64,000 nucleotides of DNA, taken from positions 1 to 64,000 of the forward strand of contig NZ_JACJKB010000013.1 in assembly GCF_016900375.1 (NCBI RefSeq), written 5' to 3'. The notes beneath the pieces were generated by a model that saw only the letters and a list, made by a program, of their open reading frames with translations, did not search any database and had not been told where the DNA came from. The stretch is from Collinsella tanakaei (GTDB lineage Bacteria; Actinomycetota; Coriobacteriia; Coriobacteriales; Coriobacteriaceae). This document shows, in pieces, positions 1-64,000 of this stretch. How positions within the stretch are numbered: position 1 is the first letter of the stretch; every line of letters starts with the position of its first letter. The translations under genes and the position numbers were made by a program.

Positions 1-1
1 G

Positions 2-100
2 CACTGGTACAACAACTTCAGGATCCACTCGACGCTCGGCTACATGAGCCCCGTCGAGTTCAGGAAGGCGGGGCTGATCCTGTCGAAACCGTCCAAGTAA
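2..100 (+). pseudogene. IS3-family transposase (OrfB), C-terminal fragment cut by the window edge
   Basis: The frame beginning at base 2 reads 32 residues to a TAA at 98-100 and contains WYNNFRIHSTLGYMSPVEF, the hallmark C-terminal block of IS3-family (IS150/IS3 OrfB) integrase-type transposases downstream of the DDE catalytic glutamate. The rest of the transposase lies outside the window, so it cannot be said whether the copy is intact. The right end of the element must lie shortly after base 100, because a decayed chromosomal gene on the other strand begins there. The terminal inverted repeat cannot be fixed without the left end. Confidence 0.85.
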
Positions 101-104
101 GTGT

Positions 105-1100
105 TGCCAATCCAAGGGCATCTTGCGGGCGACGAGGTAGAAGAGGGCGAGGGCCAGCCAGAGGATGGGCGGGAAGAGCAGCGCCGCGCCCAGCGTCGCC
201 GCGCGGGCGGCGCAGAACGCGGCGCGGCGCGCGCCCGTGCGCTCCCTCGTCTCGCAGCTCATTCGAACGAAGGGCGCCGCCGGGAGTCGACCCGCCGTGC
301 CGCCAAGGGTGCACGCACTCCGTCCAGATGAACGCCGCCGCCGCGACCAGGAGCACGTAGGGGACGTCCGCCCACGCCTCGGCGCCGGGTACGTTGTGGA
401 GCACGAGCGAGACCGCTGCGGAGACGGCCAGCGTCGCGACCGACATGAGCGTCGCGTCCAGCCAGAGCGCCACGCAGCGGCGGATGAGGCCGGGCCCGTG
501 CGTGACCTCGCCCTCCCCGGCGAGCGCACCCGGCGGCAGGACGCGCGCGAGCGCCGTCGCGCAGGCCCAGCCGAGCGCCGCGCCCAAGGTGTTGTAGATG
601 AGGTCGTCAACGTCGGCCGTGCGGTAGGCGTACGGGTAGATCCCGAAGAGCCCCGTGCCCTGTGCCGCCTCGATGAAAAGCGACGCCAGGAGGCCCGTGA
701 AGACGGAGCGCCAGAACCCCCAGCGCAGCAGGCGCCCCGCGATGAAGCCGAGCGGCATGAAGAGCACCACGTTGAACGCGATCTGCGAGATCGTGCTCGC
801 GCCCTCGCGCAGGAAGTCCCCCACGAAGGCGAGCGGGTCGAGCTGCCAGGGCACGCCGTAGGTGATGCCGAGGCCCGAGTCGCCGCTCGGCAGCGGCCAC
901 AGCGTGAAGCACTCAGGCCGAGCACGTAGAGCACCGCGAGGCAGGTCGAGACGGCAGACCCGAAGCGCAGGCGCCCGTCGCGGTGGTAGAGCCAGGCGAG
1001 GATGGGGAGCGTGAGCGCGGCCGAGGCGAGGGGCCACAGCGCCACCGCTACGAGGAAGTTCTCGGTGTAGCCTGACAGGAACCTTGCGATAAAGCCCACG
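105..1100 (-). pseudogene. Decayed VanZ-like/RDD membrane protein
   Basis: Reading the minus strand from a GTG at 1100 (purine-rich AGAAGGG 8 nt upstream) gives a membrane protein starting MGFIARFLSGYTENFLVAV. The VanZ signature follows (NVVLFMPLGF and DVDDLIYNTLGAALG, about 590-780), then an RDD-type domain. The frame breaks at least twice. Near 910-915 the helix ending YVLGLSA must shift frame to reach FTLWPLPSGDSG. Near 280-290 the RDD segment (GGSTPGGAL) must shift to reach the last hydrophobic helix (FPPILWLALALFYLVARKM). The 3' end runs into the IS3 remnant with no proper stop. VanZ homologues are integral membrane proteins linked to glycopeptide tolerance; function here is presumably lost. 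Confidence 0.7.
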
Positions 1101-1291
1101 TTCGCGACCCTTCTTTATCCCGATGCGCCTCTTGGCGCTCTACCATGATGATGCGGCGCCCCCGCCCCCCGCGGGGAAAGGTGACGAAAACGTTCGTCTC
1201 GCCGGGCGCCCGCCGTCCGCGAAAGTTTTTTCGATCCGACCGCTCATACGGGGGCGCCGCTGCGTTAATAGGGATAGAGGGAGGTGGCGCC

Positions 1292-1801
1292 GTGGGCAAG
1301 AGGAACGAGCGGACGGGCGAGGCGGAGCGCCTCGTCGACGAGCACTATGCGGACGTGCTGCGGTACTGCCGCAGGCACGCGCCGGCGGGGCTCGCCGAGG
1401 ACGCCGCCCAGGAAACGTTCCTGCGCTTCGTCCGCGCCCGCTCGCGCTACCGGGAGCGGGGCCGTGCCCGCGCCTACCTCGTCACCATCGCGCGCAACGT
1501 CTGCGCCGACATGGCCCGGGACCGCGCCTCCTCGTGGGCCGATCTCCCGGAGGGGCTCCCCGGCGGGGGCGACCCGGGCGAGGCGGACGACCACCGCGAC
1601 CTGGCCTCCGCCCTCGCGCGGCTGCCCCGCGCCCAGCGCGAGGCGCTCGAGCTCAGGTACGGGGAGGGCCTCACGGTCGGCGAGGTGGGCACCGCGCTGG
1701 GCATGAGCAGGTTCGCGGCGGCGCGCGCCCTGTCGTCGGCGCTCGAGGCGCTGCGGGCGGACCTGGACGCATCGACGGACGAGTGGGGAGGCACACGATG
1801 A
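1292..1801 (+). CDS. ECF-type RNA polymerase sigma factor
   Basis: A 169-residue protein. Region 2 (about residues 10-75) has the AEDAAQETFLRFVRAR core-binding stretch and the RARAYLVTIARNVCADMAR helix. Region 4 (about 105-160) has the LPRAQREALELRYGEGLTV segment and a helix-turn-helix. The GTG start at 1292 is chosen over an upstream in-frame ATG because GGAGG lies 8 nt before it and homology begins there. Its TGA overlaps the ATG of the next gene, so the two are translationally coupled. Context suggests it controls the downstream membrane protein/ABC exporter operon. ECF factors usually have an anti-sigma partner; the next gene is the only candidate. Confidence 0.85.
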   Translation: MGKRNERTGEAERLVDEHYADVLRYCRRHAPAGLAEDAAQETFLRFVRARSRYRERGRARAYLVTIARNVCADMARDRASSWADLPEGLPGGGDPGEADDHRDLASALARLPRAQREALELRYGEGLTVGEVGTALGMSRFAAARALSSALEALRADLDASTDEWGGTR

Positions 1802-2562
1802 GAAGGCGAGAAGAACGCGCCCTCGAGGACGCGCTGCGAGACCACTACCGGGCGGTTCCCGGCGCCGACGCCGCCGCGCCCCGCGCGCTCGTGGAGGCGG
1901 TCGCGGCCGAGATGGCCCGGCCCGCCCGGCCGCGCGCCGCGGAGGTCGTCGCCGGCCAGGCCCGCCGCGTCGGGGCGGGGGCGTGGGCGCTGCACGCGGC
2001 GCTCGCCCTTCTCGCCGTGCCGTGCGCCCTCTCCGGGGTCGGCGTCGGTACGGTCGCGGCGGCCCTCGGGGCGGCGCTCGCGCTCGCCTCGCTCGCGGGC
2101 GTCACGCGCTCGCGCTCCTGCGGCATGGCCGAGCTCGAGGCCGCCTGCCCCGTGAACGCCCAGGCCGCGGCGTGCGCCCGGGGGCTCGTGCTCTGCTGCG
2201 CGGATGCGCTCGTGATCGCCCTCCTCGCCGCCCTCGCCGGCCCGGCGGGGGGCGCGCCCTGGGCCGTGCTCGCCCAGGGGCTCGCGCCCTACCTCGCGGC
2301 CCTCGGGGCGGGGCTCCTCGCCGCCCGCCGCGCGGCGAGCCCGGACGCGACCGTCGCCGCCGTCGCGGCGGCTGCCGGGGTGTGCGCCGCCTGCGTCCTC
2401 GCGCGAACCGTCTGCCCGGCGGCCTTCGCCCCCGCCGCGGCGCTCGCCTGGTGGGCCGCGGCTGCCGCCGCGCTCGCATTCGCCGCGGTGCAGGCCCGCG
2501 CGTGGCTGCGCGCGGCGGCGTCCGGCTTCGCCGACGCGCCCGCCCCCGCCGGGGCGCTCTAG
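1798..2562 (+). CDS. Six-helix membrane protein encoded with the ECF sigma factor
   Basis: A 254-residue protein starting at an ATG that overlaps the sigma-factor stop. The first 55 residues are charged and cytoplasmic-looking (RRREERALEDALRDHYRAV), followed by about six alanine/leucine-rich transmembrane segments between residues 60 and 240. No zinc-finger anti-sigma motif (HxxxCxxC) is visible. It could be an unusual membrane anti-sigma factor, with the N-terminal segment binding the sigma, or an accessory subunit of the exporter encoded next. Position between sigma and ABC genes is the only functional clue. Third codon positions are almost all G or C, more extreme than in the later part of the window. 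Confidence 0.6.
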   Translation: MRRREERALEDALRDHYRAVPGADAAAPRALVEAVAAEMARPARPRAAEVVAGQARRVGAGAWALHAALALLAVPCALSGVGVGTVAAALGAALALASLAGVTRSRSCGMAELEAACPVNAQAAACARGLVLCCADALVIALLAALAGPAGGAPWAVLAQGLAPYLAALGAGLLAARRAASPDATVAAVAAAAGVCAACVLARTVCPAAFAPAAALAWWAAAAAALAFAAVQARAWLRAAASGFADAPAPAGAL

Positions 2563-2603
2563 CGACCCCACCGTAAGACCGACTACCAGAGAGGAAATCC
2601 AGC

Positions 2604-3533
2604 ATGGAACTGACGCTCGACCGGCTGACCCGGGAGTTCGGGCCCAAGATCGCCGTGGACCGCGTGAGCGCGACGCTCACCCCTGGCGTCTACGGCCTGC
2701 TCGGCGCCAACGGCGCCGGCAAGACCACGCTCATGCGGATGGTCTGCGGGGTGCTGCGCCCCACCTCCGGCGAGGTGCGCTACGACGGCGCGCCCGTCGC
2801 GCGCATGGGCGACGCCTACCGCGCCCTCCTCGGCTACCTGCCGCAGGACTTCGGCTACTACCCCGAGTTCACGGCGCTCGACTTCATGGAGTACATGGCC
2901 GCCCTCAAGGGCCTCGGCCGGCGCGACGCGCGCGACCGCTCGCTCGCCCTCCTCGAGCGCGTGGGGCTCGCAGGGGAGGAACGCCGCCGCATCCGGACCT
3001 TCTCCGGCGGCATGCGGCAGCGCCTCGGCATCGCGCAGGCCGTCCTCAACGACCCCGAGGTCCTCGTGCTCGACGAGCCCACGGCAGGGCTCGACCCCAA
3101 GGAGCGCGTGCGGTTCCGCAACCTCATCGCCGGCCTCGCGCGCGACAAGATCGTCCTGCTCTCCACCCACATCGTCTCCGACGTGGAGCACATCGCCGAC
3201 GAGATCCTCGTGATGCGGGCGGGCTCCGTGGTGCTCTCGGGGAGGCCCGAGGAGCTCGTCTCCAAGGCCGAGGGCAGGGTCTGGGAGGCCGCCGTCCCCG
3301 CCGGGCGGGTCGAGGCGCTCGAGGCCGCGCTCACGGTGGGCAACGTCCGCCACCTCGAGGGCGGGTTGGCGCTCCTGCGCTACGTTGCCGACGAGCCCAG
3401 GGTGCCGGGCTCCGCCCCCGCCGAGCCCACGCTCGAGGACCTGTACCTGTACGTGTTCCGCGACGGCGTCGCCGGGGCGGGATCGCCCCGCGCCGCCCGC
3501 GGGTCCCACTTCGAGGAGGGACGCCATGCCTAG
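2604..3533 (+). CDS. ABC transporter ATP-binding protein
   Basis: A 309-residue ATPase. Walker A GANGAGKTT is at 34-42, the ABC signature FSGGMRQRLG near 133, Walker B VLVLDEPTAGLDP near 153 and the H-loop STHI near 183. It resembles the CcmA/BcrA class that pairs with ABC-2 permeases, with a C-terminal extension of about 90 residues. The ATG has GAGAGGAAA 8-14 nt upstream. Its last codons overlap the start of the permease by 8 nt, so both subunits are coupled. It is likely co-transcribed with and controlled by the ECF sigma factor upstream. Confidence 0.9.
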   Translation: MELTLDRLTREFGPKIAVDRVSATLTPGVYGLLGANGAGKTTLMRMVCGVLRPTSGEVRYDGAPVARMGDAYRALLGYLPQDFGYYPEFTALDFMEYMAALKGLGRRDARDRSLALLERVGLAGEERRRIRTFSGGMRQRLGIAQAVLNDPEVLVLDEPTAGLDPKERVRFRNLIAGLARDKIVLLSTHIVSDVEHIADEILVMRAGSVVLSGRPEELVSKAEGRVWEAAVPAGRVEALEAALTVGNVRHLEGGLALLRYVADEPRVPGSAPAEPTLEDLYLYVFRDGVAGAGSPRAARGSHFEEGRHA

Positions 3534-4791
3534 GCTCATCCTGTTCGAGCTCAAGAAGATGCTCTCCCGCCGCGTGGCGCTCGCGGCCAACGTCGGCGTC
3601 GTCGTATTCCTCGCTGCGATCATGGCGCTCAACGTGGTCCAGACCAAGACGGCGAACGCCCGGGGCGAGATCGTCTCCGGCACCGAGGCTATCGCGCAGA
3701 TGCGCGCCGACGCCGAGGAGCACGCGGGCACGATAACCGCCGAGCGCGCGGCGGCGGACATAGCCGCCTACCAGGAGACGGTCTTCTCGCGCATCGACCG
3801 CGACGCCGTGACCCAGATGACGGGCTCGGCCGTCTACGACCTCATGTTCCAGAGCTTCTCCGACGAGGAGGTCTACGAGCTCTACAACCCCTACTGGAGC
3901 TGGCTTCTGCGCCCCTGGCGCGTGGCGAGGGAGGAGCCCGCGCAGACGGCCGCCCGCGTGACGCCCGAGATGGCGGCCGACTGGTACGGCGCGGCGGCTG
4001 AGCTCACCCAACAGACGCTCGACGACGGCCAGGGCGGCATGTGGGAGTACGGCCAGGCCGAGCGCGCGTACTGGACGGAGCTGCGCGCTGGGGCTCCCGA
4101 GCCGATCACATATGGCTACTCGGGCGGCTGGGACAACATCGTCAACTGCGCGGCCTTCCTCGTCTTCCCGATCCTCGCGGCGTGCGTGACGCTGGCGCCC
4201 ACGTTCTCCTTCGAGTACAGCTCCGGCGCGGACGCGGTGGTGCTCGCCACCCGGCGCGGGCGCTCGTCGCTCGTGGCCGCCAAGGTCGTGGCCGCGCTCG
4301 CCTACGCGACCGCCTACTTCGCCCTCTGCGCCGCCATCGTCGTCGGGGTCTCGCTCGCCTTCTACGGGGCGGAGGGCTTCGGGCTCTCGGTCCAGAGCAT
4401 GGCGCTCTCCTCGCCCTACCCGCTCACGGCGGGGCAGGCCGCGCTCGCGTGCGTGGGGCTCATGTACGCCGCGTGCCTGGGCTTTTCGTGCCTCACGCTC
4501 GCGCTCTCGTCGCGCACCCGCTCGACGCTCTCGGTCTTCCTGACGGACGTGGTGCTCGTGCTGCTCACGGGGCTCGTCCCCTCGGCCGGCGTGGGCGCGC
4601 TCGAGCGCGTGCTCGCCCTCTTCCCGATCAACTTCGCCAACTTCAGCGTGCTCTACACGGCGCTCGAGTCCTACCCGCTCGGCCCGTTCGTGCTCGACCT
4701 CATCGGCATGGTGCTCCTCGTCTACGCAGCGCTCGTGCTCGTCTCGACCCCCGTGGCGGTGGTCTCGTTCAGGAGACGCCAGGTGGCGTAG
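3526..4791 (+). CDS. ABC-2 type transporter permease
   Basis: A 421-residue membrane protein with one N-terminal helix (about 18-38), a soluble loop of about 180 residues rich in acidic and aromatic positions, then five or six helices from about residue 205 to the end. This topology is typical of lantibiotic/bacitracin-type ABC-2 exporters. The start ATG at 3526 lies inside the ATPase gene behind GGAGGG. The substrate is unknown. An ECF-controlled exporter would fit self-protection against an envelope-active compound, but that is inference. Confidence 0.85.
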   Translation: MPRLILFELKKMLSRRVALAANVGVVVFLAAIMALNVVQTKTANARGEIVSGTEAIAQMRADAEEHAGTITAERAAADIAAYQETVFSRIDRDAVTQMTGSAVYDLMFQSFSDEEVYELYNPYWSWLLRPWRVAREEPAQTAARVTPEMAADWYGAAAELTQQTLDDGQGGMWEYGQAERAYWTELRAGAPEPITYGYSGGWDNIVNCAAFLVFPILAACVTLAPTFSFEYSSGADAVVLATRRGRSSLVAAKVVAALAYATAYFALCAAIVVGVSLAFYGAEGFGLSVQSMALSSPYPLTAGQAALACVGLMYAACLGFSCLTLALSSRTRSTLSVFLTDVVLVLLTGLVPSAGVGALERVLALFPINFANFSVLYTALESYPLGPFVLDLIGMVLLVYAALVLVSTPVAVVSFRRRQVA

Positions 4792-4811
4792 CCGCTCCGT
4801 TCGACTCGGGC

Positions 4812-4834
4812 GGGGTCGCCCAGAAGGCGACCCC
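4812..4834. terminator. Stem-loop between convergent genes
   Basis: GGGGTCGCC and GGCGACCCC form a perfect 9-bp stem with a 5-nt loop (CAGAA) in the 54-bp gap between the ABC permease and the convergent response regulator. It has no clear T-run, so it is likely a weak bidirectional terminator. Confidence 0.55.
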
Positions 4835-4845
4835 CACGGGCGGCC

Positions 4846-5478
4846 CTAGCACAGGGCGCGCCAGTAGGCGATGGCGATCTGCGTTCGGTTTCGAAGGTGC
4901 AGCTTCGCCAAGATAGAGCTGATATGGTTGCGTACGGTGCCTTCTCCCATGTAGGCCGCATCGGCGACCTCCCGGTTGTCGAGGCCTTCGGCTATGAGCG
5001 CCACGACCTCGCGCTCGCGCTCGGTGAGCTGCGGGAACAGGCTTACCATGTCGGGCTTGCCGGGTGTTGTCACCTTAAGCGATACCGCGCGCTCGAGCAC
5101 CTCGCCCTCAAGCACGCTTTGGCCGGCAGCGACCGCGCGCAGGGCCGGGGCCACGTCGGCGACGTCCTGCTTGATGAGGTACCCCACGGCGCCGAGCGCC
5201 AAGGCGCGCACGATGTACTCGTCATCCGAGAAGGTGGTGAGGAACACCACGCGTGGCGGATTCGGCGCGGCGAGGATCCGCTCGGCAGCGGTGAGCCCGT
5301 CGGTGCCGGGCATCTGAATGTCGAGAAGGACGATGTCCGGGGCGAGTTCCGCCGCGAGGCGCACGGCTTCGTCGCCGCTCGACGCGGTGCCTGCAACCTC
5401 GATATCGGGTTGCGCTCCGAGCACGATAGCCAGCGACGACACGACCACCGCGTCGTCGTCGCACACGATGACCCTCAT
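4846..5478 (-). CDS. NarL/LuxR-family response regulator
   Basis: A 210-residue protein. The receiver domain has the acidic pocket DDD at 7-9 and phospho-acceptor D53 (IVLLDIQMPG). A LuxR-type helix-turn-helix sits at the C-terminus (LTEREREVVALIAEGLDNREVA, then GTVRNHISSILAKLHLRNR). It overlaps its kinase gene by 4 nt, giving a standard kinase-regulator pair. The divergent ABC-2 exporter genes behind a pair of TGACA operators are the likely targets. Confidence 0.92.
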   Translation of the reverse strand: MRVIVCDDDAVVVSSLAIVLGAQPDIEVAGTASSGDEAVRLAAELAPDIVLLDIQMPGTDGLTAAERILAAPNPPRVVFLTTFSDDEYIVRALALGAVGYLIKQDVADVAPALRAVAAGQSVLEGEVLERAVSLKVTTPGKPDMVSLFPQLTEREREVVALIAEGLDNREVADAAYMGEGTVRNHISSILAKLHLRNRTQIAIAYWRALC

Positions 5479-6566
5479 GCGGGCCTCCTCTCGGGTCTGG
5501 GTATGCTCGCGAAGACCGTCCAGCCGCCATGCTGTCCGGGGCCTGCGTGGAAGGTCCCGCCGAGCGCCCTCACGCGCTCCTCCATGGAGGCGAGTCCCAT
5601 GCCGCCCGCCGTATCATCGGGCGCTGTTCCCGTCCCGTTGTCGACGATCGTGAGGCGCCAGAGTCCCGGGTGCTCGACGAGCTCCACCGCAACCCGGTTT
5701 GCGTTCGAGTGGCGCAGCACATTGGACACGGCCTCGCGCACGACCGCCGTAAGACAGCTCGCCACGGGCGCCGGCGCCTCCCCAGCCTCCACGTTCACCG
5801 AGGACGAAATGCCCGTCCCCGCGCAGGCGCGCTCCACGACGGCGCGCACCTGCACCGAGAGGTCGCTGGCGTCGTCACGCAGATTGTGGACGCTTGCGCG
5901 GATCTCATCGAGCGCCTCGTGCAGCGTATCCGCCACGGCGGCGAGGTCCCGCTCAACGGGTTCGCCGGTATGGACGACGCGGAAGGCCTCCACCTGTACC
6001 GTCGCTCGCGTGAGCAGGTGACCCACATTGTCATGGATCTCTCGGGCGATGCGGGCGCGCTCGTTGAGCGTGGCGAGGCGGACCTCGTAGTCCTGTGCGT
6101 TCAGGAGCTCGCGGTTTTTCGCTTCGAGGGCGAGTTCCCTTTCGCGCAGCTCGTCGGCGCGCAACAGGGTTTGGCTTCGGGCGCGAAGGGTCGATTCGGT
6201 GCGCAGCGAGAGCGTGACGACAATCGCGCAGGCGAGCAGGCCACACGCGCCAGCACCCGGGTCGACTGCACCCGTCAACAAGGCCATGGTGGTGGGGGCT
6301 GCGGCGGCGAAGGAGGCAGCTGGCGAGACGCGCGCGAGGTCGTACGCGGCGGGTGCGGTGAAGACGGAGCCGGCGGGGAGAACGCATGCGAGCACGCAGT
6401 ACAGGGCGGCAAGGGCGATCCGCGCCCGTTCGGGCAGCAGCTCGGCAAGAAACGCGCACGTCACGGCAGCGAGAAGGGCGCCGGTCGCCGCGAAGCCCGT
6501 GCCCGCGAGCGCCAGCGCAGGCACGCAGCACGCGAGCGCGATGACTTTGTCGACGATTCTCTCCAT
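5475..6566 (-). CDS. Sensor histidine kinase (HisKA_3 type)
   Basis: A 363-residue kinase with about four or five short hydrophobic segments in residues 1-125 and almost no extracytoplasmic domain, as in intramembrane-sensing kinases. A coiled-coil linker (about 130-165) is followed by the phospho-acceptor box REIHDNVGHLL with H178, then an HATPase_c domain (REAVSNVLRHSNA N-box, VDNGTG and GGMGLASMEERV G-boxes). It is transcribed with the response regulator and divergently from the ABC exporter. The DesK/LiaS-like architecture suggests sensing of membrane state or a membrane-active compound. Confidence 0.9.
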   Translation of the reverse strand: MERIVDKVIALACCVPALALAGTGFAATGALLAAVTCAFLAELLPERARIALAALYCVLACVLPAGSVFTAPAAYDLARVSPAASFAAAAPTTMALLTGAVDPGAGACGLLACAIVVTLSLRTESTLRARSQTLLRADELRERELALEAKNRELLNAQDYEVRLATLNERARIAREIHDNVGHLLTRATVQVEAFRVVHTGEPVERDLAAVADTLHEALDEIRASVHNLRDDASDLSVQVRAVVERACAGTGISSSVNVEAGEAPAPVASCLTAVVREAVSNVLRHSNANRVAVELVEHPGLWRLTIVDNGTGTAPDDTAGGMGLASMEERVRALGGTFHAGPGQHGGWTVFASIPRPERRPA

Positions 6567-6603
6567 GGCACAAGTCTAAGGTAGGACGCCCGCCCTTCAT
6601 AGA

Positions 6604-6646
6604 TGACAAATGTCACATGCCCCGCGACAACTCGTGACAAAGCTCA
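6604..6646. promoter_or_regulatory. Two TGACA-type operator sites between the two-component system and the exporter
   Basis: A perfect palindrome TGACAAATGTCA at 6604-6615 and a degenerate copy TGACAAAGCTCA at 6635-6646 lie 31 bp apart, about three helical turns, in the 141-bp divergent region. This fits tandem dimers of a NarL-family regulator. Assignment to the adjacent regulator is inferred from position. Confidence 0.5.
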
Positions 6647-6707
6647 CTTCCCGATGTTCGCCTCGCGCCATAAGGTGGTGTCACGAACAAACGAGAAGGA
6701 GGTAGCG

Positions 6708-7646
6708 ATGTCCGACATCGTGAACGTGCGGGGGCTCGTCAAGCGCTATGGCGAGAAGCTCGCGCTCGACCACTTCGACCTGCGCATCGCCCGCGGCGAG
6801 ATCTTCGGCCTTCTGGGCCCCAACGGCTGCGGCAAGACCACCGCCATCAACTGCATGCTCCAACTGCTCACCTACGACCGCGGCGACATCGAGCTCTTCG
6901 GCGAGCCGATGACGCCCGCCCGCTATGACCTCAAGCGCCGCATCGGCGTGGTGCCGCAGCAGGTGGCCGTCCTCGACGAGCTCACCGTTCGCGAGAACGT
7001 GGACGCCTTCTGTGCGCTCTACGTGGCCGACGCCCGCAAGCGGCGGTGCCTTGTGGACGACGCGCTCGACTTCGTGGGCCTTGCCGACCACGCGCGGCAG
7101 CGGCCCCGCAGGCTCTCGGGTGGCCTGCTGCGCCGCCTCAACATCGCTTGCGGCATTGCGCACAAGCCCGAGCTCCTCTTTCTTGACGAGCCCACCGTCG
7201 CCGTGGACCCGCAGAGCAGAAACGCCATCCTGGACGGCATCTGCCGCCTGCGCGACGAAGGGGCTACCGTGGTCTACACGAGCCACTACATGGAGGAGGT
7301 CGAGCAGATCTGCGAGCGCGTGATGATCATGGACGCGGGCAGGTCGGTTGCGGAGGGCACGCCCGATGAGCTCAAGCGTCTGATCGACCTTGGCGAAAGG
7401 ATCGTGGTCGAGCTCGATGCCCCCGGCGAATCTTTGCTCGCGAGGGTGCGCGACCTGCGGTGCGTCACGCGCGCCTCCTACGCGGATGGCGAGCTTCGCG
7501 TGGACTGCGCCCCGGCGGCCCATGCGCTGCTCGACGTGCTCGCCGCTCTCGAGGAAGCGGGTGCTGAGCCCGGCCGCGTGTGGTCCGAGCCGCCAACCTT
7601 GAACGACGTGTTCCTCGAGCTTTGCGGCCGCGAGCTGCGCGACTAG
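6708..7646 (+). CDS. ABC-2 exporter ATP-binding protein
   Basis: A 312-residue ATPase. Walker A GPNGCGKTT is near 40-48, the signature is written LSGGLLRRLN instead of the usual LSGGM(K/R)R, Walker B is LLFLDEPTVAVDP and the H-loop is TSHYMEE. The ATG at 6708 is preceded by AAGGAGGTAGCG, the best ribosome-binding site in this region, so the longer upstream frame is rejected. It begins a three-gene operon with two permeases. The P-loop and Walker B are intact, so it should be active. Confidence 0.9.
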   Translation: MSDIVNVRGLVKRYGEKLALDHFDLRIARGEIFGLLGPNGCGKTTAINCMLQLLTYDRGDIELFGEPMTPARYDLKRRIGVVPQQVAVLDELTVRENVDAFCALYVADARKRRCLVDDALDFVGLADHARQRPRRLSGGLLRRLNIACGIAHKPELLFLDEPTVAVDPQSRNAILDGICRLRDEGATVVYTSHYMEEVEQICERVMIMDAGRSVAEGTPDELKRLIDLGERIVVELDAPGESLLARVRDLRCVTRASYADGELRVDCAPAAHALLDVLAALEEAGAEPGRVWSEPPTLNDVFLELCGRELRD

Positions 7647-7656
7647 GGGGTGCACC

Positions 7657-8859
7657 ATGAACGCTTCGAACGGTTTGCGCTCGGCGCTTCGCTTGGTGCG
7701 CTTCGATCTGGTCCAGGCGCTGCGCAACCGCGGTATCGTCATCTGGGTCATGGTCTTTCCCATCCTGCTCTCAACGGTCTTCATGTTCATGTTCGACGGC
7801 TACGAGTCCGGGGAGGCGATCGTTGGGGTTCCCGTCGGCCTCGTTGAGGACGGCTCGCCCGAAGCGCGCGGGCTCGCGGAAGCGCTCGAGGGCGTGTCGC
7901 GGGGTGAGGGCGCCTTGCTCGACCTCACGCCGTACGCGGACGAGGGCGAGGCGGCCTTGGCGGCGGATGCCGGTGACATCTGCGCCTATGTGGTGGCACA
8001 AGAGGGCGAGGACCCGCGGATGGTGGTGCCCGCGCGCTCGGCGGGAGGTACGGACCAGGCTATTGTGCAGATCGTGCTCGACCGGTATCTGCAGGTGAGT
8101 GAGGCGATCGAGGTCGTTGCCGAGAAGGATCCCTCTGCGCTTGCCGCCTCCGGCGCCGTCGAGGAGCTCGCTGCCTCCCTTTCCGGAGACGACATCGTGA
8201 GCGAGCGCATCTCCGTCCTGCGGACGCAGTCGAGTGAGTTTTCGCGCTACTACTACGCCATGCTGGGATTCTCGAGCCTCATGGGCGCGCAGGTCGCCCT
8301 TCTGCTCGTGATCTCCAAGCGGGCGGACGGGTCCCCTGCGGGCATGCGGAGGCAGGTTTCCGCGGCGGGGCCCGCCACGCAGCTTGCCTCGGGCCTTGTT
8401 GCCTCGTGGATCGTGGTCTTCTGCTGTCTTGTGGTGTCGCTCGTCTACATCAGGATGGTCGCGGGGGTGAGCCTGGGCGGCCGAGAGGGTCTCGCTGTGG
8501 CAGCCTGTGCCGCCTGCGCGCTCGTGAGCTGCGCGATCGGCACGTTTATCGGTGCGATCCCGCGCCTCTCCAGCGAGACGAAAGATGTCATCTGCACCGT
8601 TCTCACCATGGGGCTCTCGCTGCCGGCTGGCCTTTTCGGCACGCCTTCCCAGCGCCTGTGCGATTGGCTTTCGGTCAATTTCCCGTTGGTGCAGCTTGCA
8701 AACCCTGCCGTCCAGGTGGGGGAGGCGTTCTACCGGCTCGCGTTCTACGACTCGCTCGTTCCGTTCGCGGGCTCGCTTGCGACCCTTGTCGCCATTTCCG
8801 CGGTGCTCTTCGCCGTGGCGGCTCTCTTCATGAGGAGGCAGCGCTATGCATATCTTTAA
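7657..8859 (+). CDS. ABC-2 type permease subunit 1
   Basis: A 400-residue protein with one N-terminal helix (about 25-47), a large extracytoplasmic domain (about 50-200), then five or six helices. This is the YhaP/NatB-like layout of ABC-2 exporters. It starts 10 nt after the ATPase stop, and its end overlaps the next permease by 14 nt. The two permeases plus ATPase form an asymmetric exporter under the divergent two-component system. Confidence 0.85.
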   Translation: MNASNGLRSALRLVRFDLVQALRNRGIVIWVMVFPILLSTVFMFMFDGYESGEAIVGVPVGLVEDGSPEARGLAEALEGVSRGEGALLDLTPYADEGEAALAADAGDICAYVVAQEGEDPRMVVPARSAGGTDQAIVQIVLDRYLQVSEAIEVVAEKDPSALAASGAVEELAASLSGDDIVSERISVLRTQSSEFSRYYYAMLGFSSLMGAQVALLLVISKRADGSPAGMRRQVSAAGPATQLASGLVASWIVVFCCLVVSLVYIRMVAGVSLGGREGLAVAACAACALVSCAIGTFIGAIPRLSSETKDVICTVLTMGLSLPAGLFGTPSQRLCDWLSVNFPLVQLANPAVQVGEAFYRLAFYDSLVPFAGSLATLVAISAVLFAVAALFMRRQRYAYL

Positions 8860-10024
8860 GCTTGCCGGGCGCGTGGCGCTCCGTCACCGCGGGCTGTTGG
8901 CCCTCTATGTGCTCATGATGGCCGCCTTCGGGTTTCTCATGGCGTCCTACGTGGGGGACGATACCTCCTCCTATCAGGAGACGCGCCCTACGGTCGCCGT
9001 CATCGACCGCGATGGTTCTGAGCTCTCGGGTGCGATCGCCGACTTCGTGCTCGGAGCCGGCACGCCCGTGGAGCTTCCCGACACCGCCTACGCTCTGCAG
9101 GATGCTGCGGCGAAGGATCTGGCGACCTACGTTTTGGTGATTCCCGAGGGCTACGGCGACGCGCTCGTTCGCGCCGCGCGAGAGGGCGGCGCCATGCCCA
9201 TCCTCGAGCGCTCGGTGAGTTTTCAGGGTGCCCAAGGGTCGCTCATGGACGAGCATGTGCGCGCTTTCGCGCAGCGGCTTTTCGCGCTTCTCGAGTGCAC
9301 CGGCGCCGCGCCGAGCGAGGTCGTTTCCTGGGCGGCTGAGGTGCAGTCTGCTCGCGTCGAGGTCGGTGTCACCGAGTCTCCGACAACGGGCATCCCGCTT
9401 GGCTACCTCGTCTTCATGCAGTTTTCGACCTATGCGCTCTTCGGCGGAACGGCGGTGCTCATCGCCTGCGGCATGCGCTCGCTGGCGTCCGACCAGCCGG
9501 TGCACGCGCGCCTACGCGCCGCTGGAATCCCCGATGCGTCGCGCGAGGCGCAGCAGGCTCTTGCTTGCTTGGGCATCGGCGCCGCGGTGTGGGCTGCCAT
9601 GGGCATCCTCGGCGTGCTGTGGTGCTCCGGCAGCCTCAGCGGATCGGACCCCATGCTCATCGCGCTTGCGCAGGTGCCGCTGCTTGCCCTTGCGTGCGTG
9701 GGGGCGGCCTACGGGTACCTGCTTTGGGGGCTTGGGGCTAAAGGCGACGCCGTGCACGCTGCGGGCAACATGGGTTCGATGGTGCTGACGTTTTTGGGCG
9801 GCACGTGGGTCTCGCAGGCGAGCATGGGCGTGGCGGTGACGGCGGTCGCGCGCCTCACGCCTATCTGGTGGGTGATCCATGCGCTCAGCGAGGTCTACGC
9901 GGCGACGGAGGCGACCGGTGCGCTCGTAGCCTCCGTCGCGGCGCAGACGGGGCTCGTTTTGCTGTTCGCCGCGGCCATCGCCGTCGCCGGCGCAGCAATC
10001 GCCCGAGCGCGTGCCCGCGCATAG
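8846..10024 (+). CDS. ABC-2 type permease subunit 2
   Basis: A 392-residue paralogue of the preceding permease. It has an N-terminal helix (about 20-37), an extracytoplasmic domain containing VAVIDRDGSELSGAIADFV as in YhgE/YhaP proteins, then about six helices. The ATG lies within the end of the previous gene, giving translational coupling. The TAG stop is followed at once by the first copy of the 31-bp palindromic repeat. Confidence 0.85.
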   Translation: MHIFKLAGRVALRHRGLLALYVLMMAAFGFLMASYVGDDTSSYQETRPTVAVIDRDGSELSGAIADFVLGAGTPVELPDTAYALQDAAAKDLATYVLVIPEGYGDALVRAAREGGAMPILERSVSFQGAQGSLMDEHVRAFAQRLFALLECTGAAPSEVVSWAAEVQSARVEVGVTESPTTGIPLGYLVFMQFSTYALFGGTAVLIACGMRSLASDQPVHARLRAAGIPDASREAQQALACLGIGAAVWAAMGILGVLWCSGSLSGSDPMLIALAQVPLLALACVGAAYGYLLWGLGAKGDAVHAAGNMGSMVLTFLGGTWVSQASMGVAVTAVARLTPIWWVIHALSEVYAATEATGALVASVAAQTGLVLLFAAAIAVAGAAIARARARA

Positions 10025-10100
10025 CGACAAGTTGGGGCCAGGTACAAACTTGTCGCACAATGGACGTATCGACAGGATTGGACCTGGCCCCAACTTGTCA
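10025..10100. repeat. Palindromic repeat family 1, head-to-head pair
   Basis: Two 31-bp copies. 10025-10055 is forward (arms CGACAAG/CTTGTCG, core TTGGGGCCAGGTAC). 10070-10100 is reverse (core ACCTGGCCCC). They are separated by 14 bp. The pair lies between the convergent permease and SMR genes, and the last three bases supply the TGA stop of the SMR gene. Each copy can fold alone, and the two together form a longer cruciform. Confidence 0.9.
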
Positions 10101-10421
10101 GTGAGCCTCGCCGACCAGCTTGAGGCCGATGACGCACGCAACGAGGCCCGTGATGAGCAGGAGCTTTGCCCACGAGAACGGCTCGGCTCCCGTAAGGACG
10201 CTCCATGCGACCGTGAGCGCGGCCCCGATGCCGACCCAGACGGCGTAGGCGGTGCCCAGCGGAATCGTGCGGACGGCATGGCTGAGCCCGAACATGCTCG
10301 CTGCGAGCGCGGCGAGAAAAATGAGCGTGGGGACGGGCTGCGAGAAGCCCTCGGAACGGTCAAGCGCTTGGGCCCATACGGCTTCCATCGCTCCCGACAC
10401 AATAAGAATGACCCAATCCAT
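10098..10421 (-). CDS. gdx: SMR-family guanidinium exporter (Gdx/SugE)
   Basis: A 107-residue four-helix small multidrug resistance protein. The essential glutamate is in the first helix (VSGAMEAVWAQAL), and the SMR motif PLGTAYAVWVGIGA is present. The ATG at 10421 is preceded by GGGAGGTTGCC, so a slightly longer start six codons upstream is less likely. A sequence matching the guanidine-III riboswitch lies immediately upstream, which identifies the substrate as guanidinium and places this in the Gdx rather than the EmrE branch. The TGA stop is provided by the palindromic repeat at the 3' end. Confidence 0.88.
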   Translation of the reverse strand: MDWVILIVSGAMEAVWAQALDRSEGFSQPVPTLIFLAALAASMFGLSHAVRTIPLGTAYAVWVGIGAALTVAWSVLTGAEPFSWAKLLLITGLVACVIGLKLVGEAH

Positions 10422-10439
10422 GGCAACCTCCCAGATCAT

Positions 10440-10480
10440 GCGCCGTCTTTGCGATTCTGGTACGGCTGCCCTCGTCAGAG
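10440..10480 (-). promoter_or_regulatory. Guanidine-III riboswitch aptamer
   Basis: On the minus strand the leader of the SMR gene contains, in order, GACGAGG, GCCGTACC and CAAAGACGGCGC. These are the conserved blocks of the guanidine-III (mini-ykkC-like) pseudoknot class, with the 3' GACGGC able to pair with the central GCCGT. The aptamer ends just upstream of the ribosome-binding site at about 10427-10432, so translational control is likely. The pairing of this aptamer with an SMR gene is an established combination. The match was made by eye against the consensus as remembered. Confidence 0.8.
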
Positions 10481-10521
10481 ACCCCGTTGGGTCGAAGCCA
10501 TCTTAGCACGCCTCGCCGTTG

Positions 10522-11085
10522 TCATTCCCGAAACATCGGGCGCACCGCCAGCAGGTATTGCTCAGCAATGTATACCGGGTCTTCGGCAAATCCGTCGCGT
10601 GCCCATCGCAAGGCGGTATCGAGGAAGCTACCTGCCAGAAACCTCACCACAAATGCCCGGTCCATGCTCCCGGCGTTTCCAGGGAGCGCGTGGGGGAGCA
10701 TGTTCTCGATATGGGCAACGAGCTGCTCGCGCAGGCAGCGTGCGAGCACGCCGGCGCTGTCGCTGAAGACGAGTGCGCGTATGCCCGATTCGCGTTCGCG
10801 AAGGTGGAGGAGCGTGTGCTCGATGAGCGCCTCGCTTGTATGGTGGCCGCTGAAGTCGTGCCCGGACTCCGGTCCGACAGGCGAGAGGACGTGGTCGCAG
10901 ATCGACTGGACGACAGCGCGCAGGACATCGTCTTTGCCGTGGTAGTGCGCGTAGAACGTGCTTCGTCCTATACCCGCGCGCTCGATGATCTCGGAGGTGG
11001 TGATCGACGCGTAGCTCGTGGTGCAAAGGAGCCCGGTAAAGGCTTTTGCGATTGCGCGTTCGGTTCGGTCGAATCTGCGATCCAT
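10522..11085 (-). CDS. TetR/AcrR-family transcriptional regulator
   Basis: A 187-residue protein with an N-terminal TetR helix-turn-helix (about 5-55; SEIIERAGIGRSTFYAHYHGKDDVL) and a C-terminal all-helical ligand domain of the TetR_C class. It is divergent from the DMT exporter, with inverted repeats in the shared intergenic region, so it most likely represses that exporter and itself. The riboswitch-controlled SMR gene lies downstream on the same strand, but a 42-nt gap and the riboswitch leader argue for separate control. Confidence 0.88.
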   Translation of the reverse strand: MDRRFDRTERAIAKAFTGLLCTTSYASITTSEIIERAGIGRSTFYAHYHGKDDVLRAVVQSICDHVLSPVGPESGHDFSGHHTSEALIEHTLLHLRERESGIRALVFSDSAGVLARCLREQLVAHIENMLPHALPGNAGSMDRAFVVRFLAGSFLDTALRWARDGFAEDPVYIAEQYLLAVRPMFRE

Positions 11086-11099
11086 AGGCGGTCCTTACG

Positions 11100-11187
11100 A
11101 CGATACGGTACATATCGAGCGAATTGTTCGGTACGGAACACCTGCTGCGAGATGTCTCGCAGCGCCGTTGCTATCGGACGGTATCGT
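11100..11187. promoter_or_regulatory. TetR/DMT intergenic operators
   Basis: The 140-bp divergent region holds a near-palindrome GTTCGGTACGGAAC (11126-11139) and a separated inverted pair ACGATAC (11100-11106) / GTATCGT (11181-11187). GTTCGGAAAC near 11204 may be a further half-site. TetR binding is inferred from position and symmetry. Confidence 0.4.
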
Positions 11188-11225
11188 AACTATAGAACAG
11201 TTTGTTCGGAAACAGGGGGTGGCAT

Positions 11226-12107
11226 ATGGGAGTTGGCCGCGCGGGACGAAGCGTTGCCGTTGCTCTCGCCGCCGCTGCACTCTATGCGCTGAGCACCCCC
11301 TTTTCCAAAGTCCTGCTTGCGGATATCGCGCCGAACATGCTGGCGGCGCTGTTGTATCTGGGGGCCGGTGCCGGCATGACGGTGCTGGCGTTTGCGCGTG
11401 CCATGCGAGGTGATATGGCGGGGGCGCAGGGCAGACCGCTCGAGCGGGCTGATATCCCGTATGCGGCGGCGATGGTCGCGCTCGACATCGCCGCCCCTTT
11501 GCTGCTCTTAGCGGGACTCTCCCGCTCATCGGCGGAAAGCGTGTCGCTGCTGAACAACTTCGAGATCGTGGCGACCGCCCTCATCGCCCGCTTGGCGTTC
11601 GGCGAGCGGGTGGCCGCGCGCACGGCGGCAGGCATCGGTGCCATTACCCTGGCGTGCGTCCTTTTGTCGTGGGATGCAGGCACATGGGGGTTTTCCGCCG
11701 GTTCCCTTCTGACGCTTGCGGCGTGCGTGTGCTGGGGCATCGAGAACAACTGCACGAACAGGCTGTCGGATTGCGACCCTGCCCACATCGTCATCATCAA
11801 GGGCTGGGGCTCGGGTGCAGGTGCGCTCATCGTGGCGCTTGAGGCGGACGATGCGATGCCGGCGCTTGTTGATGCGATGCTTGCGCTCCTGTTGGGGTTC
11901 GTCGCATATGGGCTGTCGATTGCCTGTTACGTGCGCGCTCAGCGCGATCTGGGTGCAGCGCGCACAAGCGCGTTTTACGCGGTGAACCCATTCATCGGCA
12001 GCGCATTGGCGTTTGTGCTGTTCCACACGCCGCTTGCGCCGTCATTCATTATCGCGCTCATCCTCATGCTGTTCGGCACGTGGCTCGTGACGCCGAGGGA
12101 AGACTGA
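11226..12107 (+). CDS. DMT-superfamily (EamA) transporter
   Basis: A 293-residue protein with ten hydrophobic segments arranged as two five-helix EamA repeats (first about 1-135, second about 145-290). The start ATG at 11226 follows CAGGGGGTGGC; an upstream TTG in frame has no ribosome-binding site. It is divergent from the TetR gene. Such proteins export amino acids, drugs or other metabolites; the substrate cannot be read from sequence. Confidence 0.85.
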   Translation: MGVGRAGRSVAVALAAAALYALSTPFSKVLLADIAPNMLAALLYLGAGAGMTVLAFARAMRGDMAGAQGRPLERADIPYAAAMVALDIAAPLLLLAGLSRSSAESVSLLNNFEIVATALIARLAFGERVAARTAAGIGAITLACVLLSWDAGTWGFSAGSLLTLAACVCWGIENNCTNRLSDCDPAHIVIIKGWGSGAGALIVALEADDAMPALVDAMLALLLGFVAYGLSIACYVRAQRDLGAARTSAFYAVNPFIGSALAFVLFHTPLAPSFIIALILMLFGTWLVTPRED

Positions 12108-12137
12108 CGCGGGATGCGCGGGTGTCGCTGGCGGCTG

Positions 12138-12749
12138 TTAGTGAGCTCGATGGTTCGGTTCGATAATCGGGCTGTCGTCCGGCGTATCCCCATCTTCATC
12201 GCGCGATGGCACGCGATCTGCGCTGATGCTGCTCGTCGTGATCTCGTCCTCGTCGCGCCCGGTCACTGCGCAGTAGATGCCGAAGATTAGGCGCACCCCG
12301 AGCGTGAGGAATAGCAGCGCGAACATGAAGCCCAGTCCGCCTAAGGCGAGTTTGGAAGCGATTGCGCTCGGCCCGACGATGAGCACAAACTGGACGGTGT
12401 CGAGCACCCTGAGGGCAAACGCGACCGCTGCGATCGCAACGATGATGCGCGCCGGCAGCCAGACGCGGCAGACTGCCTGAAGGTAGCGAATGGAGCTCAT
12501 GATGAGCATCGCGAAAATGATGAACGACACGCCGAAGCCGACGGTGCAGCCCAAGGTGAAGACGATGTCGACGGGCTGCTCGTTCGCCTGGGCGGCCGAG
12601 ATGCCGACGGCGAAACCGAGCAGCGCTCCGACCAGGGCGAACGCGATGAATACCTTGACGTCGAGGGGGCGTTTGCCGCGGATGACATCGCCTGCGTACT
12701 GCATCTCGTCGGGCGTTGGCGGGCTTGCGAACGCGACCATACCGGGCAT
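12138..12749 (-). CDS. Four-helix membrane protein of unknown function
   Basis: A 203-residue protein. A short cytoplasmic N-terminus (TPDEMQYAGDVIRGKRPLDVKV) is followed by four transmembrane segments between about residues 30 and 165, then an acidic hydrophilic tail (GRDEDEITTSSISADRVPSRDEDGD). The start is preceded by AAAGGATG. No domain is recognised. It converges with the DMT gene and is divergent from the XRE regulator at 12997. Confidence 0.6.
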   Translation of the reverse strand: MPGMVAFASPPTPDEMQYAGDVIRGKRPLDVKVFIAFALVGALLGFAVGISAAQANEQPVDIVFTLGCTVGFGVSFIIFAMLIMSSIRYLQAVCRVWLPARIIVAIAAVAFALRVLDTVQFVLIVGPSAIASKLALGGLGFMFALLFLTLGVRLIFGIYCAVTGRDEDEITTSSISADRVPSRDEDGDTPDDSPIIEPNHRAH

Positions 12750-12818
12750 CCTTTCGTTGGAGATGCATCTATGTTAACCGCATGGCATACGGCCCGTGTA
12801 ACGCGGAGGTAAGTGTTC

Positions 12819-12844
12819 GGTTGGTTGGGGACGTGTTCCGTTCA
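12819..12844. repeat. Repeat family 6 (GGTTGGTTGGGGACGTGTTC type)
   Basis: GGTTGGTTGGGGACGTGTTC continued by CGTTCA, repeated exactly at 14155-14180. The GGGGAC...TTCC core resembles the cores of the other palindromic families. In this copy the GGTTG/CAACC arms are only partly kept. Confidence 0.7.
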
Positions 12845-12879
12845 GACTTCGACGCAGCCGCCATGCTTCTGTTGAGCTT

Positions 12880-12909
12880 CGGTTGACGATTCGCGTGAAA
12901 GGTCAACCG
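12880..12909. promoter_or_regulatory. Inverted repeat upstream of the XRE regulator
   Basis: CGGTTGAC and GTCAACCG form a perfect 8-bp inverted repeat with a 14-bp spacer, about 90 bp upstream of the regulator at 12997. It is a plausible operator for autoregulation or for the divergent membrane-protein gene. Confidence 0.4.
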
Positions 12910-12996
12910 ACGCTCCTTTGAATCTACCGGCGTTCAACCTCATGCTGGAGATGGCAGCTTTGAGCCATTCAGCAACGTGCAACGAGGGGGCGCATC

Positions 12997-14190
12997 ATGA
13001 ACACCGTGGTCAACATCGGACGCACCGTCGCGCGCGAGCGCCGTCGGGTCGGCATCACGCAGGAGCAGCTGGCCGACCATCTGGGCGTGTCGAAGGCGGC
13101 GGTGTTCAAGTGGGAGCTCGGGCAGAGCGTGCCGGATGTCGGGCTGCTGCCGCGTATCGCCGCGTACTTCTCTCTCACGTTGGACAAGCTGTTCGACTGG
13201 CATGACGAGCTGACCCAGGAGGAATCCGCCGCACGGTACGCCGAGGTCTATGCGCTGGGGGAGAAAGACCTGGCTGCGGCGCATGCTCGCCTGCGCGAGC
13301 TTGCCGCCGCGCACCACTCGGATGCGAACCTGCTGCTCATGCTGGCTTCGCTTCTGACGATGTGGGCGGGCGGCATGGCGACGCCTTTTGTGCCTGCGTG
13401 CAAGAGGGGCGGCGAGCCCGAAGGGGAGCTTGCCCCTGCGGCACTCATCGACGAGGCGCTGGTGCTGCTCGATCGCGTGCTCGGGACCTCCGATGACCCA
13501 TCGACGCTGTATCTTACGCGGCAGCAGAAGGCGACGACGCTGTTCCAGGCGGAGCGATACGGGGATGCTGCGGCGCTTTTGGAGCAGCTCGTGCGCCGTC
13601 AGGACGAGGGCGCCCCCACGATGCTTCTGGCGTCGGCGTACCGCAAGCTTGGCCGCGAGGACGACGCCCTCGATCTCCTACAGATGGAGCGCTTGCGCGC
13701 AGCGAACTTCGTGCTCTCGTCGCTCATGCAGGAGGTGGGGATGCGAGGCGATGCAGCGTTCGCATGCGCTGCCGGCAAGGCCGCCGAGTCGGCGTTCTGC
13801 GCGTTGGATATGGAGACGGTGAACCCGTATTACCTGGTGACGGTGCAGCTCGAGGTGGCCGAGACGCTGCGGGACGCAGGCGAGAAGGAGGCTGCCCTCG
13901 AGGCGCTTCACCGCGCTGTCGCTGCGATGGAGCGCGTTGATTCAGAAAGTGCGGATCTTACGGAATCCCCGCTGTGGGACCGTGTTGCCGGGCGGCTCGA
14001 TCCCGCCCGCGCGGGCGAGGCGTGGGCGGAGCACAAGGGCCGACAGGCAGCTCAACTGCAGGCCATCATGCGCCAGGGCGTTGCCGAGCGGCTCCGCTCA
14101 CCCGAGTGGCGCGCATTCGCAGACGATGATGCCCGCTACCGTGAGATTGCGATGGGTTGGTTGGGGACGTGTTCCGTTCAACCTATTTGA
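12997..14190 (+). CDS. XRE-family regulator with long helical C-terminal domain
   Basis: A 397-residue protein. The N-terminal helix-turn-helix is at about 6-62 (RRRVGITQEQLADHLGVSKA then VFKWELGQSVPDVGLLPRIA). A long alpha-helical region has tetratricopeptide-like repeats (about 75-370; ERYGDAAALLEQLV, LGREDDALDLLQ, AGEKEAALEALHRAV). This is the architecture of regulators that bind a peptide or partner through a TPR domain. The last nine or so codons (GWLGTCSVQPI) are not part of any domain: they are encoded by the family 6 repeat at 14155-14180, so the natural C-terminus has been altered by repeat insertion. Confidence 0.8.
   Translation: MNTVVNIGRTVARERRRVGITQEQLADHLGVSKAAVFKWELGQSVPDVGLLPRIAAYFSLTLDKLFDWHDELTQEESAARYAEVYALGEKDLAAAHARLRELAAAHHSDANLLLMLASLLTMWAGGMATPFVPACKRGGEPEGELAPAALIDEALVLLDRVLGTSDDPSTLYLTRQQKATTLFQAERYGDAAALLEQLVRRQDEGAPTMLLASAYRKLGREDDALDLLQMERLRAANFVLSSLMQEVGMRGDAAFACAAGKAAESAFCALDMETVNPYYLVTVQLEVAETLRDAGEKEAALEALHRAVAAMERVDSESADLTESPLWDRVAGRLDPARAGEAWAEHKGRQAAQLQAIMRQGVAERLRSPEWRAFADDDARYREIAMGWLGTCSVQPI
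14155..14180. repeat. Repeat family 6, copy inside the 3' end of the XRE gene
   Basis: Identical over 26 bp to 12819-12844 and here flanked by GGTTG/CAACC arms. It lies within the coding sequence and supplies the final residues before the stop at 14188-14190. Confidence 0.75.
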
Positions 14191-14276
14191 CGCGGGGCCT
14201 ACCCGACCATACGCGGGTGAATCTATCGGGCACGCCGGTGACCAGTTCCTTACAATTGCCTCGAGGAGGGTGAGGC

Positions 14277-15140
14277 ATGCCGGATTCGTATCTTCAGCGG
14301 GCAATCGACTATATCGAGCGCAACCTTGCCGATGCACCTTCGGCCGATGGGGTCGCTTGCGCAACAGGGGTTTCCGCAGAGCAGCTGCGCGCGGCGTTCC
14401 TGCTCATCTGCGGGATGACCCTGACGCGCTATATTCGCGAGCGGCGGCTGTCTGCGGCCGCATCGGACCTCATGGCGGGTGCGAGCGTCACCGAGGTGGC
14501 GTTTCGCTACGGCTACGAGTCCGTCGAGGGCTTCTCGCGGGCTTTTCGCGCTTGGGGTGGGGTCCTACCCTCGGATGTGGCCGTTTTGGGTTCGCGCATG
14601 CGCTCTCCTCTGCATATCGAGATCGCCGTCAAAGGAGGCAACCTCATGGAATACCGCATCTGCGACATGCCCGCGTTTCGCTTCGCCGGGGTCATGGCCC
14701 GCGTCCCCATGCAGTTCGAGGGCGAGAACCTCGCCATCGCAGAGCTTGCACGCGGAATCACCTCGGCGCAGCGCGAGGAGCTGCATCGCCTTCAGAATCT
14801 GGAGCCGCGCCGCATGGTCAACGCGTCATGGAACTCCGATACCGACTTCCAGGAGGAGTCGGGCTCGCTCACGCACCTGATCGGCGTGCTTACCACCGCG
14901 ACGGAGGCGGGAGAAGGGCTTTCCGTCGTGGAGGTGCCGGCGCTCACCTGGGCGGTGTTCCCCAACGACGGGCCGCATCCCGAGACCATGCAGCAGGCGA
15001 CGGCACGCATCTACGCTGAGTGGCTCGCCGAGGCGCCCTATGAACTCGACGGCTTCCGCATGTTCTCGTTCTGCGACGTGCGCGATGACGGCACGGCATA
15101 CAGCGAGATCTGGGTGCCCGTGCGAAGAAAGGACGCGTAA
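14277..15140 (+). CDS. AraC-type regulator with GyrI-like effector-binding domain
   Basis: A 287-residue protein. Two AraC helix-turn-helix motifs occupy residues 5-105 (YIERNLADAPSADGVACATG; SVTEVAFRYGYESVEGFSRA). A GyrI-like small-molecule binding domain follows from about 122 (MEYRICDMPAFRFAGVMARV) to the end (YSEIWVPVRR). This is the Rob/SoxS-like or BmrR-effector-domain arrangement that often controls drug export. The ATG is preceded by GAGGAGGGTGAGGC. It lies upstream of an FtsX-like permease, a possible target, with a palindromic repeat in between. Confidence 0.88.
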   Translation: MPDSYLQRAIDYIERNLADAPSADGVACATGVSAEQLRAAFLLICGMTLTRYIRERRLSAAASDLMAGASVTEVAFRYGYESVEGFSRAFRAWGGVLPSDVAVLGSRMRSPLHIEIAVKGGNLMEYRICDMPAFRFAGVMARVPMQFEGENLAIAELARGITSAQREELHRLQNLEPRRMVNASWNSDTDFQEESGSLTHLIGVLTTATEAGEGLSVVEVPALTWAVFPNDGPHPETMQQATARIYAEWLAEAPYELDGFRMFSFCDVRDDGTAYSEIWVPVRRKDA

Positions 15141-15188
15141 GGACATGGGTTCGTCCTCTCGGTGGACGCGTGGCCGGCGCATTCCAAG

Positions 15189-15219
15189 CGACAGGTTGGT
15201 GCCAGGTTCAATCTTGTCG
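15189..15219 (+). repeat. Palindromic repeat family 1, single forward copy
   Basis: 31 bp, arms CGACAGG/CTTGTCG, core TTGGTGCCAGGTTC. It lies in the 193-bp gap between the AraC/GyrI gene and the FtsX-like permease, both on the plus strand. The rest of the gap holds ribosome-binding site GGAAGGG before 15334 and GTAAGCC direct repeats near 15250-15263. Confidence 0.85.
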
Positions 15220-15333
15220 CTTCAACGGGGACCAACCTTACACAGACGTAAGCCACATGTAAGCCGAATCGATGGCACGCCCTTTGGCCGCCGCGGAAAA
15301 TGGTGGCAACACCCCGTACGACGGAAGGGTTCC

Positions 15334-16683
15334 ATGCTCACCATCAAGCTTGCCTGCGGCAATGTTCGGCGCAGCGTCCGCGATTTCTCGATCTACTTCG
15401 CCACGCTCGCGTTCGCCTCCTGCCTGCTGTATTCGTTTCTAGCCTCGACCGACTACCTGCTCGCCCTCGACCTCACGCTTGACCAGCGCGCATCGTTTGC
15501 GAAAGCGGGCGAAGTGCTCCAGGCGTTCGCCGTGTTCATCGACGTCATATTCTGCTTCCTTTTGGGTTACGCCAACGCGTTTTTGCTGCGCAGGCGCAAG
15601 CGGGAGTTCGGGCTCTACCTGATCGTGGGCCTCGAACCTCGCGGAGTGGCGGCCGTGCTCGCCGTCGAGTGTACGCTCGTCGGGACGGTCGCGCTCGCGT
15701 GCGGGCTTTTTCTGGGCTGGCTGCTCTCGCCGGTGTTCTCGCTCGTGGCGGCGTTCGTGTTCGGGGCGCCCTGGCGCCCCGCCCTCGTGTTCTCGTTCGC
15801 ATCGGCAGCGCAGTGCGCCTGCTCGTTTATCGTCATCAGCGCCATCGCTGCGGTGGCGTCGGTGCGCGGCGTGTGCAAGCGCCCCATCGTCGAGCTGATC
15901 CACGCCGACAAGGTTCCCGAAAAGCAGCGACTCGCCGGCGTCCGGTCGCTTCGCGTCCAGAAGATTGCCGCCGCGATCCTTCTCGCGCTCGTATGGGGCG
16001 TGTGCCTGCTCCAACCAGGCTACTTCATCGTCTTCATCATCCCCATGGGCTTCGTCGCGCTGTTCGGGTCCTACTTCCTCATCCGCGTCCTGTATGCAAC
16101 CGTGCCCGAACGGCTGCGGCGGCGTCCCGAGCGCTACTGGGCGGGCGTCACGCCGTTCACGGTGCGTCAGCTCGAGGCCCGTGCCGAAAGCGGCGCCATG
16201 GCCATGGCGGCCGAGTGCGTGCTTCTGGCGGCGTCGATGTGCATGACGCTCGCGGGGCTCGCGTTCAGCGTCGGCATGCGCGCCGGCTCTCTCGGGCAGA
16301 GCGCCCAGGCCTTGCTGCCCGTCGCCTACTCCTGCGTGTTCTACGGCGCGGCGTTTCTCGTCGCCGCGGCCGCGGTGCTCGCCCTACAGCAGCTCGCCCA
16401 GGCATCCGAGGCCGGGTGCTCGTGCCGGACACTCGCGGTGCTCGGGGCGCCGGAGGGCATGCGCCGCGCCTCGGTGCGCGTCCAGGTGGGAGCGAGCTTC
16501 GCGCTGCCGACGGCGATCGCATGCGCGCACTGCATCTTCGGCTTCGTTCTTATCGGCGTGCTTTCGGTCATGACCGGGGCGGAGGGTTTCCTGCCCCTGG
16601 CCGGAGGCACCCTGGCCTTTACGCTCTGCGTCTTGGTCGTCTACTGCCTGCTGTGCATGCGGGTCTGCCAAACCGAAGCGTAG
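15334..16683 (+). CDS. FtsX-like (BceB-type) ABC permease without adjacent ATPase
   Basis: A 449-residue membrane protein beginning MLTIKLACGNVRRSVRDFSI, the usual amphipathic entry of BceB/VraG permeases, then about eight to ten helices in two FtsX-type blocks (about 20-190 and 235-445). BceB proteins are usually near 650 residues with a large extracellular domain between helices 7 and 8, which is absent here. No ATPase gene lies next to it, which is unusual. The start ATG follows GGAAGGGTTCC. It may borrow an ATPase encoded elsewhere or be the survivor of a deleted operon. Confidence 0.75.
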   Translation: MLTIKLACGNVRRSVRDFSIYFATLAFASCLLYSFLASTDYLLALDLTLDQRASFAKAGEVLQAFAVFIDVIFCFLLGYANAFLLRRRKREFGLYLIVGLEPRGVAAVLAVECTLVGTVALACGLFLGWLLSPVFSLVAAFVFGAPWRPALVFSFASAAQCACSFIVISAIAAVASVRGVCKRPIVELIHADKVPEKQRLAGVRSLRVQKIAAAILLALVWGVCLLQPGYFIVFIIPMGFVALFGSYFLIRVLYATVPERLRRRPERYWAGVTPFTVRQLEARAESGAMAMAAECVLLAASMCMTLAGLAFSVGMRAGSLGQSAQALLPVAYSCVFYGAAFLVAAAAVLALQQLAQASEAGCSCRTLAVLGAPEGMRRASVRVQVGASFALPTAIACAHCIFGFVLIGVLSVMTGAEGFLPLAGGTLAFTLCVLVVYCLLCMRVCQTEA

Positions 16684-16697
16684 GGGCAGGCGCGTGC

Positions 16698-16723
16698 GTC
16701 GCATGGCGCAAAGGCCGTGCGAC
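16698..16723. terminator. Bidirectional stem-loop between permease and XRE gene
   Basis: GTCGCATGGC and GCCGTGCGAC form a 10-bp stem with one G-U pair and a 6-nt loop (GCAAAG) in the 54-bp convergent gap. Confidence 0.5.
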
Positions 16724-16737
16724 AACGATTTCAGCCA

Positions 16738-16950
16738 TCAGCTCCTCCGCTCCGCATAGAGGTCGATGCCGAGCATGGTGAGGACCCTGATCACGCGTCC
16801 CATCTCGGCGGTCTCCTTGCCGTTCTCGAGCTGCGATATGAAGGCGATGCCGACGCCCGAGATCCCCGCGAGATCGGTTTGCGTGAGTTTCTGACGCAGG
16901 CGCTCCTCCCGGATGAGGGAGCCGAGTTCCGCCATGGTGGTGACGCGCAC
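16738..16950 (-). CDS. XRE/HipB-like antitoxin or small regulator
   Basis: A 70-residue helix-turn-helix protein (LGSLIREERLRQKLTQTDLA, then GIAFISQLENGKETAEMGRV) ending IRVLTMLGIDLYAERRS, the usual end of HipB-type antitoxins. The GTG at 16950 is chosen because GGGAGGG lies just upstream; an in-frame ATG at 16935 is possible. No HipA-type kinase gene is adjacent, so it is an orphan here. It abuts the remains of another toxin-antitoxin locus on the opposite strand, suggesting a decaying toxin-antitoxin patch. Confidence 0.7.
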   Translation of the reverse strand: MRVTTMAELGSLIREERLRQKLTQTDLAGISGVGIAFISQLENGKETAEMGRVIRVLTMLGIDLYAERRS

Positions 16951-17053
16951 AGACCCTCCCTCGACGGTTATGCGTACGCATATCCTTGTGCCGCTGCGGC
17001 GGCCATCAGTTCGGCATGAAATGAAGCCGGCATGCAAACCCGCGGCAATTCCA

Positions 17054-17134
17054 CGTTTGCGGGCGCGCGTCCTCGTCGGTGAAGAAGAAGGTGCGGTTTC
17101 CGAGCACGAGCTGGCGGAGGCCGACGATGGGTAA
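17054..17134 (+). pseudogene. Antitoxin C-terminal remnant upstream of broken YoeB
   Basis: The frame ending at TAA 17132-17134 gives LRARVLVGEEEGAVSEHELA followed by EADDG, an acidic tail like those of YefM/RelB antitoxins, and overlaps the toxin ATG by 8 nt as coupled antitoxin-toxin pairs do. Upstream the frame runs into sequence antisense to the HipB-like gene, with no DNA-binding domain and no sensible start. It is read as the surviving 3' end of a deleted antitoxin. Confidence is limited because the fragment is short. Confidence 0.4.
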
Positions 17135-17435
17135 AGTCTGGACGGACGATGCGCAGGACGTTTATATTTGGTGACAGCGGCACGATAAGAAGACGCTGAA
17201 AAGGCTCAACCGGCTCATTCGAGCTGTCGAGCGCGATCCATTCGACGGCATCGGGAAGCCCGGGCCCTTGCGTGGCGAGCTGTCCGGCATGTGGTCGCGT
17301 CGCATCAATCAGGAAGACCGCTTGGTGTACGAGGTTGCGGACGATCGGCTCATCATCTATTCCGCTAAAGATCATTACGCGCAGGCGCCGTTTTACGGAG
17401 GTGGCGAAGATGTCGAGCATTACGGCTACCGCTGA
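17127..17435 (+). pseudogene. YoeB-like toxin interrupted by an in-frame TGA
   Basis: From ATG 17127 the frame reads MGKVWTDDAQDVYIW, then TGA, then QRHDKKTLKRLNRLIRAVER and on to a YoeB core (DPFDGIGKPGPLRGELSG, MWSRRINQEDRLVYEV, then IIYSAKDHY). Aligned to E. coli YoeB the TGA falls on the second tryptophan of the YWQ motif, so a single TGG to TGA change explains it. Everything downstream, including the basic RNase residues, is still open, with an extension of about 16 residues. YoeB is a ribosome-dependent mRNase. Neighbouring genes use TGA as stop, so this allele should be null, which is consistent with loss of its antitoxin. Confidence 0.75.
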
Positions 17436-17691
17436 GTTGAAGAGAGACGAAGCTTCACGTGCCCCCGTCACTCCGGGGGAGCTTCTTATGGAGGAGTTTC
17501 TTGAGCCTATAGGAATCTCCCAGCACCACCTGGCGCAAGAAACCGGCATACCTGAGCAGCGCATTGAGCAGATGTTGCTCGGTACGTGCCCTGTCACTGC
17601 GGATATCGATCTTCGGCTGTGCCGGTTCTTCGATCTATCTGAAGGATACTGGCTGCGTGCCCAGGCGGCGTGCGATATCGAGGCTGCATGA
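17410..17691 (+). CDS. higA: HigA-family antitoxin (XRE)
   Basis: A 93-residue protein with the HigA signature TPGELLMEEFLEPIGISQHH, followed by LAQETGIPEQRIEQMLLGTC, and the end LRLCRFFDLSEGYWLRAQAA. The ATG at 17410 follows GGAGGTGGCGAAG and overlaps the 3' end of the broken YoeB frame by 26 nt. The order is toxin then antitoxin, as in higBA, but the toxin is YoeB-like rather than HigB-like. With the toxin inactivated the antitoxin may persist as a free regulator. Confidence 0.8.
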   Translation: MSSITATAELKRDEASRAPVTPGELLMEEFLEPIGISQHHLAQETGIPEQRIEQMLLGTCPVTADIDLRLCRFFDLSEGYWLRAQAACDIEAA

Positions 17692-17734
17692 TTGGGGACA
17701 TCTAGGGTTGAGGCCTTGGCTCGAGGGGGTGCGC

Positions 17735-17872
17735 GTGAAGCGGGGGAGAATCGTTGTCGTTACCGGAGCGCCGGGAACGGGGAAGACCATGGTACCGACG
17801 CGCCGTGTTGCGGCCTTTACGATCGCGAGCGACCTGGTTGAACGTGCGCGTCGGCGGGGCGGCACGTCGTAG
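17735..17872 (+). pseudogene. Truncated P-loop NTPase fragment
   Basis: GTG at 17735 (GAGGGGG 5 nt upstream) opens a 45-residue frame, KRGRIVVVTGAPGTGKTMV and on, with a perfect Walker A (GAPGTGKT) directly after the first beta strand, as in small nucleotide or AAA kinases. The frame then ends after about 25 unrelated residues. No Walker B or lid is present, so this is most likely the 5' end of a deleted kinase gene. Confidence 0.45.
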
Positions 17873-17886
17873 GGAGGGCGGGGCAT

Positions 17887-18273
17887 ATGGACGTTTCCGT
17901 TATCGATAAGCAGCTGCTTGCGCACCCCGGTGCGACGAAGGCATTCCACGAGAAGTGGGGTTGGATGGTGTACTGGGTGGGCGGCAGGCAGTTTGCCTGC
18001 GAGTTCACCGCCTCGCCTGATGCGAAGCTGCCGTATGCGGGACGCCATCTCCTTTCGCTCAAGTGCGCCCCCGACCGCATCTGCGAGCTGGTGGCCGAGT
18101 TTCCCGACGGCGTCCTTCCCGGTTACTATTCCGATGGGAGGACATGGATTTCCGTCGACCTCGATGCCGATCTGCCGGAGGAGCTCGTGTTCGACCTTTG
18201 CGATATGAGCTACGAACTGGTCTTCGCCAAGCTGCCCAAGCGCGTGCAGCGGGAGATCATCGGGACAGAGTGA
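17887..18273 (+). CDS. MmcQ/YjbR-family protein
   Basis: A 128-residue protein. The motifs KAFHEKWGWMVYWVGGRQFA, LLSLKCAPDRICELVAEFPD, then GVLPGYYSDGRTWISVDLDA and the C-terminal SYELVFAKLPKRVQREI define the double-stranded-DNA-binding-like YjbR fold. Function in the family is unclear; members occur widely as single-gene units. The ATG is preceded by GGGAGGGCGGGGCAT. It is probably monocistronic. Confidence 0.85.
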   Translation: MDVSVIDKQLLAHPGATKAFHEKWGWMVYWVGGRQFACEFTASPDAKLPYAGRHLLSLKCAPDRICELVAEFPDGVLPGYYSDGRTWISVDLDADLPEELVFDLCDMSYELVFAKLPKRVQREIIGTE

Positions 18274-18301
18274 GAGGTGCGGTCTGTTCTGGAGAAGCCC
18301 T

Positions 18302-19642
18302 TCATTCCGTCATATCAATCTTGTCAGGCAAGAGCCCGGCGGCGTAGAGCGACACGTTGGTCACCCACGGCTGGCCCTCGAACCCCGAGAGCGACAGCCT
18401 GATGCCGCGCTCCAGGTGGAACCGGTCGAGGAACGCTTTCAGGCTCTTTGAGCGGAGGTTTTGCTCGGCTTTGACCTCTACGGGCACGACCCGGCCCTTC
18501 CATTCGTAAACGAAGTCGACCTCGCCCGTCGAGTTTTCGGCGGACCAGTATCGTGGGGTCACCTTGCCCGACGCGTTGAGCACTTGGCACACGTAGTTCT
18601 CGGCAAGCGCTCCCTTGAATTCGGTGAACAGGCGGTTTCCTGTCACAATTGTTGACGCATCGAGCCCGCTCGCCGCTCCCAGAAGGCCTGTGTCAAGGAG
18701 GTAGAGCTTGAAGGCGTTCGGGTCCTCATAGCCGGAGAGGGGGAGTCCTGCCTTGGTGATGCGCCTCACGCGTAGGGCGAGTCCCGCGTCAACGAGCCAC
18801 TGGATGGCCTCCTCGTAGCCACGGGCCCGCGCGCCGGGTCGCACGGCTGAGTAAATGAACTTCTTGTTCTCACGGGCGAGCTGAGATGGCAGCGACTGCC
18901 AGACGTAGCGGATGCGCTCGCTGACCTGAGGGGTGGTATATTTTGAAAAATCCAGCTCATAGGCAGTGAGCAGATTTGTCTGGACGTTACGGACGGCTGA
19001 GTAGTCATGGGTTTCCGCGTAGGTCCTAACCGCCTCCGGCATGCCGCCCACGAAGTAGTACCGACGCAGATGGTCGGTAAAGCGTTCGGAGAACGCATCG
19101 AGAAGGGACGTGTTGGCCTCGCTGAGCACGCGTGCCATGCGGTTCTCGCCCACGGCGTCGAGGTACTCCTCGAACGTCATGGGATACATGGTAAGAAAGT
19201 CGACCTTGCCGACGGGAAAGGAGATGTGCGGTTCGTCGCCCCCCGGTCGCCTTCGTCCGTGCAGGGCAACGCCAAGAAGCGATCCCGCCGCAACGATGGG
19301 CACGTCGGGCCGCCGCTCGCAGAAGGTTTTGAGCGAGCTGAGGGCTCGTGGGCACTCTTGGATCTCGTCGAGCACAACAAGAACGTTCGGCTCTCCCGCG
19401 TCAGTGTTTGTTCTGAGGGAGATCGCCTCAAGGAGGCGCTCCGGATCGAGGCTTCCGTCAAAAACGGCCTTCATGTCCTCATCGGCGAGAAAATCAACAT
19501 AGGCCATATCGTCGAACTCGCGTCGCGCGAACTCCTTGATGGCCCAGGTCTTGCCCACCTGACGTGCGCCCTGAACGAGCAGGGGCTTCCTCGTTGAGCG
19601 CTGCTTCCACTGGACAAGCTGGTCCAGGACATTCCTTCTCAT
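18302..19642 (-). CDS. AAA ATPase with C-terminal DUF4143
   Basis: A 446-residue protein. An N-terminal AAA_14 ATPase has Walker A GARQVGKT near 25-32 and Walker B VLVVLDEIQECP near 107, plus the sensor segment VPIVAAGSLLGVAL. A C-terminal DUF4143 with nuclease-like fold follows (from about 240), ending in EVDFVYEWKGRVVPVEVKAE, the PD-(D/E)XK-type core. These proteins are common in gut bacteria and archaea as singletons, possibly linked to mobile DNA or toxin-like behaviour, but no activity is established. A strong promoter and GGAGG site precede the ATG. Confidence 0.88.
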   Translation of the reverse strand: MRRNVLDQLVQWKQRSTRKPLLVQGARQVGKTWAIKEFARREFDDMAYVDFLADEDMKAVFDGSLDPERLLEAISLRTNTDAGEPNVLVVLDEIQECPRALSSLKTFCERRPDVPIVAAGSLLGVALHGRRRPGGDEPHISFPVGKVDFLTMYPMTFEEYLDAVGENRMARVLSEANTSLLDAFSERFTDHLRRYYFVGGMPEAVRTYAETHDYSAVRNVQTNLLTAYELDFSKYTTPQVSERIRYVWQSLPSQLARENKKFIYSAVRPGARARGYEEAIQWLVDAGLALRVRRITKAGLPLSGYEDPNAFKLYLLDTGLLGAASGLDASTIVTGNRLFTEFKGALAENYVCQVLNASGKVTPRYWSAENSTGEVDFVYEWKGRVVPVEVKAEQNLRSKSLKAFLDRFHLERGIRLSLSGFEGQPWVTNVSLYAAGLLPDKIDMTE

Positions 19643-19646
19643 GGAC

Positions 19647-19695
19647 GCCTCCTATCTTCTCTTTTCCATTATAGGGGGAAGAGGCTAATTGCCAA
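19647..19695 (-). promoter_or_regulatory. Promoter and ribosome-binding site of the AAA/DUF4143 gene
   Basis: On the minus strand a -35 TTGGCA (19690-19695), a 16-nt spacer and a perfect -10 TATAAT (19668-19673) precede GGAGGC (19647-19652) and the ATG at 19642. Further TTGCCA/TTGGCA half-sites at about 19713-19718 and 19745-19750 suggest an operator. The region 19643-19800 is notably AT-rich compared with the rest of the window. Confidence 0.65.
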
Positions 19696-19853
19696 AAAAT
19701 CGTCGCTATAATTGGCAATCTATACAAAAATTCGTCCTTAAAAATGGCAAATCAGTCAGATTTCGCTATCTTTCTATGATCAAGCCTGCCTATGTTGCAC
19801 ACGGGGGTAGGCGGGACATCTGAGGAGGCATCCCAGCGCCCTCCCGATTCGGC

Positions 19854-20753
19854 TCAAAAGTACTTTCGTCGGGTTTGTCCAGACGAATCCCCCTCATAAA
19901 GACTGACTTGCTCCACCTCCGCCTTCGCCGCGTCCCTCCACCTCGCTGGAGAGAGGCCGTGTATCCGAGCGAAGGCTTCGGAGAAGCTCGTGGGAGAGCG
20001 GTAGCCGACCTCCCGTGCCGTCTCAGCGACACTTTTTCCGGCCAGCAGCAGGGCCCTCGCCTCACGCATTCGCCGCGCAGTTATGAAGGCCGACCAAGAG
20101 CTTCCGGTCGCCTGTTTGAACAGGAGCTTGAACTTGGTGGTCCCCATTCCGGCGACAGATGCGGCCTCCTTTCGGCTTACGCCTTCCCGCCACCGCATAT
20201 TCGCGAGTTCGATGGCGGCAAGGATGCCGGTTCGCGCGTCGCCTTCCTTCGGAAGAGCTGCCGCGGCGGTCCCGACAAGCGAGCCGAGAAGGATCTTCGC
20301 CGCTCCCTCGTAGACAAGCGGGGCTCCCGGCGCAGCGGGATCGACGTTGGAGATCTCACCGAGCGCAGAGAGGACCCCGGGGGCCCAGCCCACGCTGTGC
20401 CGCATCTCGGCGAGAAGGGACGAGATGCTCTCGATGGACTTCCATCCGAGCTCGGCGAACGCGCCCCGAAGCGCTCCCTCGAAGTACTCGACCTCCGTGT
20501 AGGCGAAGTGCGAGCCGGCTGGCACGGGCGCTGTGACCCACCCCTCGCGCGTCTCGATGTAGGCAACTGCTATGGGGCCAGATACGACCGCATCTCCGCC
20601 TGCCCCCGGCGCCTGGCCCCGCACCGTGAGGTAGCGACGCGTGTCTATGGCAAAGAGCGTGTCGACGAGGATGGTGAAGTCGCAGGTGACCACCGTGAGG
20701 CCGTCGCCCGCCCGCGCACGGTACCAGCCCTCGGCACGCACGCCGTCGCCCAC
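19854..20753 (-). CDS. AraC-family regulator, 5' end apparently truncated
   Basis: A 299-residue frame with an N-terminal sensor-type domain and a C-terminal AraC domain (about 200-285; VSRKEAASVAGMGTTKFKLL, then KSVAETAREVGYRSPTSFSE followed by AFARIHGLSPARWR). The annotated start is a GTG at 20753 with no ribosome-binding site. The same frame stays open and protein-like upstream (GDDQGAGELF) until it meets the ABC exporter gene on the other strand with no promoter space between them. Both genes therefore look 5'-truncated at a common junction. In related loci such regulators activate the neighbouring pair of ABC exporters. Confidence 0.75.
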   Translation of the reverse strand: MGDGVRAEGWYRARAGDGLTVVTCDFTILVDTLFAIDTRRYLTVRGQAPGAGGDAVVSGPIAVAYIETREGWVTAPVPAGSHFAYTEVEYFEGALRGAFAELGWKSIESISSLLAEMRHSVGWAPGVLSALGEISNVDPAAPGAPLVYEGAAKILLGSLVGTAAAALPKEGDARTGILAAIELANMRWREGVSRKEAASVAGMGTTKFKLLFKQATGSSWSAFITARRMREARALLLAGKSVAETAREVGYRSPTSFSEAFARIHGLSPARWRDAAKAEVEQVSLYEGDSSGQTRRKYF

Positions 20754-20806
20754 GAACAGCTCGCCGGCGCCCTGGTCGTCGCCTGCAGGCGGCGGGCCTC
20801 GGCTGG

Positions 20807-22411
20807 ATGGCCCTCGGGGACGTGGCGGGCAACATCGGCCTCTACCTCGCGGCGCTTCTCTGCGCGCATTCGGCGGCCTTCGACGCCGAGTACAACCTCA
20901 AGCTCCAGATCGTCGAGCACCTGGGGCGCATCCCGCTGGGGCGCCTCGAGGCTCTGGGCACGGGGCGCGTCGGGAAAGTCATGGACGAGAGCGTCGGCGC
21001 CATCGAGGGGTTCTTGGCCCACTCGCTGCCCGACATGGCGGCGGCATTCACCGCGCCGGTGGCGATCGTGGTGCTGCTCTTCGTCTTCGACTGGCGTTTC
21101 GGCCTGGCGGCGGTGGCGTGCATGGTCGCGGCGTTCGGCGTCGAGGCGGCGGGCTTCTCCAATAAGTCGATCACGGACAAGATGCGGCGCCATCTGGTCA
21201 ACCAGGAGCGCATGACGAACGCTACGGTGGAGTACGTGCGTGGCATCCCCGTGGTCAAGGTCTTCCAGCAGACGGTCTACTCGTTCAAGGCGTTCCACGA
21301 CGCCATCGACGAGTTCACGCGCCTTGCGCAGGACTACGCGGTCAAATGGTGCCAGACGCCGCAGTCGCTTTCGCTCACGGTCATCAACGGCGTCGCGATC
21401 TTCCTCGTGCCCGCGGCGATTCTGCTGGCGCCGGGCGAGGGGGACTTCGCGCGCTTCGTCGCCAACTTCGCGTTCTACGCAATCTTCGCGGCCGTGATTC
21501 CCACTGCGGTCACGCGTGTGATGTTCATGTCCGAGGCCTTCCAGTCCGCGGCGGACGCGGTCTCACGCGTTGAGGATGTGCTCGCCGCTCCCGTCATCTC
21601 GGCGCCTGCGCGCCCCTGCACGCCTCAGGGCAACGCTATCCGCTTCGCGGACGTTTCCTTCACCTATGAGAGTTCGGATGTCCCGGCGCTCGATCGCGTG
21701 AGCTTCGATGTTCCGGCGGGCGCCACCGTGGCGCTCGTGGGGCCCTCCGGTGGCGGCAAGACCACGGCGGCGAGTCTCGTGCCGCGCTTCTGGGATGTCG
21801 GCTCGGGGCGCGTGGAGCTCGGAGGCGTGGATGTGCGCGATATGGACCCGCATGACCTCATGGACCGCGTGGCGTTCGTATTTCAGGCGAACAGGCCGTT
21901 CAAGCAGACGGTGCTGGAGAATGTTCGCGCTGCGCGTCCCGACGCGACGCGCGATGAGGTGCTTGCCGCCCTCGAGGCCGCCCAGTGCTCCGACATTTTG
22001 GACAAGCTGCCGCAGGGCGTCGACACGCTTGTGGGTACGGGTGGAGCGCACCTTTCCGGCGGCGAGGTCCAGCGCCTGATGATCGCCCGCGCCATCCTGA
22101 AGAACGCGCCGGTGGTGGTGCTCGACGAGGCCACGGCCTTCGCCGATCCGGAAAACGAGGTCAAGATCCAGGCGGCATTCAGACGGCTTGCCCGCGGGCG
22201 CGATGGCGAGCCTCGCACGGTCCTCATGATCGCGCATAGGCTTTCCACGGTGCGGAACGCCGACAAGATCGTGGTGCTGGACGCCGGACACGTGGCCGAG
22301 CAGGGCGCGCACGACGAGCTGCTGGCGGCAGGCGGCCTGTACGCCCGCATGTGGGCGGATTATGAGCGGTCCGTGAGCTGGCGCATCACGAGCGCCCAGG
22401 AGGTGGAGTAG
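20807..22411 (+). CDS. ABC exporter half-transporter A (membrane-ATPase fusion), 5'-truncated
   Basis: A 534-residue frame with a membrane domain (about 1-260) fused to an ATPase. Walker A is GPSGGGKTT, the signature is HLSGGEVQRL, Walker B is VVVLDEATAFADPENE and the H-loop is AHRLS. The usual first helices of about 50-80 residues are missing. In-frame sequence upstream of the ATG (RRLQAAGLGW, then MALGDVAGNIGL) continues the expected helix until it collides with the AraC gene, so the first available ATG is not the ancestral start. The stop TAG is immediately followed by the next ATG. It probably worked as a heterodimer with the following gene, an IrtAB/YbtPQ-like pair. Confidence 0.8.
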   Translation: MALGDVAGNIGLYLAALLCAHSAAFDAEYNLKLQIVEHLGRIPLGRLEALGTGRVGKVMDESVGAIEGFLAHSLPDMAAAFTAPVAIVVLLFVFDWRFGLAAVACMVAAFGVEAAGFSNKSITDKMRRHLVNQERMTNATVEYVRGIPVVKVFQQTVYSFKAFHDAIDEFTRLAQDYAVKWCQTPQSLSLTVINGVAIFLVPAAILLAPGEGDFARFVANFAFYAIFAAVIPTAVTRVMFMSEAFQSAADAVSRVEDVLAAPVISAPARPCTPQGNAIRFADVSFTYESSDVPALDRVSFDVPAGATVALVGPSGGGKTTAASLVPRFWDVGSGRVELGGVDVRDMDPHDLMDRVAFVFQANRPFKQTVLENVRAARPDATRDEVLAALEAAQCSDILDKLPQGVDTLVGTGGAHLSGGEVQRLMIARAILKNAPVVVLDEATAFADPENEVKIQAAFRRLARGRDGEPRTVLMIAHRLSTVRNADKIVVLDAGHVAEQGAHDELLAAGGLYARMWADYERSVSWRITSAQEVE

Positions 22412-24145
22412 ATGAGTCTCCAGGAGAAGTACGCCCTCACCGATGAGGGCATGCGCAACGTCAAGCTCGGCACCGTGTGGACGGCGGCCTCGAACCTCGT
22501 CATCTTCGGCGGGGTGGGCATCATCTACAAGCTTATGGAGTCGCTTGTGGCGCACCTTACGCAAGGCGCTCCGCTGCCCGCGCCGGCACCCTACGCGCTT
22601 GCCATCGCGGTCTTCGCCGTCGTGCTCTTCGTGACCGAGTATTGGGCATATTACTACCAGTACGGCGTCATCTACAAGGAGAGCGGCCGGCAGCGCATCG
22701 GACTTGCCGAGCGTCTGCGCAAGCTGCCCCTCTCGTTTTTCGGCAGGCGCGATCTTGCCGACCTCACCGAGACCCTCATGACCGACGTCAAGACCACCGA
22801 GCACGCCTACAGCCACGTGCTGCCCGAGCTCTACGGAGCCTACGTTACGCTCGCTGTGGCCGCGGTGGGGCTCTTCGCATTCGATTGGCGGCTCGCGGCG
22901 GCGTCGCTGTGGAGCTGCCCGGTGGGTCTGGCAATCCTGTTCGGCGCGCGCCGCACGCTTCAGCCCATGATGGAGAAGACGCGCATGCGCGGCCTTGTCA
23001 CCTCGGAGGACATCCAGGAGGCACTCGAGTGCGTGCGCGAGGTGCGCGCCACCAACCAGGAGGACCGCTACCTCGAGCATATCCACGCCGACGTGGACGC
23101 CGCCGAGCGTCAGGCGGCTCGCTCCGAGATCGCCTGCGGCGTCTGCGTGAACGGCGCGCAGATCGTGTTGCGCTTGGGCCTCGCGACGACGGTTCTCGCC
23201 GGCGCCGTCTTCATCTTGGAGGGCTCCTGCACCTTTATGACGCTGTTCGCCTTCCTTATCGTGGTGAGCCGCATCTACGCGCCCTTCGACCAGTGCCTCA
23301 TGCTCATCGCGGAGCTCTTCTCGGCAAAGACGGCCGCGGCGCGCATGAAGGGCTTTTTCGAGGAGCCGCTCGCGCAGGGTTCAGAGGCCTATGACCCGGC
23401 AGGTCATGATATCTGCTTCGAGGGAGTTTCGTTCTCTTACGGCGGCGGCGAGAAGGTGCTCGACGGCGTGACGTTTACGGCCCGCGAGGGCGAGGTCACG
23501 GCACTCGTGGGGCCCTCCGGCTCCGGCAAGTCCACCTGCGCGCGCTTGGCGGCGCGCCTGTGGGATGCGGACGCGGGCCGCGTCACCGTGGGCGGCGTGG
23601 ATGTGGCGACCGTGGACCCGGAGGCCCTGCTGCGCGATTTCGCCGTGGTCTTTCAGGACGTCCTGCTGTTCGACGACACGGTGATGGGCAATATCCGTTT
23701 GGGTCGACGCGGCGCCACCGACGAGGAGGTGCTGGCAGCTGCGCGTGCCGCCAACTGCGACGAGTTCGTGAGCAGGTTGCCGGAAGGCTACGACACGATG
23801 ATCGGCGAGAACGGCTCCAAGCTCTCCGGCGGTGAGCGTCAGCGCATCTCCATCGCCCGCGCGCTGCTCAAGGACGCGCCCGTCGTGCTGCTCGACGAGG
23901 CGACGGCGAGCTTGGACGTGGAGAACGAGACGAAGGTCCAGGAGGCACTCTCGAGGCTCCTTGTCGGCAAGACCGTCATCGTGATCGCCCACCGCATGCG
24001 CACGGTGCAGGCGGCGGACAAGATCGTGGTGCTCGATGGCGGGCGCGTGGCCGAGCAGGGGAGTCCTGCTGAGCTCCTGGCGCGCGGCGGTCTTTTCGCC
24101 CGCATGGTGCGCTTGCAGACCGAGAGCGCGAACTGGGCGCTGTAG
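22412..24145 (+). CDS. ABC exporter half-transporter B (membrane-ATPase fusion)
   Basis: A 577-residue full-length half-transporter. Six helices lie between about 25 and 300, and the coupling region is RLRKLPLSFFGRRDLADLTE. The ATPase has GPSGSGKST, a Q-loop, KLSGGERQRISIARAL, VLLDEATASLDVENE and AHRM. Its ATG directly abuts the previous stop after GGAGGTGGAGTAG. The partner's N-terminus appears lost, so whether a functional heterodimer still forms is uncertain. Family relatives transport siderophores, haem precursors or lipids; the substrate here is unknown. Confidence 0.88.
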   Translation: MSLQEKYALTDEGMRNVKLGTVWTAASNLVIFGGVGIIYKLMESLVAHLTQGAPLPAPAPYALAIAVFAVVLFVTEYWAYYYQYGVIYKESGRQRIGLAERLRKLPLSFFGRRDLADLTETLMTDVKTTEHAYSHVLPELYGAYVTLAVAAVGLFAFDWRLAAASLWSCPVGLAILFGARRTLQPMMEKTRMRGLVTSEDIQEALECVREVRATNQEDRYLEHIHADVDAAERQAARSEIACGVCVNGAQIVLRLGLATTVLAGAVFILEGSCTFMTLFAFLIVVSRIYAPFDQCLMLIAELFSAKTAAARMKGFFEEPLAQGSEAYDPAGHDICFEGVSFSYGGGEKVLDGVTFTAREGEVTALVGPSGSGKSTCARLAARLWDADAGRVTVGGVDVATVDPEALLRDFAVVFQDVLLFDDTVMGNIRLGRRGATDEEVLAAARAANCDEFVSRLPEGYDTMIGENGSKLSGGERQRISIARALLKDAPVVLLDEATASLDVENETKVQEALSRLLVGKTVIVIAHRMRTVQAADKIVVLDGGRVAEQGSPAELLARGGLFARMVRLQTESANWAL

Positions 24146-24263
24146 GCGGATCATCGCCTCATGGATGTGCGGGTTTTGGACGTTGCGGGATTCGGTGGCG
24201 TCCGGGACCCGCATGTCCTCCCGGCCGCGCATCGGGCCGTTCTTCGAGGGACCTGCGGAAAAG

Positions 24264-24305
24264 CCCGCTGCGCGCATGACCAGCGTGTCGTGCGCGCAGC
24301 GGGCG
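24264..24305. terminator. Strong bidirectional stem-loop
   Basis: An 18-bp stem (24264-24281 with 24288-24305; one G-U pair) around a 6-nt loop, GC-rich, in the 183-bp gap between the convergent ABC exporter and P-type ATPase genes. Confidence 0.65.
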
Positions 24306-24328
24306 CCAGGTCGGGAGGGCTGGCTTCG

Positions 24329-26404
24329 CTAGAGCCGGCAAGCGCTCTTTGCAGCGAGCGCGATGGTGCTCCCGTTATGCAGCAGCGCCGAGGTCTGGGG
24401 CTGGATGATACCGGCGATACCCGCCGCAAGCAGGGCGGAGTTGATTCCCATGACGGCAGCGAACGAGCGGTCGAGGCGGGCCATAAGTGCGCGGCTCAGC
24501 TCGCGGAGACGCACGACGGAGCTCAGGTCGCCCGTTGCGAGCGTGATGTCGGCTACCTCCTGGGCAATGGCGGTGCCTGTGCCCATGGCGATGCCGACGT
24601 CGGAGGCGGAAAGCGCCGGGGCGTCGTTGACGCCGTCGCCCACCATGATCACGTGCCGTCCCTGGCGCACGAGCTCCTCCACATAGGCGTGCTTGTCCTC
24701 GGGAAGGAGGTTGGCGCGAAACTCCGTGATGCCCGCTTCGGCGGAGATGCGGGCGGCGGTGCGCTCGTTGTCGCCAGTGAGCATGATGACGTGGCGTATG
24801 CCCTGTGCGCGCAGGGCGGCGATCGCCTCGGATGCGCCGGGCTTCAGGGGATCCTCGATGCCGATGGCGCCCACGAGCCTGCCGTCTTGGGCGAGGTAGA
24901 GCGGGGAGAGGCCCTCGAGCTCGCACTCGACGAGCTCCTCCATCTCGGGGGAGACGTCGATGTGCTCGTCTTCCATCACGAAGTGCCTGCTTCCAATGAC
25001 GATGCGCTTGCCGTCGAGTTCGGAAGCGATTCCGTGCGCCACGATGTAGGCAACTTCGGCATGGCGCTCACGGTGCTCGAGGCCGCGTGCCGTCGCGGCG
25101 GCAACTATGGCACGCGCCACGGGATGGGGAAAATGCTCTTCCAGGCAGGCGGATGTGCGCAAGACCTCATCTTCTGTCCAACCGGACGATAGGGCGAGCA
25201 CGCGCGCCACGCGCGGTGTGGCCTCGGTGAGCGTGCCCGTTTTGTCGAACACGATAGTGTCGGCGGCGGCAATCGCCTCGAAATGCTTGGCTCCCTTCAC
25301 GGTCATGCCCTCCTGCGCGCTTTGCCGCATGGCTGCGAGCACGCTGATGGATGAAGTCAGCTTGAGTGCGCACGAGTAGTCGACCATGAGGGCGGCGGAG
25401 GACTTGGTGAGGCTGCGGGTCGTTGCCGCCACGAAGCCCGCGAGCAGGAAGTTCCATGGCACGAAGCGGTCGGCGAGGTTTTCGCGGCGCGCCTGCACCT
25501 CGCTTCTGAGCGCCTCGGACGCCTCGACGAGGTTCACGATGGAGCGCAGCTTGGTCGAAGCGGGCTCGGCACCCACACGGATGAGGATCTCGCCCTCCTC
25601 CACCGCTGTTCCGGCGAAGACGTCGTCGCCGACGGCGCGCTCCACGGCGAGCGGCTCGCCGGTGAGCGCTGCTTGGTTGACGAGGGCGAAGCCGTGCTCC
25701 ACAACGCCGTCCACGCACACGGGCATTCCGGTGCGCGCCACGACAAGGTCGCCCGCACGGAGGCTCTGCGCGGGCACGATGACCTCTTCGCCATCCTCTA
25801 GACGCCGCGCGTTCTGGGGGATCGCCATAAGTGAGCGAATGAGCTCGTGTTCAGATTTCGCGCGGGTTGCGTCCTCGAGCGCATCGCCCAGATCGAGCAG
25901 GAACATGGTGCTCGCGGCGGTCTTGGGGTCTCGCTTGGCAAACGAGAGGCCTATCGCCGAGGCGTCGAGCACCGGCACGTCTAGCCTGCCGTGTGCAAGC
26001 GATGCCAGACCGGCGCGTAGGAAGCCGAGATAGTGGATGCCTGCCCAGATTGTCCGGAGCGCGGGTGGCATGAACCAGCGGCGCATCAGGTAGGAGCCGG
26101 CAAGGCGGGCGATGCTGCGGACGACGGGCGCATCGACGGGCGCTAGGGCACCGGGCGTCTGGGCGCCCGCGGCACTCAGCTGTTCGGGCGTGAGGGCATC
26201 CAGCCTGCCGAGCAGGGCCGTTTTTGCCAGTTCGTCGCGACTCCAGACGGCAACAGAGCGTATACGCGGGTAGACACGCACGCGCTCGATGCCGGTCCAG
26301 GATGCGAGCATCGGCTCCAAAGCGGCGGCGTCGGATACGGAGACGCGGTCGGAAAGGGTCAGCCGGATTCGTTGTGGCAGCTCGTGATCGATGGTGTATC
26401 TCAC
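24329..26404 (-). CDS. P1B-type heavy-metal-translocating ATPase with atypical SCA motif
   Basis: A 691-residue P-type ATPase. The actuator motif TGE is at 248-250, the phosphorylation site DKTGT starts at D387, and TGDNERTA and GDGVNDAPALSASDVGIAMG hinge motifs are present. The N-terminus is an HMA-like fold without a CxxC pair. The transmembrane metal motif reads DYSCALKL (C345) where most P1B pumps have CPC or SPC, so the conserved proline is replaced. The DUF6110 gene is encoded immediately upstream on the same strand, a recurrent pairing. The transported ion cannot be deduced; Mn, Fe or Zn-type export is possible. Confidence 0.85.
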   Translation of the reverse strand: MRYTIDHELPQRIRLTLSDRVSVSDAAALEPMLASWTGIERVRVYPRIRSVAVWSRDELAKTALLGRLDALTPEQLSAAGAQTPGALAPVDAPVVRSIARLAGSYLMRRWFMPPALRTIWAGIHYLGFLRAGLASLAHGRLDVPVLDASAIGLSFAKRDPKTAASTMFLLDLGDALEDATRAKSEHELIRSLMAIPQNARRLEDGEEVIVPAQSLRAGDLVVARTGMPVCVDGVVEHGFALVNQAALTGEPLAVERAVGDDVFAGTAVEEGEILIRVGAEPASTKLRSIVNLVEASEALRSEVQARRENLADRFVPWNFLLAGFVAATTRSLTKSSAALMVDYSCALKLTSSISVLAAMRQSAQEGMTVKGAKHFEAIAAADTIVFDKTGTLTEATPRVARVLALSSGWTEDEVLRTSACLEEHFPHPVARAIVAAATARGLEHRERHAEVAYIVAHGIASELDGKRIVIGSRHFVMEDEHIDVSPEMEELVECELEGLSPLYLAQDGRLVGAIGIEDPLKPGASEAIAALRAQGIRHVIMLTGDNERTAARISAEAGITEFRANLLPEDKHAYVEELVRQGRHVIMVGDGVNDAPALSASDVGIAMGTGTAIAQEVADITLATGDLSSVVRLRELSRALMARLDRSFAAVMGINSALLAAGIAGIIQPQTSALLHNGSTIALAAKSACRL

Positions 26405-26412
26405 GGTCTGCT

Positions 26413-26703
26413 CTATGCTTCGACGGGGGCGGACTCGCAGGATTCGCCATCCGCCTGCGCATCGGAGCGGTAGGTGGTCTCGTTGAGGTAGCTCGCTTCG
26501 GCGATGATGTCATCCACCTCGGCGCGTGCGCTCTCGAGCGTGTCCTCGCAGGCGCTCTTGGCACGCAGGCCCGCTGCGACGGCTTTGACGTAAAGTCGCT
26601 TGGCGGAGTCGCTCGTCAGCACCTTGACGCCGACCGATCCGATAGCCACTCCTGCTCCCAACAGCAGGCCGTGCGTTCCCTTGAGAAAGCTCAATGCGCT
26701 CAT
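26413..26703 (-). CDS. DUF6110-like small protein partnered with the P-type ATPase
   Basis: A 96-residue protein. A hydrophobic glycine-rich helix (FLKGTHGLLLGAGVAIGSVG) is followed by a helical, charged segment (SDSAKRLYVKAVAAGLRAKS) and an acidic tail. Proteins of this kind regularly sit before non-canonical P1B ATPases in Firmicutes and Actinobacteria and are thought to be membrane-associated accessory subunits. The ATG at 26703 has GAAGGGA upstream. Only 8 nt separate it from the ATPase, so they are one operon. Confidence 0.7.
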   Translation of the reverse strand: MSALSFLKGTHGLLLGAGVAIGSVGVKVLTSDSAKRLYVKAVAAGLRAKSACEDTLESARAEVDDIIAEASYLNETTYRSDAQADGESCESAPVEA

Positions 26704-26882
26704 GGCGGTTCCCTTCATGCGTGCCAAAAGTACGCCTAGACAAACAAATACAAGTTTACTGTAGCTCACTTTTTCAAGAAGGGAAGGGTTTTTCTGGTGA
26801 TGGGTCTCATCGCGAAGGATAGGCAAGGGCATCTTCGTGCCAAACTGCTCGCGTCTTGCGGCTCACAATTGGAAGACGTTTT

Positions 26883-26890
26883 GCTATAGT
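26883..26890 (+). promoter_or_regulatory. Extended -10 promoter directly before hemH
   Basis: TGCTATAGT (TGn plus TATAGT, 26885-26890) ends 7 nt before the ATG at 26898. Transcription would start on or next to the start codon, giving a leaderless mRNA, which agrees with the lack of a ribosome-binding site. Confidence 0.45.
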
Positions 26891-26897
26891 CGGCTCC

Positions 26898-27887
26898 ATG
26901 GACTGCTTGCATGAAAAAACCGGGGTCATCCTGATCAACACGGGGTCTCCCGCATCGCCGGATCCCGAGGACATCCGTTCCTATCTCATCGAGTTTCTCT
27001 CCGATAGGAACATCGTTCGCGTTCCCCATGCGATCTGGCTTCCCATTCTCCATGGAATCGTGGCGCGAAATCGTCCGAAGAAGACCGCTCCTCGGTATCG
27101 GCAGGTGTGGACGCCTGAGGGCGCACCCCTGCTTGTCGAGTCGCTCAAGCAGCGCGATGAGCTCAACGAGCGTATGTCCCGGGAGGGGCTGCCCTTCGTT
27201 GCCGAGGTCGGCATGCGCTACGGGTCGCCTTCCATCGAGGATGCCGTGGTGTCGCTGCGGCGCCAGGGGTGCACGCGGTTTCTTGGGTTCCCGCTCTTTC
27301 CGCAGACGGCAACCTGCACGGTAGGCACCTGTAAGGAGCGGTTTCTGAGCGTTGTCGCCCCCTCCGAGGTGGCGAGGGTCGTCGAGGGCTATGCGGACAA
27401 CCCGCTCTATTGGGAAGCACTTGCCCGGTCGATCGCGGAGCGGTGGGAATGGCGCGCGGGGAGCAAGGTCCTGTTCTCGTTTCACTCGGTGCCCCTGAAC
27501 GACGTCGAGGCGGGCGATACCTATCTCGATGAGGTTCGAGATTCGATGGGTCGGGTGGCCGAGCTCTTGGGGCTTTCCGTTGACGATTGGGCAGTCGCAT
27601 TCCACTCGCGCTTCGAGGACTCGCGCTCGTGGGCGACGCCGCATCCCAACACGATTCTGGATGCCTGGGCGGACGAGGGTGTGGACCGAATCGCCCTCGT
27701 GACGCCGGGCTTCGCGTCCGACTGCCTCGAATCGCTGTACGACATCGCATCTGTCGCCAAAGGGCGGTTCGAGCAGTGCTGCCGGGCGCGCGGCGGGAAT
27801 CCTGACGTTACCTACATTCCGGCACTCAATCATCGGGATGACCATATCGACCTGCTGCTTGACGAGATCAAGCGGGCGTTGCGGTAG
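26898..27887 (+). CDS. hemH: Ferrochelatase (HemH/CpfC family)
   Basis: A 329-residue class II chelatase. It has the N-terminal VILINTGSPASP, the region VGMRYGSPSIEDAV, the catalytic-site motif LFSFHSVPLND with its histidine, and the C-terminal VTPGFASDCLESLYDI carrying the conserved glutamate. It inserts iron into coproporphyrin III or protoporphyrin IX in the cytoplasm. No other haem genes lie nearby; the adjacent metal pump is divergent. The start at ATG 26898 is chosen over an upstream GTG/TTG frame because homology begins there. Confidence 0.88.
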   Translation: MDCLHEKTGVILINTGSPASPDPEDIRSYLIEFLSDRNIVRVPHAIWLPILHGIVARNRPKKTAPRYRQVWTPEGAPLLVESLKQRDELNERMSREGLPFVAEVGMRYGSPSIEDAVVSLRRQGCTRFLGFPLFPQTATCTVGTCKERFLSVVAPSEVARVVEGYADNPLYWEALARSIAERWEWRAGSKVLFSFHSVPLNDVEAGDTYLDEVRDSMGRVAELLGLSVDDWAVAFHSRFEDSRSWATPHPNTILDAWADEGVDRIALVTPGFASDCLESLYDIASVAKGRFEQCCRARGGNPDVTYIPALNHRDDHIDLLLDEIKRALR

Positions 27888-27918
27888 CCGGGGAGTTGGT
27901 TGGCGCGGCGTGGCCGGT

Positions 27919-27949
27919 CGACAAGATGGGGCCAGGTTCAATCTTGTCG
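27919..27949 (+). repeat. Palindromic repeat family 1, single forward copy
   Basis: 31 bp, arms CGACAAGAT/ATCTTGTCG, core GGGGCCAGGTTCA. It lies 31 bp after hemH, in the 136-bp gap before the XRE/zinc-ribbon gene on the same strand. Confidence 0.9.
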
Positions 27950-28023
27950 CAACAGGTTGTTGCTCGACGCGCTGGGCACCGCCGGCGACAATGGTGGCGG
28001 ACCCGACCGAGAGGAGCCCCTCG

Positions 28024-28470
28024 ATGATCATGCTGAAAGACGCCCTGTCCCGCCTGCGCCGCGAGCGCGGCCTCACCCAGGAAGAGCTGGCGCGCCGGCT
28101 CTACATCACCCGTCAGGCCGTGAGCCGCTGGGAGACGGGTGCCACGGAGCCGGGCATCGACATGATCAAGCTTATCGCGCGCGAGCTGGACGTGCCTGTG
28201 ACGACGCTGCTCGACATGCCGGAGCACTACTGCCAGAGCTGCGGCATGATGTTCACCGGTCCCGACCAGCACGGTCACGAGGCGGATGGCGCCGAGGCCG
28301 AGGACTTTTGCCGCTGGTGCTACGAGGACGGCGCCTACACCTACGAGACCACGATGGAGGACATGATCGAAGACTGCGCCCCGCGCATGGCCGAGTTCAT
28401 GGGCTGGACGCCGGACGAGTGCGCCTCGCTGCTCGGCGCGGTGCTGCCGACACTCAAGCGCTGGAAGTGA
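28024..28470 (+). CDS. XRE regulator with C-terminal zinc-ribbon domain
   Basis: A 148-residue protein. The helix-turn-helix is at about 5-60 (RRERGLTQEELARRLYITRQ, then AVSRWETGATEPGIDMIKLI). A zinc-ribbon-type domain follows, with YCQSCGM near 75 and FCRWCYEDGAYTYE near 100, giving four cysteines in CxxC...CxxC. This pairing is common in gut Firmicutes and Actinobacteria; it is regulatory, with targets unknown. The ATG at 28024 follows GAGAGGAG. It converges with the ABC/GntR operon across a repeat pair. Confidence 0.85.
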   Translation: MIMLKDALSRLRRERGLTQEELARRLYITRQAVSRWETGATEPGIDMIKLIARELDVPVTTLLDMPEHYCQSCGMMFTGPDQHGHEADGAEAEDFCRWCYEDGAYTYETTMEDMIEDCAPRMAEFMGWTPDECASLLGAVLPTLKRWK

Positions 28471-28475
28471 GCAGG

Positions 28476-28554
28476 CGACAAGATGGGGCCAGGTCCAAAC
28501 TTGTCGCGAGATGAGGTGGAGTACGACAAGATTGTACCTGGCCCCAACTTGTCG
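28476..28554. repeat. Palindromic repeat family 1, head-to-head pair
   Basis: Forward copy 28476-28506 and reverse copy 28524-28554, 17 bp apart, filling the whole convergent gap between the XRE/zinc-ribbon gene and the ABC permease. The permease stop codon (28555-28557) begins at the base after the repeat. Confidence 0.9.
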
Positions 28555-29280
28555 CTACAGCTCGCGCTGCTCGTAGAGCTTGAGCGAGACGGCGGCGGAG
28601 ATGCCGAGGATGATGCAGGCGACCACGATGGCGACGGCCATGCTCGTCACAACGCCGATAGGCGTCTCGATGAAGGCGAACAGGCCGCGGACCGCGTCGG
28701 CGATGCCAGCGAAGTTGTCGAGCCCGCCGGTGGCGCCCAGGATCACCATGGGGCCGATGAACAGGAACACGGAGATCATGGGGATCCATTGGGTCGCCTT
28801 CGTCTGGCCCAAGCGGAAATAGATCGGCGTCTCGATGCTCGCGACGGCAGATCCGATGATCGTGCAGACCGCGCAGGAGAACACCATCGCCTGCACGTTG
28901 TCCTGCGTAAGCCCGAGCGAGCTCGAGAGGTCTCCCGGCAGCGGGACCACGCCGGCGATCAGCGAGAGCGCGATCGTGGCGATGAAGCCCGCAAGCATAC
29001 CCAGAAGCCCGAGCGTCGCGATGACGCCGTAGCGTCCGAGCACCACGTCGCGGCGGCTGACGGGCATGGTGAGCCGGTAGAGCCCCCAGTTGTTCTGCTC
29101 GTCGTATGCCGAGCCGGCGATGGTCCCCATGATGAGGTACATGCAGGTGAGCACGCCGGGGATGGCGACGATGCTCTGCATGCCCAGGCTCGTGCACAGG
29201 CCGACGAAGATGCCCAGGCCGAAGAGCTGACGGGCGTAGTCGCGGATAACGGTCATTTCAATCAGGTATGCGCGCTTCAT
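28555..29280 (-). CDS. ABC-2 type permease (YtrC/D-like)
   Basis: A 241-residue protein with six hydrophobic segments and the ABC-2 signature stretch YDEQNNWGLYRLTMPVSRRD between helices 2 and 3. The start abuts the ATPase stop exactly (29281/29280), so they are coupled. With the ATPase and GntR gene it forms a compact operon read on the minus strand. Confidence 0.85.
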   Translation of the reverse strand: MKRAYLIEMTVIRDYARQLFGLGIFVGLCTSLGMQSIVAIPGVLTCMYLIMGTIAGSAYDEQNNWGLYRLTMPVSRRDVVLGRYGVIATLGLLGMLAGFIATIALSLIAGVVPLPGDLSSSLGLTQDNVQAMVFSCAVCTIIGSAVASIETPIYFRLGQTKATQWIPMISVFLFIGPMVILGATGGLDNFAGIADAVRGLFAFIETPIGVVTSMAVAIVVACIILGISAAVSLKLYEQREL

Positions 29281-30201
29281 CTATCGCACACCACCTTTCA
29301 GCGTCAGCGTCATGTAGTCGTCGATGGTCATGTGGTCGACGGGGATGTTGGGGAACTGCCGCGCAAACGCGAAGCGGTCGGGAACGAGTAGGTCGATGCC
29401 GTAGTCGTGCTTGCGGTAGCGAAGCTCGCGCTCGGGGATGATGCCGGATGCGGCGACCGCCTCGAACTCCGCCACGCGGCAGCGGGCGATGCCCATCTCG
29501 TCGGTGATCTCGTCCTTGGCGAGGTCGAAGACGATGCGTCCGCCCTCGATGCACAGCACGCGGTCGGCGATCTTCTCGAGATCGCTCGTGATGTGGCTGC
29601 TCATGAGCACCGCGTGGCCGGGCGTCTCCACGAAAGCGCGCAGGCGGTCGAGGATCTCGTCGCGCGCCATGGGGTCGAGGCCCGCTGTGGCCTCGTCGAG
29701 TACGAGCAGACGGGCGTCGTGGGACAGGGCGCAGGCGAGGCTGAGCTTCATGCCCATGCCGCGAGACAGGTCCTTTACCTGCTTGTTGGTGCCGAGGCCG
29801 AACTCGCGGACGAGCTGGTCGAACAGGTGCTGGCTCCACTGGCTGAACGCGCGGGCGTGCACACGGCCCACATCGGCCACGCGCAGGTGGCCAGGGATCG
29901 ACACGGTGTCGAAGACGACGCCGATCTGCTCCTTGATGCATGCCCCCGTCGAGCCATGGGCGAGGTCGTTGACGTCGGTGCCCAGGATGCGAGCGGTGCC
30001 GCCGTCGAGGGTGGTGAGGCCGAGGAGGGCCTTGATGGTCGTCGACTTGCCGGCGCCGTTCTGGCCGACGAAGCCCACGATCTCACCCTCGTCTACGGTG
30101 AGGTCGACGCCTTGGAGCGAGAAGTCCTGGTAGTGCTTGGTGAGTCCGTGCGCCTCGATGAGGGGCGCGCCGGAGGTGATATCGGATGCCATAGCTGACA
30201 T
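29281..30201 (-). CDS. ABC transporter ATP-binding protein
   Basis: A 306-residue ATPase with Walker A GQNGAGKST near 49-57, signature written DLSRGMGMKLSLA (R for the second position, as in many YtrB-like proteins), Walker B LLVLDEATAGLDP and SSHI. It carries a C-terminal domain of about 90 residues. It lies 39 nt downstream of the GntR gene with GAAAGGA before the ATG. Confidence 0.9.
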   Translation of the reverse strand: MSAMASDITSGAPLIEAHGLTKHYQDFSLQGVDLTVDEGEIVGFVGQNGAGKSTTIKALLGLTTLDGGTARILGTDVNDLAHGSTGACIKEQIGVVFDTVSIPGHLRVADVGRVHARAFSQWSQHLFDQLVREFGLGTNKQVKDLSRGMGMKLSLACALSHDARLLVLDEATAGLDPMARDEILDRLRAFVETPGHAVLMSSHITSDLEKIADRVLCIEGGRIVFDLAKDEITDEMGIARCRVAEFEAVAASGIIPERELRYRKHDYGIDLLVPDRFAFARQFPNIPVDHMTIDDYMTLTLKGGVR

Positions 30202-30240
30202 GGCCGGTCCTTTCTTGCGGCGTTCGCTTGCGGCGGGCGC

Positions 30241-30609
30241 CTATTCCAGTTCGAGCGCGAACATCTCGGTGAGCTCGGTGTCGGTGAGTCCCATGGCGCG
30301 GCCGGCGTCGATCGCGCGGGCCATGTGCGCCTCCACCTGGCGAAGCTGCTCTTCGCGGATGAGCTCGGCGTTGCCGCCGGCGACGAAGCTGCCCTTGCCT
30401 TGCACCGTCTCGATGAAGCCCGCGGCTTCGAGGTCGGCGTAGGCGCGCTTGGTGGTGATGGCGCTCACACGCAGGCTGTTGGCGAGCGCCCGGATGCTGG
30501 GGAGCTGCTCGCCTTCAGCGAGTTCGCCCGAGAGGATCGCGGTTTTGATGCTGTCCGTGATCTGCTCGTAGATGGGCTTGCTGCTTGCGTTCGAGATGAT
30601 GATTTCCAA
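30241..30609 (-). CDS. GntR-family (YtrA type) regulator
   Basis: A 122-residue protein. The winged helix-turn-helix is at about 10-75 (SSKPIYEQITDSIKTAILSG, then ELAEGEQLPSIRALANSLRV followed by SAITTKRAYADLEAAGFI), with the short helical YtrA tail. The start is taken as TTG at 30609 because AAAGGA lies 8 nt upstream and the family begins at this point; no ATG is available. It is first gene of the operon and presumably represses it through the palindromes in the promoter. Confidence 0.85.
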   Translation of the reverse strand: MEIIISNASSKPIYEQITDSIKTAILSGELAEGEQLPSIRALANSLRVSAITTKRAYADLEAAGFIETVQGKGSFVAGGNAELIREEQLRQVEAHMARAIDAGRAMGLTDTELTEMFALELE

Positions 30610-30723
30610 GATCGGATTCCTTTCGTGCCGCCCGGCAAGGCGTCCCTCGTCGGGGTGCCGCGTCCGCGGGCGTCCCCGTGCACGCGGCGGGGGAGGCGAC
30701 TGACGTCGGCGTCGCATCCCCTT

Positions 30724-30780
30724 GGGTATAGTGTATATACCCGACAAGCACAGTATATACTCACCTATACACAGTTGCAA
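30724..30780 (-). promoter_or_regulatory. Promoter and GntR/YtrA operators
   Basis: On the minus strand -35 TTGCAA (30775-30780), a 17-nt spacer and -10 TATACT (30752-30757) precede the GntR gene. A perfect palindrome GGGTATAGTGTATATACCC lies at 30724-30742 just downstream of the -10. A second related site overlaps the promoter (GTATATAC...TATAC, 30753-30770). The GTATA...TATAC pattern is typical of YtrA-type operators. Confidence 0.65.
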
Positions 30781-30855
30781 CCGACAACTTGGGGCCAGGT
30801 CCAATCTTGTCGCCCGCGTGGGCGACAAGATTGGACCTGGCCCCAAGTTGTCGGT
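30778..30855. repeat. Palindromic repeat family 1, perfect 78-bp head-to-head pair
   Basis: Copies 30782-30812 (forward) and 30823-30853 (reverse) are exact inverted copies of one another. With flanking CAAC/GTTG bases and CCC/GGG they form an uninterrupted inverted repeat with only GCGT at the centre. The pair lies between the GntR promoter and the GNAT gene end (minus strand both) and touches the -35 element. Confidence 0.95.
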
Positions 30856-30861
30856 TGGCCG

Positions 30862-31350
30862 CTACAGTTCCTTGAGGTAGAAGCGGTCCATGGTGGTGTG
30901 GGCGGTGGGTACGGGCTGCTCGATGCGCTGGTAGCCGAGGCGTTCGTAGAGGCGGATGGCGGCGTCGAGCGCGGTGTGGGTTTCCAGATACAGTCGACGG
31001 TAGCCAAGCTCACGGGCGCGCGCTTCGACGGCTTGGGCGAGGGCGGCTCCCAGCCCCTTGCCCTTGGCCGCATCCTTCAGATAGATCTTCTGAAGTTCGG
31101 CGCACGCGTCCAGCCCGGGGAACTCCGCCAGGCCGGCGCCGCCCAGCACGGTGCCTGCGGCATCGGTCAGTATGAAGTAAGTGCGGCGATCCGGGGCGGC
31201 ATCGTAGTAGGCGCTCAGGTGGTCGAGCTCCGGGTCAAAGTATGCGGTCCCGGGGATGTCCAGCCGGTGCGCCTCGAGATTCGCTCGGATGATGGCGGCG
31301 ATCGCCGCGTCGTCGTTCGCCGTGATCTGCCGGATGATGATGTCGCTCAC
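30862..31350 (-). CDS. GNAT-family N-acetyltransferase
   Basis: A 162-residue protein with GNAT motif A (LQKIYLKDAAKGKGLGAALA) and motif B (YLETHTALDAAIRLYERLGY). The Q/RxxGxG/A acetyl-CoA loop is KGKGLG. The fold suggests acetylation of a small molecule or peptide amine; the substrate is unknown. The start ATG is preceded by AGGAGC. It is divergent from the hydrolase gene, with a GTGGGAAAAT palindrome between them. Confidence 0.85.
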   Translation of the reverse strand: MSDIIIRQITANDDAAIAAIIRANLEAHRLDIPGTAYFDPELDHLSAYYDAAPDRRTYFILTDAAGTVLGGAGLAEFPGLDACAELQKIYLKDAAKGKGLGAALAQAVEARARELGYRRLYLETHTALDAAIRLYERLGYQRIEQPVPTAHTTMDRFYLKEL

Positions 31351-31363
31351 GATGCGCTCCTGT

Positions 31364-31396
31364 GTGGGAAAATGGTGCCTGTCCCTATTTTCCCAC
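31364..31396. repeat. Repeat family 7 (GTGGGAAAAT palindrome)
   Basis: Arms GTGGGAAAAT/ATTTTCCCAC surround the core GGTGCCTGTCCCT in the divergent gap between the GNAT and hydrolase genes. The GTGG foot and TGCC.GTCCC core recall REP-type palindromes and match the core of family 1. Confidence 0.8.
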
Positions 31397-31410
31397 GATG
31401 GGAGAGGTTC

Positions 31411-32274
31411 ATGGTCGGACAGGAGTTCTCAGCCGACGGCGGGGCCATCCGCTATTGGATATCATGCGCTTGTCCGAAAGCGCCGCAGCTCGTGTTCCTT
31501 CCGGGACTCACGGCGGACCATCGGCTTTTCGACAAGCAGATCGGGCATTTTGAATCGCGTGCGAGCTGCTTGGTGTGGGACCCTCCCTCGCATGGGTTAT
31601 CGCGACCATTCAAGCTCGGGTGGAGCATGGCCGACCTAGCCCGGCTGCTACATGCGATTCTTCAACGCGAGGGATTAACACACCCCGTGCTTATCGGGCA
31701 GTCGATGGGCGGTTACGTTGCGCAAGCGTATCTCGATTTGTATCCAGGCGAGGCCGCTGGGTTCATCTCCATCGATTCCTGTCCGTTGCAGCGTGTGTAC
31801 TACACGTCGGCGGAGCTGTGGGCGCTCAAGCACACGCGCGCGATTTACCAGTCGATTCCCTGGAAGATGCTGCTCGACATCGGCTCACGCGGCTGCGCGA
31901 CCAGTTCGTACGGGCAGGAGCTTATGCGTCGGATGATGAGCGATTACTCTAAACAGGAGTACATCGATCTTGCCGTTTGCGGCTACCGGGCGCTCGCGGA
32001 AGCCGTGCTTGCGGACCGGCCGTACCGCATCGACTGCCCCGCACTTCTCATCTGCGGAGACCGCGACGCTGCGGGGTCGGCCAAGCGCTACAACCGAGCA
32101 TGGGAAAGACGCGCCGGTCTTCCCATGAGATGGATCGAAGGTGCGGGCCATAACGCCAACACCGATGCGTCGGAGTACGTGAACAGGCTGATCGGCCAGT
32201 TCGTTGACAAGTTGGTGCCGGGTTCAATCTTGTCGCATGCTGCAACCGAAACGCAACCGCATGTAGCGCGATAG
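31411..32274 (+). CDS. Alpha/beta hydrolase with repeat-encoded C-terminal tail
   Basis: A 287-residue hydrolase. It has the oxyanion segment LVFLPGLTADHR, nucleophile elbow GQSMGG with S98, the acid segment LLICGDRDAAG and the catalytic histidine in GAGHNANTD. The ATG at 31411 follows GGGAGAGG. The folded domain ends near FVDKL; the last 20 or so residues (VPGSILSHAATETQPHVAR) are encoded by a family 1 repeat (32206-32235) and the bases after it, replacing the original stop. The substrate is unknown. Confidence 0.85.
   Translation: MVGQEFSADGGAIRYWISCACPKAPQLVFLPGLTADHRLFDKQIGHFESRASCLVWDPPSHGLSRPFKLGWSMADLARLLHAILQREGLTHPVLIGQSMGGYVAQAYLDLYPGEAAGFISIDSCPLQRVYYTSAELWALKHTRAIYQSIPWKMLLDIGSRGCATSSYGQELMRRMMSDYSKQEYIDLAVCGYRALAEAVLADRPYRIDCPALLICGDRDAAGSAKRYNRAWERRAGLPMRWIEGAGHNANTDASEYVNRLIGQFVDKLVPGSILSHAATETQPHVAR
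32206..32235 (+). repeat. Palindromic repeat family 1, inside the hydrolase 3' end
   Basis: GACAAG/CTTGTC arms with core TTGGTGCCGGGTTC. It is read through in the hydrolase frame as DKLVPGSILS. Confidence 0.9.
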
Positions 32275-32337
32275 TTGCTGGGCATTTCGCGTGCTGCCGG
32301 ATACGATGGAGGCGAAGTCCGGTAGGGAGGAGTTGCT

Positions 32338-32694
32338 ATGGTGCCGTCAGGGTTCGAGGTAGTCATCATCGCCTCGTTGCTGCTCAGCCTTATTCCACCT
32401 GTCCTGTTCGTTGTCGTCTGCGTCTTCGCTATCAGATGGTTCTTGCGTCAGGAGAAAGCGGCAAAGGACCCCGTAGCGGTGGCGACGCGCCGCACCCTCG
32501 GCGAGGTGCTGCGCTCGCATCGCGAGGCCTGCCATATGACGCAGGAGCTCGTCGCCCAGCAGGTGGGCGTCAGCCGGCAAGCGGTGAGCAAGTGGGAACA
32601 GGGGGCGTCCGAGCCTTCGACCACGAATCTCATCAAGCTCGCGCGCGTGTTCAATGTGGACCCCGCGGATCTTTTGCGCGAGGTCGAGGGATGA
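32338..32694 (+). CDS. Membrane-anchored XRE regulator
   Basis: A 118-residue protein with one N-terminal transmembrane helix (about 8-35; IIASLLLSLIPPVLFVVVCV) followed by a helix-turn-helix (about 55-115; CHMTQELVAQQVGVSRQAVS, then KWEQGASEPSTTNLIKLARV). The ATG follows GGGAGGAGTTGCT. Placing the DNA-binding domain after the membrane anchor is uncommon but recurs in small Firmicutes/Actinobacteria regulators. Targets are unknown. Confidence 0.8.
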   Translation: MVPSGFEVVIIASLLLSLIPPVLFVVVCVFAIRWFLRQEKAAKDPVAVATRRTLGEVLRSHREACHMTQELVAQQVGVSRQAVSKWEQGASEPSTTNLIKLARVFNVDPADLLREVEG

Positions 32695-32741
32695 CGGCCG
32701 CATTCATGCGTGTTTTCGTCTGTTTGGGCGACATTCGAGGT

Positions 32742-32915
32742 GCTCTTGGATGAAACCGCCACTTTTGTACCGCGAGATGGTCACGGTAAGCTTCGAATGA
32801 CCGGAAGCTATGCGCTGATTTGACCGTATTGCGCGATATGTCCGCTTGCTATCGTCACAATTTGGCGCTGCAGCGGAAGTGCAGCGGTACAAAAGTTGCG
32901 GTTTCATCCAAGAGC
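32742..32915. mobile_element. Non-coding inverted-repeat element (MITE-like), 174 bp
   Basis: 32-bp terminal inverted repeats with one mismatch: the left begins GCTCTTGGATGAAACCGC and continues through ACTTTTGTACCGC to 32773. The right is its complement at 32884-32915. The 110-bp interior has no open frame of note. No target-site duplication is evident. It fills most of the gap between the XRE gene and the convergent secreted-protein gene. Confidence 0.6.
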
Positions 32916-32979
32916 TGGTGAGTGATCCACGGCGGCAGTCTGCGAAAGGCGTCGAAAGCGTTCAGAATGCCTCTTTGAC

Positions 32980-33390
32980 TCAGGGCTGCTTCTGATTTGC
33001 GTCTCCCTGACGCTGCGCGTTGGCGGGCCTTTGCCGCATGACGCGCTTCTTGGGCGCGCGGGCGGCCTGCTCGGCACGCTTCAGGCGCTCGACGGCGGCA
33101 AGGGCCTCGGCGCCGGGGTCGGCGGGCTCGCCAGCGGCAGATTCGCCACGCCGGGCACGCCGTTTTCCGGCTGCCATGCGCTTCAGCGTCTTCCGCTGCC
33201 CACGGAAGATCAAGACGAGCGCGATGACGATAATCAGCGCATAACCGATGCCGTCGAAGTCGTAGTAGACGATCGTGCCTTCCGAGGTGGTCTTTTGCAC
33301 AAGGCCCATGTCGGCCCACGCGCAAGCGGGAAAAGCCAACATCGCCGCAACTGAAGAAATCGCGGCCTTTGCAAGCGTCTTGCCGATCAT
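32980..33390 (-). CDS. Small exported/membrane protein, unknown function
   Basis: A 136-residue protein. A signal peptide (about 1-27; KAAISSVAAMLAFPACAWA) precedes a short outside segment (DMGLVQKTTSEGTIVYYDFD), one transmembrane helix (about 48-65; IGYALIIVIALVLIF) and a basic cytoplasmic tail rich in R, K, A and Q. AAGGAG lies 4 nt before the ATG at 33390, which decides the start. It is divergent from the OmpR-type regulator gene. No family is recognised. Confidence 0.6.
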   Translation of the reverse strand: MIGKTLAKAAISSVAAMLAFPACAWADMGLVQKTTSEGTIVYYDFDGIGYALIIVIALVLIFRGQRKTLKRMAAGKRRARRGESAAGEPADPGAEALAAVERLKRAEQAARAPKKRVMRQRPANAQRQGDANQKQP

Positions 33391-33437
33391 CGTGCTCCTT
33401 CGCGGCATCCGGGATGGTTCACCTGTCACCAGAATAG

Positions 33438-33468
33438 CGACAAGATGGTGCCAGGTACAATCTTGTCG
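33438..33468 (+). repeat. Palindromic repeat family 1, single forward copy
   Basis: Arms CGACAAGAT/ATCTTGTCG, core GGTGCCAGGTACA. It lies in the divergent gap between the secreted-protein gene and the response regulator, directly followed by a family 2 repeat. Confidence 0.9.
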
Positions 33469-33469
33469 C

Positions 33470-33507
33470 TGTCATAATGATGACAGCTGAACCCGTCCCA
33501 ACTGTCG
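33470..33507. repeat. Repeat family 2, partial pair
   Basis: CTGTCAT...ATGACAG followed by the reverse copy with CCCGTCCCAACTGTC. It appears to be a head-to-head pair of family 2 of which the first copy has lost its outer arm. It ends 14 bp before the response regulator ATG. Confidence 0.65.
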
Positions 33508-33520
33508 TAAGGGGGCTTAT

Positions 33521-34246
33521 ATGGCGGCAACGCGCGTGCTGATCGTCGAGGATGATGCCGATATCAACCAGATCGTCGCCACGCATCTGGCGCGGCACGG
33601 CATGGACTGCACACAGGCGTTTTCAGGCAGCGAGGCGCGGCTGCTCGCCAGCGGCGACGAGTTTCCCTTTGACATCGTGGTCTCCGACCTTATGCTGCCG
33701 GGCCTGAATGGTGAGGAGCTCGTCGCCCTCATCCGCGAGCGCGACGCGCGCGTACCCATCATCGTCATCTCGGCGCGCACGGCGGCATCTGACCGCATCG
33801 ACCTGCTGAAGCTCGGGGCGGATGACTACCTTACCAAGCCGTTCGACCTCGATGAGCTCGTGGCGCGCATCGAGGTGCAGCTACGGCATCGCGGGCTTGC
33901 CGGTGCGGGCAACGATGCCGGTGGCGCAACGGCCGGCGCGTCGTCGAGCGTGCTGACCTTCCGTGCCTGGGAGCTCGATCCCGAGGCGCATACGTTCACG
34001 GTCGCGGGCGAGCCCGTTGAGCTCACACGCATCGAGTTCAACATCCTGCACGCGCTCATCTCCCACCCCAAGCGCGTCTTTTCCAAACAGGAGCTGTTCG
34101 AGCGTGCATGGGGAGAGCCCTATGCTGCCGACGACAACACGGTGAACGTGCACCTGTCAAACATCCGCGCGAAACTCAAGGCGAGCGGCACCGACGGCTA
34201 CATCAAAACCGTGTGGGGAATGGGCTTCAAGCTGCAGGAAGACTAA
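33521..34246 (+). CDS. OmpR-family response regulator
   Basis: A 241-residue protein. The receiver domain has acidic D11/D12 and phospho-acceptor D56 (IVVSDLMLPG), K in DYLTKPFD, then a Trans_Reg_C winged helix (about 150-238; VELTRIEFNILHALISHPKR, then VNVHLSNIRAKLK). It heads a five-gene plus-strand module with ABC ATPase, small ORF, permease and kinase, like BceRS/SalKR-type detoxification loci. A family 2 hairpin lies after its stop and could attenuate reading into the transporter genes. Confidence 0.92.
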   Translation: MAATRVLIVEDDADINQIVATHLARHGMDCTQAFSGSEARLLASGDEFPFDIVVSDLMLPGLNGEELVALIRERDARVPIIVISARTAASDRIDLLKLGADDYLTKPFDLDELVARIEVQLRHRGLAGAGNDAGGATAGASSSVLTFRAWELDPEAHTFTVAGEPVELTRIEFNILHALISHPKRVFSKQELFERAWGEPYAADDNTVNVHLSNIRAKLKASGTDGYIKTVWGMGFKLQED

Positions 34247-34266
34247 GGCAGAGGCCTCGCGTCGCA

Positions 34267-34305
34267 AAAGCATGACACTGGGCCCCGTCCTACCTGTCAT
34301 GCTTT
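34267..34305 (+). repeat. Repeat family 2, terminator-like copy
   Basis: AAAGCATGACA and TGTCATGCTTT arms around GGGCCCCGTCCTA, followed by AGGGTTTCTT. An A-stem/T-stem hairpin between the regulator and ABC genes, usable as an internal terminator. Confidence 0.7.
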
Positions 34306-34393
34306 AGGGTTTCTTAAATGTTGGATAAGACCTGCTCAAAGGTTGGCTTCCATACTCGTAGGCAACAGATGGAAACGACAGATGGGAGCAACC

Positions 34394-35416
34394 ATGAACG
34401 CGATCGATATCCGCGGTCTCACCAAGCGGTACGGGAAAACCTTCGCCGTCGATCACCTGAACATGCGGGTGGTCTCAGGCGACATCTACGGCTTCGTGGG
34501 CAAAAACGGCGCCGGCAAGTCGACGACCATGAAGATGATCGCCGGCCTCACGACGCCGACCTCAGGCGAGCTCGCACTGTTCAACAGCGTGAGCGCCGGC
34601 CAGGGCCGTGCCGGCAGCTTCTCGGCTGCGCCCTCGCGCATCGGCGCGCTTATCGAGGAGCCGGGTGTCATGCCCAACTTCTCGGCAGGCGAGAACCTGA
34701 TGATGAAGGCGCTTGCCATGGGCGTCGTGCGTCCGCGCAAGCAGGTGGTCGAGCTGCTTCAGCTCGTGGGTCTCGAGGCGGCGGGCTCGCGCAAGGTCAA
34801 GAAGTTCTCGCAGGGCATGAAGCAGCGCCTGGGTCTCGCGCTTGCGCTCGTTGGCTCGCCCGACCTGCTGCTGCTCGATGAGCCGTTCAACGGCATGGAC
34901 CCCGAGACCACGCGCGACCTGCGCCGTGCGCTCGTGCGGCTCAACCAGGAGCGCGGCGTGACCATCGTGATCTCGAGCCACGTGCTCGACCAGCTCATGC
35001 GCGTGTGCACGCGCTTCGGCGTCATCGCGGCAGGCCGCATGGTGCGCGAATTCACCGATGAGGAGCTGCACGCCACCTGCGGAAGCTCGGTGCGCGTACG
35101 GACCGCCGATCCCGCCCGCGCGCTGGCAATCCTCGAGGAGCGTCTGGCGGGAGCGACCTTCCGCATGGAACCCGACCAGGCCATCGTGGTCAGCGGGGGA
35201 GCGCGGAGTGCCGCCGCATCCTTCGGCGGCGCATCGACCGATCCTGCGGCATCCGGCGCGCCTTCGGTCGAGGACGTGTCCCGCATCCTGCACGAGGCAG
35301 ACCAGGTGGTGCTCGAGCTTTCGGTGCTCGAGCGCGACATCGAGGATTACTTCGTGGAGCTCATGGACGGCGGCGCCTCTGCGGCGCCCGGTCCGAGCCC
35401 GGTCGATAGGAGGTAG
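34394..35416 (+). CDS. ABC transporter ATP-binding protein (BcrA-like)
   Basis: A 340-residue ATPase with Walker A GKNGAGKST near 37-45, signature KFSQGMKQRLGLA, Walker B LLLLDEPFNGMDP and SSHVLDQL. The C-terminal extension of about 120 residues includes a low-complexity A/S/G linker near 285. The ATG follows GGGAGCAACC. It is part of the regulator-exporter-kinase module and pairs with the permease 78 nt downstream. Confidence 0.9.
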   Translation: MNAIDIRGLTKRYGKTFAVDHLNMRVVSGDIYGFVGKNGAGKSTTMKMIAGLTTPTSGELALFNSVSAGQGRAGSFSAAPSRIGALIEEPGVMPNFSAGENLMMKALAMGVVRPRKQVVELLQLVGLEAAGSRKVKKFSQGMKQRLGLALALVGSPDLLLLDEPFNGMDPETTRDLRRALVRLNQERGVTIVISSHVLDQLMRVCTRFGVIAAGRMVREFTDEELHATCGSSVRVRTADPARALAILEERLAGATFRMEPDQAIVVSGGARSAAASFGGASTDPAASGAPSVEDVSRILHEADQVVLELSVLERDIEDYFVELMDGGASAAPGPSPVDRR

Positions 35417-35418
35417 TC

Positions 35419-35490
35419 GTGCTCGATTGCCTGATCGACCTCCTCGTCGAACTCGTACCGTCCCTCTTCTCGCGTCGCAAAGGCAGGTAA
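35419..35490 (+). CDS. 23-residue small ORF within the exporter operon
   Basis: GTG at 35419 is preceded by TAGGAGGTAGTC (GGAGG 5-6 nt upstream) and reads MLDCLIDLLVELVPSLFS then RRKGR to TAA at 35488-35490, 4 nt before the permease ATG. The peptide is an amphipathic leucine-rich helix with a basic end. It exactly fills the only gap between ATPase and permease, and its strong ribosome-binding site supports real translation. It could be a transporter subunit, a sensor ligand for the module or a translation-coupling leader. No homologue is recognised. Confidence 0.5.
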   Translation: MLDCLIDLLVELVPSLFSRRKGR

Positions 35491-35494
35491 CACC

Positions 35495-36379
35495 ATGCTG
35501 AACCTCATCAAATCCGACCTCTACCGTATCACTCGCCCGCGCGGCCTGCGCGGCAGCTTCTGGCAGTACGGCATCGCGATCCTTGCCGCCTACGGGATCG
35601 TCGTGGCACTCGTGGCCTTCGCGAACAGCCAGGTGTTTCTCGACATGACGGGCGGCACCATCGGCGATGTGGTGACGAAGACCTCGCTCACGGTGTATTT
35701 CGCCGACATGCTGAACGGCCTCGTGCCGCTCTGCGTGGCGTTCATGGCGGTTGAGCACGCGCTTGCCGAGTTTAAGAACGGCTACATCAAATCTGTGCTC
35801 TCGGCGCGCTCGGGCCGCCTCTCGTACATCACGGGCAAGCTGCTGTTCGTGGGCGTGCTGTCTGCGCTCATGATTATCTTCTCGACGCTCGTCGTGCTGG
35901 CGTGCCTGCCGGTGATGACCGCCGGTCACCCTGTCTTCAACACGGTGGACGGACCGCTCGAGGTCATTGGCTGGTTCGTAGGCTTCTGGCTCAACACCTG
36001 GGCGCTTGCCGCGTGCTCGCTCATCCTCGTGTACGCGACCCGCGTGAGCCCGGTGAGCTATATCGGCGCCTTCTGCTTCTGCGCCTCTGTTGTGCCGCAG
36101 ACGCTCATGGGCCTCGCGTACTCCACCGGCGGTATCCTGAGCGTGCTGCAGCCGATTCGCCCGGTGCTCGAGACCCTCGCCGCTTGGATACCCTCCACGG
36201 CGCTCAGCAATCTGAGCCAAGGCGGGCAGCTGTTCCTCAACGCGTCGCTTGGCATCTGGGGAGAGACGGGCTACGCCTTCACCATCGCCCCCGGCATCCA
36301 GACGGTACTCACGGGCATCATCTGGATCGTTCTCGCCGGCGCTCTCGTGCTCGCCATCTCTCGCAAGCGCGATATCTAG
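35495..36379 (+). CDS. ABC-2 permease of the two-component-linked exporter
   Basis: A 294-residue protein with six helices, the first at about 25-45 and the last near 270-290. An extended extracytoplasmic loop lies between helices 1 and 2, as in lantibiotic-immunity permeases (SpaE/MutE-like). It starts immediately after the small ORF and is followed by a stem-loop and then the kinase gene. Confidence 0.85.
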   Translation: MLNLIKSDLYRITRPRGLRGSFWQYGIAILAAYGIVVALVAFANSQVFLDMTGGTIGDVVTKTSLTVYFADMLNGLVPLCVAFMAVEHALAEFKNGYIKSVLSARSGRLSYITGKLLFVGVLSALMIIFSTLVVLACLPVMTAGHPVFNTVDGPLEVIGWFVGFWLNTWALAACSLILVYATRVSPVSYIGAFCFCASVVPQTLMGLAYSTGGILSVLQPIRPVLETLAAWIPSTALSNLSQGGQLFLNASLGIWGETGYAFTIAPGIQTVLTGIIWIVLAGALVLAISRKRDI

Positions 36380-36417
36380 TGGGACAATAGAGGCGGTCCC
36401 TATCCTTAGGGAAGTAC

Positions 36418-36460
36418 GGGGCAGCTCCCGCGCATAAGCAGCGCCGGGAGGTGCCCCTTT
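36418..36460 (+). terminator. Intrinsic terminator-like hairpin before the kinase gene
   Basis: GGGGCAGCTCCCG and CGGGAGGTGCCCC (one mismatch) with a 14-nt loop followed by TTTC. Because the kinase ribosome-binding site GGAGGAG follows at 36470, this may reduce kinase expression relative to the exporter. Confidence 0.55.
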
Positions 36461-36478
36461 CAGATAACTGGAGGAGCC

Positions 36479-37369
36479 ATGGACACCAGCCTGCTTGCCA
36501 TCGTCCTGCTCGTGGTCGGGTTGGGCATGGGCGCGCTGCTTGCCGGGACGCGTTACCTGGGCGAGCTGCGCCGCATCGCGCGCTTTCTGCGCGGACGCGA
36601 TCCGCAGAGCAACGCACGCGTGACGGCGGGCGGGGCTCCGGGCGTGACGGATCTGGCCGACGCCGTCAACGCCGAGCTCGACCGCAGTGCGCAGGCGCAT
36701 ATCGAAGCGGTGCGTCACCAGCAAGAGTTTCAGCGCGATCTCTCGGCGCTCTCGCACGACATTCGCACGCCGCTCATGGGCGCCAAGGGCTACCTGCAGC
36801 TTGCGCGCGACGAGGAAGATCCTGGCCAGCGCGCCCGGCACCTGGATGCCGCGGCGGCGCGCATCGACGCCACGACGGAGCTGCTCGACCAGCTTTTCGC
36901 CTACACAAAGTCGACCGATCCCGACCTGGCGCTCAAGATGGAACCCGTGGCGCTTAAGCCCTTTGTGGAAGAGATCCTGCTCGGGCAGTATCCGGCTTTC
37001 GAGGAGCGCGGCTGGGAGCCGCAGATCGCCTTCGAGGATGCCGCGGCGACCCTCGAGGCCGACCGCGAGGCGCTCGCGCGCATCCTCACGAACCTTGTGG
37101 TCAATGCGTTGCGCCACGGCTCGTCGGCGCCGATGATCTCCCAGAGAACGGAAAACGGCCGGGTCCTCCTTGGCATATCCAATGCCGTGGAAGACCCGAC
37201 CGCTATCGATCCGGATCGGTTATTTGATCGCTTTTACCAGGCGGATTCCGCCCGCGGCGCCAAGGGGAGCGGCCTTGGTCTATCCGTCGCGGCAAACCTC
37301 GCCCGCGCCATGGGGATGGAGCTTTCCGCCGAGCTCGCGGGCAACATGCTCACCATCACGCTCGGGTGA
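36479..37369 (+). CDS. Sensor histidine kinase (HisKA type)
   Basis: A 296-residue kinase with one N-terminal helix (about 5-22) and a short linker. The H-box is LSALSHDIRTPL with H93, and the HATPase_c domain has N-box NLVVNALRHG, DRLFDRFYQAD and KGSGLGLSVA. The lack of a sensor domain fits kinases that sense through their cognate exporter. GGAGGAGCC precedes the ATG. The TGA stop is the first codon of a reverse family 1 repeat. Confidence 0.9.
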   Translation: MDTSLLAIVLLVVGLGMGALLAGTRYLGELRRIARFLRGRDPQSNARVTAGGAPGVTDLADAVNAELDRSAQAHIEAVRHQQEFQRDLSALSHDIRTPLMGAKGYLQLARDEEDPGQRARHLDAAAARIDATTELLDQLFAYTKSTDPDLALKMEPVALKPFVEEILLGQYPAFEERGWEPQIAFEDAAATLEADREALARILTNLVVNALRHGSSAPMISQRTENGRVLLGISNAVEDPTAIDPDRLFDRFYQADSARGAKGSGLGLSVAANLARAMGMELSAELAGNMLTITLG

Positions 37370-37397
37370 CAAGTTTGGACCTGGCCCCATCCTGTCG
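37367..37397 (-). repeat. Palindromic repeat family 1, reverse copy carrying the kinase stop codon
   Basis: TGACAAGTTTGGACCTGGCC then CCATCCTGTCG; the first three bases are the kinase TGA. Confidence 0.9.
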
Positions 37398-37451
37398 TAC
37401 GAGTGGGTATGATGAAACGAAACGCCTGGCTAGTCTTCAAGGGGAGCAGCT

Positions 37452-38555
37452 ATGAACCAACCGAGCGGGCGCACGATCGCCCTGGTCGCGCTTGCGGTCT
37501 TCGCGGTGTACCTCGGCATCTACTACTGGCCGAATATCGCAGGCTTCATCGGGCTCATCGCGAGCGCGGTGGCGCCGCTTGTGCTGGGGCTCGTGCTCGC
37601 GTACCCGCTGAACATCCTCATGAGCTTCTACGAGCGGCATTTCCTGGCGCGCAGCGAAAGCCCGGTCGTGGCGCGCGTGCGTCCGGGCGTCTGCCTGGTG
37701 CTCGCGCTTCTTACGCTTGTCGTGGTGGCGACGGGCGTCATGTGGCTCGTGGTGCCCCAGCTCATCGAGTGCGTGAAGCTGCTTATCGACGAGGTCCCCG
37801 TGGCGGCGGTCGCCCTGTTCGACTGGCTCGAGGAAAGCGACCTCATCACGCCTGACCTTGTGAACAGCGTGACGGCCTCGCTCGAGGCGTTCGACTGGCG
37901 CACACGCGCCAGCGAGCTTGCCGGCGTGGTGATGTCCGGTGTGGTCGGCGCGGTGTCGGGCGTGGTGTCCGGCACGGCGACGTTCTTCCTGGCGGTCATC
38001 TTCTCCATCTTCGTGCTGCTCAACAAGAGGCGCCTTGCCATCCAGCGCGATCTGATCATGGAGCGTTACCTGAGTGCGCAGACGCTCTCGCGCGTGCGCT
38101 ATGTGCTCGGCATCGCTGACGACTGCTTCCATCGCTTCCTCGTGGGCCAGTGCACCGAGGCCGTCGTGCTCGGCGTGCTGTGCGCGCTCGGCATGTTCGC
38201 GCTGCAGCTGCCCTATGCGCTCATGATCGGTGCGCTGACGGCGTTCATGGCGCTCATTCCCATCGTCGGCGCGCTGCTGTCGGGGGCGGTCGGGGCGTTT
38301 TTGATCCTCATGGTGTCGCCTGTGCAGGCGCTGATCTTCCTGATCTTCATCGTGGTGCTACAGCAGCTCGAGGGCGACCTCATCTATCCGCACGTCGTGG
38401 GCTCGTCCATCCAGCTGCCGGGCATCTGGGTGCTCGCTGCGGTCACGGTGGGCGGCGGCGCCTTCGGTATCGCCGGCATGTTCGTGGGCGTGCCGCTCGC
38501 CGCCGTCGCCTACCGCCTGCTGCGCAACGACGTCTACGGCGTCGCGCCCCGGTAG
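37452..38555 (+). CDS. AI-2E family (PerM-type) membrane transporter
   Basis: A 367-residue protein with seven or eight helices, an amphipathic central region (about 100-190) and the family signature near the end (GALLSGAVGAFLILMVSPVQ, then QQLEGDLIYPHVVGSSIQLP). Members export quorum-sensing autoinducer, isoprenoid intermediates or sodium, so the substrate is open. The start ATG follows AGGGGAGCAGCT. It is monocistronic. Confidence 0.85.
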   Translation: MNQPSGRTIALVALAVFAVYLGIYYWPNIAGFIGLIASAVAPLVLGLVLAYPLNILMSFYERHFLARSESPVVARVRPGVCLVLALLTLVVVATGVMWLVVPQLIECVKLLIDEVPVAAVALFDWLEESDLITPDLVNSVTASLEAFDWRTRASELAGVVMSGVVGAVSGVVSGTATFFLAVIFSIFVLLNKRRLAIQRDLIMERYLSAQTLSRVRYVLGIADDCFHRFLVGQCTEAVVLGVLCALGMFALQLPYALMIGALTAFMALIPIVGALLSGAVGAFLILMVSPVQALIFLIFIVVLQQLEGDLIYPHVVGSSIQLPGIWVLAAVTVGGGAFGIAGMFVGVPLAAVAYRLLRNDVYGVAPR

Positions 38556-38663
38556 GTTTCGTGCGATTGCGCCGGAGGGCGCCTTGGGCGGTTCAATATC
38601 GTGGCCAATGACGACACGAGGGCGCTGGCGGCAGCGGTCTACCCGCTCATTTGGCGGGCGCGT

Positions 38664-38832
38664 GAATTATGGAGGCCGTTTTCAGCGTTTTTTACTGGAG
38701 GGGTCCGGTATACCCTGGAATCCGGGCGAAGGTCTCCGATAAAACCCCAGGTAGAACGCTTGGACATTCAGGCAATTGGTCGGTCTACTGAAGGGCTGTC
38801 GAAAGATTCGCTGAAAACGGCATTCATAATTC
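38664..38832. mobile_element. Non-coding inverted-repeat element (MITE-like), 169 bp
   Basis: 24-bp terminal inverted repeats with two mismatches (left GAATTATGGAGGCCGTTTTC plus AGCG at 38664-38687, right the complement at 38809-38832). The interior has TTTTTTACTGGAGGGGTCCG and no credible ORF. Size is close to that of the 32742-32915 element but the ends are unrelated. No target duplication is obvious. Confidence 0.55.
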
Positions 38833-39082
38833 TGCAATGCGCTCATTTGTGCCCGTCGGCTTTGCAGTTGCTCACCATTTTCGCCTGGGTTCATAATCGG
38901 CGGCATGCCACCGAGGCCCTCCTGTTCTGTGCCCGTACGCCGTTTTCGCGCGGATTCGACTGGGGTGAAGCCCACAAGGAACATGTTGCTCCCCGCAAGC
39001 GCGACGCGCGCGTGGCACCCGCTTTCCCGCTCGCCCGGTATCATAAAGATGGGCCGTTTTGTCGAAGTGGGGAGGTGCGCGC
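38833..39082. other. Intergenic sequence without a recognised gene
   Basis: With the element above this makes a 527-bp gap. Short direct repeats TTTGTGCCCGT/TCTGTGCCCGT (about 38848 and 38926) and a possible -10 (TATCATAA near 39040) with GGGGAGG ahead of the next ATG are visible. The open frames seen here have no coding character. Confidence 0.5.
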
Positions 39083-39946
39083 ATGCGGGTTATCGTCGAG
39101 ACGCAGGGCCGTGCGCGCGCACGGCTGCGCACGCGGGTGCGCCGCTCGCTCGTCCGCGCGTTTCGTAGACTCGCCGGCGTGCCTACGCGTGCTGCCGACA
39201 ACGACATCACGGTTCGGCGGGTGTCGCGCGTGGGTTCCGTTGTCCGCAGCGTCGTGCCGCACCCGCTTGTCGAGAACGCGCGGGTCCGCGCAATGGCGAC
39301 CGGCCTGATCATCGGCAGCATCCACGTGGTGTTCGCCGTGGCTAATGTCGTTCTTGCCCTCCTTGCGCGCTCGGTTTGGGCGCTGTCCGTGGGCTTGGTC
39401 ATCGCCGCGCTCAACGTGGGCAAGTCGTATTTGGCGTCGGGCGCTCTCATGAGCGTCGCGATCGATTCGAGCTACGAGACCGAGGAATCGCTGCTGCGCT
39501 GCCGCCGCGTCGGAATCGCGCTCGTGCTCGTGATTCTCGCCATGTCGGGCACGGTGGCACGCCTGGTGCTTCAGGGGTTCGGCGGCGAGTACCCCGGTGC
39601 GCTCATCTATGTGTACGCTGCCTACGCGCTCATCCAGATCCTCATCGCGCTCGTGAACCTCGTGCGCGCCCGCCGCGAGGAGACGCTTGCGGTCAGGGGC
39701 GTGCGCGCCTTCAACCTGGCGAGCGCCCTCATATCGGTGTTCGCCCTGCAGACGGTGCTGCTCTCGCGCGTCGATTGGGAACTGCTGCCCGATACCGTGT
39801 CGCGCAGCGTGGTAGAGGGCGGCTTGGGAGGTTTCGTCTGCCTGTGCATGGTAATCATAGGCCTGCGGCTCGCGCTTGCGGCTAATGCGCGCCTGGTCGA
39901 GCGCCGGCGGGGCGACGTACACTATCGCAGGCGCTCAGTTAGGTAG
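39083..39946 (+). CDS. Six-helix membrane protein of unknown function
   Basis: A 287-residue protein with a basic N-terminus (RARARLRTRVRRSLVRAFRR) and six hydrophobic segments between about residues 65 and 270. GGGGAGG lies 8 nt before the ATG at 39083. It resembles uncharacterised Coriobacteria membrane proteins only in general layout; no domain is assigned. It lies 30 nt upstream of the MFS exporter gene and may be co-transcribed with it. Confidence 0.6.
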   Translation: MRVIVETQGRARARLRTRVRRSLVRAFRRLAGVPTRAADNDITVRRVSRVGSVVRSVVPHPLVENARVRAMATGLIIGSIHVVFAVANVVLALLARSVWALSVGLVIAALNVGKSYLASGALMSVAIDSSYETEESLLRCRRVGIALVLVILAMSGTVARLVLQGFGGEYPGALIYVYAAYALIQILIALVNLVRARREETLAVRGVRAFNLASALISVFALQTVLLSRVDWELLPDTVSRSVVEGGLGGFVCLCMVIIGLRLALAANARLVERRRGDVHYRRRSVR

Positions 39947-39976
39947 CCCGCATGCGGGTAGATAAGGAGTTACGAC

Positions 39977-41404
39977 ATGAGCGATGAGATGACGGCACCA
40001 TCGAGGCCCGGTCGCGCGCCACGCCGCGGCTTGGCGCTGTTCGCCATCCTGTGCATGACCTTCATGGAGGTGCTCGACGGCACCATCGTCAACGTGGCGC
40101 TTCCCACCATGCAGGCGGAGCTTGGCGTCGAGGCGACCGAGATCCAGCTCGTGGCGAGCGTGTTTTTGGTGGTGACCTGCGCCTTCCTGCTTGTGTTCGG
40201 CCGGCTGGGCGACATGCTCGGCAAGGTGCGCGTCTTCCAGACGGGCGTCGTGCTGTTCACGGTGGGCTCGGCGCTCTGCGCACTGTCGACGACGCTGCCC
40301 GTCCTCGTGGCGGCGCGCGCCGTGCAGGCGCTTGGCGTGGCATGCAGCCTCGCCAACAACCAGGGCATCATCACGGAGCTCTTCGCCGAGAGCCGCGGCC
40401 GCGCGCTGGGCTTGGTTGCCACGTTCACCGCGCTCGGCGCCATGGCGGGCCCCACGGTCGGCGGCGTGCTCGTGTCGATGTTTCCCTGGGAGTCGATCTT
40501 CGTGATCAACATTCCCATCGGCATCCTGTCGTTTGCGATCGGCGCTATCGCCCTGCCCAACCAGCGCCCTGCGGAGAAACGTGCGCTCGACGTGCCCGGA
40601 GCGCTGCTCGTCGTGCCCGCCATCCTGCTCGTGTTCGCCGCCATCACGCTTATGGAGGACGGTGCTGGCCCGATGGAGTTCGGCATGCTCGCGGGTGGGC
40701 TGGCGCTGGTGGCGGCGTTCATCGCGGTGGAGCGCCGCGCAGCCGAGCCGCTTGTGCAGCTGCGGATCTTTCGCAACGCGAGCTTCGACATCGACCTCAT
40801 CGCGATGGTGCTCGTGTTCCTGGGGCTCTCCGGCGTGACGATTATCATGCCGTTCTACCTGCAGAGTGCGCTTGGCCTTGAGCCCGGTGTGGCGGGCCTC
40901 GTGATGGCGTGCTATCCGCTTGTCAACGCGACGATCGGCACGCTCTCGGGCGCCCTGTCCGACAGGATCGGCTGCATCAAGCCGACGCTTGCCGGTCAGG
41001 TCGTCTTCGCCCTCGGCCTGCTTGGGCTCTCGACGCTCGCGCTCGACACGCCGATTGCGCGGATCGTGCCCATGCTCATGTTCACCTCGCTCGGCAGCGC
41101 CATGTTCCAGAGCCCCAACAACTCGCTGATCATGGGTCACGCTGAGCCCGAGATGCTCGGCTTCGTGGGGTCGCTCGGCAACCTCATGCGCTATCTGGGT
41201 CAGTCGCTCGGCATCACCATCTCCACAGGCGTGCTGTATGGCACCATGAGTGCCGAGGCGGGCTATCGCGTGTCGAGCTTCGTGGCGGACCGGCCCGAGC
41301 TCTTCATGCATGGCCTGGCGACGGTGTTCCATCTGCTGGCGGCACTCGTCGCCGCGGCGCTGGCCATCTCGCTCGTGCGCACCCTGGTGATCGACCGGAA
41401 GTGA
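39977..41404 (+). CDS. MFS drug exporter, DHA2 (EmrB/QacA) family
   Basis: A 475-residue protein with fourteen predicted helices. The DHA2 motif MEVLDGTIVNVALPTM is in helix 1, motif A is VFGRLGDMLGKVRVF, and antiporter motif C-like GAMAGPTVGGVL is in helix 5. Proton-coupled export of amphiphilic compounds is expected. It is a close paralogue of the frameshifted gene at 55360. The TGA stop lies inside a family 1 repeat. Confidence 0.9.
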   Translation: MSDEMTAPSRPGRAPRRGLALFAILCMTFMEVLDGTIVNVALPTMQAELGVEATEIQLVASVFLVVTCAFLLVFGRLGDMLGKVRVFQTGVVLFTVGSALCALSTTLPVLVAARAVQALGVACSLANNQGIITELFAESRGRALGLVATFTALGAMAGPTVGGVLVSMFPWESIFVINIPIGILSFAIGAIALPNQRPAEKRALDVPGALLVVPAILLVFAAITLMEDGAGPMEFGMLAGGLALVAAFIAVERRAAEPLVQLRIFRNASFDIDLIAMVLVFLGLSGVTIIMPFYLQSALGLEPGVAGLVMACYPLVNATIGTLSGALSDRIGCIKPTLAGQVVFALGLLGLSTLALDTPIARIVPMLMFTSLGSAMFQSPNNSLIMGHAEPEMLGFVGSLGNLMRYLGQSLGITISTGVLYGTMSAEAGYRVSSFVADRPELFMHGLATVFHLLAALVAAALAISLVRTLVIDRK

Positions 41405-41463
41405 CAAGTTGGGACCAGGTACAAACTAGTCGCGACAAGTTTGTACCTGGCCCCTTCTTGTCG
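41402..41463. repeat. Palindromic repeat family 1, abutting head-to-head pair
   Basis: Forward 41402-41432 and reverse 41433-41463 with no spacer, filling the gap between the convergent MFS and nitroreductase genes. The first bases are the MFS stop codon. Confidence 0.9.
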
Positions 41464-41465
41464 TT

Positions 41466-41981
41466 TTAGCGGTAGGTGACGGTCTCCTCGAGCGGCTTGC
41501 GGCTGGCGTGGTTCGCGAGCGGACCCGTGCCCTCGGCGGCAAAGCCGAGGTCGAGCAGCATGAGGATCTCCTCGTTGTCGGGCAGGCCGAGCTTCGCCTT
41601 GGCCTCGGCGGGATCGAAGCGGTTGAGCCAGCAGCTGTCGACGCCCTCGTTCGTAGCGGCGAGGATTATGTGCGTCGCCACGATCGCCGCGTCCTCGATG
41701 CCCGAATCGCGCTCGTCGCCCGGGTAGGTGTAGACGTTCTTCGTGTCGAAGGCCACGACGAGCACGGTCGGCGCGCCATAGCGGCACGGGGTGAGCTCGT
41801 CGATCAGGGCGAGGTCGGCATCGCCCTGCAATACGTAGATGTGCTGCTCCTGCAGGTTCTTGGCCGTAGGCGCCACGCGGCCCGCCTCGAGGATGGCCGT
41901 GAGCTGCTCGGGCGTCACCTGACGCGCGGAATCGTACTCCTTGCAGGAATACCGGCTCTTGATCACATCGCTGAATTCCAT
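41466..41981 (-). CDS. Nitroreductase-family FMN oxidoreductase
   Basis: A 171-residue protein beginning MEFSDVIKSRYSCKEYDSAR, the usual entry of the nitroreductase fold with the FMN phosphate-binding R/S/R cluster. EAGRVAPTAKNLQEQHIYVL and the C-terminal GTGPLANHASRKPLEETVTY follow, the latter with the second phosphate contact. At 171 residues it is a compact member that needs a dimer for FMN binding. The start ATG at 41981 is preceded by AAAGGATG. It probably uses NAD(P)H to reduce nitro or quinone compounds. Confidence 0.85.
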   Translation of the reverse strand: MEFSDVIKSRYSCKEYDSARQVTPEQLTAILEAGRVAPTAKNLQEQHIYVLQGDADLALIDELTPCRYGAPTVLVVAFDTKNVYTYPGDERDSGIEDAAIVATHIILAATNEGVDSCWLNRFDPAEAKAKLGLPDNEEILMLLDLGFAAEGTGPLANHASRKPLEETVTYR

Positions 41982-41998
41982 ACCATCGCATCCTTTCA

Positions 41999-42025
41999 TG
42001 ACAGGTAGGACGTGCTCCAGTGTCA
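41999..42025 (+). repeat. Repeat family 2, single copy
   Basis: TGACAGGTAGGACGTGCTCC then AGTGTCA, in the divergent gap between nitroreductase and MntA genes, 24 bp before a family 1 copy. Confidence 0.7.
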
Positions 42026-42048
42026 TAATCTTACGCCCGATCAAGCAG

Positions 42049-42079
42049 CGACAAGATGGGGCCGGGTTCACTCTTGTCG
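42049..42079 (+). repeat. Palindromic repeat family 1, single forward copy
   Basis: Arms CGACAAGAT/CTCTTGTCG, core GGGGCCGGGTTC. It lies in a divergent intergenic region 61 bp upstream of the MntA start. Confidence 0.85.
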
Positions 42080-42139
42080 GTATGCCGCTCATCAAATCGC
42101 CCTGCCATCAGATATGATTGGGTGGACGAAGGAGGGCAT

Positions 42140-42427
42140 ATGCCGACGATCGAGCGGACTTACGAGGACATTCGTGCCTTCGCGCGGGCGCGAGGGGTTG
42201 AGCGGGTCGTGCTCTTCGGTTCGCGTGCTCGGGGCGATAATGCCCCGAAAAGCGACCTTGATATCGCGTTTTCCGGTGGGGATGCGGCTGGATTCGAAGA
42301 GGACCTGCAGGAGCGTCTCTGGTCGCTGCTGGAGGTCGATGTCGTTAATCTTGATGAGCAGATATCGGACGAGCTGCGCTCGGAGATCGCCCGGGATGGA
42401 AAGGTGCTGTATGAAGCGATTCGATAG
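42140..42427 (+). CDS. mntA: MntA-like nucleotidyltransferase antitoxin
   Basis: A 95-residue minimal nucleotidyltransferase with the catalytic signature GS-x10-DxD (G27-S28, D39-D41; FGSRARGDNAPKSDLDIAF) and a third acidic position in VDVVNLDE. It overlaps the HEPN gene by 17 nt. In the characterised MntA/HepT systems the antitoxin adds AMP to a tyrosine of the HEPN toxin and so silences it. GGAGGG precedes the ATG at 42140. Confidence 0.88.
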   Translation: MPTIERTYEDIRAFARARGVERVVLFGSRARGDNAPKSDLDIAFSGGDAAGFEEDLQERLWSLLEVDVVNLDEQISDELRSEIARDGKVLYEAIR

Positions 42428-42815
42428 CTACGCGTCCGCTTTGTCGGTCCTTAAGACTGCGCATGAGCAGGATCTTGCGAACGAGTTCATCCAAGGCGGC
42501 GTCATCGACAAGTTCTTCGTGCAGTTCGAACTCGGGTGGAAGCTGTTCAAACAGCTTCTGTCGTACGAGGGCGATCCCGTTTCGGCAAGCGGCTCGCCGC
42601 GAGACATCATAAAGGTTGCCTATCGGTATTTCGACTGCATGGATGAGGATACCTGGCTGTGCATGCTGCGCGATCGCAATAACACGTCGCATGAATACGA
42701 TTCCACCAAGGCAAGAGCTTTAGTGGATGTCATCATCGAGCGCTACATTCCAGAATTCCAACACGTAGAAGACTGTTTGCGCGAACGGTATGGTAAGCTA
42801 CTCGATCGTATGTAG
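42411..42815 (+). CDS. hepT: HepT-like HEPN toxin
   Basis: A 134-residue all-helical HEPN ribonuclease with the RX4HXY motif: R89, H94 and Y96 (RNNTSHEY). Y96 is the position AMPylated by MntA in studied pairs. The start ATG lies within the end of mntA, so synthesis is coupled. MntA/HepT acts as a toxin-antitoxin and can contribute to phage defence. Both motifs are intact, so the locus should be functional. Confidence 0.88.
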   Translation: MKRFDSYASALSVLKTAHEQDLANEFIQGGVIDKFFVQFELGWKLFKQLLSYEGDPVSASGSPRDIIKVAYRYFDCMDEDTWLCMLRDRNNTSHEYDSTKARALVDVIIERYIPEFQHVEDCLRERYGKLLDRM

Positions 42816-42880
42816 CCGTAGCGAAAGGGCGGGGGCGAGCTTTGTCGCCCGAGCGTCTGCTGAACAACAAGGGGGATCTC

Positions 42881-44119
42881 ATGGCCAATCGGTCGTGGCA
42901 GGCGAAGCTCGCCTGCGTGTGGGTCGGTGAGCTCGTCTCGGTGCTCACGAGCTCCATTCTGCAGATGGGCTTCATCTGGCATATCACGCTCGCGACGAAT
43001 TCCGCGAGCATGCTGTCGCTGGCGTCGCTCGCGGGCTTTCTGCCGCTGGCGCTGTTCGGAACCTTCGCCGGCGCCATCGTGGACCGGCTGCCGCTCAAGC
43101 GCGTGCTCATCGGCGCCGATCTGTTCATCGCCGCGGTGAGCGGCGTCGTGGCGCTCGTGTCGGCGATGGGCGCGCTACCGGTTTGGGTGGTCATCGCGGC
43201 GCTGTTCTTCCGAGCCATCGGCAGCGCTTTCCACACCCCGGCGTTCCAGACGCTGACGCCGCTTGTGGCGCCGGCCGAGCACCTGACCCGCCTGGCGGGC
43301 GTCACGCAGGCGGTGCAGTCGGGCGGCTACATCCTGGGCACGGCCCTCGCGGCGGTGATCTACCCGCTGTGGGGTTTCACGGCGATGATTGCGCTCGATG
43401 TCGCCGGCGCGCTGTTCGCCACGGTAGCCGTGCTCGCGGCGCGGCTCGACGCGGGCGGCGCGCAGACGACGACGGGGGAGGGCCGCGTCGGCGTCGCCGC
43501 GCAGGTCCGCGCGCTCATGGGCGAGACGGCCGCCGGATATCGCGTGCTGCGCGGCTATCGCGGCCTGTTCGCGCTGCTGTGGTGCGGCTTCGTGTTCACG
43601 CTTGTGTTCTCGCCCATCGCGGCGCTCTTTCCGCTCATGACGCTCGACCACTTCGGCGGCACCACGACCGACGCGGCGACCGCCGAGATCGTGTTCTCGG
43701 TGGGCATGATCGCCGGCTCGGCGCTGCTCGCCTCGACGGGCGGCTTCAGGAACCGCGCGCTCACCGTGGTGGCGGCCACGGCTCTCTACGGTGTTGCGAC
43801 TTTCGTGGCGGGTATGCTCGGCGCGAACGGCTACCTGCTGTTTTTGGCGATGAGCTTCCTCATGGGCCTGAGCTCGCCGTTCTATTCCGGCCCGCAGACC
43901 GCGCTCATGCAGGAGAAGATTCCGCCCGAGTACCTGGGCCGCGTGTTCGGCCTGTATGGCGCCATCATGTCGTGGGCGATGCCGGTGGGCCTTGCGGTTT
44001 CGTCGCTGTTCGCCGACGCCGTGGGCGCGCCGGTCTGGTTTGCGGGCGCGGGCGTTGCGATGGCGCTGCTTGCCGTGGCGACCTGGGCGATCCCCAGCAT
44101 CCGTACGATTGAGGATTAG
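42881..44119 (+). CDS. MFS transporter (macrolide efflux/MefA-like)
   Basis: A 412-residue twelve-helix protein with N-terminal GELVSVLTSSILQMGFIWHI, motif A-like GTFAGAIVDRLPLKRVLIGA and the sequence AIGSAFHTPAFQTLTPLVAP typical of the MFS_3/Mef-type efflux group. The ATG at 42881 follows AAGGGGGATCTC; an upstream in-frame TTG has no site. It likely exports a drug or peptide; the substrate is unknown. Confidence 0.88.
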   Translation: MANRSWQAKLACVWVGELVSVLTSSILQMGFIWHITLATNSASMLSLASLAGFLPLALFGTFAGAIVDRLPLKRVLIGADLFIAAVSGVVALVSAMGALPVWVVIAALFFRAIGSAFHTPAFQTLTPLVAPAEHLTRLAGVTQAVQSGGYILGTALAAVIYPLWGFTAMIALDVAGALFATVAVLAARLDAGGAQTTTGEGRVGVAAQVRALMGETAAGYRVLRGYRGLFALLWCGFVFTLVFSPIAALFPLMTLDHFGGTTTDAATAEIVFSVGMIAGSALLASTGGFRNRALTVVAATALYGVATFVAGMLGANGYLLFLAMSFLMGLSSPFYSGPQTALMQEKIPPEYLGRVFGLYGAIMSWAMPVGLAVSSLFADAVGAPVWFAGAGVAMALLAVATWAIPSIRTIED

Positions 44120-44120
44120 C

Positions 44121-44165
44121 CGACAAGATGGAGCCGACAAGATGGGGCCAGGTTCAATCTTGTCG
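44121..44165 (+). repeat. Palindromic repeat family 1, full copy preceded by a partial copy
   Basis: A 14-bp stub CGACAAGATGGAGC (44121-44134) directly precedes a full forward copy (44135-44165), as if one arm had been duplicated. The full copy encodes the last residues and the TGA of the minus-strand kinase-like gene. Confidence 0.9.
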
Positions 44166-44669
44166 CATACGCTCGAGATAGTCGTCCGCCTCCGCGTGCG
44201 AGCGGAAGGTGACCAGCCGGCACCCCGCGGGGCGGGTTCCAAGGGTTTCGAGCAGCTGTGGGCGCTGTTCGACGGGAAAGCGGCGGATGTAGTCGACGAA
44301 TTCGGGGTCGAGTTCAGACTCGACCCAAGGCAGGTCCTCGCGCGGGTGCCCGATGCGCGCGGCGGCTCCGGCAAGGCAGGTGGCGGTCGGCAGGTCGAAC
44401 AGAAACGCGGTGTCCGCCCGGGCGAGGCGCCGTTCGAGCGTGCGCAGGTAGTTGCCGTCGATGACCCAGCGGTCGCGCGCCAGCTCCGCATCGAGGCTGC
44501 GGTCGAACTCCTCATGTGTCACGTGCGTGCCGTCCGGCTTGTGCCAGATCATGTCGAGGTGGACGAGCGGCAGGCCGAGGCGGTCGCAAAGCCGGCGTGC
44601 AAAGGTGCTCTTGCCGGCGCCGGGACAGCCCGCGACAAGGACGCGATTTGGAGTTGGGTTTTCGCTCAC
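44154..44669 (-). CDS. AAA/adenylate-kinase-like small P-loop NTPase
   Basis: A 171-residue protein with Walker A GCPGAGKST near 14-22, the DMIWHKPDGTHVTHEEFDRS segment and WVIDGNYLRTLERRLARADT characteristic of FlaR/topology-modulation-like kinases. The final residues RMRQD and the TGA are encoded by the family 1 repeat, so the native C-terminus was modified. The substrate is unknown. Confidence 0.8.
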   Translation of the reverse strand: MSENPTPNRVLVAGCPGAGKSTFARRLCDRLGLPLVHLDMIWHKPDGTHVTHEEFDRSLDAELARDRWVIDGNYLRTLERRLARADTAFLFDLPTATCLAGAAARIGHPREDLPWVESELDPEFVDYIRRFPVEQRPQLLETLGTRPAGCRLVTFRSHAEADDYLERMRQD

Positions 44670-44768
44670 GGGGCTCCTTTTCGACGGTCGACGGTTGGCG
44701 GCTTGCTGGCCCGACTGGCGTGCATCTTACGGTAGCATGATGCGGGAACAACGCGTCTGAGCGCCAAG

Positions 44769-44799
44769 CGACAAGATTGAACCTGGCCCCATCTTATCG
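44769..44799 (-). repeat. Palindromic repeat family 1, reverse copy
   Basis: CGACAAGATTGAACCTGGCC then CCATCTTATCG. It lies in the divergent region between the P-loop gene and the GNAT gene, 25 bp before the GNAT ATG. Confidence 0.88.
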
Positions 44800-44823
44800 G
44801 TTACGGGAAAGGGGAGCGGGTCT

Positions 44824-45270
44824 ATGTTGCATATCGTTGAGATCGAAGCGGCGGATCGCACGCCTGAGCTCGTGGATGCGCTCTGCGCGGTGTGGGAGGG
44901 CGCCGTCCGCGCGACGCACGATTACCTGCCTGCGGGCGAGGTCGAACGCATCGGCGCGATGGTCCCGCAGGCCATCGCGGGTGTGCCGACGCTGCTCGTG
45001 TGCATGCGCGACGGCGAGCCGGTCGGGTTCCTCGGCATGGAGGGCACCTTCATCGAGATGCTTTTCGTGTCGGCTGCCTGCCGCGGGCAGGGTATCGGCT
45101 TCGGCTTGGTCGAGCGCGCGATCTCCGAGCACGGTGCGACCGAGGTCTCCGTCAACGAGCAGAACCCGCAGGCAGTTGGCTTCTACGAGCGCATGGGGTT
45201 TGCGACCTACCGCCGCACCGAAACTGACAGCGAGGGCGCGCCCTATCCGCTGCTGTTCATGCGCCGCTAG
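44824..45270 (+). CDS. GNAT-family N-acetyltransferase
   Basis: A 148-residue protein with FIEMLFVSAACRGQGIGFGL (motif A, QGIG acetyl-CoA loop) and VNEQNPQAVGFYERMGF (motif B), similar to YjaB-type acetyltransferases. AAGGGGAGCGGGTCT precedes the ATG. It is followed by a perfect family 2 palindrome and a methyltransferase gene on the same strand. Confidence 0.87.
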   Translation: MLHIVEIEAADRTPELVDALCAVWEGAVRATHDYLPAGEVERIGAMVPQAIAGVPTLLVCMRDGEPVGFLGMEGTFIEMLFVSAACRGQGIGFGLVERAISEHGATEVSVNEQNPQAVGFYERMGFATYRRTETDSEGAPYPLLFMRR

Positions 45271-45280
45271 CAGAAAGAGC

Positions 45281-45342
45281 ATGACAGTTAGGACGGGGCC
45301 AGCTGTCATACTTATGACAGCTGGCCCCGTCCTAACTGTCAT
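45281..45342. repeat. Repeat family 2, perfect 62-bp head-to-head palindrome
   Basis: Forward half 45281-45310 (ATGACAGTTAGGACGGGGCC and AGCTGTCATA) and its exact inverse 45313-45342, separated by CT. It sits between the GNAT stop and the ribosome-binding site AAGGAG (45344-45349) of the methyltransferase, so a hairpin would end right at that site. Confidence 0.95.
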
Positions 45343-45354
45343 GAAGGAGCGGAT

Positions 45355-46155
45355 ATGGGATTGCAGAAACATGGGGGTACGGGCGCGGAGGATACCGCCC
45401 CGACCGATTCGTATACCGATCTGAACGCGCGGATCATCGACCAGTGGATTGAAGGCGGCTGGCAGTGGGGGACGCCCATCTCGCACGAGCGCTACGAGGC
45501 GGCGCTCGCGGGCGACCGGTCCATGGTGCTCACGCCCACGCGCGAGGTTCCGCGCAGCTGGCTGTTCGACGACATGCGCGGGATCCGCGTGCTCGGCCTT
45601 GCGGCCGGCGGCGGCCAGCAGATGCCGATCTTCGCGGCGATGGGCGCCGCGTGCACGGTACTCGACTACTCCGAGAAGCAGATCGCCTCGGAGCGGCTTG
45701 TCGCCGAGCGCGAGGGCTACGAGATCCGTACCGTGCGCGCCGACATGACGCGCCCGCTGCCTTTCGAGGACGGGGAGTTCGACCTCATCTTCCATCCGGT
45801 GTCCAACTGCTACATCGAGAAGGTCCTGCCGGTCTGGCGCGAGTGCTTCCGCGTGCTGGCGCCGGGCGGCCGCCTGCTGGCGGGTCTCGACAACGGGTTC
45901 AACTACGTGGTGGACGATGATGAGGGGCGTATCGTGCGCGGCCTGCCGTTCAACCCGCTGCGCGACCCCTCGCTCATCCCCGAAGGGGAGCTCGCCGACT
46001 GGGGCGTGCAGTTCTCGCACACGCTCGACGAGCAGATCCGTGGGCAGATCCAGGCGGGCTTCCGCCTGCTCGACCTGTACGAGGACACCAATGGCGAAGG
46101 TCGCCTGCACGAGCTGGGCATCCCCACCTTCTGGGCAACCTGTGCCGAAAAGTGA
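45355..46155 (+). CDS. Class I SAM-dependent methyltransferase
   Basis: A 266-residue protein. Motif I is RVLGLAAGGGQQMPIFAAMG with an acidic residue in VLDYS ending strand 2, motif II region VRADMTRPLPFEDGEFDLIF, and LAPGGRLLAGLDNG. It belongs to the broad Methyltransf_11 class; the substrate is unknown. AAGGAG lies 5-10 nt before the ATG and directly after a hairpin repeat. The TGA stop is inside a family 1 repeat that in turn abuts the ribosome-binding site of the next gene. Confidence 0.85.
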   Translation: MGLQKHGGTGAEDTAPTDSYTDLNARIIDQWIEGGWQWGTPISHERYEAALAGDRSMVLTPTREVPRSWLFDDMRGIRVLGLAAGGGQQMPIFAAMGAACTVLDYSEKQIASERLVAEREGYEIRTVRADMTRPLPFEDGEFDLIFHPVSNCYIEKVLPVWRECFRVLAPGGRLLAGLDNGFNYVVDDDEGRIVRGLPFNPLRDPSLIPEGELADWGVQFSHTLDEQIRGQIQAGFRLLDLYEDTNGEGRLHELGIPTFWATCAEK

Positions 46156-46183
46156 CAAGATGGTGCCAGGTACAATCTTGTCG
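46153..46183 (+). repeat. Palindromic repeat family 1 between methyltransferase and tag
   Basis: TGACAAGATGGTGCCAGGTA then CAATCTTGTCG; the first bases are the methyltransferase TGA and the last base begins the GGGGGG ribosome-binding site of tag. Confidence 0.92.
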
Positions 46184-46193
46184 GGGGGTGACC

Positions 46194-46814
46194 ATGTCGT
46201 ACTGCGATTGGGATAGATCGAGCGAGATCACGCGCCGCTACCACGACGAAGAGTGGGGCGTGCCGCTGCACGACGATATCGGGCAATTCGAGTTCCTCTC
46301 GCTTGAGGTCATGCAGTGCGGACTCAATTGGAACATGATGATGGCGAAGCGTGAGATCCTGCGTGGATGCTTCGACGGCTTCGACTACGATCGCGTGGCG
46401 GCGTACGGTGAGGACGACGTAGAGCTCATCTTGGCGACGCCGGGGATGATCCGTTCGCGTCGCAAGGTCGAGGCCATCATCAACAACGCGCAGCGCTTTC
46501 TGGAGGCGCGCGCGGAGTTCGGCAGCTTCTCGGCCTACCTGTGGGGCTTTTCGGACAACAAGACGATTCTTTACCACAAGCATGCCCAGGGTTACATCCC
46601 GGTGAGCAACGGGCTTTCGGCGAAGATCTCGAAGGACCTCAAGCGGCGCGGTTTCAAGTACCTGGGCCCCGTGGTCGTCTACTCGCACCTGCAGGCGTGC
46701 GGCATTATTAACGACCACGCCGAGGACTGCCCGCGCTACCGGCAGATCAACGATGCTCACCCCACGGTCGAGCGCCGTCGCTACCTCGAGCGCGATATCC
46801 GCCACTACGGCTGA
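46194..46814 (+). CDS. tag: DNA-3-methyladenine glycosylase I
   Basis: A 206-residue Tag protein: YCDWDRSSEITRRYHDEEWG at the N-terminus with the zinc-binding cysteine and histidine, QFEFLSLEVMQCGLNWNMMM, the helix-hairpin-helix region, and the C-terminal zinc ligands in ACGIINDHAEDCPRY. It removes 3-methyladenine from alkylated DNA. The ATG at 46194 is chosen because GGGGGGTGACC precedes it. Upstream in-frame codons only read the repeat. Confidence 0.92.
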   Translation: MSYCDWDRSSEITRRYHDEEWGVPLHDDIGQFEFLSLEVMQCGLNWNMMMAKREILRGCFDGFDYDRVAAYGEDDVELILATPGMIRSRRKVEAIINNAQRFLEARAEFGSFSAYLWGFSDNKTILYHKHAQGYIPVSNGLSAKISKDLKRRGFKYLGPVVVYSHLQACGIINDHAEDCPRYRQINDAHPTVERRRYLERDIRHYG

Positions 46815-46815
46815 C

Positions 46816-46848
46816 ATGCAAGTTTGGGGACAGGTCCCAAACTTGCAT
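46816..46848. repeat. Repeat family 3 palindrome
   Basis: ATGCAAGTTTGGGGACAGGT followed by CCCAAACTTGCAT, an almost perfect 33-bp palindrome two bases after the tag stop. Its core TGGGGACAGGTCC differs from family 1 by a few bases, but the arms are different. Confidence 0.88.
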
Positions 46849-47198
46849 CTATGTCCCGGCTTCTGCGGGGCCCCATCACTTCTCGCGACGTGTGCCTCGA
46901 TTCGCATCGGCGCTGGAGCCGGGTTCTTTTGTGCTTTGCCGCCAGCGATTCGGCTCGTTTTGGCCCTGCCGGCCCTCCCGTAAGGCCCATGTGGGCAATC
47001 TCCCCAGATATGTACTATTCGGTTGGCGACACACCTCGATGAGACATGGAATCGCAATATGAAATATTGCGATTCCCCGAGAATAACAGGTGTGAGCTTC
47101 TGTCCCGCCACTTCGAACCCCTATTTCTCCCTCCGGACCGGCGAAAAAAGATACATATCTGGTCAGATTGTCCAGCTCCCGACCACGAGGCCCAATGA
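46849..47198. other. AT-rich palindromic intergenic island
   Basis: No coding sequence is visible. Between about 46995 and 47165 the sequence is markedly more AT-rich than its surroundings. It contains a perfect 13-bp stem with loop GAA (GGAATCGCAATAT/ATATTGCGATTCC, 47048-47076) and outer inverted pairs CACACCT/AGGTGTG (about 47029 and 47088) and CCAGATATGTA/TACATATCTGG (about 47004 and 47152). It could be a decayed mobile element or a regulatory RNA region. Confidence 0.5.
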
Positions 47199-47225
47199 TG
47201 ACAGTTAGGACAGGTTCCACTGTCA
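47199..47225 (+). repeat. Repeat family 2, copy with family 3-like core
   Basis: TGACAGTTAGGACAGGTTCC then ACTGTCA: family 2 arms with a GGACAGGTTCC centre that matches families 1 and 3. Confidence 0.75.
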
Positions 47226-47290
47226 TGCTTTTGCGCTCTGCGTGCCCCGTTGGCGCGCGGCGGCCGGGTGGGTCATGGCATTATGAGCCT

Positions 47291-47320
47291 TATGACGCTG
47301 GACCCGTCTCGCCCGTCATA
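47291..47320 (-). repeat. Repeat family 2, degenerate reverse copy
   Basis: TATGACGCTGGACCCGTCTC then GCCCGTCATA, 74 bp before the hydrolase ATG at 47394. GGAGCC-type ribosome-binding sequence AAAGGAG follows at 47381. Confidence 0.65.
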
Positions 47321-47393
47321 AAAACTTGCATGGCTCGGGTGCGGCGCGGGTATCTATCCCATATCTATCGACGCGGGAGCAAAGGAGCCTGCC

Positions 47394-48287
47394 ATGGCGC
47401 ACATCACCGAGACCTATGTCGACTACGCTGGGTTCAAGACCTACTGCAAGACCGTCGAGCCGGATGAGCCCGCCGCGGGCAAAAAGCCGCTGCTCGTGCT
47501 GCACGGCGGTCCCGGCGCCTGCCACAACTGCCTGCTCACCTACGCGCAGATTGCCGACCGCTACGGGCGCACCGTGGTGTTCTACGACCAGATCGGTTGC
47601 GGCAAGAGCGCCATCCCTCATCAGGAGGACGACTTCTACACCTGCGACCTGTGGATCGACGAGTTCTACACCGTGCGCCGCGCGCTCGGTCTCGACGACA
47701 TCCACCTGTTCGGCAACTCGTGGGGCGGCATGCTCGGCATGCTCTGCATGATGAGGGACGACGCGGGAGTCAACTCGTTCGTGATCAACAGCTCGCCGGT
47801 GCGCATCGATACCTGGCTTTCCGAGGCGCGCCGCCTCATCCGGTATCTCCCGAAGGACATGCAGGAGGCCCTGGAGGAAGCGGAGCGCACGGGCGACTAT
47901 GACGCGCCGGCGGCGGCAGCGGCAGCCGACGAGTACTACAAGCGCCACGTGATGGGCGTCTACGCCGCCGACTATCCGCAGGAGATTATCGACTCCAACG
48001 CGGGCACGGGCGAGTGCTACATGGTCATGCAGGGCGCGAGCGAGTTCGTGTGCACCGGTAAGCTCAAGGACTGGGACATCCGCGAGGGCGTGAAGAGCAT
48101 CCGCGTGCCGTGCATGGCGCTTTCTGGAACCGATGACGAGGGTACGCCCTACACCATCAAGGAGAGCGTCGACCTCATCCCCGGCTGCGAATGGACGCTC
48201 ATCCAGGGCGCACCGCATCTGGCCAATATCACGCACCCCGATGAGTGCCTCGCCGCCGTCGAGGGCTTCATCAGCCGCTTCGACTAG
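47394..48287 (+). CDS. Proline iminopeptidase-like alpha/beta hydrolase
   Basis: A 297-residue serine hydrolase of the PIP/S33 class. HGGPG oxyanion motif is at 37-41, the DQIGCGKS stretch follows, nucleophile elbow GNSWGG has S109, the aspartate is in ALSGTDDEGTP and the catalytic histidine in GAPHLANITHP. It cleaves N-terminal proline or acts on related amides. AAAGGAG precedes the ATG. Its TAG stop overlaps the first bases of a family 4 palindrome shared with the convergent GH32 gene. Confidence 0.88.
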   Translation: MAHITETYVDYAGFKTYCKTVEPDEPAAGKKPLLVLHGGPGACHNCLLTYAQIADRYGRTVVFYDQIGCGKSAIPHQEDDFYTCDLWIDEFYTVRRALGLDDIHLFGNSWGGMLGMLCMMRDDAGVNSFVINSSPVRIDTWLSEARRLIRYLPKDMQEALEEAERTGDYDAPAAAAAADEYYKRHVMGVYAADYPQEIIDSNAGTGECYMVMQGASEFVCTGKLKDWDIREGVKSIRVPCMALSGTDDEGTPYTIKESVDLIPGCEWTLIQGAPHLANITHPDECLAAVEGFISRFD

Positions 48288-48316
48288 GTGAAATTACCCT
48301 AGAGGTCTTTTCACCT
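48286..48316. repeat. Repeat family 4, shared 3' end of two convergent genes
   Basis: AGGTGAAATTACCCTAGAGG then TCTTTTCACCT. Its left edge overlaps the hydrolase stop (48285-48287) and its right part contains the TGA (48311-48313 on the minus strand) of the GH32 gene. A second copy is at 53882-53912. Confidence 0.88.
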
Positions 48317-49630
48317 AAGGCCGTAGAGCGCGATCGTGCCGGTACCTTCGAGATGAATATCGTCGCTGAGCCCATAGACCGCATTGGTGAGCGTGTACTC
48401 GCCGTCGTTCACGTAGGTCTCGACGATATTGCCGTCCACGTAGATTTCCAGATGATCGCCCTCGCGAGCCTCGGGCGTCTCGGAGACGAGCCGGCACTTC
48501 CCATTGTGCGGGCACACGGCGCTGCGGTCGGCGCGAAGGCGTCCTTCTATCCGTGCGATGCGGTAGCCGCCGATGTCGAGGGTCTCGCCCTCGTGCAGCT
48601 CAAGCGTCATACGGAAGCCCCCGTTGCCCGCCTCTGAAGGCGCGGCAATCGGGTGCGCGTAAGCTGCGCGCACATCGGGGTGCACCGAGAAGCGCGCTCG
48701 CCCGTCGCGCGCCGACACGACGCGTGGCAGGCACATCATGCCCCACCAGGGGCGGCTGCCCTCATCGACCGGTCCAGGCATGCGCAGCCATGCGATCACG
48801 ATGCGGCGCCCTTCGGCGTCGAGCGTGCTTTGGGGTGCGTAGAGGTCAAGCCCGTAATCGAAGAAGCGCCCGTCGTCCGCGATGTGCATGGCGCACGTCG
48901 CCTCGTCAAAATCGGCGAGCGCGCAGAGCGACATATCGGGCGGACAGGCGCAGTCTTTCATATATCCCATGGGGGAGAACAGCAAGACGCCCTGCCCGTC
49001 GACCGTGAACCAGTCGGGGCACTCCCACATCCAGCCGATGCCCGGGCGCTCCGCCTGCCCGGCCAGCTCCCACGTCGTGAGGTCACGGCTGCGATAGATG
49101 AGCACCTCGCCCTCGTTGTGGCGCGTGCTGCCCAGCACCATGTACCAGGCGTCCGAACCGCGCCAGACCTTCGGGTCGCGCGTGTGCGTGACGTCACCCA
49201 CCTCGGGATCGGTGATCTTGGGGATGATTACGTGCTTGGATCCCAGGTTGTCGAAGTGCTCGCCGTCGTCGGAAACCATAAGCATCTGGCATGATTCGAA
49301 GTCGTTGTCCACGTGCTTGTGTATGTTCTCGGGGTTCTCCTGGCGGTAGCGCACGCCGGTGTAGAACAGGTAGAGCTTGCCGTCGTGCTCAACGGCGCTT
49401 CCCGAAAAGCAGCCGTTGCGATCTTGCGGCTTGGTGGGGTACAGCGCGATGGGCAGGTGCTCCCAGTGGACGAGGTCTGTGCTCACCGCGTGGCCCCAGT
49501 GCATGGTGCCCCACCGAGGTTCATAGGGAAAATGCTGGTAGAACACGTGGTAACGCCCGCGGTAGTAGATGAATCCGTTTGGGTCGTTGATCCAGTTGCC
49601 GGGTGCTTTGATATGGCCTGTCTGTTTCAT
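48311..49630 (-). CDS. Glycoside hydrolase family 32 (sucrose-6-phosphate hydrolase/fructosidase)
   Basis: A 439-residue enzyme. The nucleophile D16 is in WINDPNG, the stabilising aspartate in RDP (D152), and the acid/base E203 in WECPD. A five-bladed propeller is followed by a short C-terminal beta sandwich (GDHLEIYVDGNIVETYVNDG). It hydrolyses beta-fructosides. The neighbouring remnants of a PTS permease and LacI regulator point to a former sucrose PTS operon, so sucrose-6-phosphate is the likely historical substrate. Without its own PTS the enzyme may now act on sucrose supplied otherwise. Confidence 0.9.
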   Translation of the reverse strand: MKQTGHIKAPGNWINDPNGFIYYRGRYHVFYQHFPYEPRWGTMHWGHAVSTDLVHWEHLPIALYPTKPQDRNGCFSGSAVEHDGKLYLFYTGVRYRQENPENIHKHVDNDFESCQMLMVSDDGEHFDNLGSKHVIIPKITDPEVGDVTHTRDPKVWRGSDAWYMVLGSTRHNEGEVLIYRSRDLTTWELAGQAERPGIGWMWECPDWFTVDGQGVLLFSPMGYMKDCACPPDMSLCALADFDEATCAMHIADDGRFFDYGLDLYAPQSTLDAEGRRIVIAWLRMPGPVDEGSRPWWGMMCLPRVVSARDGRARFSVHPDVRAAYAHPIAAPSEAGNGGFRMTLELHEGETLDIGGYRIARIEGRLRADRSAVCPHNGKCRLVSETPEAREGDHLEIYVDGNIVETYVNDGEYTLTNAVYGLSDDIHLEGTGTIALYGLR

Positions 49631-49760
49631 ACATTCCTATCCATTGGAGGTCGTGGTGTATTGAACGATAGTACAACGCGGCAGGCGGCGCGGCGTGCAA
49701 GGCAATCGCCCCACCACCGCACCGCTTCTGCCGCCGCATGGTATGTTGCGGTCCTTTATG

Positions 49761-50030
49761 CTACGCGATTTGCTTTCGGCCGATCGTCTTGCCAAAGGTC
49801 AGCGTGATGATGAACGTGCACACGATGGCAATGATTGTCGAGACGAGGAACTGCACCATGCAGTCGGGGCGGATGCAGATGACGCCGATGATGCCGCAGG
49901 GTCCCTGCGAGACGGACAGCACGTGGACCATGGTGGCGTACGCGGCGCCGATGCCACCGCCGATGAGGGCGGCGTAGAAGGGAAAGCGCAAGAGCGTGTT
50001 CGTGTCGAACGATACGTACGCGAACATGCT
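49761..50030 (-). pseudogene. Sucrose-type PTS EIIC fragment, C-terminal part only
   Basis: The minus-strand frame ending at 49761 reads TNTLLRFPFYAALIGGGIGA, then AYATMVHVLSVSQGPCGIIG and ICIRPDCMVQFLVSTIIAIV, ending TFGKTIGRKQIA. These are the last helices of an EIIC glucose/sucrose-superfamily permease. Everything upstream is missing, and sequence on the other side of about 50020-50030 belongs to a LacI gene on the opposite strand. The fragment cannot make a transporter. Confidence 0.7.
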
Positions 50031-50289
50031 GCTCAACTTGATTGTGCGTGCGCGGCGCGAGATGCCGGACGACTATCTGATCGTCGGCTTTGACGATTCT
50101 CCCGTATCTCGGGAATCCATCGTCCCCATAGCCACGGTGGGGCAGCAGGTCGAAACGATTGCACAAGAGGCGATGGAGGTGCTGGTGATGCAGATGGAGG
50201 AGCGGAAGAAGCGTCGGCCGAAGCCTCTGGATGAGCCCATCCACAAAGTGGTCGACCCCGTGCTCGTTCGCAGGGACACCGCGCGCTAA
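50010..50289 (+). pseudogene. LacI-family repressor fragment, C-terminal part only
   Basis: The plus-strand frame to TAA 50287-50289 reads MPDDYLIVGFDDSPVSRESI, then VPIATVGQQVETIAQEAMEV and VDPVLVRRDTAR, the C-terminal third of a LacI/GalR effector domain. The DNA-binding domain and first lobe are absent. A deletion apparently joined it to the PTS remnant. A family 1 repeat starts one base after the stop. Confidence 0.7.
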
Positions 50290-50290
50290 C

Positions 50291-50321
50291 AGCGACAAGA
50301 TGGGGCCGGGTTCAATCTTGT
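50291..50321 (+). repeat. Palindromic repeat family 1, single forward copy
   Basis: Arms CGACAAGAT/ATCTTGTCG, core GGGGCCGGGTTCA, one base after the LacI fragment stop. GTCGGGTTCAACGCGACAAG just after it looks like a second damaged copy. Confidence 0.9.
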
Positions 50322-50347
50322 CGGTCGGGTTCAACGCGACAAGCGGT

Positions 50348-50379
50348 GCGGCATGCGGGACGATTGTCTTGCATGCCGC
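50348..50379. terminator. Stem-loop between LacI remnant and phosphoglycerate mutase-like gene
   Basis: GCGGCATGC/GCATGCCGC perfect 9-bp stem with a 14-nt loop, flanked by AGCAAAAAA on the plus strand. Confidence 0.45.
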
Positions 50380-50405
50380 AGCAAAAAACCAAGGAATTGC
50401 ATGCA

Positions 50406-51005
50406 TTACCCGTTGGGGTTGATGAGCTCGAGCGCGTCGAAAGTTGCTGTGGCGGGATCGAACTCGTACACCGTGATGCCGCAGTTGCCGATGCGGCGGC
50501 CGTCGCCGCGCAGGCGCGCCTCCGCGTGCGCGCCCTGGGCGCGCAAAAACTGCGCCACCGCTGCGCCGTGCGACGCCATGAGCACGCATTCGTGGTCGGG
50601 GCGCTGCATGAGCGCGGTGATCGTGGTCACGAGGCGTTCACGGAAGGCCATCTCGCCCTCGCCGCCGAACGGCACGTAGAAGTCGCCGTAGGGCAGAGGC
50701 GGGTTCACGTCTTCCGTGAGCCCCTCGAAGCCGCCGAAGTTCCACTCCTTCAGGCCCTTCACGCGCTCGTAGGGGAGCTCGGTTTGGCCGATACCCTCGA
50801 GCACGAGCTCAAGCGTATCGACGGCGCGCTCCGAGGTTGACGAGTAGGCGTGATCGAATGCGACATCGTGCTCAGCAAACCACGCGGCCGCGCGGCGCGC
50901 CTGCTCGCGTCCCAGCTCCGTGAGCGGGGAGTCGCACCAGCCCTGCTTGCGTTTGAGTACGTTGAACAGCGTCTGACCGTGACGCATAAGGTAGAGCTTG
51001 GACAT
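50406..51005 (-). CDS. Histidine phosphatase (phosphoglycerate mutase-like) family protein
   Basis: A 199-residue protein. The catalytic LYLMRHGQT carries the phosphorylated histidine near residue 9, YSSTSERAVDTLELV holds the arginine, KEWNFGGFEG the acid, and LMASHGAAVAQFL the second histidine. It is a broad-specificity cofactor-independent phosphatase in the cytoplasm. Of two adjacent ATGs the second (51005) is better spaced from AAGGAGG. It is read from the same side as the aldo-keto reductase genes but separated by a family 3 repeat. Confidence 0.88.
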   Translation of the reverse strand: MSKLYLMRHGQTLFNVLKRKQGWCDSPLTELGREQARRAAAWFAEHDVAFDHAYSSTSERAVDTLELVLEGIGQTELPYERVKGLKEWNFGGFEGLTEDVNPPLPYGDFYVPFGGEGEMAFRERLVTTITALMQRPDHECVLMASHGAAVAQFLRAQGAHAEARLRGDGRRIGNCGITVYEFDPATATFDALELINPNG

Positions 51006-51017
51006 CATTCCTCCTTG

Positions 51018-51049
51018 TGAAAGTTTGGGACCTGTCCCCAAACTTGCAT
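51018..51049. repeat. Repeat family 3, second copy
   Basis: TGAAAGTTTGGGACCTGTCC then CCAAACTTGCAT, the reverse complement of the 46816 element except for the outer arm bases. The aldo-keto reductase stop (51051-51053) lies 2 bp away. Confidence 0.85.
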
Positions 51050-51050
51050 G

Positions 51051-51929
51051 CTAGTACAGGGTGGCGCCAGCGAGCTGCTGTGTCTTCACGAGGTCGTTCA
51101 GAAGCCAGCTCACGGTATCGACGTCGAAGTGGTCGAAGATCCTAGGGAAGGCGGGGTCCTCCAGCGCGGCGACGGCTGCCATGTCGTCCGCGTCGAGCTC
51201 GAAGTCAAAGACGTCGATGTTTTCCGCCATGCGCTCGGGGCGCACGGTCTTGGGGATGACGATCACGTCCTGCTGCAGAAGCGAGCGCAGCACGACCTGC
51301 GCAGGCGTCTTGCCGTGCTTCTGGGCGATGCCGGCGAGCACCTCGTTGGTGAAGATGCCGTTTTGCCCCTCGGCGAACGGTGCCCAGGCCTCGTGAGCCA
51401 CGCCGAGCCGCTCCATCAGCTCGTGTGCCTCGCGCTGCGGGCGGAAGGGGTGCGTCTCGATCTGATTCACCGCGGGCGGCACCGCGGCGAGCGCGCAGAG
51501 GTCCACGAGGCGCTCCGGATTGCAGTTGGACACGCCGATCGCGCGAATCTTGCCGGCACGGTAGGCGTCCTCCATGGCGCGGTAGGCGCCCGGATAGTCG
51601 CCCATCATCTGGTGGAGCAGCATGAGGTCGATATAGTCGGTGCCCAGTTTGGCGAGCGTCTTGTCGATCGAGGCGGCTGCGCGCTCGTAATTCATGTTCG
51701 AGACCCATATCTTCGAGGTGATGAAGATCTCGTCGCGCGGGACATCGCTGGCCGCCACCGCGGCGCCGACGCCCTCCTCGTTGCCGTAGGCCTGCGCGGT
51801 GTCGATCAGGCGGTATCCGGCGTCGAGTGCCTGCGCCACGCAGCGCGCGGTGTCCTCCGGCGGCGTCTGGAACACGCCGAAGCCGAGCATGGGCATCTTC
51901 ACGCCGTTGTTGAGGGTCTTGTAGAGCAT
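51051..51929 (-). CDS. Aldo-keto reductase
   Basis: A 292-residue TIM-barrel oxidoreductase. MPMLGFGVFQTPPEDTARCV, catalytic tetrad D43/Y48 in LIDTAQAYGNEEGVG, lysine in IFITSKIW and histidine in LMLLHQ are all visible, as is the NADPH-binding end VIPKTVRPERMAENIDVFDF. It reduces aldehydes or ketones with NADPH. AAAGGATCGCC precedes the ATG. It follows a second, related reductase gene, with 48 nt between them. Confidence 0.92.
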   Translation of the reverse strand: MLYKTLNNGVKMPMLGFGVFQTPPEDTARCVAQALDAGYRLIDTAQAYGNEEGVGAAVAASDVPRDEIFITSKIWVSNMNYERAAASIDKTLAKLGTDYIDLMLLHQMMGDYPGAYRAMEDAYRAGKIRAIGVSNCNPERLVDLCALAAVPPAVNQIETHPFRPQREAHELMERLGVAHEAWAPFAEGQNGIFTNEVLAGIAQKHGKTPAQVVLRSLLQQDVIVIPKTVRPERMAENIDVFDFELDADDMAAVAALEDPAFPRIFDHFDVDTVSWLLNDLVKTQQLAGATLY

Positions 51930-51977
51930 GGCGATCCTTTCTTTCGTAAACGGAGGTGCGCATCGGGAGCGCTGCCG

Positions 51978-52886
51978 TTATTCGCCGTTTGGGCGCATGG
52001 GGGAGCGGGGGCCAGACGTCGCCTGCTTGCTGTAGTCGTTGACCGTCAGCACGAACGCGGGCGGCTCCTCGGGCACCTCGTAGTAGGGGCGCTGGGGCAG
52101 GGCGTTGATGCGAGCCATCTCGTCGTCGGTGAGCTCGAAGTCGAAGATGTTGAGGTTGTCGGCCATATGCGCAGGGTTCAGCGTCTTCGGGAACGTGACG
52201 TTGCCCTCCTGGTAGCTCCAGCGCAGGATGACCTGCGCGGGCGTCTTGCCGTGCGCAGCGGCGATCTCGGTGAACACGGGCTCGGCGAGCAGGGCGGCAT
52301 CGCCGTGGCCGAGCGGGTACCAGCCCTCGTACACGGTGTCGGAAAGTCCGCGTTTCGCCAGGGTCGCCTTGAGTTCGTGCTGGTTCCAGTAGGGGTTGAT
52401 CTCGACCTGCAGCACCGCGGGCTTGATGGTTGCGACCTCGAGGATCTCGTCGATCTTGTGCACCGGGAAGTTAGAGAGGCCGATGGCGCGTACCTTGCCG
52501 TTGGCGACCGCTTCCTCCATGGCGCGCCAGCCGGAGGCGTAGTCGCCGTAGGGCTGGTGGAACAGCAGCAGGTCGACGTAGTTTAGGCCCAGGCGCGCGA
52601 GCGTGGCGTCGATGTCAGCTGCGCACTGCTCATACGGGTAGCTTTGCGGGAAGAGCTTTGTGGTCACGAAGAGCTCCTCACGCGGAATGCCGCAGGAGCG
52701 GATGACCTCGCCCACGGCGACCTCGTTGAAGTATGCGTTTGCCGTATCGATGTGGCGGTAGCCAAGTTCGAGCGCTTGCGGAAGATGCTCGAGCACCTCC
52801 TCGGAACTCATCATGTAGACGCCGAAACCCATGGCGGGAATCGTGCGTCCGTTCGCGAGGGTGAAGGCGGGAACCGATGCAGTCAT
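51978..52886 (-). CDS. Aldo-keto reductase
   Basis: A 302-residue paralogue of the previous enzyme. It has the D/Y pair in RHIDTANAYFNEVAVGEV, the lysine in LFVTTKLF, the histidine in LLLFHQPYGDY, and the cofactor-binding end TFPKTLNPAHMADNLNIFDF. The ATG at 52886 is chosen because AAAGGAATACCGC lies upstream. It is divergent from a LysR regulator, which likely controls both reductases. Confidence 0.92.
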   Translation of the reverse strand: MTASVPAFTLANGRTIPAMGFGVYMMSSEEVLEHLPQALELGYRHIDTANAYFNEVAVGEVIRSCGIPREELFVTTKLFPQSYPYEQCAADIDATLARLGLNYVDLLLFHQPYGDYASGWRAMEEAVANGKVRAIGLSNFPVHKIDEILEVATIKPAVLQVEINPYWNQHELKATLAKRGLSDTVYEGWYPLGHGDAALLAEPVFTEIAAAHGKTPAQVILRWSYQEGNVTFPKTLNPAHMADNLNIFDFELTDDEMARINALPQRPYYEVPEEPPAFVLTVNDYSKQATSGPRSPMRPNGE

Positions 52887-52917
52887 ATGCGGTATTCCTT
52901 TCTGTGAGGTATTGCTT

Positions 52918-52991
52918 ACAATGCAAGTGTCCTGCACAAATGCTTGAAAGTACAATGCAAGATGGCGCTATTTATATGCGTTCAACGCATA
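52918..52991. promoter_or_regulatory. LysR-type binding region between reductase and regulator genes
   Basis: A perfect T-N11-A palindrome TATGCGTTCAACGCATA at 52975-52991 and a direct repeat ACAATGCAAG at 52918-52927 and 52953-52962 (35 bp apart) lie in the 150-bp divergent region, as expected for LysR recognition and activation sites. Confidence 0.55.
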
Positions 52992-53036
52992 AGGAGACCA
53001 CGATTGCACACTGGCATGCGGAAGAAGGGGAACGTG

Positions 53037-53879
53037 ATGGAGCTCGAGCAGATGCGGCAGATCGAGGCGATTGAGCGGCTGGGGACCGTGTCCGCCGCGG
53101 CCGAGGAGCTGCATATCTCGCAGCCAGCGCTCAGCCGCTCCATCCAACGGCTTGAGACGGAGCTCGGTTGCGCGCTGTTCGACCGCGAGGGCAGGCGCAT
53201 CGCGCTGAACGACGTCGGTCGCGTGGCCGTGGATTGGGCCCGCGAGCTGCTGCGCGACGAGCGCCTCATGCGCGAGGCGGTTGCCGCGGCGGCTCAGCGC
53301 GTGCACGCCCTGCGCGTGGCGTCGGTGGCGCCCGCGCCCGTATGGCGCCTGACGGGACTTATGGTCGAGCGATTTCCGCAGGAGACGCTTACCTCCGAGA
53401 TCGTCGACGAGGCTTCGGTCTTGCGCGGCGTGGTGGAGGGGGCCTTCGACTTCGGTATCGTGCTCGATCCGCCGCACCGGCCGGGCCTTATGTCATGCGA
53501 GCTCATGCGCGAGAACCTCTCGGTGACGTTGCCACCGAACCACCCCCTCGCGGCGCGGCGTCAGGTGACCTTTGCCGACCTCGCCGGCGAGACCTTTCTC
53601 ATCATGACCGAGATCGGATTTTGGCGCGGCGTCGTCGACCGCGAGATTCCAGATGCCACCTACATCGAGCAGCGCGACCGCATGGTGTTCACGCAGCTTT
53701 CCCATTCGACACCGCACTGCACGTTTATCACAGATGCCCCGTTCCAAAGCGATCCCGTTCCCGGCCGCGCCGTCGTGCCCATCGTGGACGAGGGCGCCCA
53801 CGCGGTGTTCCACCTGGCCGCGCGAGCCGACGCGTCCGACATCGTTGCACGCCTGTTCGCCTGGGTCGCAGGGCTATAG
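53037..53879 (+). CDS. LysR-family transcriptional regulator
   Basis: A 280-residue protein with an N-terminal winged helix-turn-helix (about 1-60; MRQIEAIERLGTVSAAAEEL, then HISQPALSRSIQRLETELGC) and a periplasmic-binding-like effector domain. The ATG at 53037 follows GAAGAAGGGGAACG; the longer frame upstream runs through the operator region. It is probably an activator of the divergent aldo-keto reductase genes. Its stop lies 2 bp before a family 4 repeat. Confidence 0.9.
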   Translation: MELEQMRQIEAIERLGTVSAAAEELHISQPALSRSIQRLETELGCALFDREGRRIALNDVGRVAVDWARELLRDERLMREAVAAAAQRVHALRVASVAPAPVWRLTGLMVERFPQETLTSEIVDEASVLRGVVEGAFDFGIVLDPPHRPGLMSCELMRENLSVTLPPNHPLAARRQVTFADLAGETFLIMTEIGFWRGVVDREIPDATYIEQRDRMVFTQLSHSTPHCTFITDAPFQSDPVPGRAVVPIVDEGAHAVFHLAARADASDIVARLFAWVAGL

Positions 53880-53881
53880 TT

Positions 53882-53912
53882 AGGTGAAAACACCCTAGAG
53901 GTTTTTTCACCT
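53882..53912. repeat. Repeat family 4, second copy
   Basis: AGGTGAAAACACCCTAGAGG then TTTTTTCACCT, immediately after the LysR stop and 21 bp before the NhaC start. The T-run in the right arm makes it terminator-like on the plus strand. Confidence 0.88.
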
Positions 53913-53933
53913 GCATTGAGCGGAAGGGGCGTT

Positions 53934-55247
53934 GTGGAACTGTTCGTGCTAGGTGCGTTCGTCGCCGTGCTCGTTGCCTGCGTCGCCGTGGGCATCCCGA
54001 CGGCGTACGCGCTCGTGGCGGGGCTCGCGTTGTTTAGCGTCTACGCGTGGCGTGCCGGCAACTCGCCGCGCCGGGTGGCCGAGATGTGCTGGCACGGCGT
54101 TCGCCCCATCTGCCGCATCCTGGGCATGCTCGTGACCGTGGGCGTCCTCACGGGACTCTGGCGCGCGGCGGGCGTCATCCCGGCCATCGTGTATTACGCC
54201 GTTCCGCTCATCACGCCGGGGCTCCTTCTGCTCATGACGTTTCTGCTCAGCTGCTTGGTGTCGGTGCTCACGGGCACCTCGTTCGGCACGGCGGCGACCA
54301 TGGGCGCCATCTGCATCTCGATCGCGGCGAGTATGGACGTGCCGCTCGTGCTTGCCGGCGGTGCGGCGCTTTCGGGCGCGTTTTTCGGCGATCGCTGGTC
54401 GCCCATCTCGACAAGCGCGTTGCTCGTGGCCAACATCACCGGCACCGACTTCTATGGCAACCTTCGCAACATGCTGCGCACGGCGGTCGTGCCGTTTGCG
54501 CTGACCTGCCTTATCTACTTCGTGCTGGGCTGGCTCGTGCCCGCCGGCGCCGCCGGTGCCGATACCGCAAAGGCGTTGGCGGCCGCGTTCGACCTGTCGC
54601 CCATCGTGCTGGTGCCCCCGGCACTCGTATTTGCCCTTGCGCTTGCGCGGATGGACATCCTGCTCGTAATCGCGGCGGGCATCGTGTCTTCCGTCCCGCT
54701 CTGCCTGGCCGTGCAGGGGATGGGTGCGGCCGATGTCCTGCGCACCGCCCTGTTCGGCTTCACGGCGCCTACGCCCGAGACGGCGGCCCTTGCAGGCGGC
54801 GGCATCGCGTCGATGGTGTCGGCCATCGCCATCGTGGTCATCACCTCGACCTACGCGGGCATCTTCGAGGAGACGGGCCTTCTTCACGGCGTCGAGGGTG
54901 TGGTGGCGCGCCTGTCCGCACGCATGTCGCCCTTCGCGGCAACGCTCGGCATCTCGGTGCTCGCCTCGGCGATCTCGTGCAACCAGACGCTCGCCATCAT
55001 GCTCGCGCACCAGCTGAGCCGCGACCTCGCGACGTCCGCAGAGGACCACGCGCTCGACCTTGAGGACTCGGTCGTGCTGGTGGCGGGGCTTGTGCCCTGG
55101 TCCATCGCCGGCGGCGTGCCGCTCGCCTCCATGGGCGCGCCGATCGAGAGCATGGCGCTCGCCGTCTTCCTCTACGCCGTGCCCCTCTGGCGGCTTGCGA
55201 CAAGATTGAACCCGGCACCATCTTGTCGCCCATCTTGTTTGGTATGA
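53934..55247 (+). CDS. NhaC-family Na+/H+ (or substrate/H+) antiporter
   Basis: A 437-residue protein with ten to eleven helices and the NhaC signature TGTSFGTAATMGAICISIAA, then GAFFGDRWSPISTSALLVAN. The GTG start at 53934 follows GGAAGGGG. Relatives exchange sodium or organic anions such as malate/lactate. The final residues (ATRLNPAPSCRPSCLV) are not membrane sequence; they are encoded by a reverse family 1 repeat and flanking bases, extending the natural end after LYAVPLWRL. Confidence 0.87.
   Translation: MELFVLGAFVAVLVACVAVGIPTAYALVAGLALFSVYAWRAGNSPRRVAEMCWHGVRPICRILGMLVTVGVLTGLWRAAGVIPAIVYYAVPLITPGLLLLMTFLLSCLVSVLTGTSFGTAATMGAICISIAASMDVPLVLAGGAALSGAFFGDRWSPISTSALLVANITGTDFYGNLRNMLRTAVVPFALTCLIYFVLGWLVPAGAAGADTAKALAAAFDLSPIVLVPPALVFALALARMDILLVIAAGIVSSVPLCLAVQGMGAADVLRTALFGFTAPTPETAALAGGGIASMVSAIAIVVITSTYAGIFEETGLLHGVEGVVARLSARMSPFAATLGISVLASAISCNQTLAIMLAHQLSRDLATSAEDHALDLEDSVVLVAGLVPWSIAGGVPLASMGAPIESMALAVFLYAVPLWRLATRLNPAPSCRPSCLV
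55198..55228 (-). repeat. Palindromic repeat family 1, reverse copy inside the antiporter 3' end
   Basis: CGACAAGATTGAACCCGGCA then CCATCTTGTCG, read in frame as TRLNPAPSC. Confidence 0.9.
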
Positions 55248-55359
55248 TGGGCGAACCCGTCGCGGCTGCTCGTTTGCCGCGATAGCGCCCGGCGCACAGC
55301 GCCGGGGAGGCGCGTTGCCAGGCGCGTGGATCTGTCCGCGCTCGCCTGGGAGGTTTCGC
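55240..55359 (+). promoter_or_regulatory. Promoter and structured leader of the MFS gene
   Basis: An extended -10 (TGGTATGAT, 55240-55248) would start transcription near 55255, leaving about 105 nt of leader. The leader can form CGCGGC/GCCGCG (about 55261-55281) and CCCGGCGC/GCGCCGGG hairpins before GGAGG at 55349-55353. No known riboswitch class is recognised. Confidence 0.35.
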
Positions 55360-56786
55360 GTGAGTCCTGAAATCGCAACCGACGCCTGTCCGCGGCCCAA
55401 CAAATGGGTCGTCCTCTTCACCGTCGTGGACATGACGTTCATGTCCACGCTCGATAGCAGCATCGTCAACATCGCCCTGCCCGTCATGCAGCGCGAGCTT
55501 GCAGCAACGGCCGCGGGCATCCAGTGGGTGTCGACCGTCTACCTGCTGGCCTGCTGCGCCACGGTGCTCATCTTCGGCCGCCTGGGCGATGCCCTGGGCA
55601 AGGTTCGTCTGTTCCAGGCGGGCGTGGCGCTCTTTACGGCAGGCTCTGCGCTTTGTGGCCTGTCCACGACGCTGCCGGCGCTTATCGCGGCACGCGCCGT
55701 GCAGGGCGTCGGCGCGGCGAGCGCCATGGCGAACAACATGGGCATCGTTACCGAGGCTTTTCCGGCCGACCAGCGCGGCCGGGCGCTCGGCATCGTATCG
55801 ACCTTCGTGTCGCTCGGCATGATGTGCGGCCCCACCATCGGCGGCATGCTCGTGGCGGCGTTTCCCTGGGAGTCGATCTTCCTCATCAACGTGCCCATCG
55901 GTGCCGCGGCGTTCGCCGTGGGCATGAGGACGCTGCCACGCGATGCGGCCGGTGGCGCGCGCGGATGCCTGGATGTTGCCGGCGCCGTGCTCGTCGTGCC
56001 CGCGATCGTGCTGCTCTTCTGCTCGCTCACGTTCATGGCGCAGGGCGTGACGCCTGCGCTCGTGGCGATGTTCGCGCTGGGCGCTGCGCTGCTCGCCGCG
56101 TTCATCGCCGTCGAGCGCCGTGCCGCCGATCCGCTCGTGCAGCTCGATGCGTTTCGCAACGTCCCGTTCTCGGTGAACCTCGTCCCATGCTCATCTGCTT
56201 TTCCGCTGTAGGCGGCACCGAGTACCTGCTGCCGTTTTTCCTGCAGGATGCCTGCGGGTTCCCGTCGAGCGTGGCGGGGCTCGCCCTCACCGCCATCCCG
56301 CTCGGCATGGCCGTCGTCGGGCCGATAAGCGGTGCCGTGTCCGACCGCATCGGCAGCGCCCTGCCGTGGGGCATCGGCCTTGCGGTGTACGCAGTGGGCA
56401 TCTCGTTCACGGGGAGCCTGCCCACGACGGCCCCGCTTGCGTGGATCGTCGCCGGCATGCTCGTCATGGCGGTGGGGATGGGCCTGTTCCAGTCGCCCAA
56501 CAACTCGCTCGTCATGGGCTCGGTCGGTTGCGAGCACCTGGGCTTTGCCGGCAGCGTGGTGTCGCTTGTGCGCTACCTGGGCATGTCGGTGGGCGTGACC
56601 GGCGGCACGGCGCTACTGTACGGCCACATGAGCGCCCTTGCGGGACGCCCGATCGCATCCTATGCCGAGGGCGGCGTCGAGCTGTTCTCCCAAGGATTCG
56701 CGTTCACGTTCTACGTGTTCGGCGCGCTGTCGGTCGTCGGCGTCGTGCTCACCGTGCTCGCCGCCCGCTCTAGGCTCAGGCGGTAG
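55360..56786 (+). pseudogene. MFS drug exporter (DHA2 family) with a -1 frameshift
   Basis: The first 284 or so residues (GTG 55360 after GGAGGTTTCGC) hold helices 1-8 with DSSIVNIALPVMQRE and IFGRLGDALGKVRLF, ending prematurely at 56211. Shifting frame near 56183-56188 restores the protein (MLICFSAVGGTEYLLPFFLQ onward) to a TAG at 56784-56786. The break is at GTCCCATG where the intact paralogue at 39977 predicts one more base; a CCCC run shortened to CCC would explain it. It may be a true mutation, a phase-variable tract or a sequencing error. Confidence 0.8.
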
Positions 56787-57120
56787 GGTCCCGGGTTTTC
56801 GACATCGGCTCCTACGTGCTGCTCACCACTTGGCGCTTTCTTCCCGTCCGGCGACTCATCAAAAGAGGCGATAGGGGGTCGGCGTTAGCAAAAACCGGGG
56901 ACTTTGGACTGATTTTGCAGCCCGGGCCCGTATCGGCGCCTATTCTGCCTGCGAAAACGCGAGGTCAATTGCGTGTCCGTTTGGATCCGGGCAGAAAAAA
57001 CCATCCAAAGTCCCCGGTTTTTGCAGCCAGTCCTTCGTGGGAATATGGTGCCTGCCCCTTCCTTCCATCTGCTTGCCGCTACAATACCCACGGTCAAACG
57101 CATACGAAGGGATCATCCAC
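56787..57120. other. 334-bp gap with a terminal inverted-repeat element
   Basis: Besides the element at 56888-57024 the gap holds no gene. GGTGCCTGCCCC near 57048 resembles the core of repeat family 7, and GAAGGGATC before 57121 is the prfC ribosome-binding site. Confidence 0.55.
56888..57024. mobile_element. Non-coding inverted-repeat element (MITE-like), 137 bp
   Basis: Perfect 21-bp ends: GCAAAAACCGGGGACTTTGG then A at 56888-56908, with its complement at 57004-57024. Weaker complementarity continues for about 17 bp inward (TTTTGCAGCCCGG against CCGGGCAGAAAA). No open frame and no clear target duplication are seen. The CCGGGGAC end echoes the GGGGAC core of the small palindromes. Confidence 0.6.
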
Positions 57121-58734
57121 ATGCCAAGCATCGCCGACGAGATCGCGTCGAGGCGCACATTCGCCATCATCTCGCACCCCGACGCGGGTAAGACCACGCT
57201 TACCGAGAAGCTCCTGCTCTACACCGGCACCATCCAGTCGGCCGGCTCGGTCAAGGGCAAGAGCAGCGCCAAGCACGCGGTGTCCGACTGGATGGACATC
57301 GAGAAGCAGCGCGGAATCTCCGTCACGTCGTCGGTGCTGCAGTTCACCTATGGCGGATGCTGCGTGAACATCCTCGACACCCCGGGCCACCAGGACTTCT
57401 CCGAGGACACCTACCGTACGCTCATGGCGGCCGACGCGGCGGTCATGGTCATCGACGGCGCCAAGGGCGTCGAGGCCCAGACCGTCAAGCTCTTCCGCGT
57501 GTGCGCCCTGCGCGGCATTCCCATCTTCACCTTCGTGAACAAGCTCGACCGCGAGACCCGCGACCCCTTCGAGCTCATGGAGGAGATCGAGAACGTCTTG
57601 GGCATCGGCACCTGCCCCATGAACTGGCCGATCGGCAACGGCAAGAACTTCCGCGGCGTGTTCGACCGCGCGAGCCGCTATGTGCTGGCCTTCGAGGGCG
57701 ACGGGCGTGCCAACGCGTCCAAGAAGGTGAACGAGGTCGAGGCGGAGCTCGGCGACCCGGCGCTCGACGAGCTCATCGGCGCCGAGAACCACCGCAACCT
57801 CATGGACGACATCGAGCTGCTCGACGGCGCGGCCGACGAGTTCGATTTCGACGCCGTGCGCGCCGGCAAGCTCTCGCCGGTGTTCTTCGGATCCGCGCTC
57901 ACGAACTTCGGCGTGGAGCCCTTCCTGAAGGACTTCCTGCGCCTGGCGCCCGCGCCCTCAGCGCATACCGACGCGCTCACGGGCGAGCCGGTCGACCCCG
58001 CGACGGACGCCTTCTCGGGCTTCGTCTTCAAGATCCAGGCCAACATGGACAAGAACCACCGCGACCGCATCGCCTTCGTGCGCATCTGCTCGGGCAAGTT
58101 CGAGCGCGGCATGGACGCGCTCCACGTGCAGGGCAACCGCAAGATCAAGCTGGCGACCGGCACCGCGATGATGGCCGATGACCGCGCGACGGTCGATGAG
58201 GCATATGCCGGCGACATCGTCGGCCTGTTCGACCCGGGTATCTTCTCGATCGGCGATACCGTGTGCGCGCCGTCGCGCCGCGTGCAGTACGCCGGCATCC
58301 CGACGTTCGCGCCGGAGCACTTCGCGCGCGTCAGCCAGGTGGATACGCTCAAGCGCAAGCAGTTCGTGAAGGGTATGGAGGAGCTTGCTCAGGAGGGCGC
58401 CATCCAGATCTTCCGCGAGCTCGGCGCCGGCATGGAGAGCGTCATCGTCGGCGTGGTGGGCGAGCTGCAGTTCGAGGTGCTCGAGCAGCGCCTGCTGAGC
58501 GAGTACCGCGTCAACGTGCGCCGTCAGGCTCTGGGCTACACCGACATCCGCTGGATTGCCAACGAGCCGGGTGCGATCGACGTCAAGGCGCTCAACCTCA
58601 CGCGCGACACGCTGCGCGTCGAGGACATGCGCGGCGGCAAGCTGCTGCTGTTCACGAGCCCGTGGAACGTCGACTGGGCGACGGAGCACAACCCGGAGCT
58701 GAAGCTGTCCGAGTTCGGCAACGTGACGTTCTGA
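57121..58734 (+). CDS. prfC: Peptide chain release factor 3
   Basis: A 537-residue translational GTPase. G1 is SHPDAGKTTLTEKLL, switch I KHAVSDWMDIEKQRGISVTS, G3 DTPGHQDFSEDTYR, G4 NKLDRETRDPFEL, and RF3 domains II/III carry the GELQFEVLEQRLLSEYRV hallmark. It recycles RF1/RF2 from the ribosome after termination. The ATG at 57121 follows GAAGGGATCATCCAC. It is monocistronic with a strong terminator after it. Confidence 0.95.
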   Translation: MPSIADEIASRRTFAIISHPDAGKTTLTEKLLLYTGTIQSAGSVKGKSSAKHAVSDWMDIEKQRGISVTSSVLQFTYGGCCVNILDTPGHQDFSEDTYRTLMAADAAVMVIDGAKGVEAQTVKLFRVCALRGIPIFTFVNKLDRETRDPFELMEEIENVLGIGTCPMNWPIGNGKNFRGVFDRASRYVLAFEGDGRANASKKVNEVEAELGDPALDELIGAENHRNLMDDIELLDGAADEFDFDAVRAGKLSPVFFGSALTNFGVEPFLKDFLRLAPAPSAHTDALTGEPVDPATDAFSGFVFKIQANMDKNHRDRIAFVRICSGKFERGMDALHVQGNRKIKLATGTAMMADDRATVDEAYAGDIVGLFDPGIFSIGDTVCAPSRRVQYAGIPTFAPEHFARVSQVDTLKRKQFVKGMEELAQEGAIQIFRELGAGMESVIVGVVGELQFEVLEQRLLSEYRVNVRRQALGYTDIRWIANEPGAIDVKALNLTRDTLRVEDMRGGKLLLFTSPWNVDWATEHNPELKLSEFGNVTF

Positions 58735-58746
58735 TGCGCACCGCTG

Positions 58747-58772
58747 CGGCCGCCTGCGAGGGCGGCCGTTTT
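58747..58772 (+). terminator. Intrinsic terminator of prfC
   Basis: CGGCCGCC/GGCGGCCG perfect 8-bp stem with a 6-nt loop, followed by TTTTCT, directly before the convergent gene's stop codon. Confidence 0.8.
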
Positions 58773-59765
58773 CTATGCGTCGATGACGCGCACCGTGGTG
58801 CCGCGGGATTCCAGCAGGTCGATGAGGTCCTGCGTACCCATGAGCACGGTGGCCGTGTTGTCGCAGGGGTGCGCGGTGAGCTTGCCGGCGTCGACGAGCG
58901 CGCGGTCGAGGACGACCTCCACGCGATGCTCCGCGTCGTTCAGCGCGCCGAGCGGCGAGACGGCGCCGGGGATGAGCCCGAGCATGCGGTCCAGGTCATT
59001 TGCGGAGGCAAAGGAAAGGCGGCGCGAGCCGAGTAGCTCTTGGATGCGCTTGAGCGACACCTCCTTGGCGTCGGGCAGGACCACCAAATAGTACGCGCGG
59101 TGCTTGTCGTCGCGCAGGAAAAGGTTCTTCGCGCCGAATTCCGCAAAGGGGACCTGCTCGTCGTGCGCCTCCTGCACCGTGAAGACCGCGGCGTGCTCCG
59201 CGAGCTCGTAGGGGATGCCGCGGCGGTCGAGCAAACGCAGGGTGCGGATCTTGTCGAAGCGAGCGAGATGCGCGATGCGCTCTGCCACCTGGTCGGGGTT
59301 CATGTCCGTTGTGTCCATATGTATAGTGTCGAGGGTGCCGTAAAGCGGCAAGCGCGCCAGGGCCCGCTCGATGACGTCGGACGTGCGGACGCCCGCAGAA
59401 ACATCGCCTTCGATGCGCCGACGCAGCTCATCTGCCGTGCAGGTGAGCGAAACAGATACGACCTCGCAACCGGTTTCTGCGAGTGGCAGGTGGCGGCAGA
59501 TGGCGTCGATAATCGCCTGCTCGTGCATGACCCAGCAAAACACGATGTTTTCGTAGGCAGAGCAGCGCAAGAAGTTCCCGAGCACATGGCAGATGTTGTC
59601 AAGAACGAGGGCCTTGGTTTCGTCGGTCACCACGAAGGGGCTGGCGTCCCAGCACCAGTCGCCATCGAGCATGACTGAGGCGGGGAGCGCGTCGCGCAGG
59701 CGACGGGCGACGGCGGTCTTTCCCACGCCCATGGGTCCGCCGATAAGGTAGAGCGTTTTGGCCAT
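58773..59765 (-). CDS. Fusion of a P-loop nucleotide kinase-like domain with a YbaK/ProX aminoacyl-tRNA deacylase domain
   Basis: A 330-residue protein. Residues 1-170 form a small P-loop kinase (LYLIGGPMGVGKTAVARRL, Walker A 10-17; DGDWCWDASPF, then a lid-like arginine region). Residues about 172-330 are a YbaK/PrdX domain (GIPYELAEHAAVFTVQEAHD, KNLFLRDDKHRAYYLVVLPD, then GAVSPLGALNDAEHRVEVVL). Deacylases of this group hydrolyse mischarged Ala-tRNA-Pro or similar. The fusion is uninterrupted in one frame. The start at ATG 59765 is supported by the kinase N-terminus although the ribosome-binding site is weak. Confidence 0.85.
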   Translation of the reverse strand: MAKTLYLIGGPMGVGKTAVARRLRDALPASVMLDGDWCWDASPFVVTDETKALVLDNICHVLGNFLRCSAYENIVFCWVMHEQAIIDAICRHLPLAETGCEVVSVSLTCTADELRRRIEGDVSAGVRTSDVIERALARLPLYGTLDTIHMDTTDMNPDQVAERIAHLARFDKIRTLRLLDRRGIPYELAEHAAVFTVQEAHDEQVPFAEFGAKNLFLRDDKHRAYYLVVLPDAKEVSLKRIQELLGSRRLSFASANDLDRMLGLIPGAVSPLGALNDAEHRVEVVLDRALVDAGKLTAHPCDNTATVLMGTQDLIDLLESRGTTVRVIDA

Positions 59766-59785
59766 CTCGGTTGTCCGTTTCTGCG

Positions 59786-60769
59786 TTACAGCACTTCGTA
59801 GGGGGTTGCCTCGCCGCGGTCGAAGGCGAGCAGGGCCTCGACGGTGGTGCGGACCATGGCCTCCACGTCGCAGGCGGTGTAGAACGCCATGTGCGGCGAG
59901 ACGATGACGTTCGGCAGCGCATCCAGGATCGCGCGGTCGCGGTTGGGCAGGACGTCGCGCGTGCGGTCCAGGTAGTACAGGCCCGCCTCGTGCTCGATGG
60001 TGTCGAGCGCGGCGCCGCCGAGATGGCCGCTCTCGATGGCATCGACGAGCGCGCCGGTATCGACGAGCATGCCGCGCGCCGCGTTGACGAGCAGCGCACC
60101 CTCCTTCATGCGGGCGAACTGCTCCGCGCCGATCATATGGTGGTTCTCCGGCAGGCCGGGGGCGTGCAGTGTCACGATGTCGGATTCGGCGAGCAGCGTG
60201 TCCAGGTCGACGTAGGTGGCCTGGGCGCGAGCGGCATCTTTGGGGAAGGGGTCGCACGCGAGGATGCGACAGCCGAAGCCCGCCAGCTGGCGGATGACGC
60301 ACGAGCCGATGGCGCCCGTGCCCACCACGCCGACCGTGCACGATTTGAGGTCGCGTCCGATCTTGCCCGCAAGCGAGAAGTCCTGTACCGCAACCTGGCG
60401 GAACACGAACTTCGCTCGGCGCAGCGCCATGAGCATGAGCATGATGGTGTAGTCGGCCACGCCTTCGGGCGGATAGGCCGCGTGGCCCACGCGCATGCCG
60501 ATGGCGCGGGCGTGCTCGATATCGATGTGGTCGTAGCCGATGGAGCGCGTGGCGAGTCCGGTGACGCCAAGATCTCGGTACGCGTCGAGCAGCTCGGGCG
60601 TCATGGGGTTCGTGATGATGTTCACGCCCTGGGAGCCGGCTGCCAGGTGAGCGTTCTCGAGCGTGGGGTAGTCGGGCGTCCAGTCGTAGTCGAAGCCGAG
60701 CTCGCGGCTCAGGGCATCGAGGTACTCCAGCTCGTCGAACGGACGGAGCGCGAACGCGAAGATCTTCAT
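59786..60769 (-). CDS. D-isomer-specific 2-hydroxyacid dehydrogenase (D-lactate dehydrogenase-like)
   Basis: A 327-residue enzyme with Rossmann motif VGVVGTGAIGSCVIRQLAGF. The catalytic arginine is in NAARGMLVD, the glutamate in LDTIEHEAG and the histidine in VSPHMAFYT. N-terminal KIFAFALRPFDELEYLDALS matches fermentative D-LDH and VanH relatives. It reduces pyruvate or another 2-oxoacid with NADH. AAGGAAGAACC precedes the ATG at 60769. It ends 20 nt before the kinase-YbaK gene on the same strand, so the two may share a transcript. Confidence 0.9.
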   Translation of the reverse strand: MKIFAFALRPFDELEYLDALSRELGFDYDWTPDYPTLENAHLAAGSQGVNIITNPMTPELLDAYRDLGVTGLATRSIGYDHIDIEHARAIGMRVGHAAYPPEGVADYTIMLMLMALRRAKFVFRQVAVQDFSLAGKIGRDLKSCTVGVVGTGAIGSCVIRQLAGFGCRILACDPFPKDAARAQATYVDLDTLLAESDIVTLHAPGLPENHHMIGAEQFARMKEGALLVNAARGMLVDTGALVDAIESGHLGGAALDTIEHEAGLYYLDRTRDVLPNRDRAILDALPNVIVSPHMAFYTACDVEAMVRTTVEALLAFDRGEATPYEVL

Positions 60770-60816
60770 GGTTCTTCCTTCTCGCATGCGGTGATGTGGT
60801 CCCCCTATTATGGCAC

Positions 60817-60847
60817 CGACAAGAAGGTGCCAGGTACAAACCTGTCG
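60817..60847 (+). repeat. Palindromic repeat family 1, single forward copy
   Basis: Arms CGACAAG/CCTGTCG, core AAGGTGCCAGGTAC. It lies in the divergent promoter region between the dehydrogenase and queA. Confidence 0.85.
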
Positions 60848-60950
60848 CTCGTGGAGAATGGGGGAGGGGCCGTGCTTCCTGCCGCGTTGCGTTAGGATAG
60901 GGAGCGTTGAAAACCCGCCGCACCTGCGGCTGTACGAAGAAGGCCCATCC

Positions 60951-62174
60951 ATGCGCACCGATGATTTCGATTACAACCTGCCCGAAGAGCTGATCGCCCA
61001 GGCTCCTGCCGAGCCGCGCGACAGCTGCCGCCTGCTCGTGCTCGACCGTCGCGGCGAGGCACAGGAGGGCGACGGGCGCATCGCGCTCGCGCACGGGGGT
61101 ACGGTGGAGCATCGGATCTTCCGCGACGTCATCGACTACATCGAGCCGGGCGACGTGCTCGTCATCAACCAGACGCGCGTCATGCCCGCGCGCCTCATCG
61201 GCCGCAAGGCCAAGACGGGCGGCGTGGCCGAGACGCTGCTGCTGCGCCGTCGCGAGGACATCGACGCGCTGGGTCATGTGTGGGAGTGCCTGGTCAACCC
61301 GGGCAAGCGCCTGAAGCCGGGCGCGGTCATCGAGTACCGCGCGGGTGGCCTGCACGCGCCGGAGTCGGCACCGGTGGTCCTCACGGGCGAGGTCATCGAC
61401 TTCGTGCCCGAGAGCCGCGGCGGCCGCCTCGTGCGCTTCACGCCGGCGGGCGAGAACGCCGAAGGGCAGCCCCGCACGCTCGACGAGGCGATCCATGCGG
61501 CCGGCCACGTGCCGCTGCCGCCCTACATCACCGACTACCAGGGCGATCCCGAGAAGTACCAGACCGTCTACGCCATGAAGGAGGAGCACTCCGCCGCGGC
61601 GCCGACGGCCGGCCTGCACTTCACGCCCGAGCTCATGGAGCGCATCGAGGCCAAGGGCGCGAAGTTCGTCGCCGTGGAGCTCGAGGTCGGCATCGACACG
61701 TTCCGCCTGGTGGAGGAGGACGATCCCACGCAGCACGTCATGCACACCGAGCGCTACCACGTGCCGGCCGAGGTCATCGACGCCGTGCACGAGGCCAAGG
61801 CTTCCGGCCACCGCGTGATCGCGGTCGGCACCACGGCCGTGCGCTCGCTGGAGAGCGCGTTCGATGCGGAGGCGCCCGCGTCCGAGCCGCCCGTGGTCGC
61901 GCGCTACTTCGAGGGTCGTGTGGACGGCGCCGACACGCTCGGCCGCGGCGATATCACCGCCCGCGCCGACGCCACGACGAACCTGTACCTCATGCCCGGC
62001 TCGACCTACCACGTGGTGGACGCGCTCATCACGAACTTCCACGTGCCGCGCTCGACCCTCATGATGCTCGTGAGCGCGCTGGCGACCCGCGAGCAGATCA
62101 TGGATGCCTACGCTGAGGCCGTGAACGAGCGCTACCGCTTCTTCAGCTTCGGCGACGCCATGCTCATCATGTAG
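60951..62174 (+). CDS. queA: tRNA preQ1(34) S-adenosylmethionine ribosyltransferase-isomerase
   Basis: A 407-residue QueA with the N-terminal FDYNLPEELIAQAPAEPRDS, INQTRVMPARLIGRK, PLPPYITDYQGDPEKYQTVY, AAPTAGLHFTPELMERI and the C-terminal FHVPRSTLMMLVSALA blocks. It makes epoxyqueuosine at tRNA position 34. It is about 50 residues longer than E. coli QueA, mostly in an insert near residues 30-45 and a segment near 300-325. GAAGAAGG precedes the ATG. It appears monocistronic, with no tgt or queG gene next to it. Confidence 0.95.
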   Translation: MRTDDFDYNLPEELIAQAPAEPRDSCRLLVLDRRGEAQEGDGRIALAHGGTVEHRIFRDVIDYIEPGDVLVINQTRVMPARLIGRKAKTGGVAETLLLRRREDIDALGHVWECLVNPGKRLKPGAVIEYRAGGLHAPESAPVVLTGEVIDFVPESRGGRLVRFTPAGENAEGQPRTLDEAIHAAGHVPLPPYITDYQGDPEKYQTVYAMKEEHSAAAPTAGLHFTPELMERIEAKGAKFVAVELEVGIDTFRLVEEDDPTQHVMHTERYHVPAEVIDAVHEAKASGHRVIAVGTTAVRSLESAFDAEAPASEPPVVARYFEGRVDGADTLGRGDITARADATTNLYLMPGSTYHVVDALITNFHVPRSTLMMLVSALATREQIMDAYAEAVNERYRFFSFGDAMLIM

Positions 62175-62182
62175 CCCTTGCG

Positions 62183-62256
62183 CTTGGCCTCTTTCGGCTA
62201 CGTCCCCAATGGTGCCATTGTTGGCCTCATTGGGGACGTAGCCGAGAGAGGCCAAG
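62183..62256. repeat. Repeat family 5, 74-bp inverted repeat after queA
   Basis: Left arm 62183-62211 (CTTGGCCTCTTTCGGCTACG then TCCCCAATG) and right arm 62228-62256 are complementary over 29 bp with one mismatch; the loop is GTGCCATTGTTGGCCT-like. It may act as queA terminator. The TTGGGGACGT core resembles family 6. Confidence 0.8.
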
Positions 62257-62374
62257 TTTGTTCGCTGCGCGTATGGATTTGGTCGGGTGATGCCGCAGGC
62301 GTGCATGTCCCGCTATACTCCATCGGGCCGTCTTGGCGAAAGGGGCGCCGAGGACGATTCGAGGGAGGGCATTC

Positions 62375-63544
62375 GTGGCGGCAGTAAGAAGGCGAATCAG
62401 GAGCCTGCGCTCGCTTGTGGGCAAAGATCCGGTGCTGGCGATCGCGACGGTGCTCGCGCTTGCGTCGTGCGCGGCGGTGCCGCCCGATGCGGGCTATGCC
62501 GACTACGTCGACCTGCATACCATCGGGCTGCTGTTCAGCCTCATGGCAGCCATGACCGGCCTTTCGCGCGCGGGGGTGTTCCGCGTCGCATGCCGGCACC
62601 TGCTCGCGGCCATCCGCGGTACGCGCCCGCTCATCCTGGCGCTCACGCTGCTGGCCTTCTTCTCGAGCATGTTCATCACGAACGACGTCGCCCTCGTGAC
62701 CTTCGTGCCCTTGGCGCTGCTGGCGCTCGATTCGCTGCGCTCGCCCAAGCTCACCTGCTTCACCGTGGTGATGATGACCATCGCCGCCAACGTGGGCAGC
62801 ATGCTGACGCCGGTTGGCAATCCCCAGAACCTCTATCTGTATTCGGCCTCGGGCATGCCGCTGCCCGACTTCATGCTGCTCGTCGCCCCGTATGCGGCGG
62901 CGGCTCTCGCGATGCTCGCCATCGTGATCGTGGTGGCGGGCCAGGCGCTCAAGCGCGACGGCATCGAGGAGCTTGTCGATGCCCACCGCGGCCGTGCGCC
63001 CGTCACCGCGACGGCTGAGCCGGATGCGCTCGCGCCGGCGCGTATCGTGCCGTGGGTGGCGGTGTTCGCCGTCTCGCTGCTCGCCGTGGCGCATGTCGTG
63101 CCCGTGGGTGTTCCGGTGGCCGTCGCCCTGCTCGTGGGGGTCGTGGCGGACCGCGGCGCGCTTGCGCACGTGGACTACGGCCTGCTCGTGACCTTCGTGG
63201 CGTTCTTCGTCTTCGTGGGCAACATGGGCCGTATCGAGGCGATCGACGCCTTCATCGCGTCGGTGGTCACCGGCCACGAGCTCATCGTGTCTGTCGTGGC
63301 GAGCCAGGTGCTCTCCAACGTGCCCACGGCGATTCTGCTGTCGGGCTTCACATCCGACCTTCCGGCCCTCATCGTGGGCACGAACATCGGCGGGCTGGGC
63401 ACGCTCATCGCCTCCATGGCGAGCCTCATCTCCTACAAGCAGCTCGCGCTGTGGTTGCCCGCCCACAAGGGCCGCTACCTCGTGATGTTCACGGCGTGGA
63501 ACGTGGCGTTCCTGGCGGTTCTTCTGGCGTTTGCCCTGCTGTAG
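62375..63544 (+). CDS. SLC13/ArsB-type anion permease
   Basis: A 389-residue protein with ten or eleven helices and the ion-transporter signatures FITNDVALVTFVPLALLALD, ANVGSMLTPVGNPQNLYLYS, SNVPTAILLSGFT and GTNIGGLGTLIASMASLISY. These repeated N-D/N-P hairpins define the CitM/ArsB superfamily. The substrate could be citrate, another di/tricarboxylate or arsenite. The GTG at 62375 is chosen because GAGGGAGGG lies just upstream; the in-frame TTG at 62333 has none. Confidence 0.85.
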   Translation: MAAVRRRIRSLRSLVGKDPVLAIATVLALASCAAVPPDAGYADYVDLHTIGLLFSLMAAMTGLSRAGVFRVACRHLLAAIRGTRPLILALTLLAFFSSMFITNDVALVTFVPLALLALDSLRSPKLTCFTVVMMTIAANVGSMLTPVGNPQNLYLYSASGMPLPDFMLLVAPYAAAALAMLAIVIVVAGQALKRDGIEELVDAHRGRAPVTATAEPDALAPARIVPWVAVFAVSLLAVAHVVPVGVPVAVALLVGVVADRGALAHVDYGLLVTFVAFFVFVGNMGRIEAIDAFIASVVTGHELIVSVVASQVLSNVPTAILLSGFTSDLPALIVGTNIGGLGTLIASMASLISYKQLALWLPAHKGRYLVMFTAWNVAFLAVLLAFALL

Positions 63545-63590
63545 CGAATCTGGGGAGGACGCGCAGGCCCCGCCTGCAGCCGCCGCACAC

Positions 63591-63631
63591 GAAGGCGCCG
63601 CCGCGCAGCTTGGCTGCGCGGCGGCGCCTTC
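63591..63631. terminator. Strong bidirectional terminator
   Basis: A perfect 19-bp GC-rich stem (63591-63609 with 63613-63631) and a 3-nt loop (TTG) between the convergent permease and acetyltransferase genes. Confidence 0.75.
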
Positions 63632-63652
63632 ACGCGTTCGATCCGGATGCTC

Positions 63653-63937
63653 CTACGACGCGAGCAGCGATGCTCGCTCGGGATGCTTCTCGAACCACTG
63701 CACGGCGTAGCTGCACGTCGCGTGCGCGCGGCGGCCGGTCTCCTCCAGCTCCTGCGCGACGTTTTCCAGCAGCTTGCCGGCAATGCCCTGGCCGCGCAGC
63801 GACTCGTCGACAAACGTATGGTTGATGTTGACCACGCTGCCGTCCTCGGCGGGGAACGTCACCTCGGCGAGCACGGTCCCTTCGGGGTCAACATAGCGCA
63901 CGGCGTTGGAGTGAATCTCAAACTGGTTGGTATCCAT
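63653..63937 (-). CDS. YjdJ/Gcn5-like small N-acetyltransferase
   Basis: A 94-residue protein of the GNAT-like N-acetyltransferase domain family typified by E. coli YjdJ: VNINHTFVDESLRGQGIAGK (acetyl-CoA loop RGQGIA), then ATCSYAVQWFEKHPE. The family is short, lacking the first strands of normal GNAT folds. The ATG at 63937 is preceded by GAGGTGA. The substrate is unknown. Confidence 0.88.
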   Translation of the reverse strand: MDTNQFEIHSNAVRYVDPEGTVLAEVTFPAEDGSVVNINHTFVDESLRGQGIAGKLLENVAQELEETGRRAHATCSYAVQWFEKHPERASLLAS

Positions 63938-64000
63938 GAGGTCACCTCTCATTTCGAGTTGATACGCATCCCGTTGTACCCCGTCGGATGCGCACGCGTG

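What the first reader, a model, noticed from the sequence alone, without database searches (positions are those of the whole stretch)
35419..35490. A 23-residue ORF exactly between ATPase and permease genes of a two-component-linked exporter
It has the best ribosome-binding site of the operon (TAGGAGG), starts 3 nt after the ATPase stop and ends 4 nt before the permease ATG. The predicted peptide is amphipathic with a hydrophobic LLVELVPSLF face and a basic RRKGR end. It could be a small membrane subunit of the exporter, a peptide that the exporter or kinase senses, or a regulatory leader. Such genes are missed by standard length cut-offs.
Basis: partly seen in the sequence, partly recalled or inferred. 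Interest (0 to 1): 0.65.

Follow-up and report, generated by a model that had tools for sequence, protein, structure and literature searches.

The report
Tiny conserved protein beside exporter permease
A 23-residue open reading frame wedged between the two genes of a bacterial export pump is a real gene: gut bacteria of the family Coriobacteriaceae keep it, under selection on its protein sequence, in front of this pump's membrane gene, and it is probably a tiny helper subunit of the pump.

Summary
The ORF is real. At 35419-35490, a GTG codon 2 nt past the ATPase stop opens 23 codons ending 4 nt before the permease ATG. It has the operon's strongest Shine-Dalgarno site. The genome belongs to the Collinsella/Enorma family (Coriobacteriaceae).

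A small ORF precedes the permease in all 24 family genomes with a close permease homologue. Profiles of the peptide find none in the 34 genomes without the permease. Related operons in other families of the order lack it.

Codon patterns show purifying selection on the peptide (nonsynonymous/synonymous about 0.2 in the window type). Gap length varies, but the frame is kept.

Two forms exist: type A, a transmembrane helix, and type B (the window), an amphipathic helix, both with basic tails. One genome carries both in tandem; every core-group operon keeps at least one. In one species the small gene comes first in the operon, before the permease, with the ATPase after it; so it follows the permease.

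Best reading: a tiny membrane accessory subunit of an ABC-2 exporter related to LanFEG/CprABC but with one permease instead of two. That it is coding is well supported; its function is inferred. An exported PSM-like peptide and a kinase modulator remain open.

The parts
33521..34246 (+). OmpR/PhoB-type response regulator, 241 aa
   Evidence: Pfam Response_reg 5.3e-26 and Trans_reg_C 6.5e-25
34394..35416 (+). ABC exporter ATPase, 340 aa, LanF-like
   Evidence: Pfam ABC_tran 3.7e-28; best NCBIfam TIGR03740 galliderm_ABC 2.6e-56, 190.8 bits, below its 309.75 cut-off
35407..35413 (+). Shine-Dalgarno of the small ORF (TAGGAGG), inside the 3' end of the ATPase gene
   Evidence: duplex energy -15.5 kcal/mol, strongest of the operon
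35419..35490 (+). small gene, 23 aa, type B: (M)LDCLIDLLVELVPSLFSRRKGR
   Evidence: a small ORF is conserved at this place in 24 of 24 family genomes with a close permease homologue; codon-level purifying selection
35479..35490 (+). AAAGGCAGGTAA: C-terminal KGR* codons doubling as Shine-Dalgarno of the permease
   Evidence: sequence; most relatives share it
35495..36379 (+). ABC-2 (type V) permease, 294 aa, six hydrophobic segments, MutG/PmtD-like
   Evidence: AlphaFold2 pLDDT 83; Foldseek best matches NosFY 7o0y and PmtCD 6xjh; TIGR03733 MutG up to 3.9e-5 in homologues; six segments
36479..37369 (+). sensor histidine kinase, 296 aa, one N-terminal transmembrane segment
   Evidence: Pfam HisKA and HATPase_c; a single hydrophobic segment, residues 5-23

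Best explanation
The ORF encodes a translated, selected small protein. It is made by strong initiation just after the ATPase stop, and its end carries the permease's Shine-Dalgarno. The protein is a short membrane-associated helix (transmembrane in type A, amphipathic in type B) with a basic, probably cytoplasmic end. It most likely acts as an accessory subunit that binds the six-helix permease dimer of a one-permease LanFEG-like exporter and tunes its assembly, stability or substrate range. Shown: conserved coding frame, selection, strict linkage to the permease, two alternative forms. Inferred: translation itself, membrane insertion, binding to the permease, and the effect on transport.
For: Purifying selection in the stated frame: type B pS 0.48, pN 0.10, ratio 0.20; codon-position differences 36/4/69; shifted frames give ratios 0.93 and 5.73. 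Window versus L037: 11 nt changes but 2 residue changes, 7.1 expected, P 0.0002. Linkage: peptide profiles hit only beside the permease, E <= 4.7e-8 (type A and the long form) and <= 1e-12 (type B), next hits 5e-4 and 0.08; present in 24/24 genomes with a close permease and 0/34 without a permease match, Fisher 8e-17. It follows the permease: in L058 it is the first gene of the operon, with the ATPase after the permease. Type A is transmembrane by hydropathy (KD19 1.7-2.3; octanol -0.9 to -5.5) with a basic end. Types A and B' both occur in L040, and every operon of the core group keeps at least one. A polar residue (D, N or S) sits at position 7 of both forms.
Against: No expression, localisation or binding data. 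The window's type B peptide is not a convincing transmembrane segment (octanol +1.8, three acidic residues). Related exporters in other families of the order work without it, and G038's second permease and G056's ATPase-linked permease lack it. The frame is broken in L014. Homology of the window's own peptide with type A is not significant (3.6 bits, within the shuffle range).
Confidence: 0.55

Rival explanations
1. Leaderless amphipathic peptide exported by the adjacent transporter, like the phenol-soluble modulins exported by PmtABCD, acting as a signal or effector and perhaps sensed by the kinase.
For: Type B is a 23-24 aa amphipathic helix; the ATPase matches PmtC (3.6e-36), two permease homologues match PmtD weakly, and the permease model matches PmtCD; the Shine-Dalgarno is very strong.
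Against: Type A forms at the same place are ordinary transmembrane helices with a basic end; single copy in the genome; residues conserved rather than diversifying.
Confidence: 0.15
2. Translational coupler or leader: translation of the ORF, not its product, delivers ribosomes to the permease start.
For: Tight spacing and a shared Shine-Dalgarno at the 3' end in most operons.
Against: Synonymous change far exceeds nonsynonymous; a type A peptide is kept in Enorma and C. massiliensis, where it ends 36-146 nt before the permease; spacings of 2, 3, 4 and 5 nt give no fixed frame; no significant RNA structure; related families simply overlap the two genes.
Confidence: 0.12
3. Small-protein modulator of the histidine kinase (MgrB-like) that reports transporter state to a kinase with one membrane helix and no extracellular sensor.
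For: The operon is linked to a two-component system, and the kinase has one membrane segment and no evident sensor domain.
Against: Similar short kinases accompany exporters that lack the small ORF; the small ORF stays adjacent to the permease, not the kinase.
Confidence: 0.12
4. Decaying relic of a lost second permease (LanE position), not functional.
For: It sits where the first permease lies in the two-permease operons of another family of the order; a 47-aa ORF in L057 looks like a permease N-terminus plus one helix.
Against: Purifying selection; the type A profile does not match permease N- or C-termini above noise.
Confidence: 0.03
5. Chance ORF in a GC-rich spacer.
For: About 1.3% of random 78-nt spacers would hold such an ORF.
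Against: 24 of 24 orthologous operons and codon-level selection.
Confidence: 0.01

Closest known systems
LanFEG / CprABC lantibiotic-resistance exporters with two-component systems (PMC5786555)
   Same: LanF-like ATPase (TIGR03740 best match), MutG-like permease, linked response regulator and kinase
   Different: One permease instead of two; a 23-30 aa ORF lies where the other permease would be
PmtABCD phenol-soluble modulin exporter
   Same: Permease fold (PmtCD among the best structural matches) and ATPase similarity; type B resembles a short amphipathic peptide
   Different: No evidence of export; most relatives' forms are transmembrane
AcrZ (PMC7267776) and WatS1 (PMC10355033), small single-helix partners of efflux pumps
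   Same: Small membrane peptides that alter a pump's substrate range; comparable size class
   Different: Their partners are RND pumps; no sequence relation was found or tested, and here the gene lies inside the pump's operon
KdpF / CydX, small subunits of membrane complexes (from general knowledge)
   Same: Tiny gene in the operon of its complex, single helix
   Different: Different complexes; sequence similarity not tested beyond the Pfam and NCBIfam scans

Membership tests
LanFEG/CprABC exporter | LanF-type ATPase | tested here: inconclusive
   TIGR03740 is the best NCBIfam match (2.6e-56) but scores 190.8 bits against a 309.75 cut-off
LanFEG/CprABC exporter | Two different permeases (E and G) | tested here: not met
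   One permease in the operon; a small ORF in place of the other
LanFEG/CprABC exporter | Linked two-component system | tested here: met
   Response regulator upstream, kinase downstream
LanFEG/CprABC exporter | Protection against lantibiotics | not testable with these tools
   Needs a phenotype
Type V (ABC-2) exporter | Six-helix ABC-2 permease fold | tested here: met
   Foldseek best matches NosFY and PmtCD, probability 1.0, E about 2e-3; six hydrophobic segments
Small single-helix pump accessory proteins (AcrZ-like) | Short transmembrane helix | tested here: inconclusive
   Met for type A; the window's type B is amphipathic with octanol score +1.8
Small single-helix pump accessory proteins (AcrZ-like) | Physical binding to the pump | not testable with these tools
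   Only genetic linkage shown
Phenol-soluble modulins | Leaderless amphipathic helix exported by a Pmt-type transporter | tested here: inconclusive
   Amphipathic helix present, export untested

The most novel reading that the evidence does not exclude
A family-specific class of exchangeable micro-subunits: a one-permease LanFEG-like exporter whose specificity or activity is set by a 23-30 aa helix that exists in a transmembrane and an amphipathic version, duplicated in tandem and then reduced to one or the other in different species.
Probability: 0.25. Interest if true: 0.75.

Novelty: new variant of a known kind. Interest (0 to 1): 0.55.

Why it matters
Small accessory proteins are known for RND pumps and a few other membrane complexes, but I know of none described for LanFEG/CprABC-type exporters, and no Pfam or NCBIfam model matches this one. 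If it is a subunit, antimicrobial-peptide-type exporters of common gut bacteria carry a component that, at 23 codons, I expect gene finders to skip (a length cut-off known from general knowledge, not tested here). The natural A/B difference between near-identical operons (window and L034, 92% permease identity) offers a ready-made experiment on what such a helix does.

Tried and rejected
Origin from the permease's first or last helix: the type A profile does not match permease ends above noise. Programmed fusion with the permease: the spacing puts the ORF in different frames in different species. RNA structure over the junction: z -0.2 to -1.7. Natural small-permease fusion in L014: degenerate, with no in-frame ATG start seen, read as a broken gene. 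Pfam and NCBIfam found nothing for the peptides, long forms included. Literature searches on small proteins in Collinsella or Coriobacteria and in lantibiotic exporters found no description of it (only open-licence papers are held).

Full report
What is there. The sequence holds the reported ORF exactly: GTG at 35419, TAA at 35488-35490, 23 residues, 2 nt after the ATPase stop and 4 nt before the permease ATG. The operon reads response regulator, ATPase, small ORF, permease, histidine kinase. Duplex energies with an assumed standard anti-Shine-Dalgarno tail rank the small ORF's site first at -15.5 kcal/mol; its operon neighbours lie between -9.2 and -10.4.

Is it a gene? Permease searches gave orthologous operons from the family, and a scan of named genomes identified them as Collinsella (C. 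tanakaei, C. ihumii, C. massiliensis and others), Enorma, Ca. Limicola and Ca. Coprousia. In all the close operons a 23-30 codon ORF precedes the permease. With the codons that overlap the permease's Shine-Dalgarno removed, the window's type shows pS 0.48 against pN 0.10, with differences concentrated in third positions (36/4/69); the second amphipathic group (B') gives a ratio of 0.27 and the transmembrane group 0.55, while shifted frames give 0.93 or more. Placing the same number of changes at random predicts far more residue changes than seen, for example 7.1 against 2 for window versus L037 (P 0.0002). Pairs are not independent, so these values are descriptive, but the direction is the same in four separate sets.

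Linkage. Profiles of the two peptide types, searched in the genomes of the family (type B) and of the order (type A), hit only beside the permease, with a wide gap to the next chance hits. The 24 family genomes with a close permease homologue all have one; the 34 without any permease match have none. The profiles were built from members of this set, so the count is not fully independent, but read the same ORFs directly. In 17 related operons of other families of the order the ATPase and permease genes overlap or abut and there is no small ORF, so it is a Coriobacteriaceae trait within this sample. In G038 (L058) the small ORF opens the operon with its own strong Shine-Dalgarno, directly before the permease, and the ATPase follows. 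The small gene therefore belongs to the permease, not to the junction.

Two forms. Type A (for example MIDIVINVAVIGALVYLLSSGRKGR) is a transmembrane helix by hydropathy; type B (the window) is amphipathic, with D3, D7 and E11 on one face. Both have a polar residue at position 7 and a basic end. L040 carries A then B' in tandem. On permease and ATPase trees type A is the outer state, and both types are scattered within the inner group; the window (B) and L034 (A) share 92% of permease residues. Tandem duplication followed by loss of either copy explains this; exchange by recombination is also possible. The match of the type A profile to L040's B' peptide exceeds 500 shuffles, whereas that to the window's own B peptide does not, so descent of A and B from one gene is likely but not proven. 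More distant operons carry 51-67 aa forms with the same C-terminal helix (L011-L013), and L015 and L016 carry 79-90 aa ORFs; L014 is broken.

The exporter. The permease model (pLDDT 83) matches NosFY and PmtCD best, and homologues match MutG and ABC2_membrane_4 models weakly. It has six hydrophobic segments, enough for a homodimer without a second permease. The ATPase is closest to the lantibiotic-protection family but below its cut-off. CprABC-type systems have two permeases (PMC5786555); this one has one, so it is related to, not a member of, that group.

Mechanism. The best-supported account is a tiny membrane accessory subunit of the permease. Precedents are AcrZ on AcrB (PMC7267776) and WatS1, which appears to shift an efflux pump's specificity (PMC10355033). 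The C-terminal basic codons double as the permease's Shine-Dalgarno in most operons, but Enorma and C. massiliensis keep a basic end although the ORF stops 36-146 nt earlier, which separates the protein constraint from the RNA constraint. Kinase modulation and export as a PSM-like peptide cannot be excluded by sequence alone.

Verdict. The function is a reasoned inference at about 0.55. New variant of a known kind.

Noticed in passing
L040, within the 171 nt upstream of 3577: Two different small ORFs in tandem (MIDAVINVAVVGAIAYLLATGRKR and MFDLIIDAVTAAIEIVFSGKKGK) between ATPase and permease.
   Followed up: yes
L057:4470-4610: A 47-aa ORF that looks like a permease N-terminus followed by one type A-like helix, before two tandem permeases with no ATPase directly upstream.
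   Followed up: partly
L015 and L016, between ATPase and permease: ORFs of 79-90 aa with hydrophobic stretches in place of the small ORF, in distant paralogous operons.
   Followed up: no
window 34562-37117, minus strand: An 851-aa open frame runs antisense across the ATPase, small ORF, permease and most of the kinase; probably a by-product of GC-rich codon use.
   Followed up: no
L058:3035-6200: Operon in the order small ORF, permease, ATPase, second permease; the second permease has no small ORF.
   Followed up: partly
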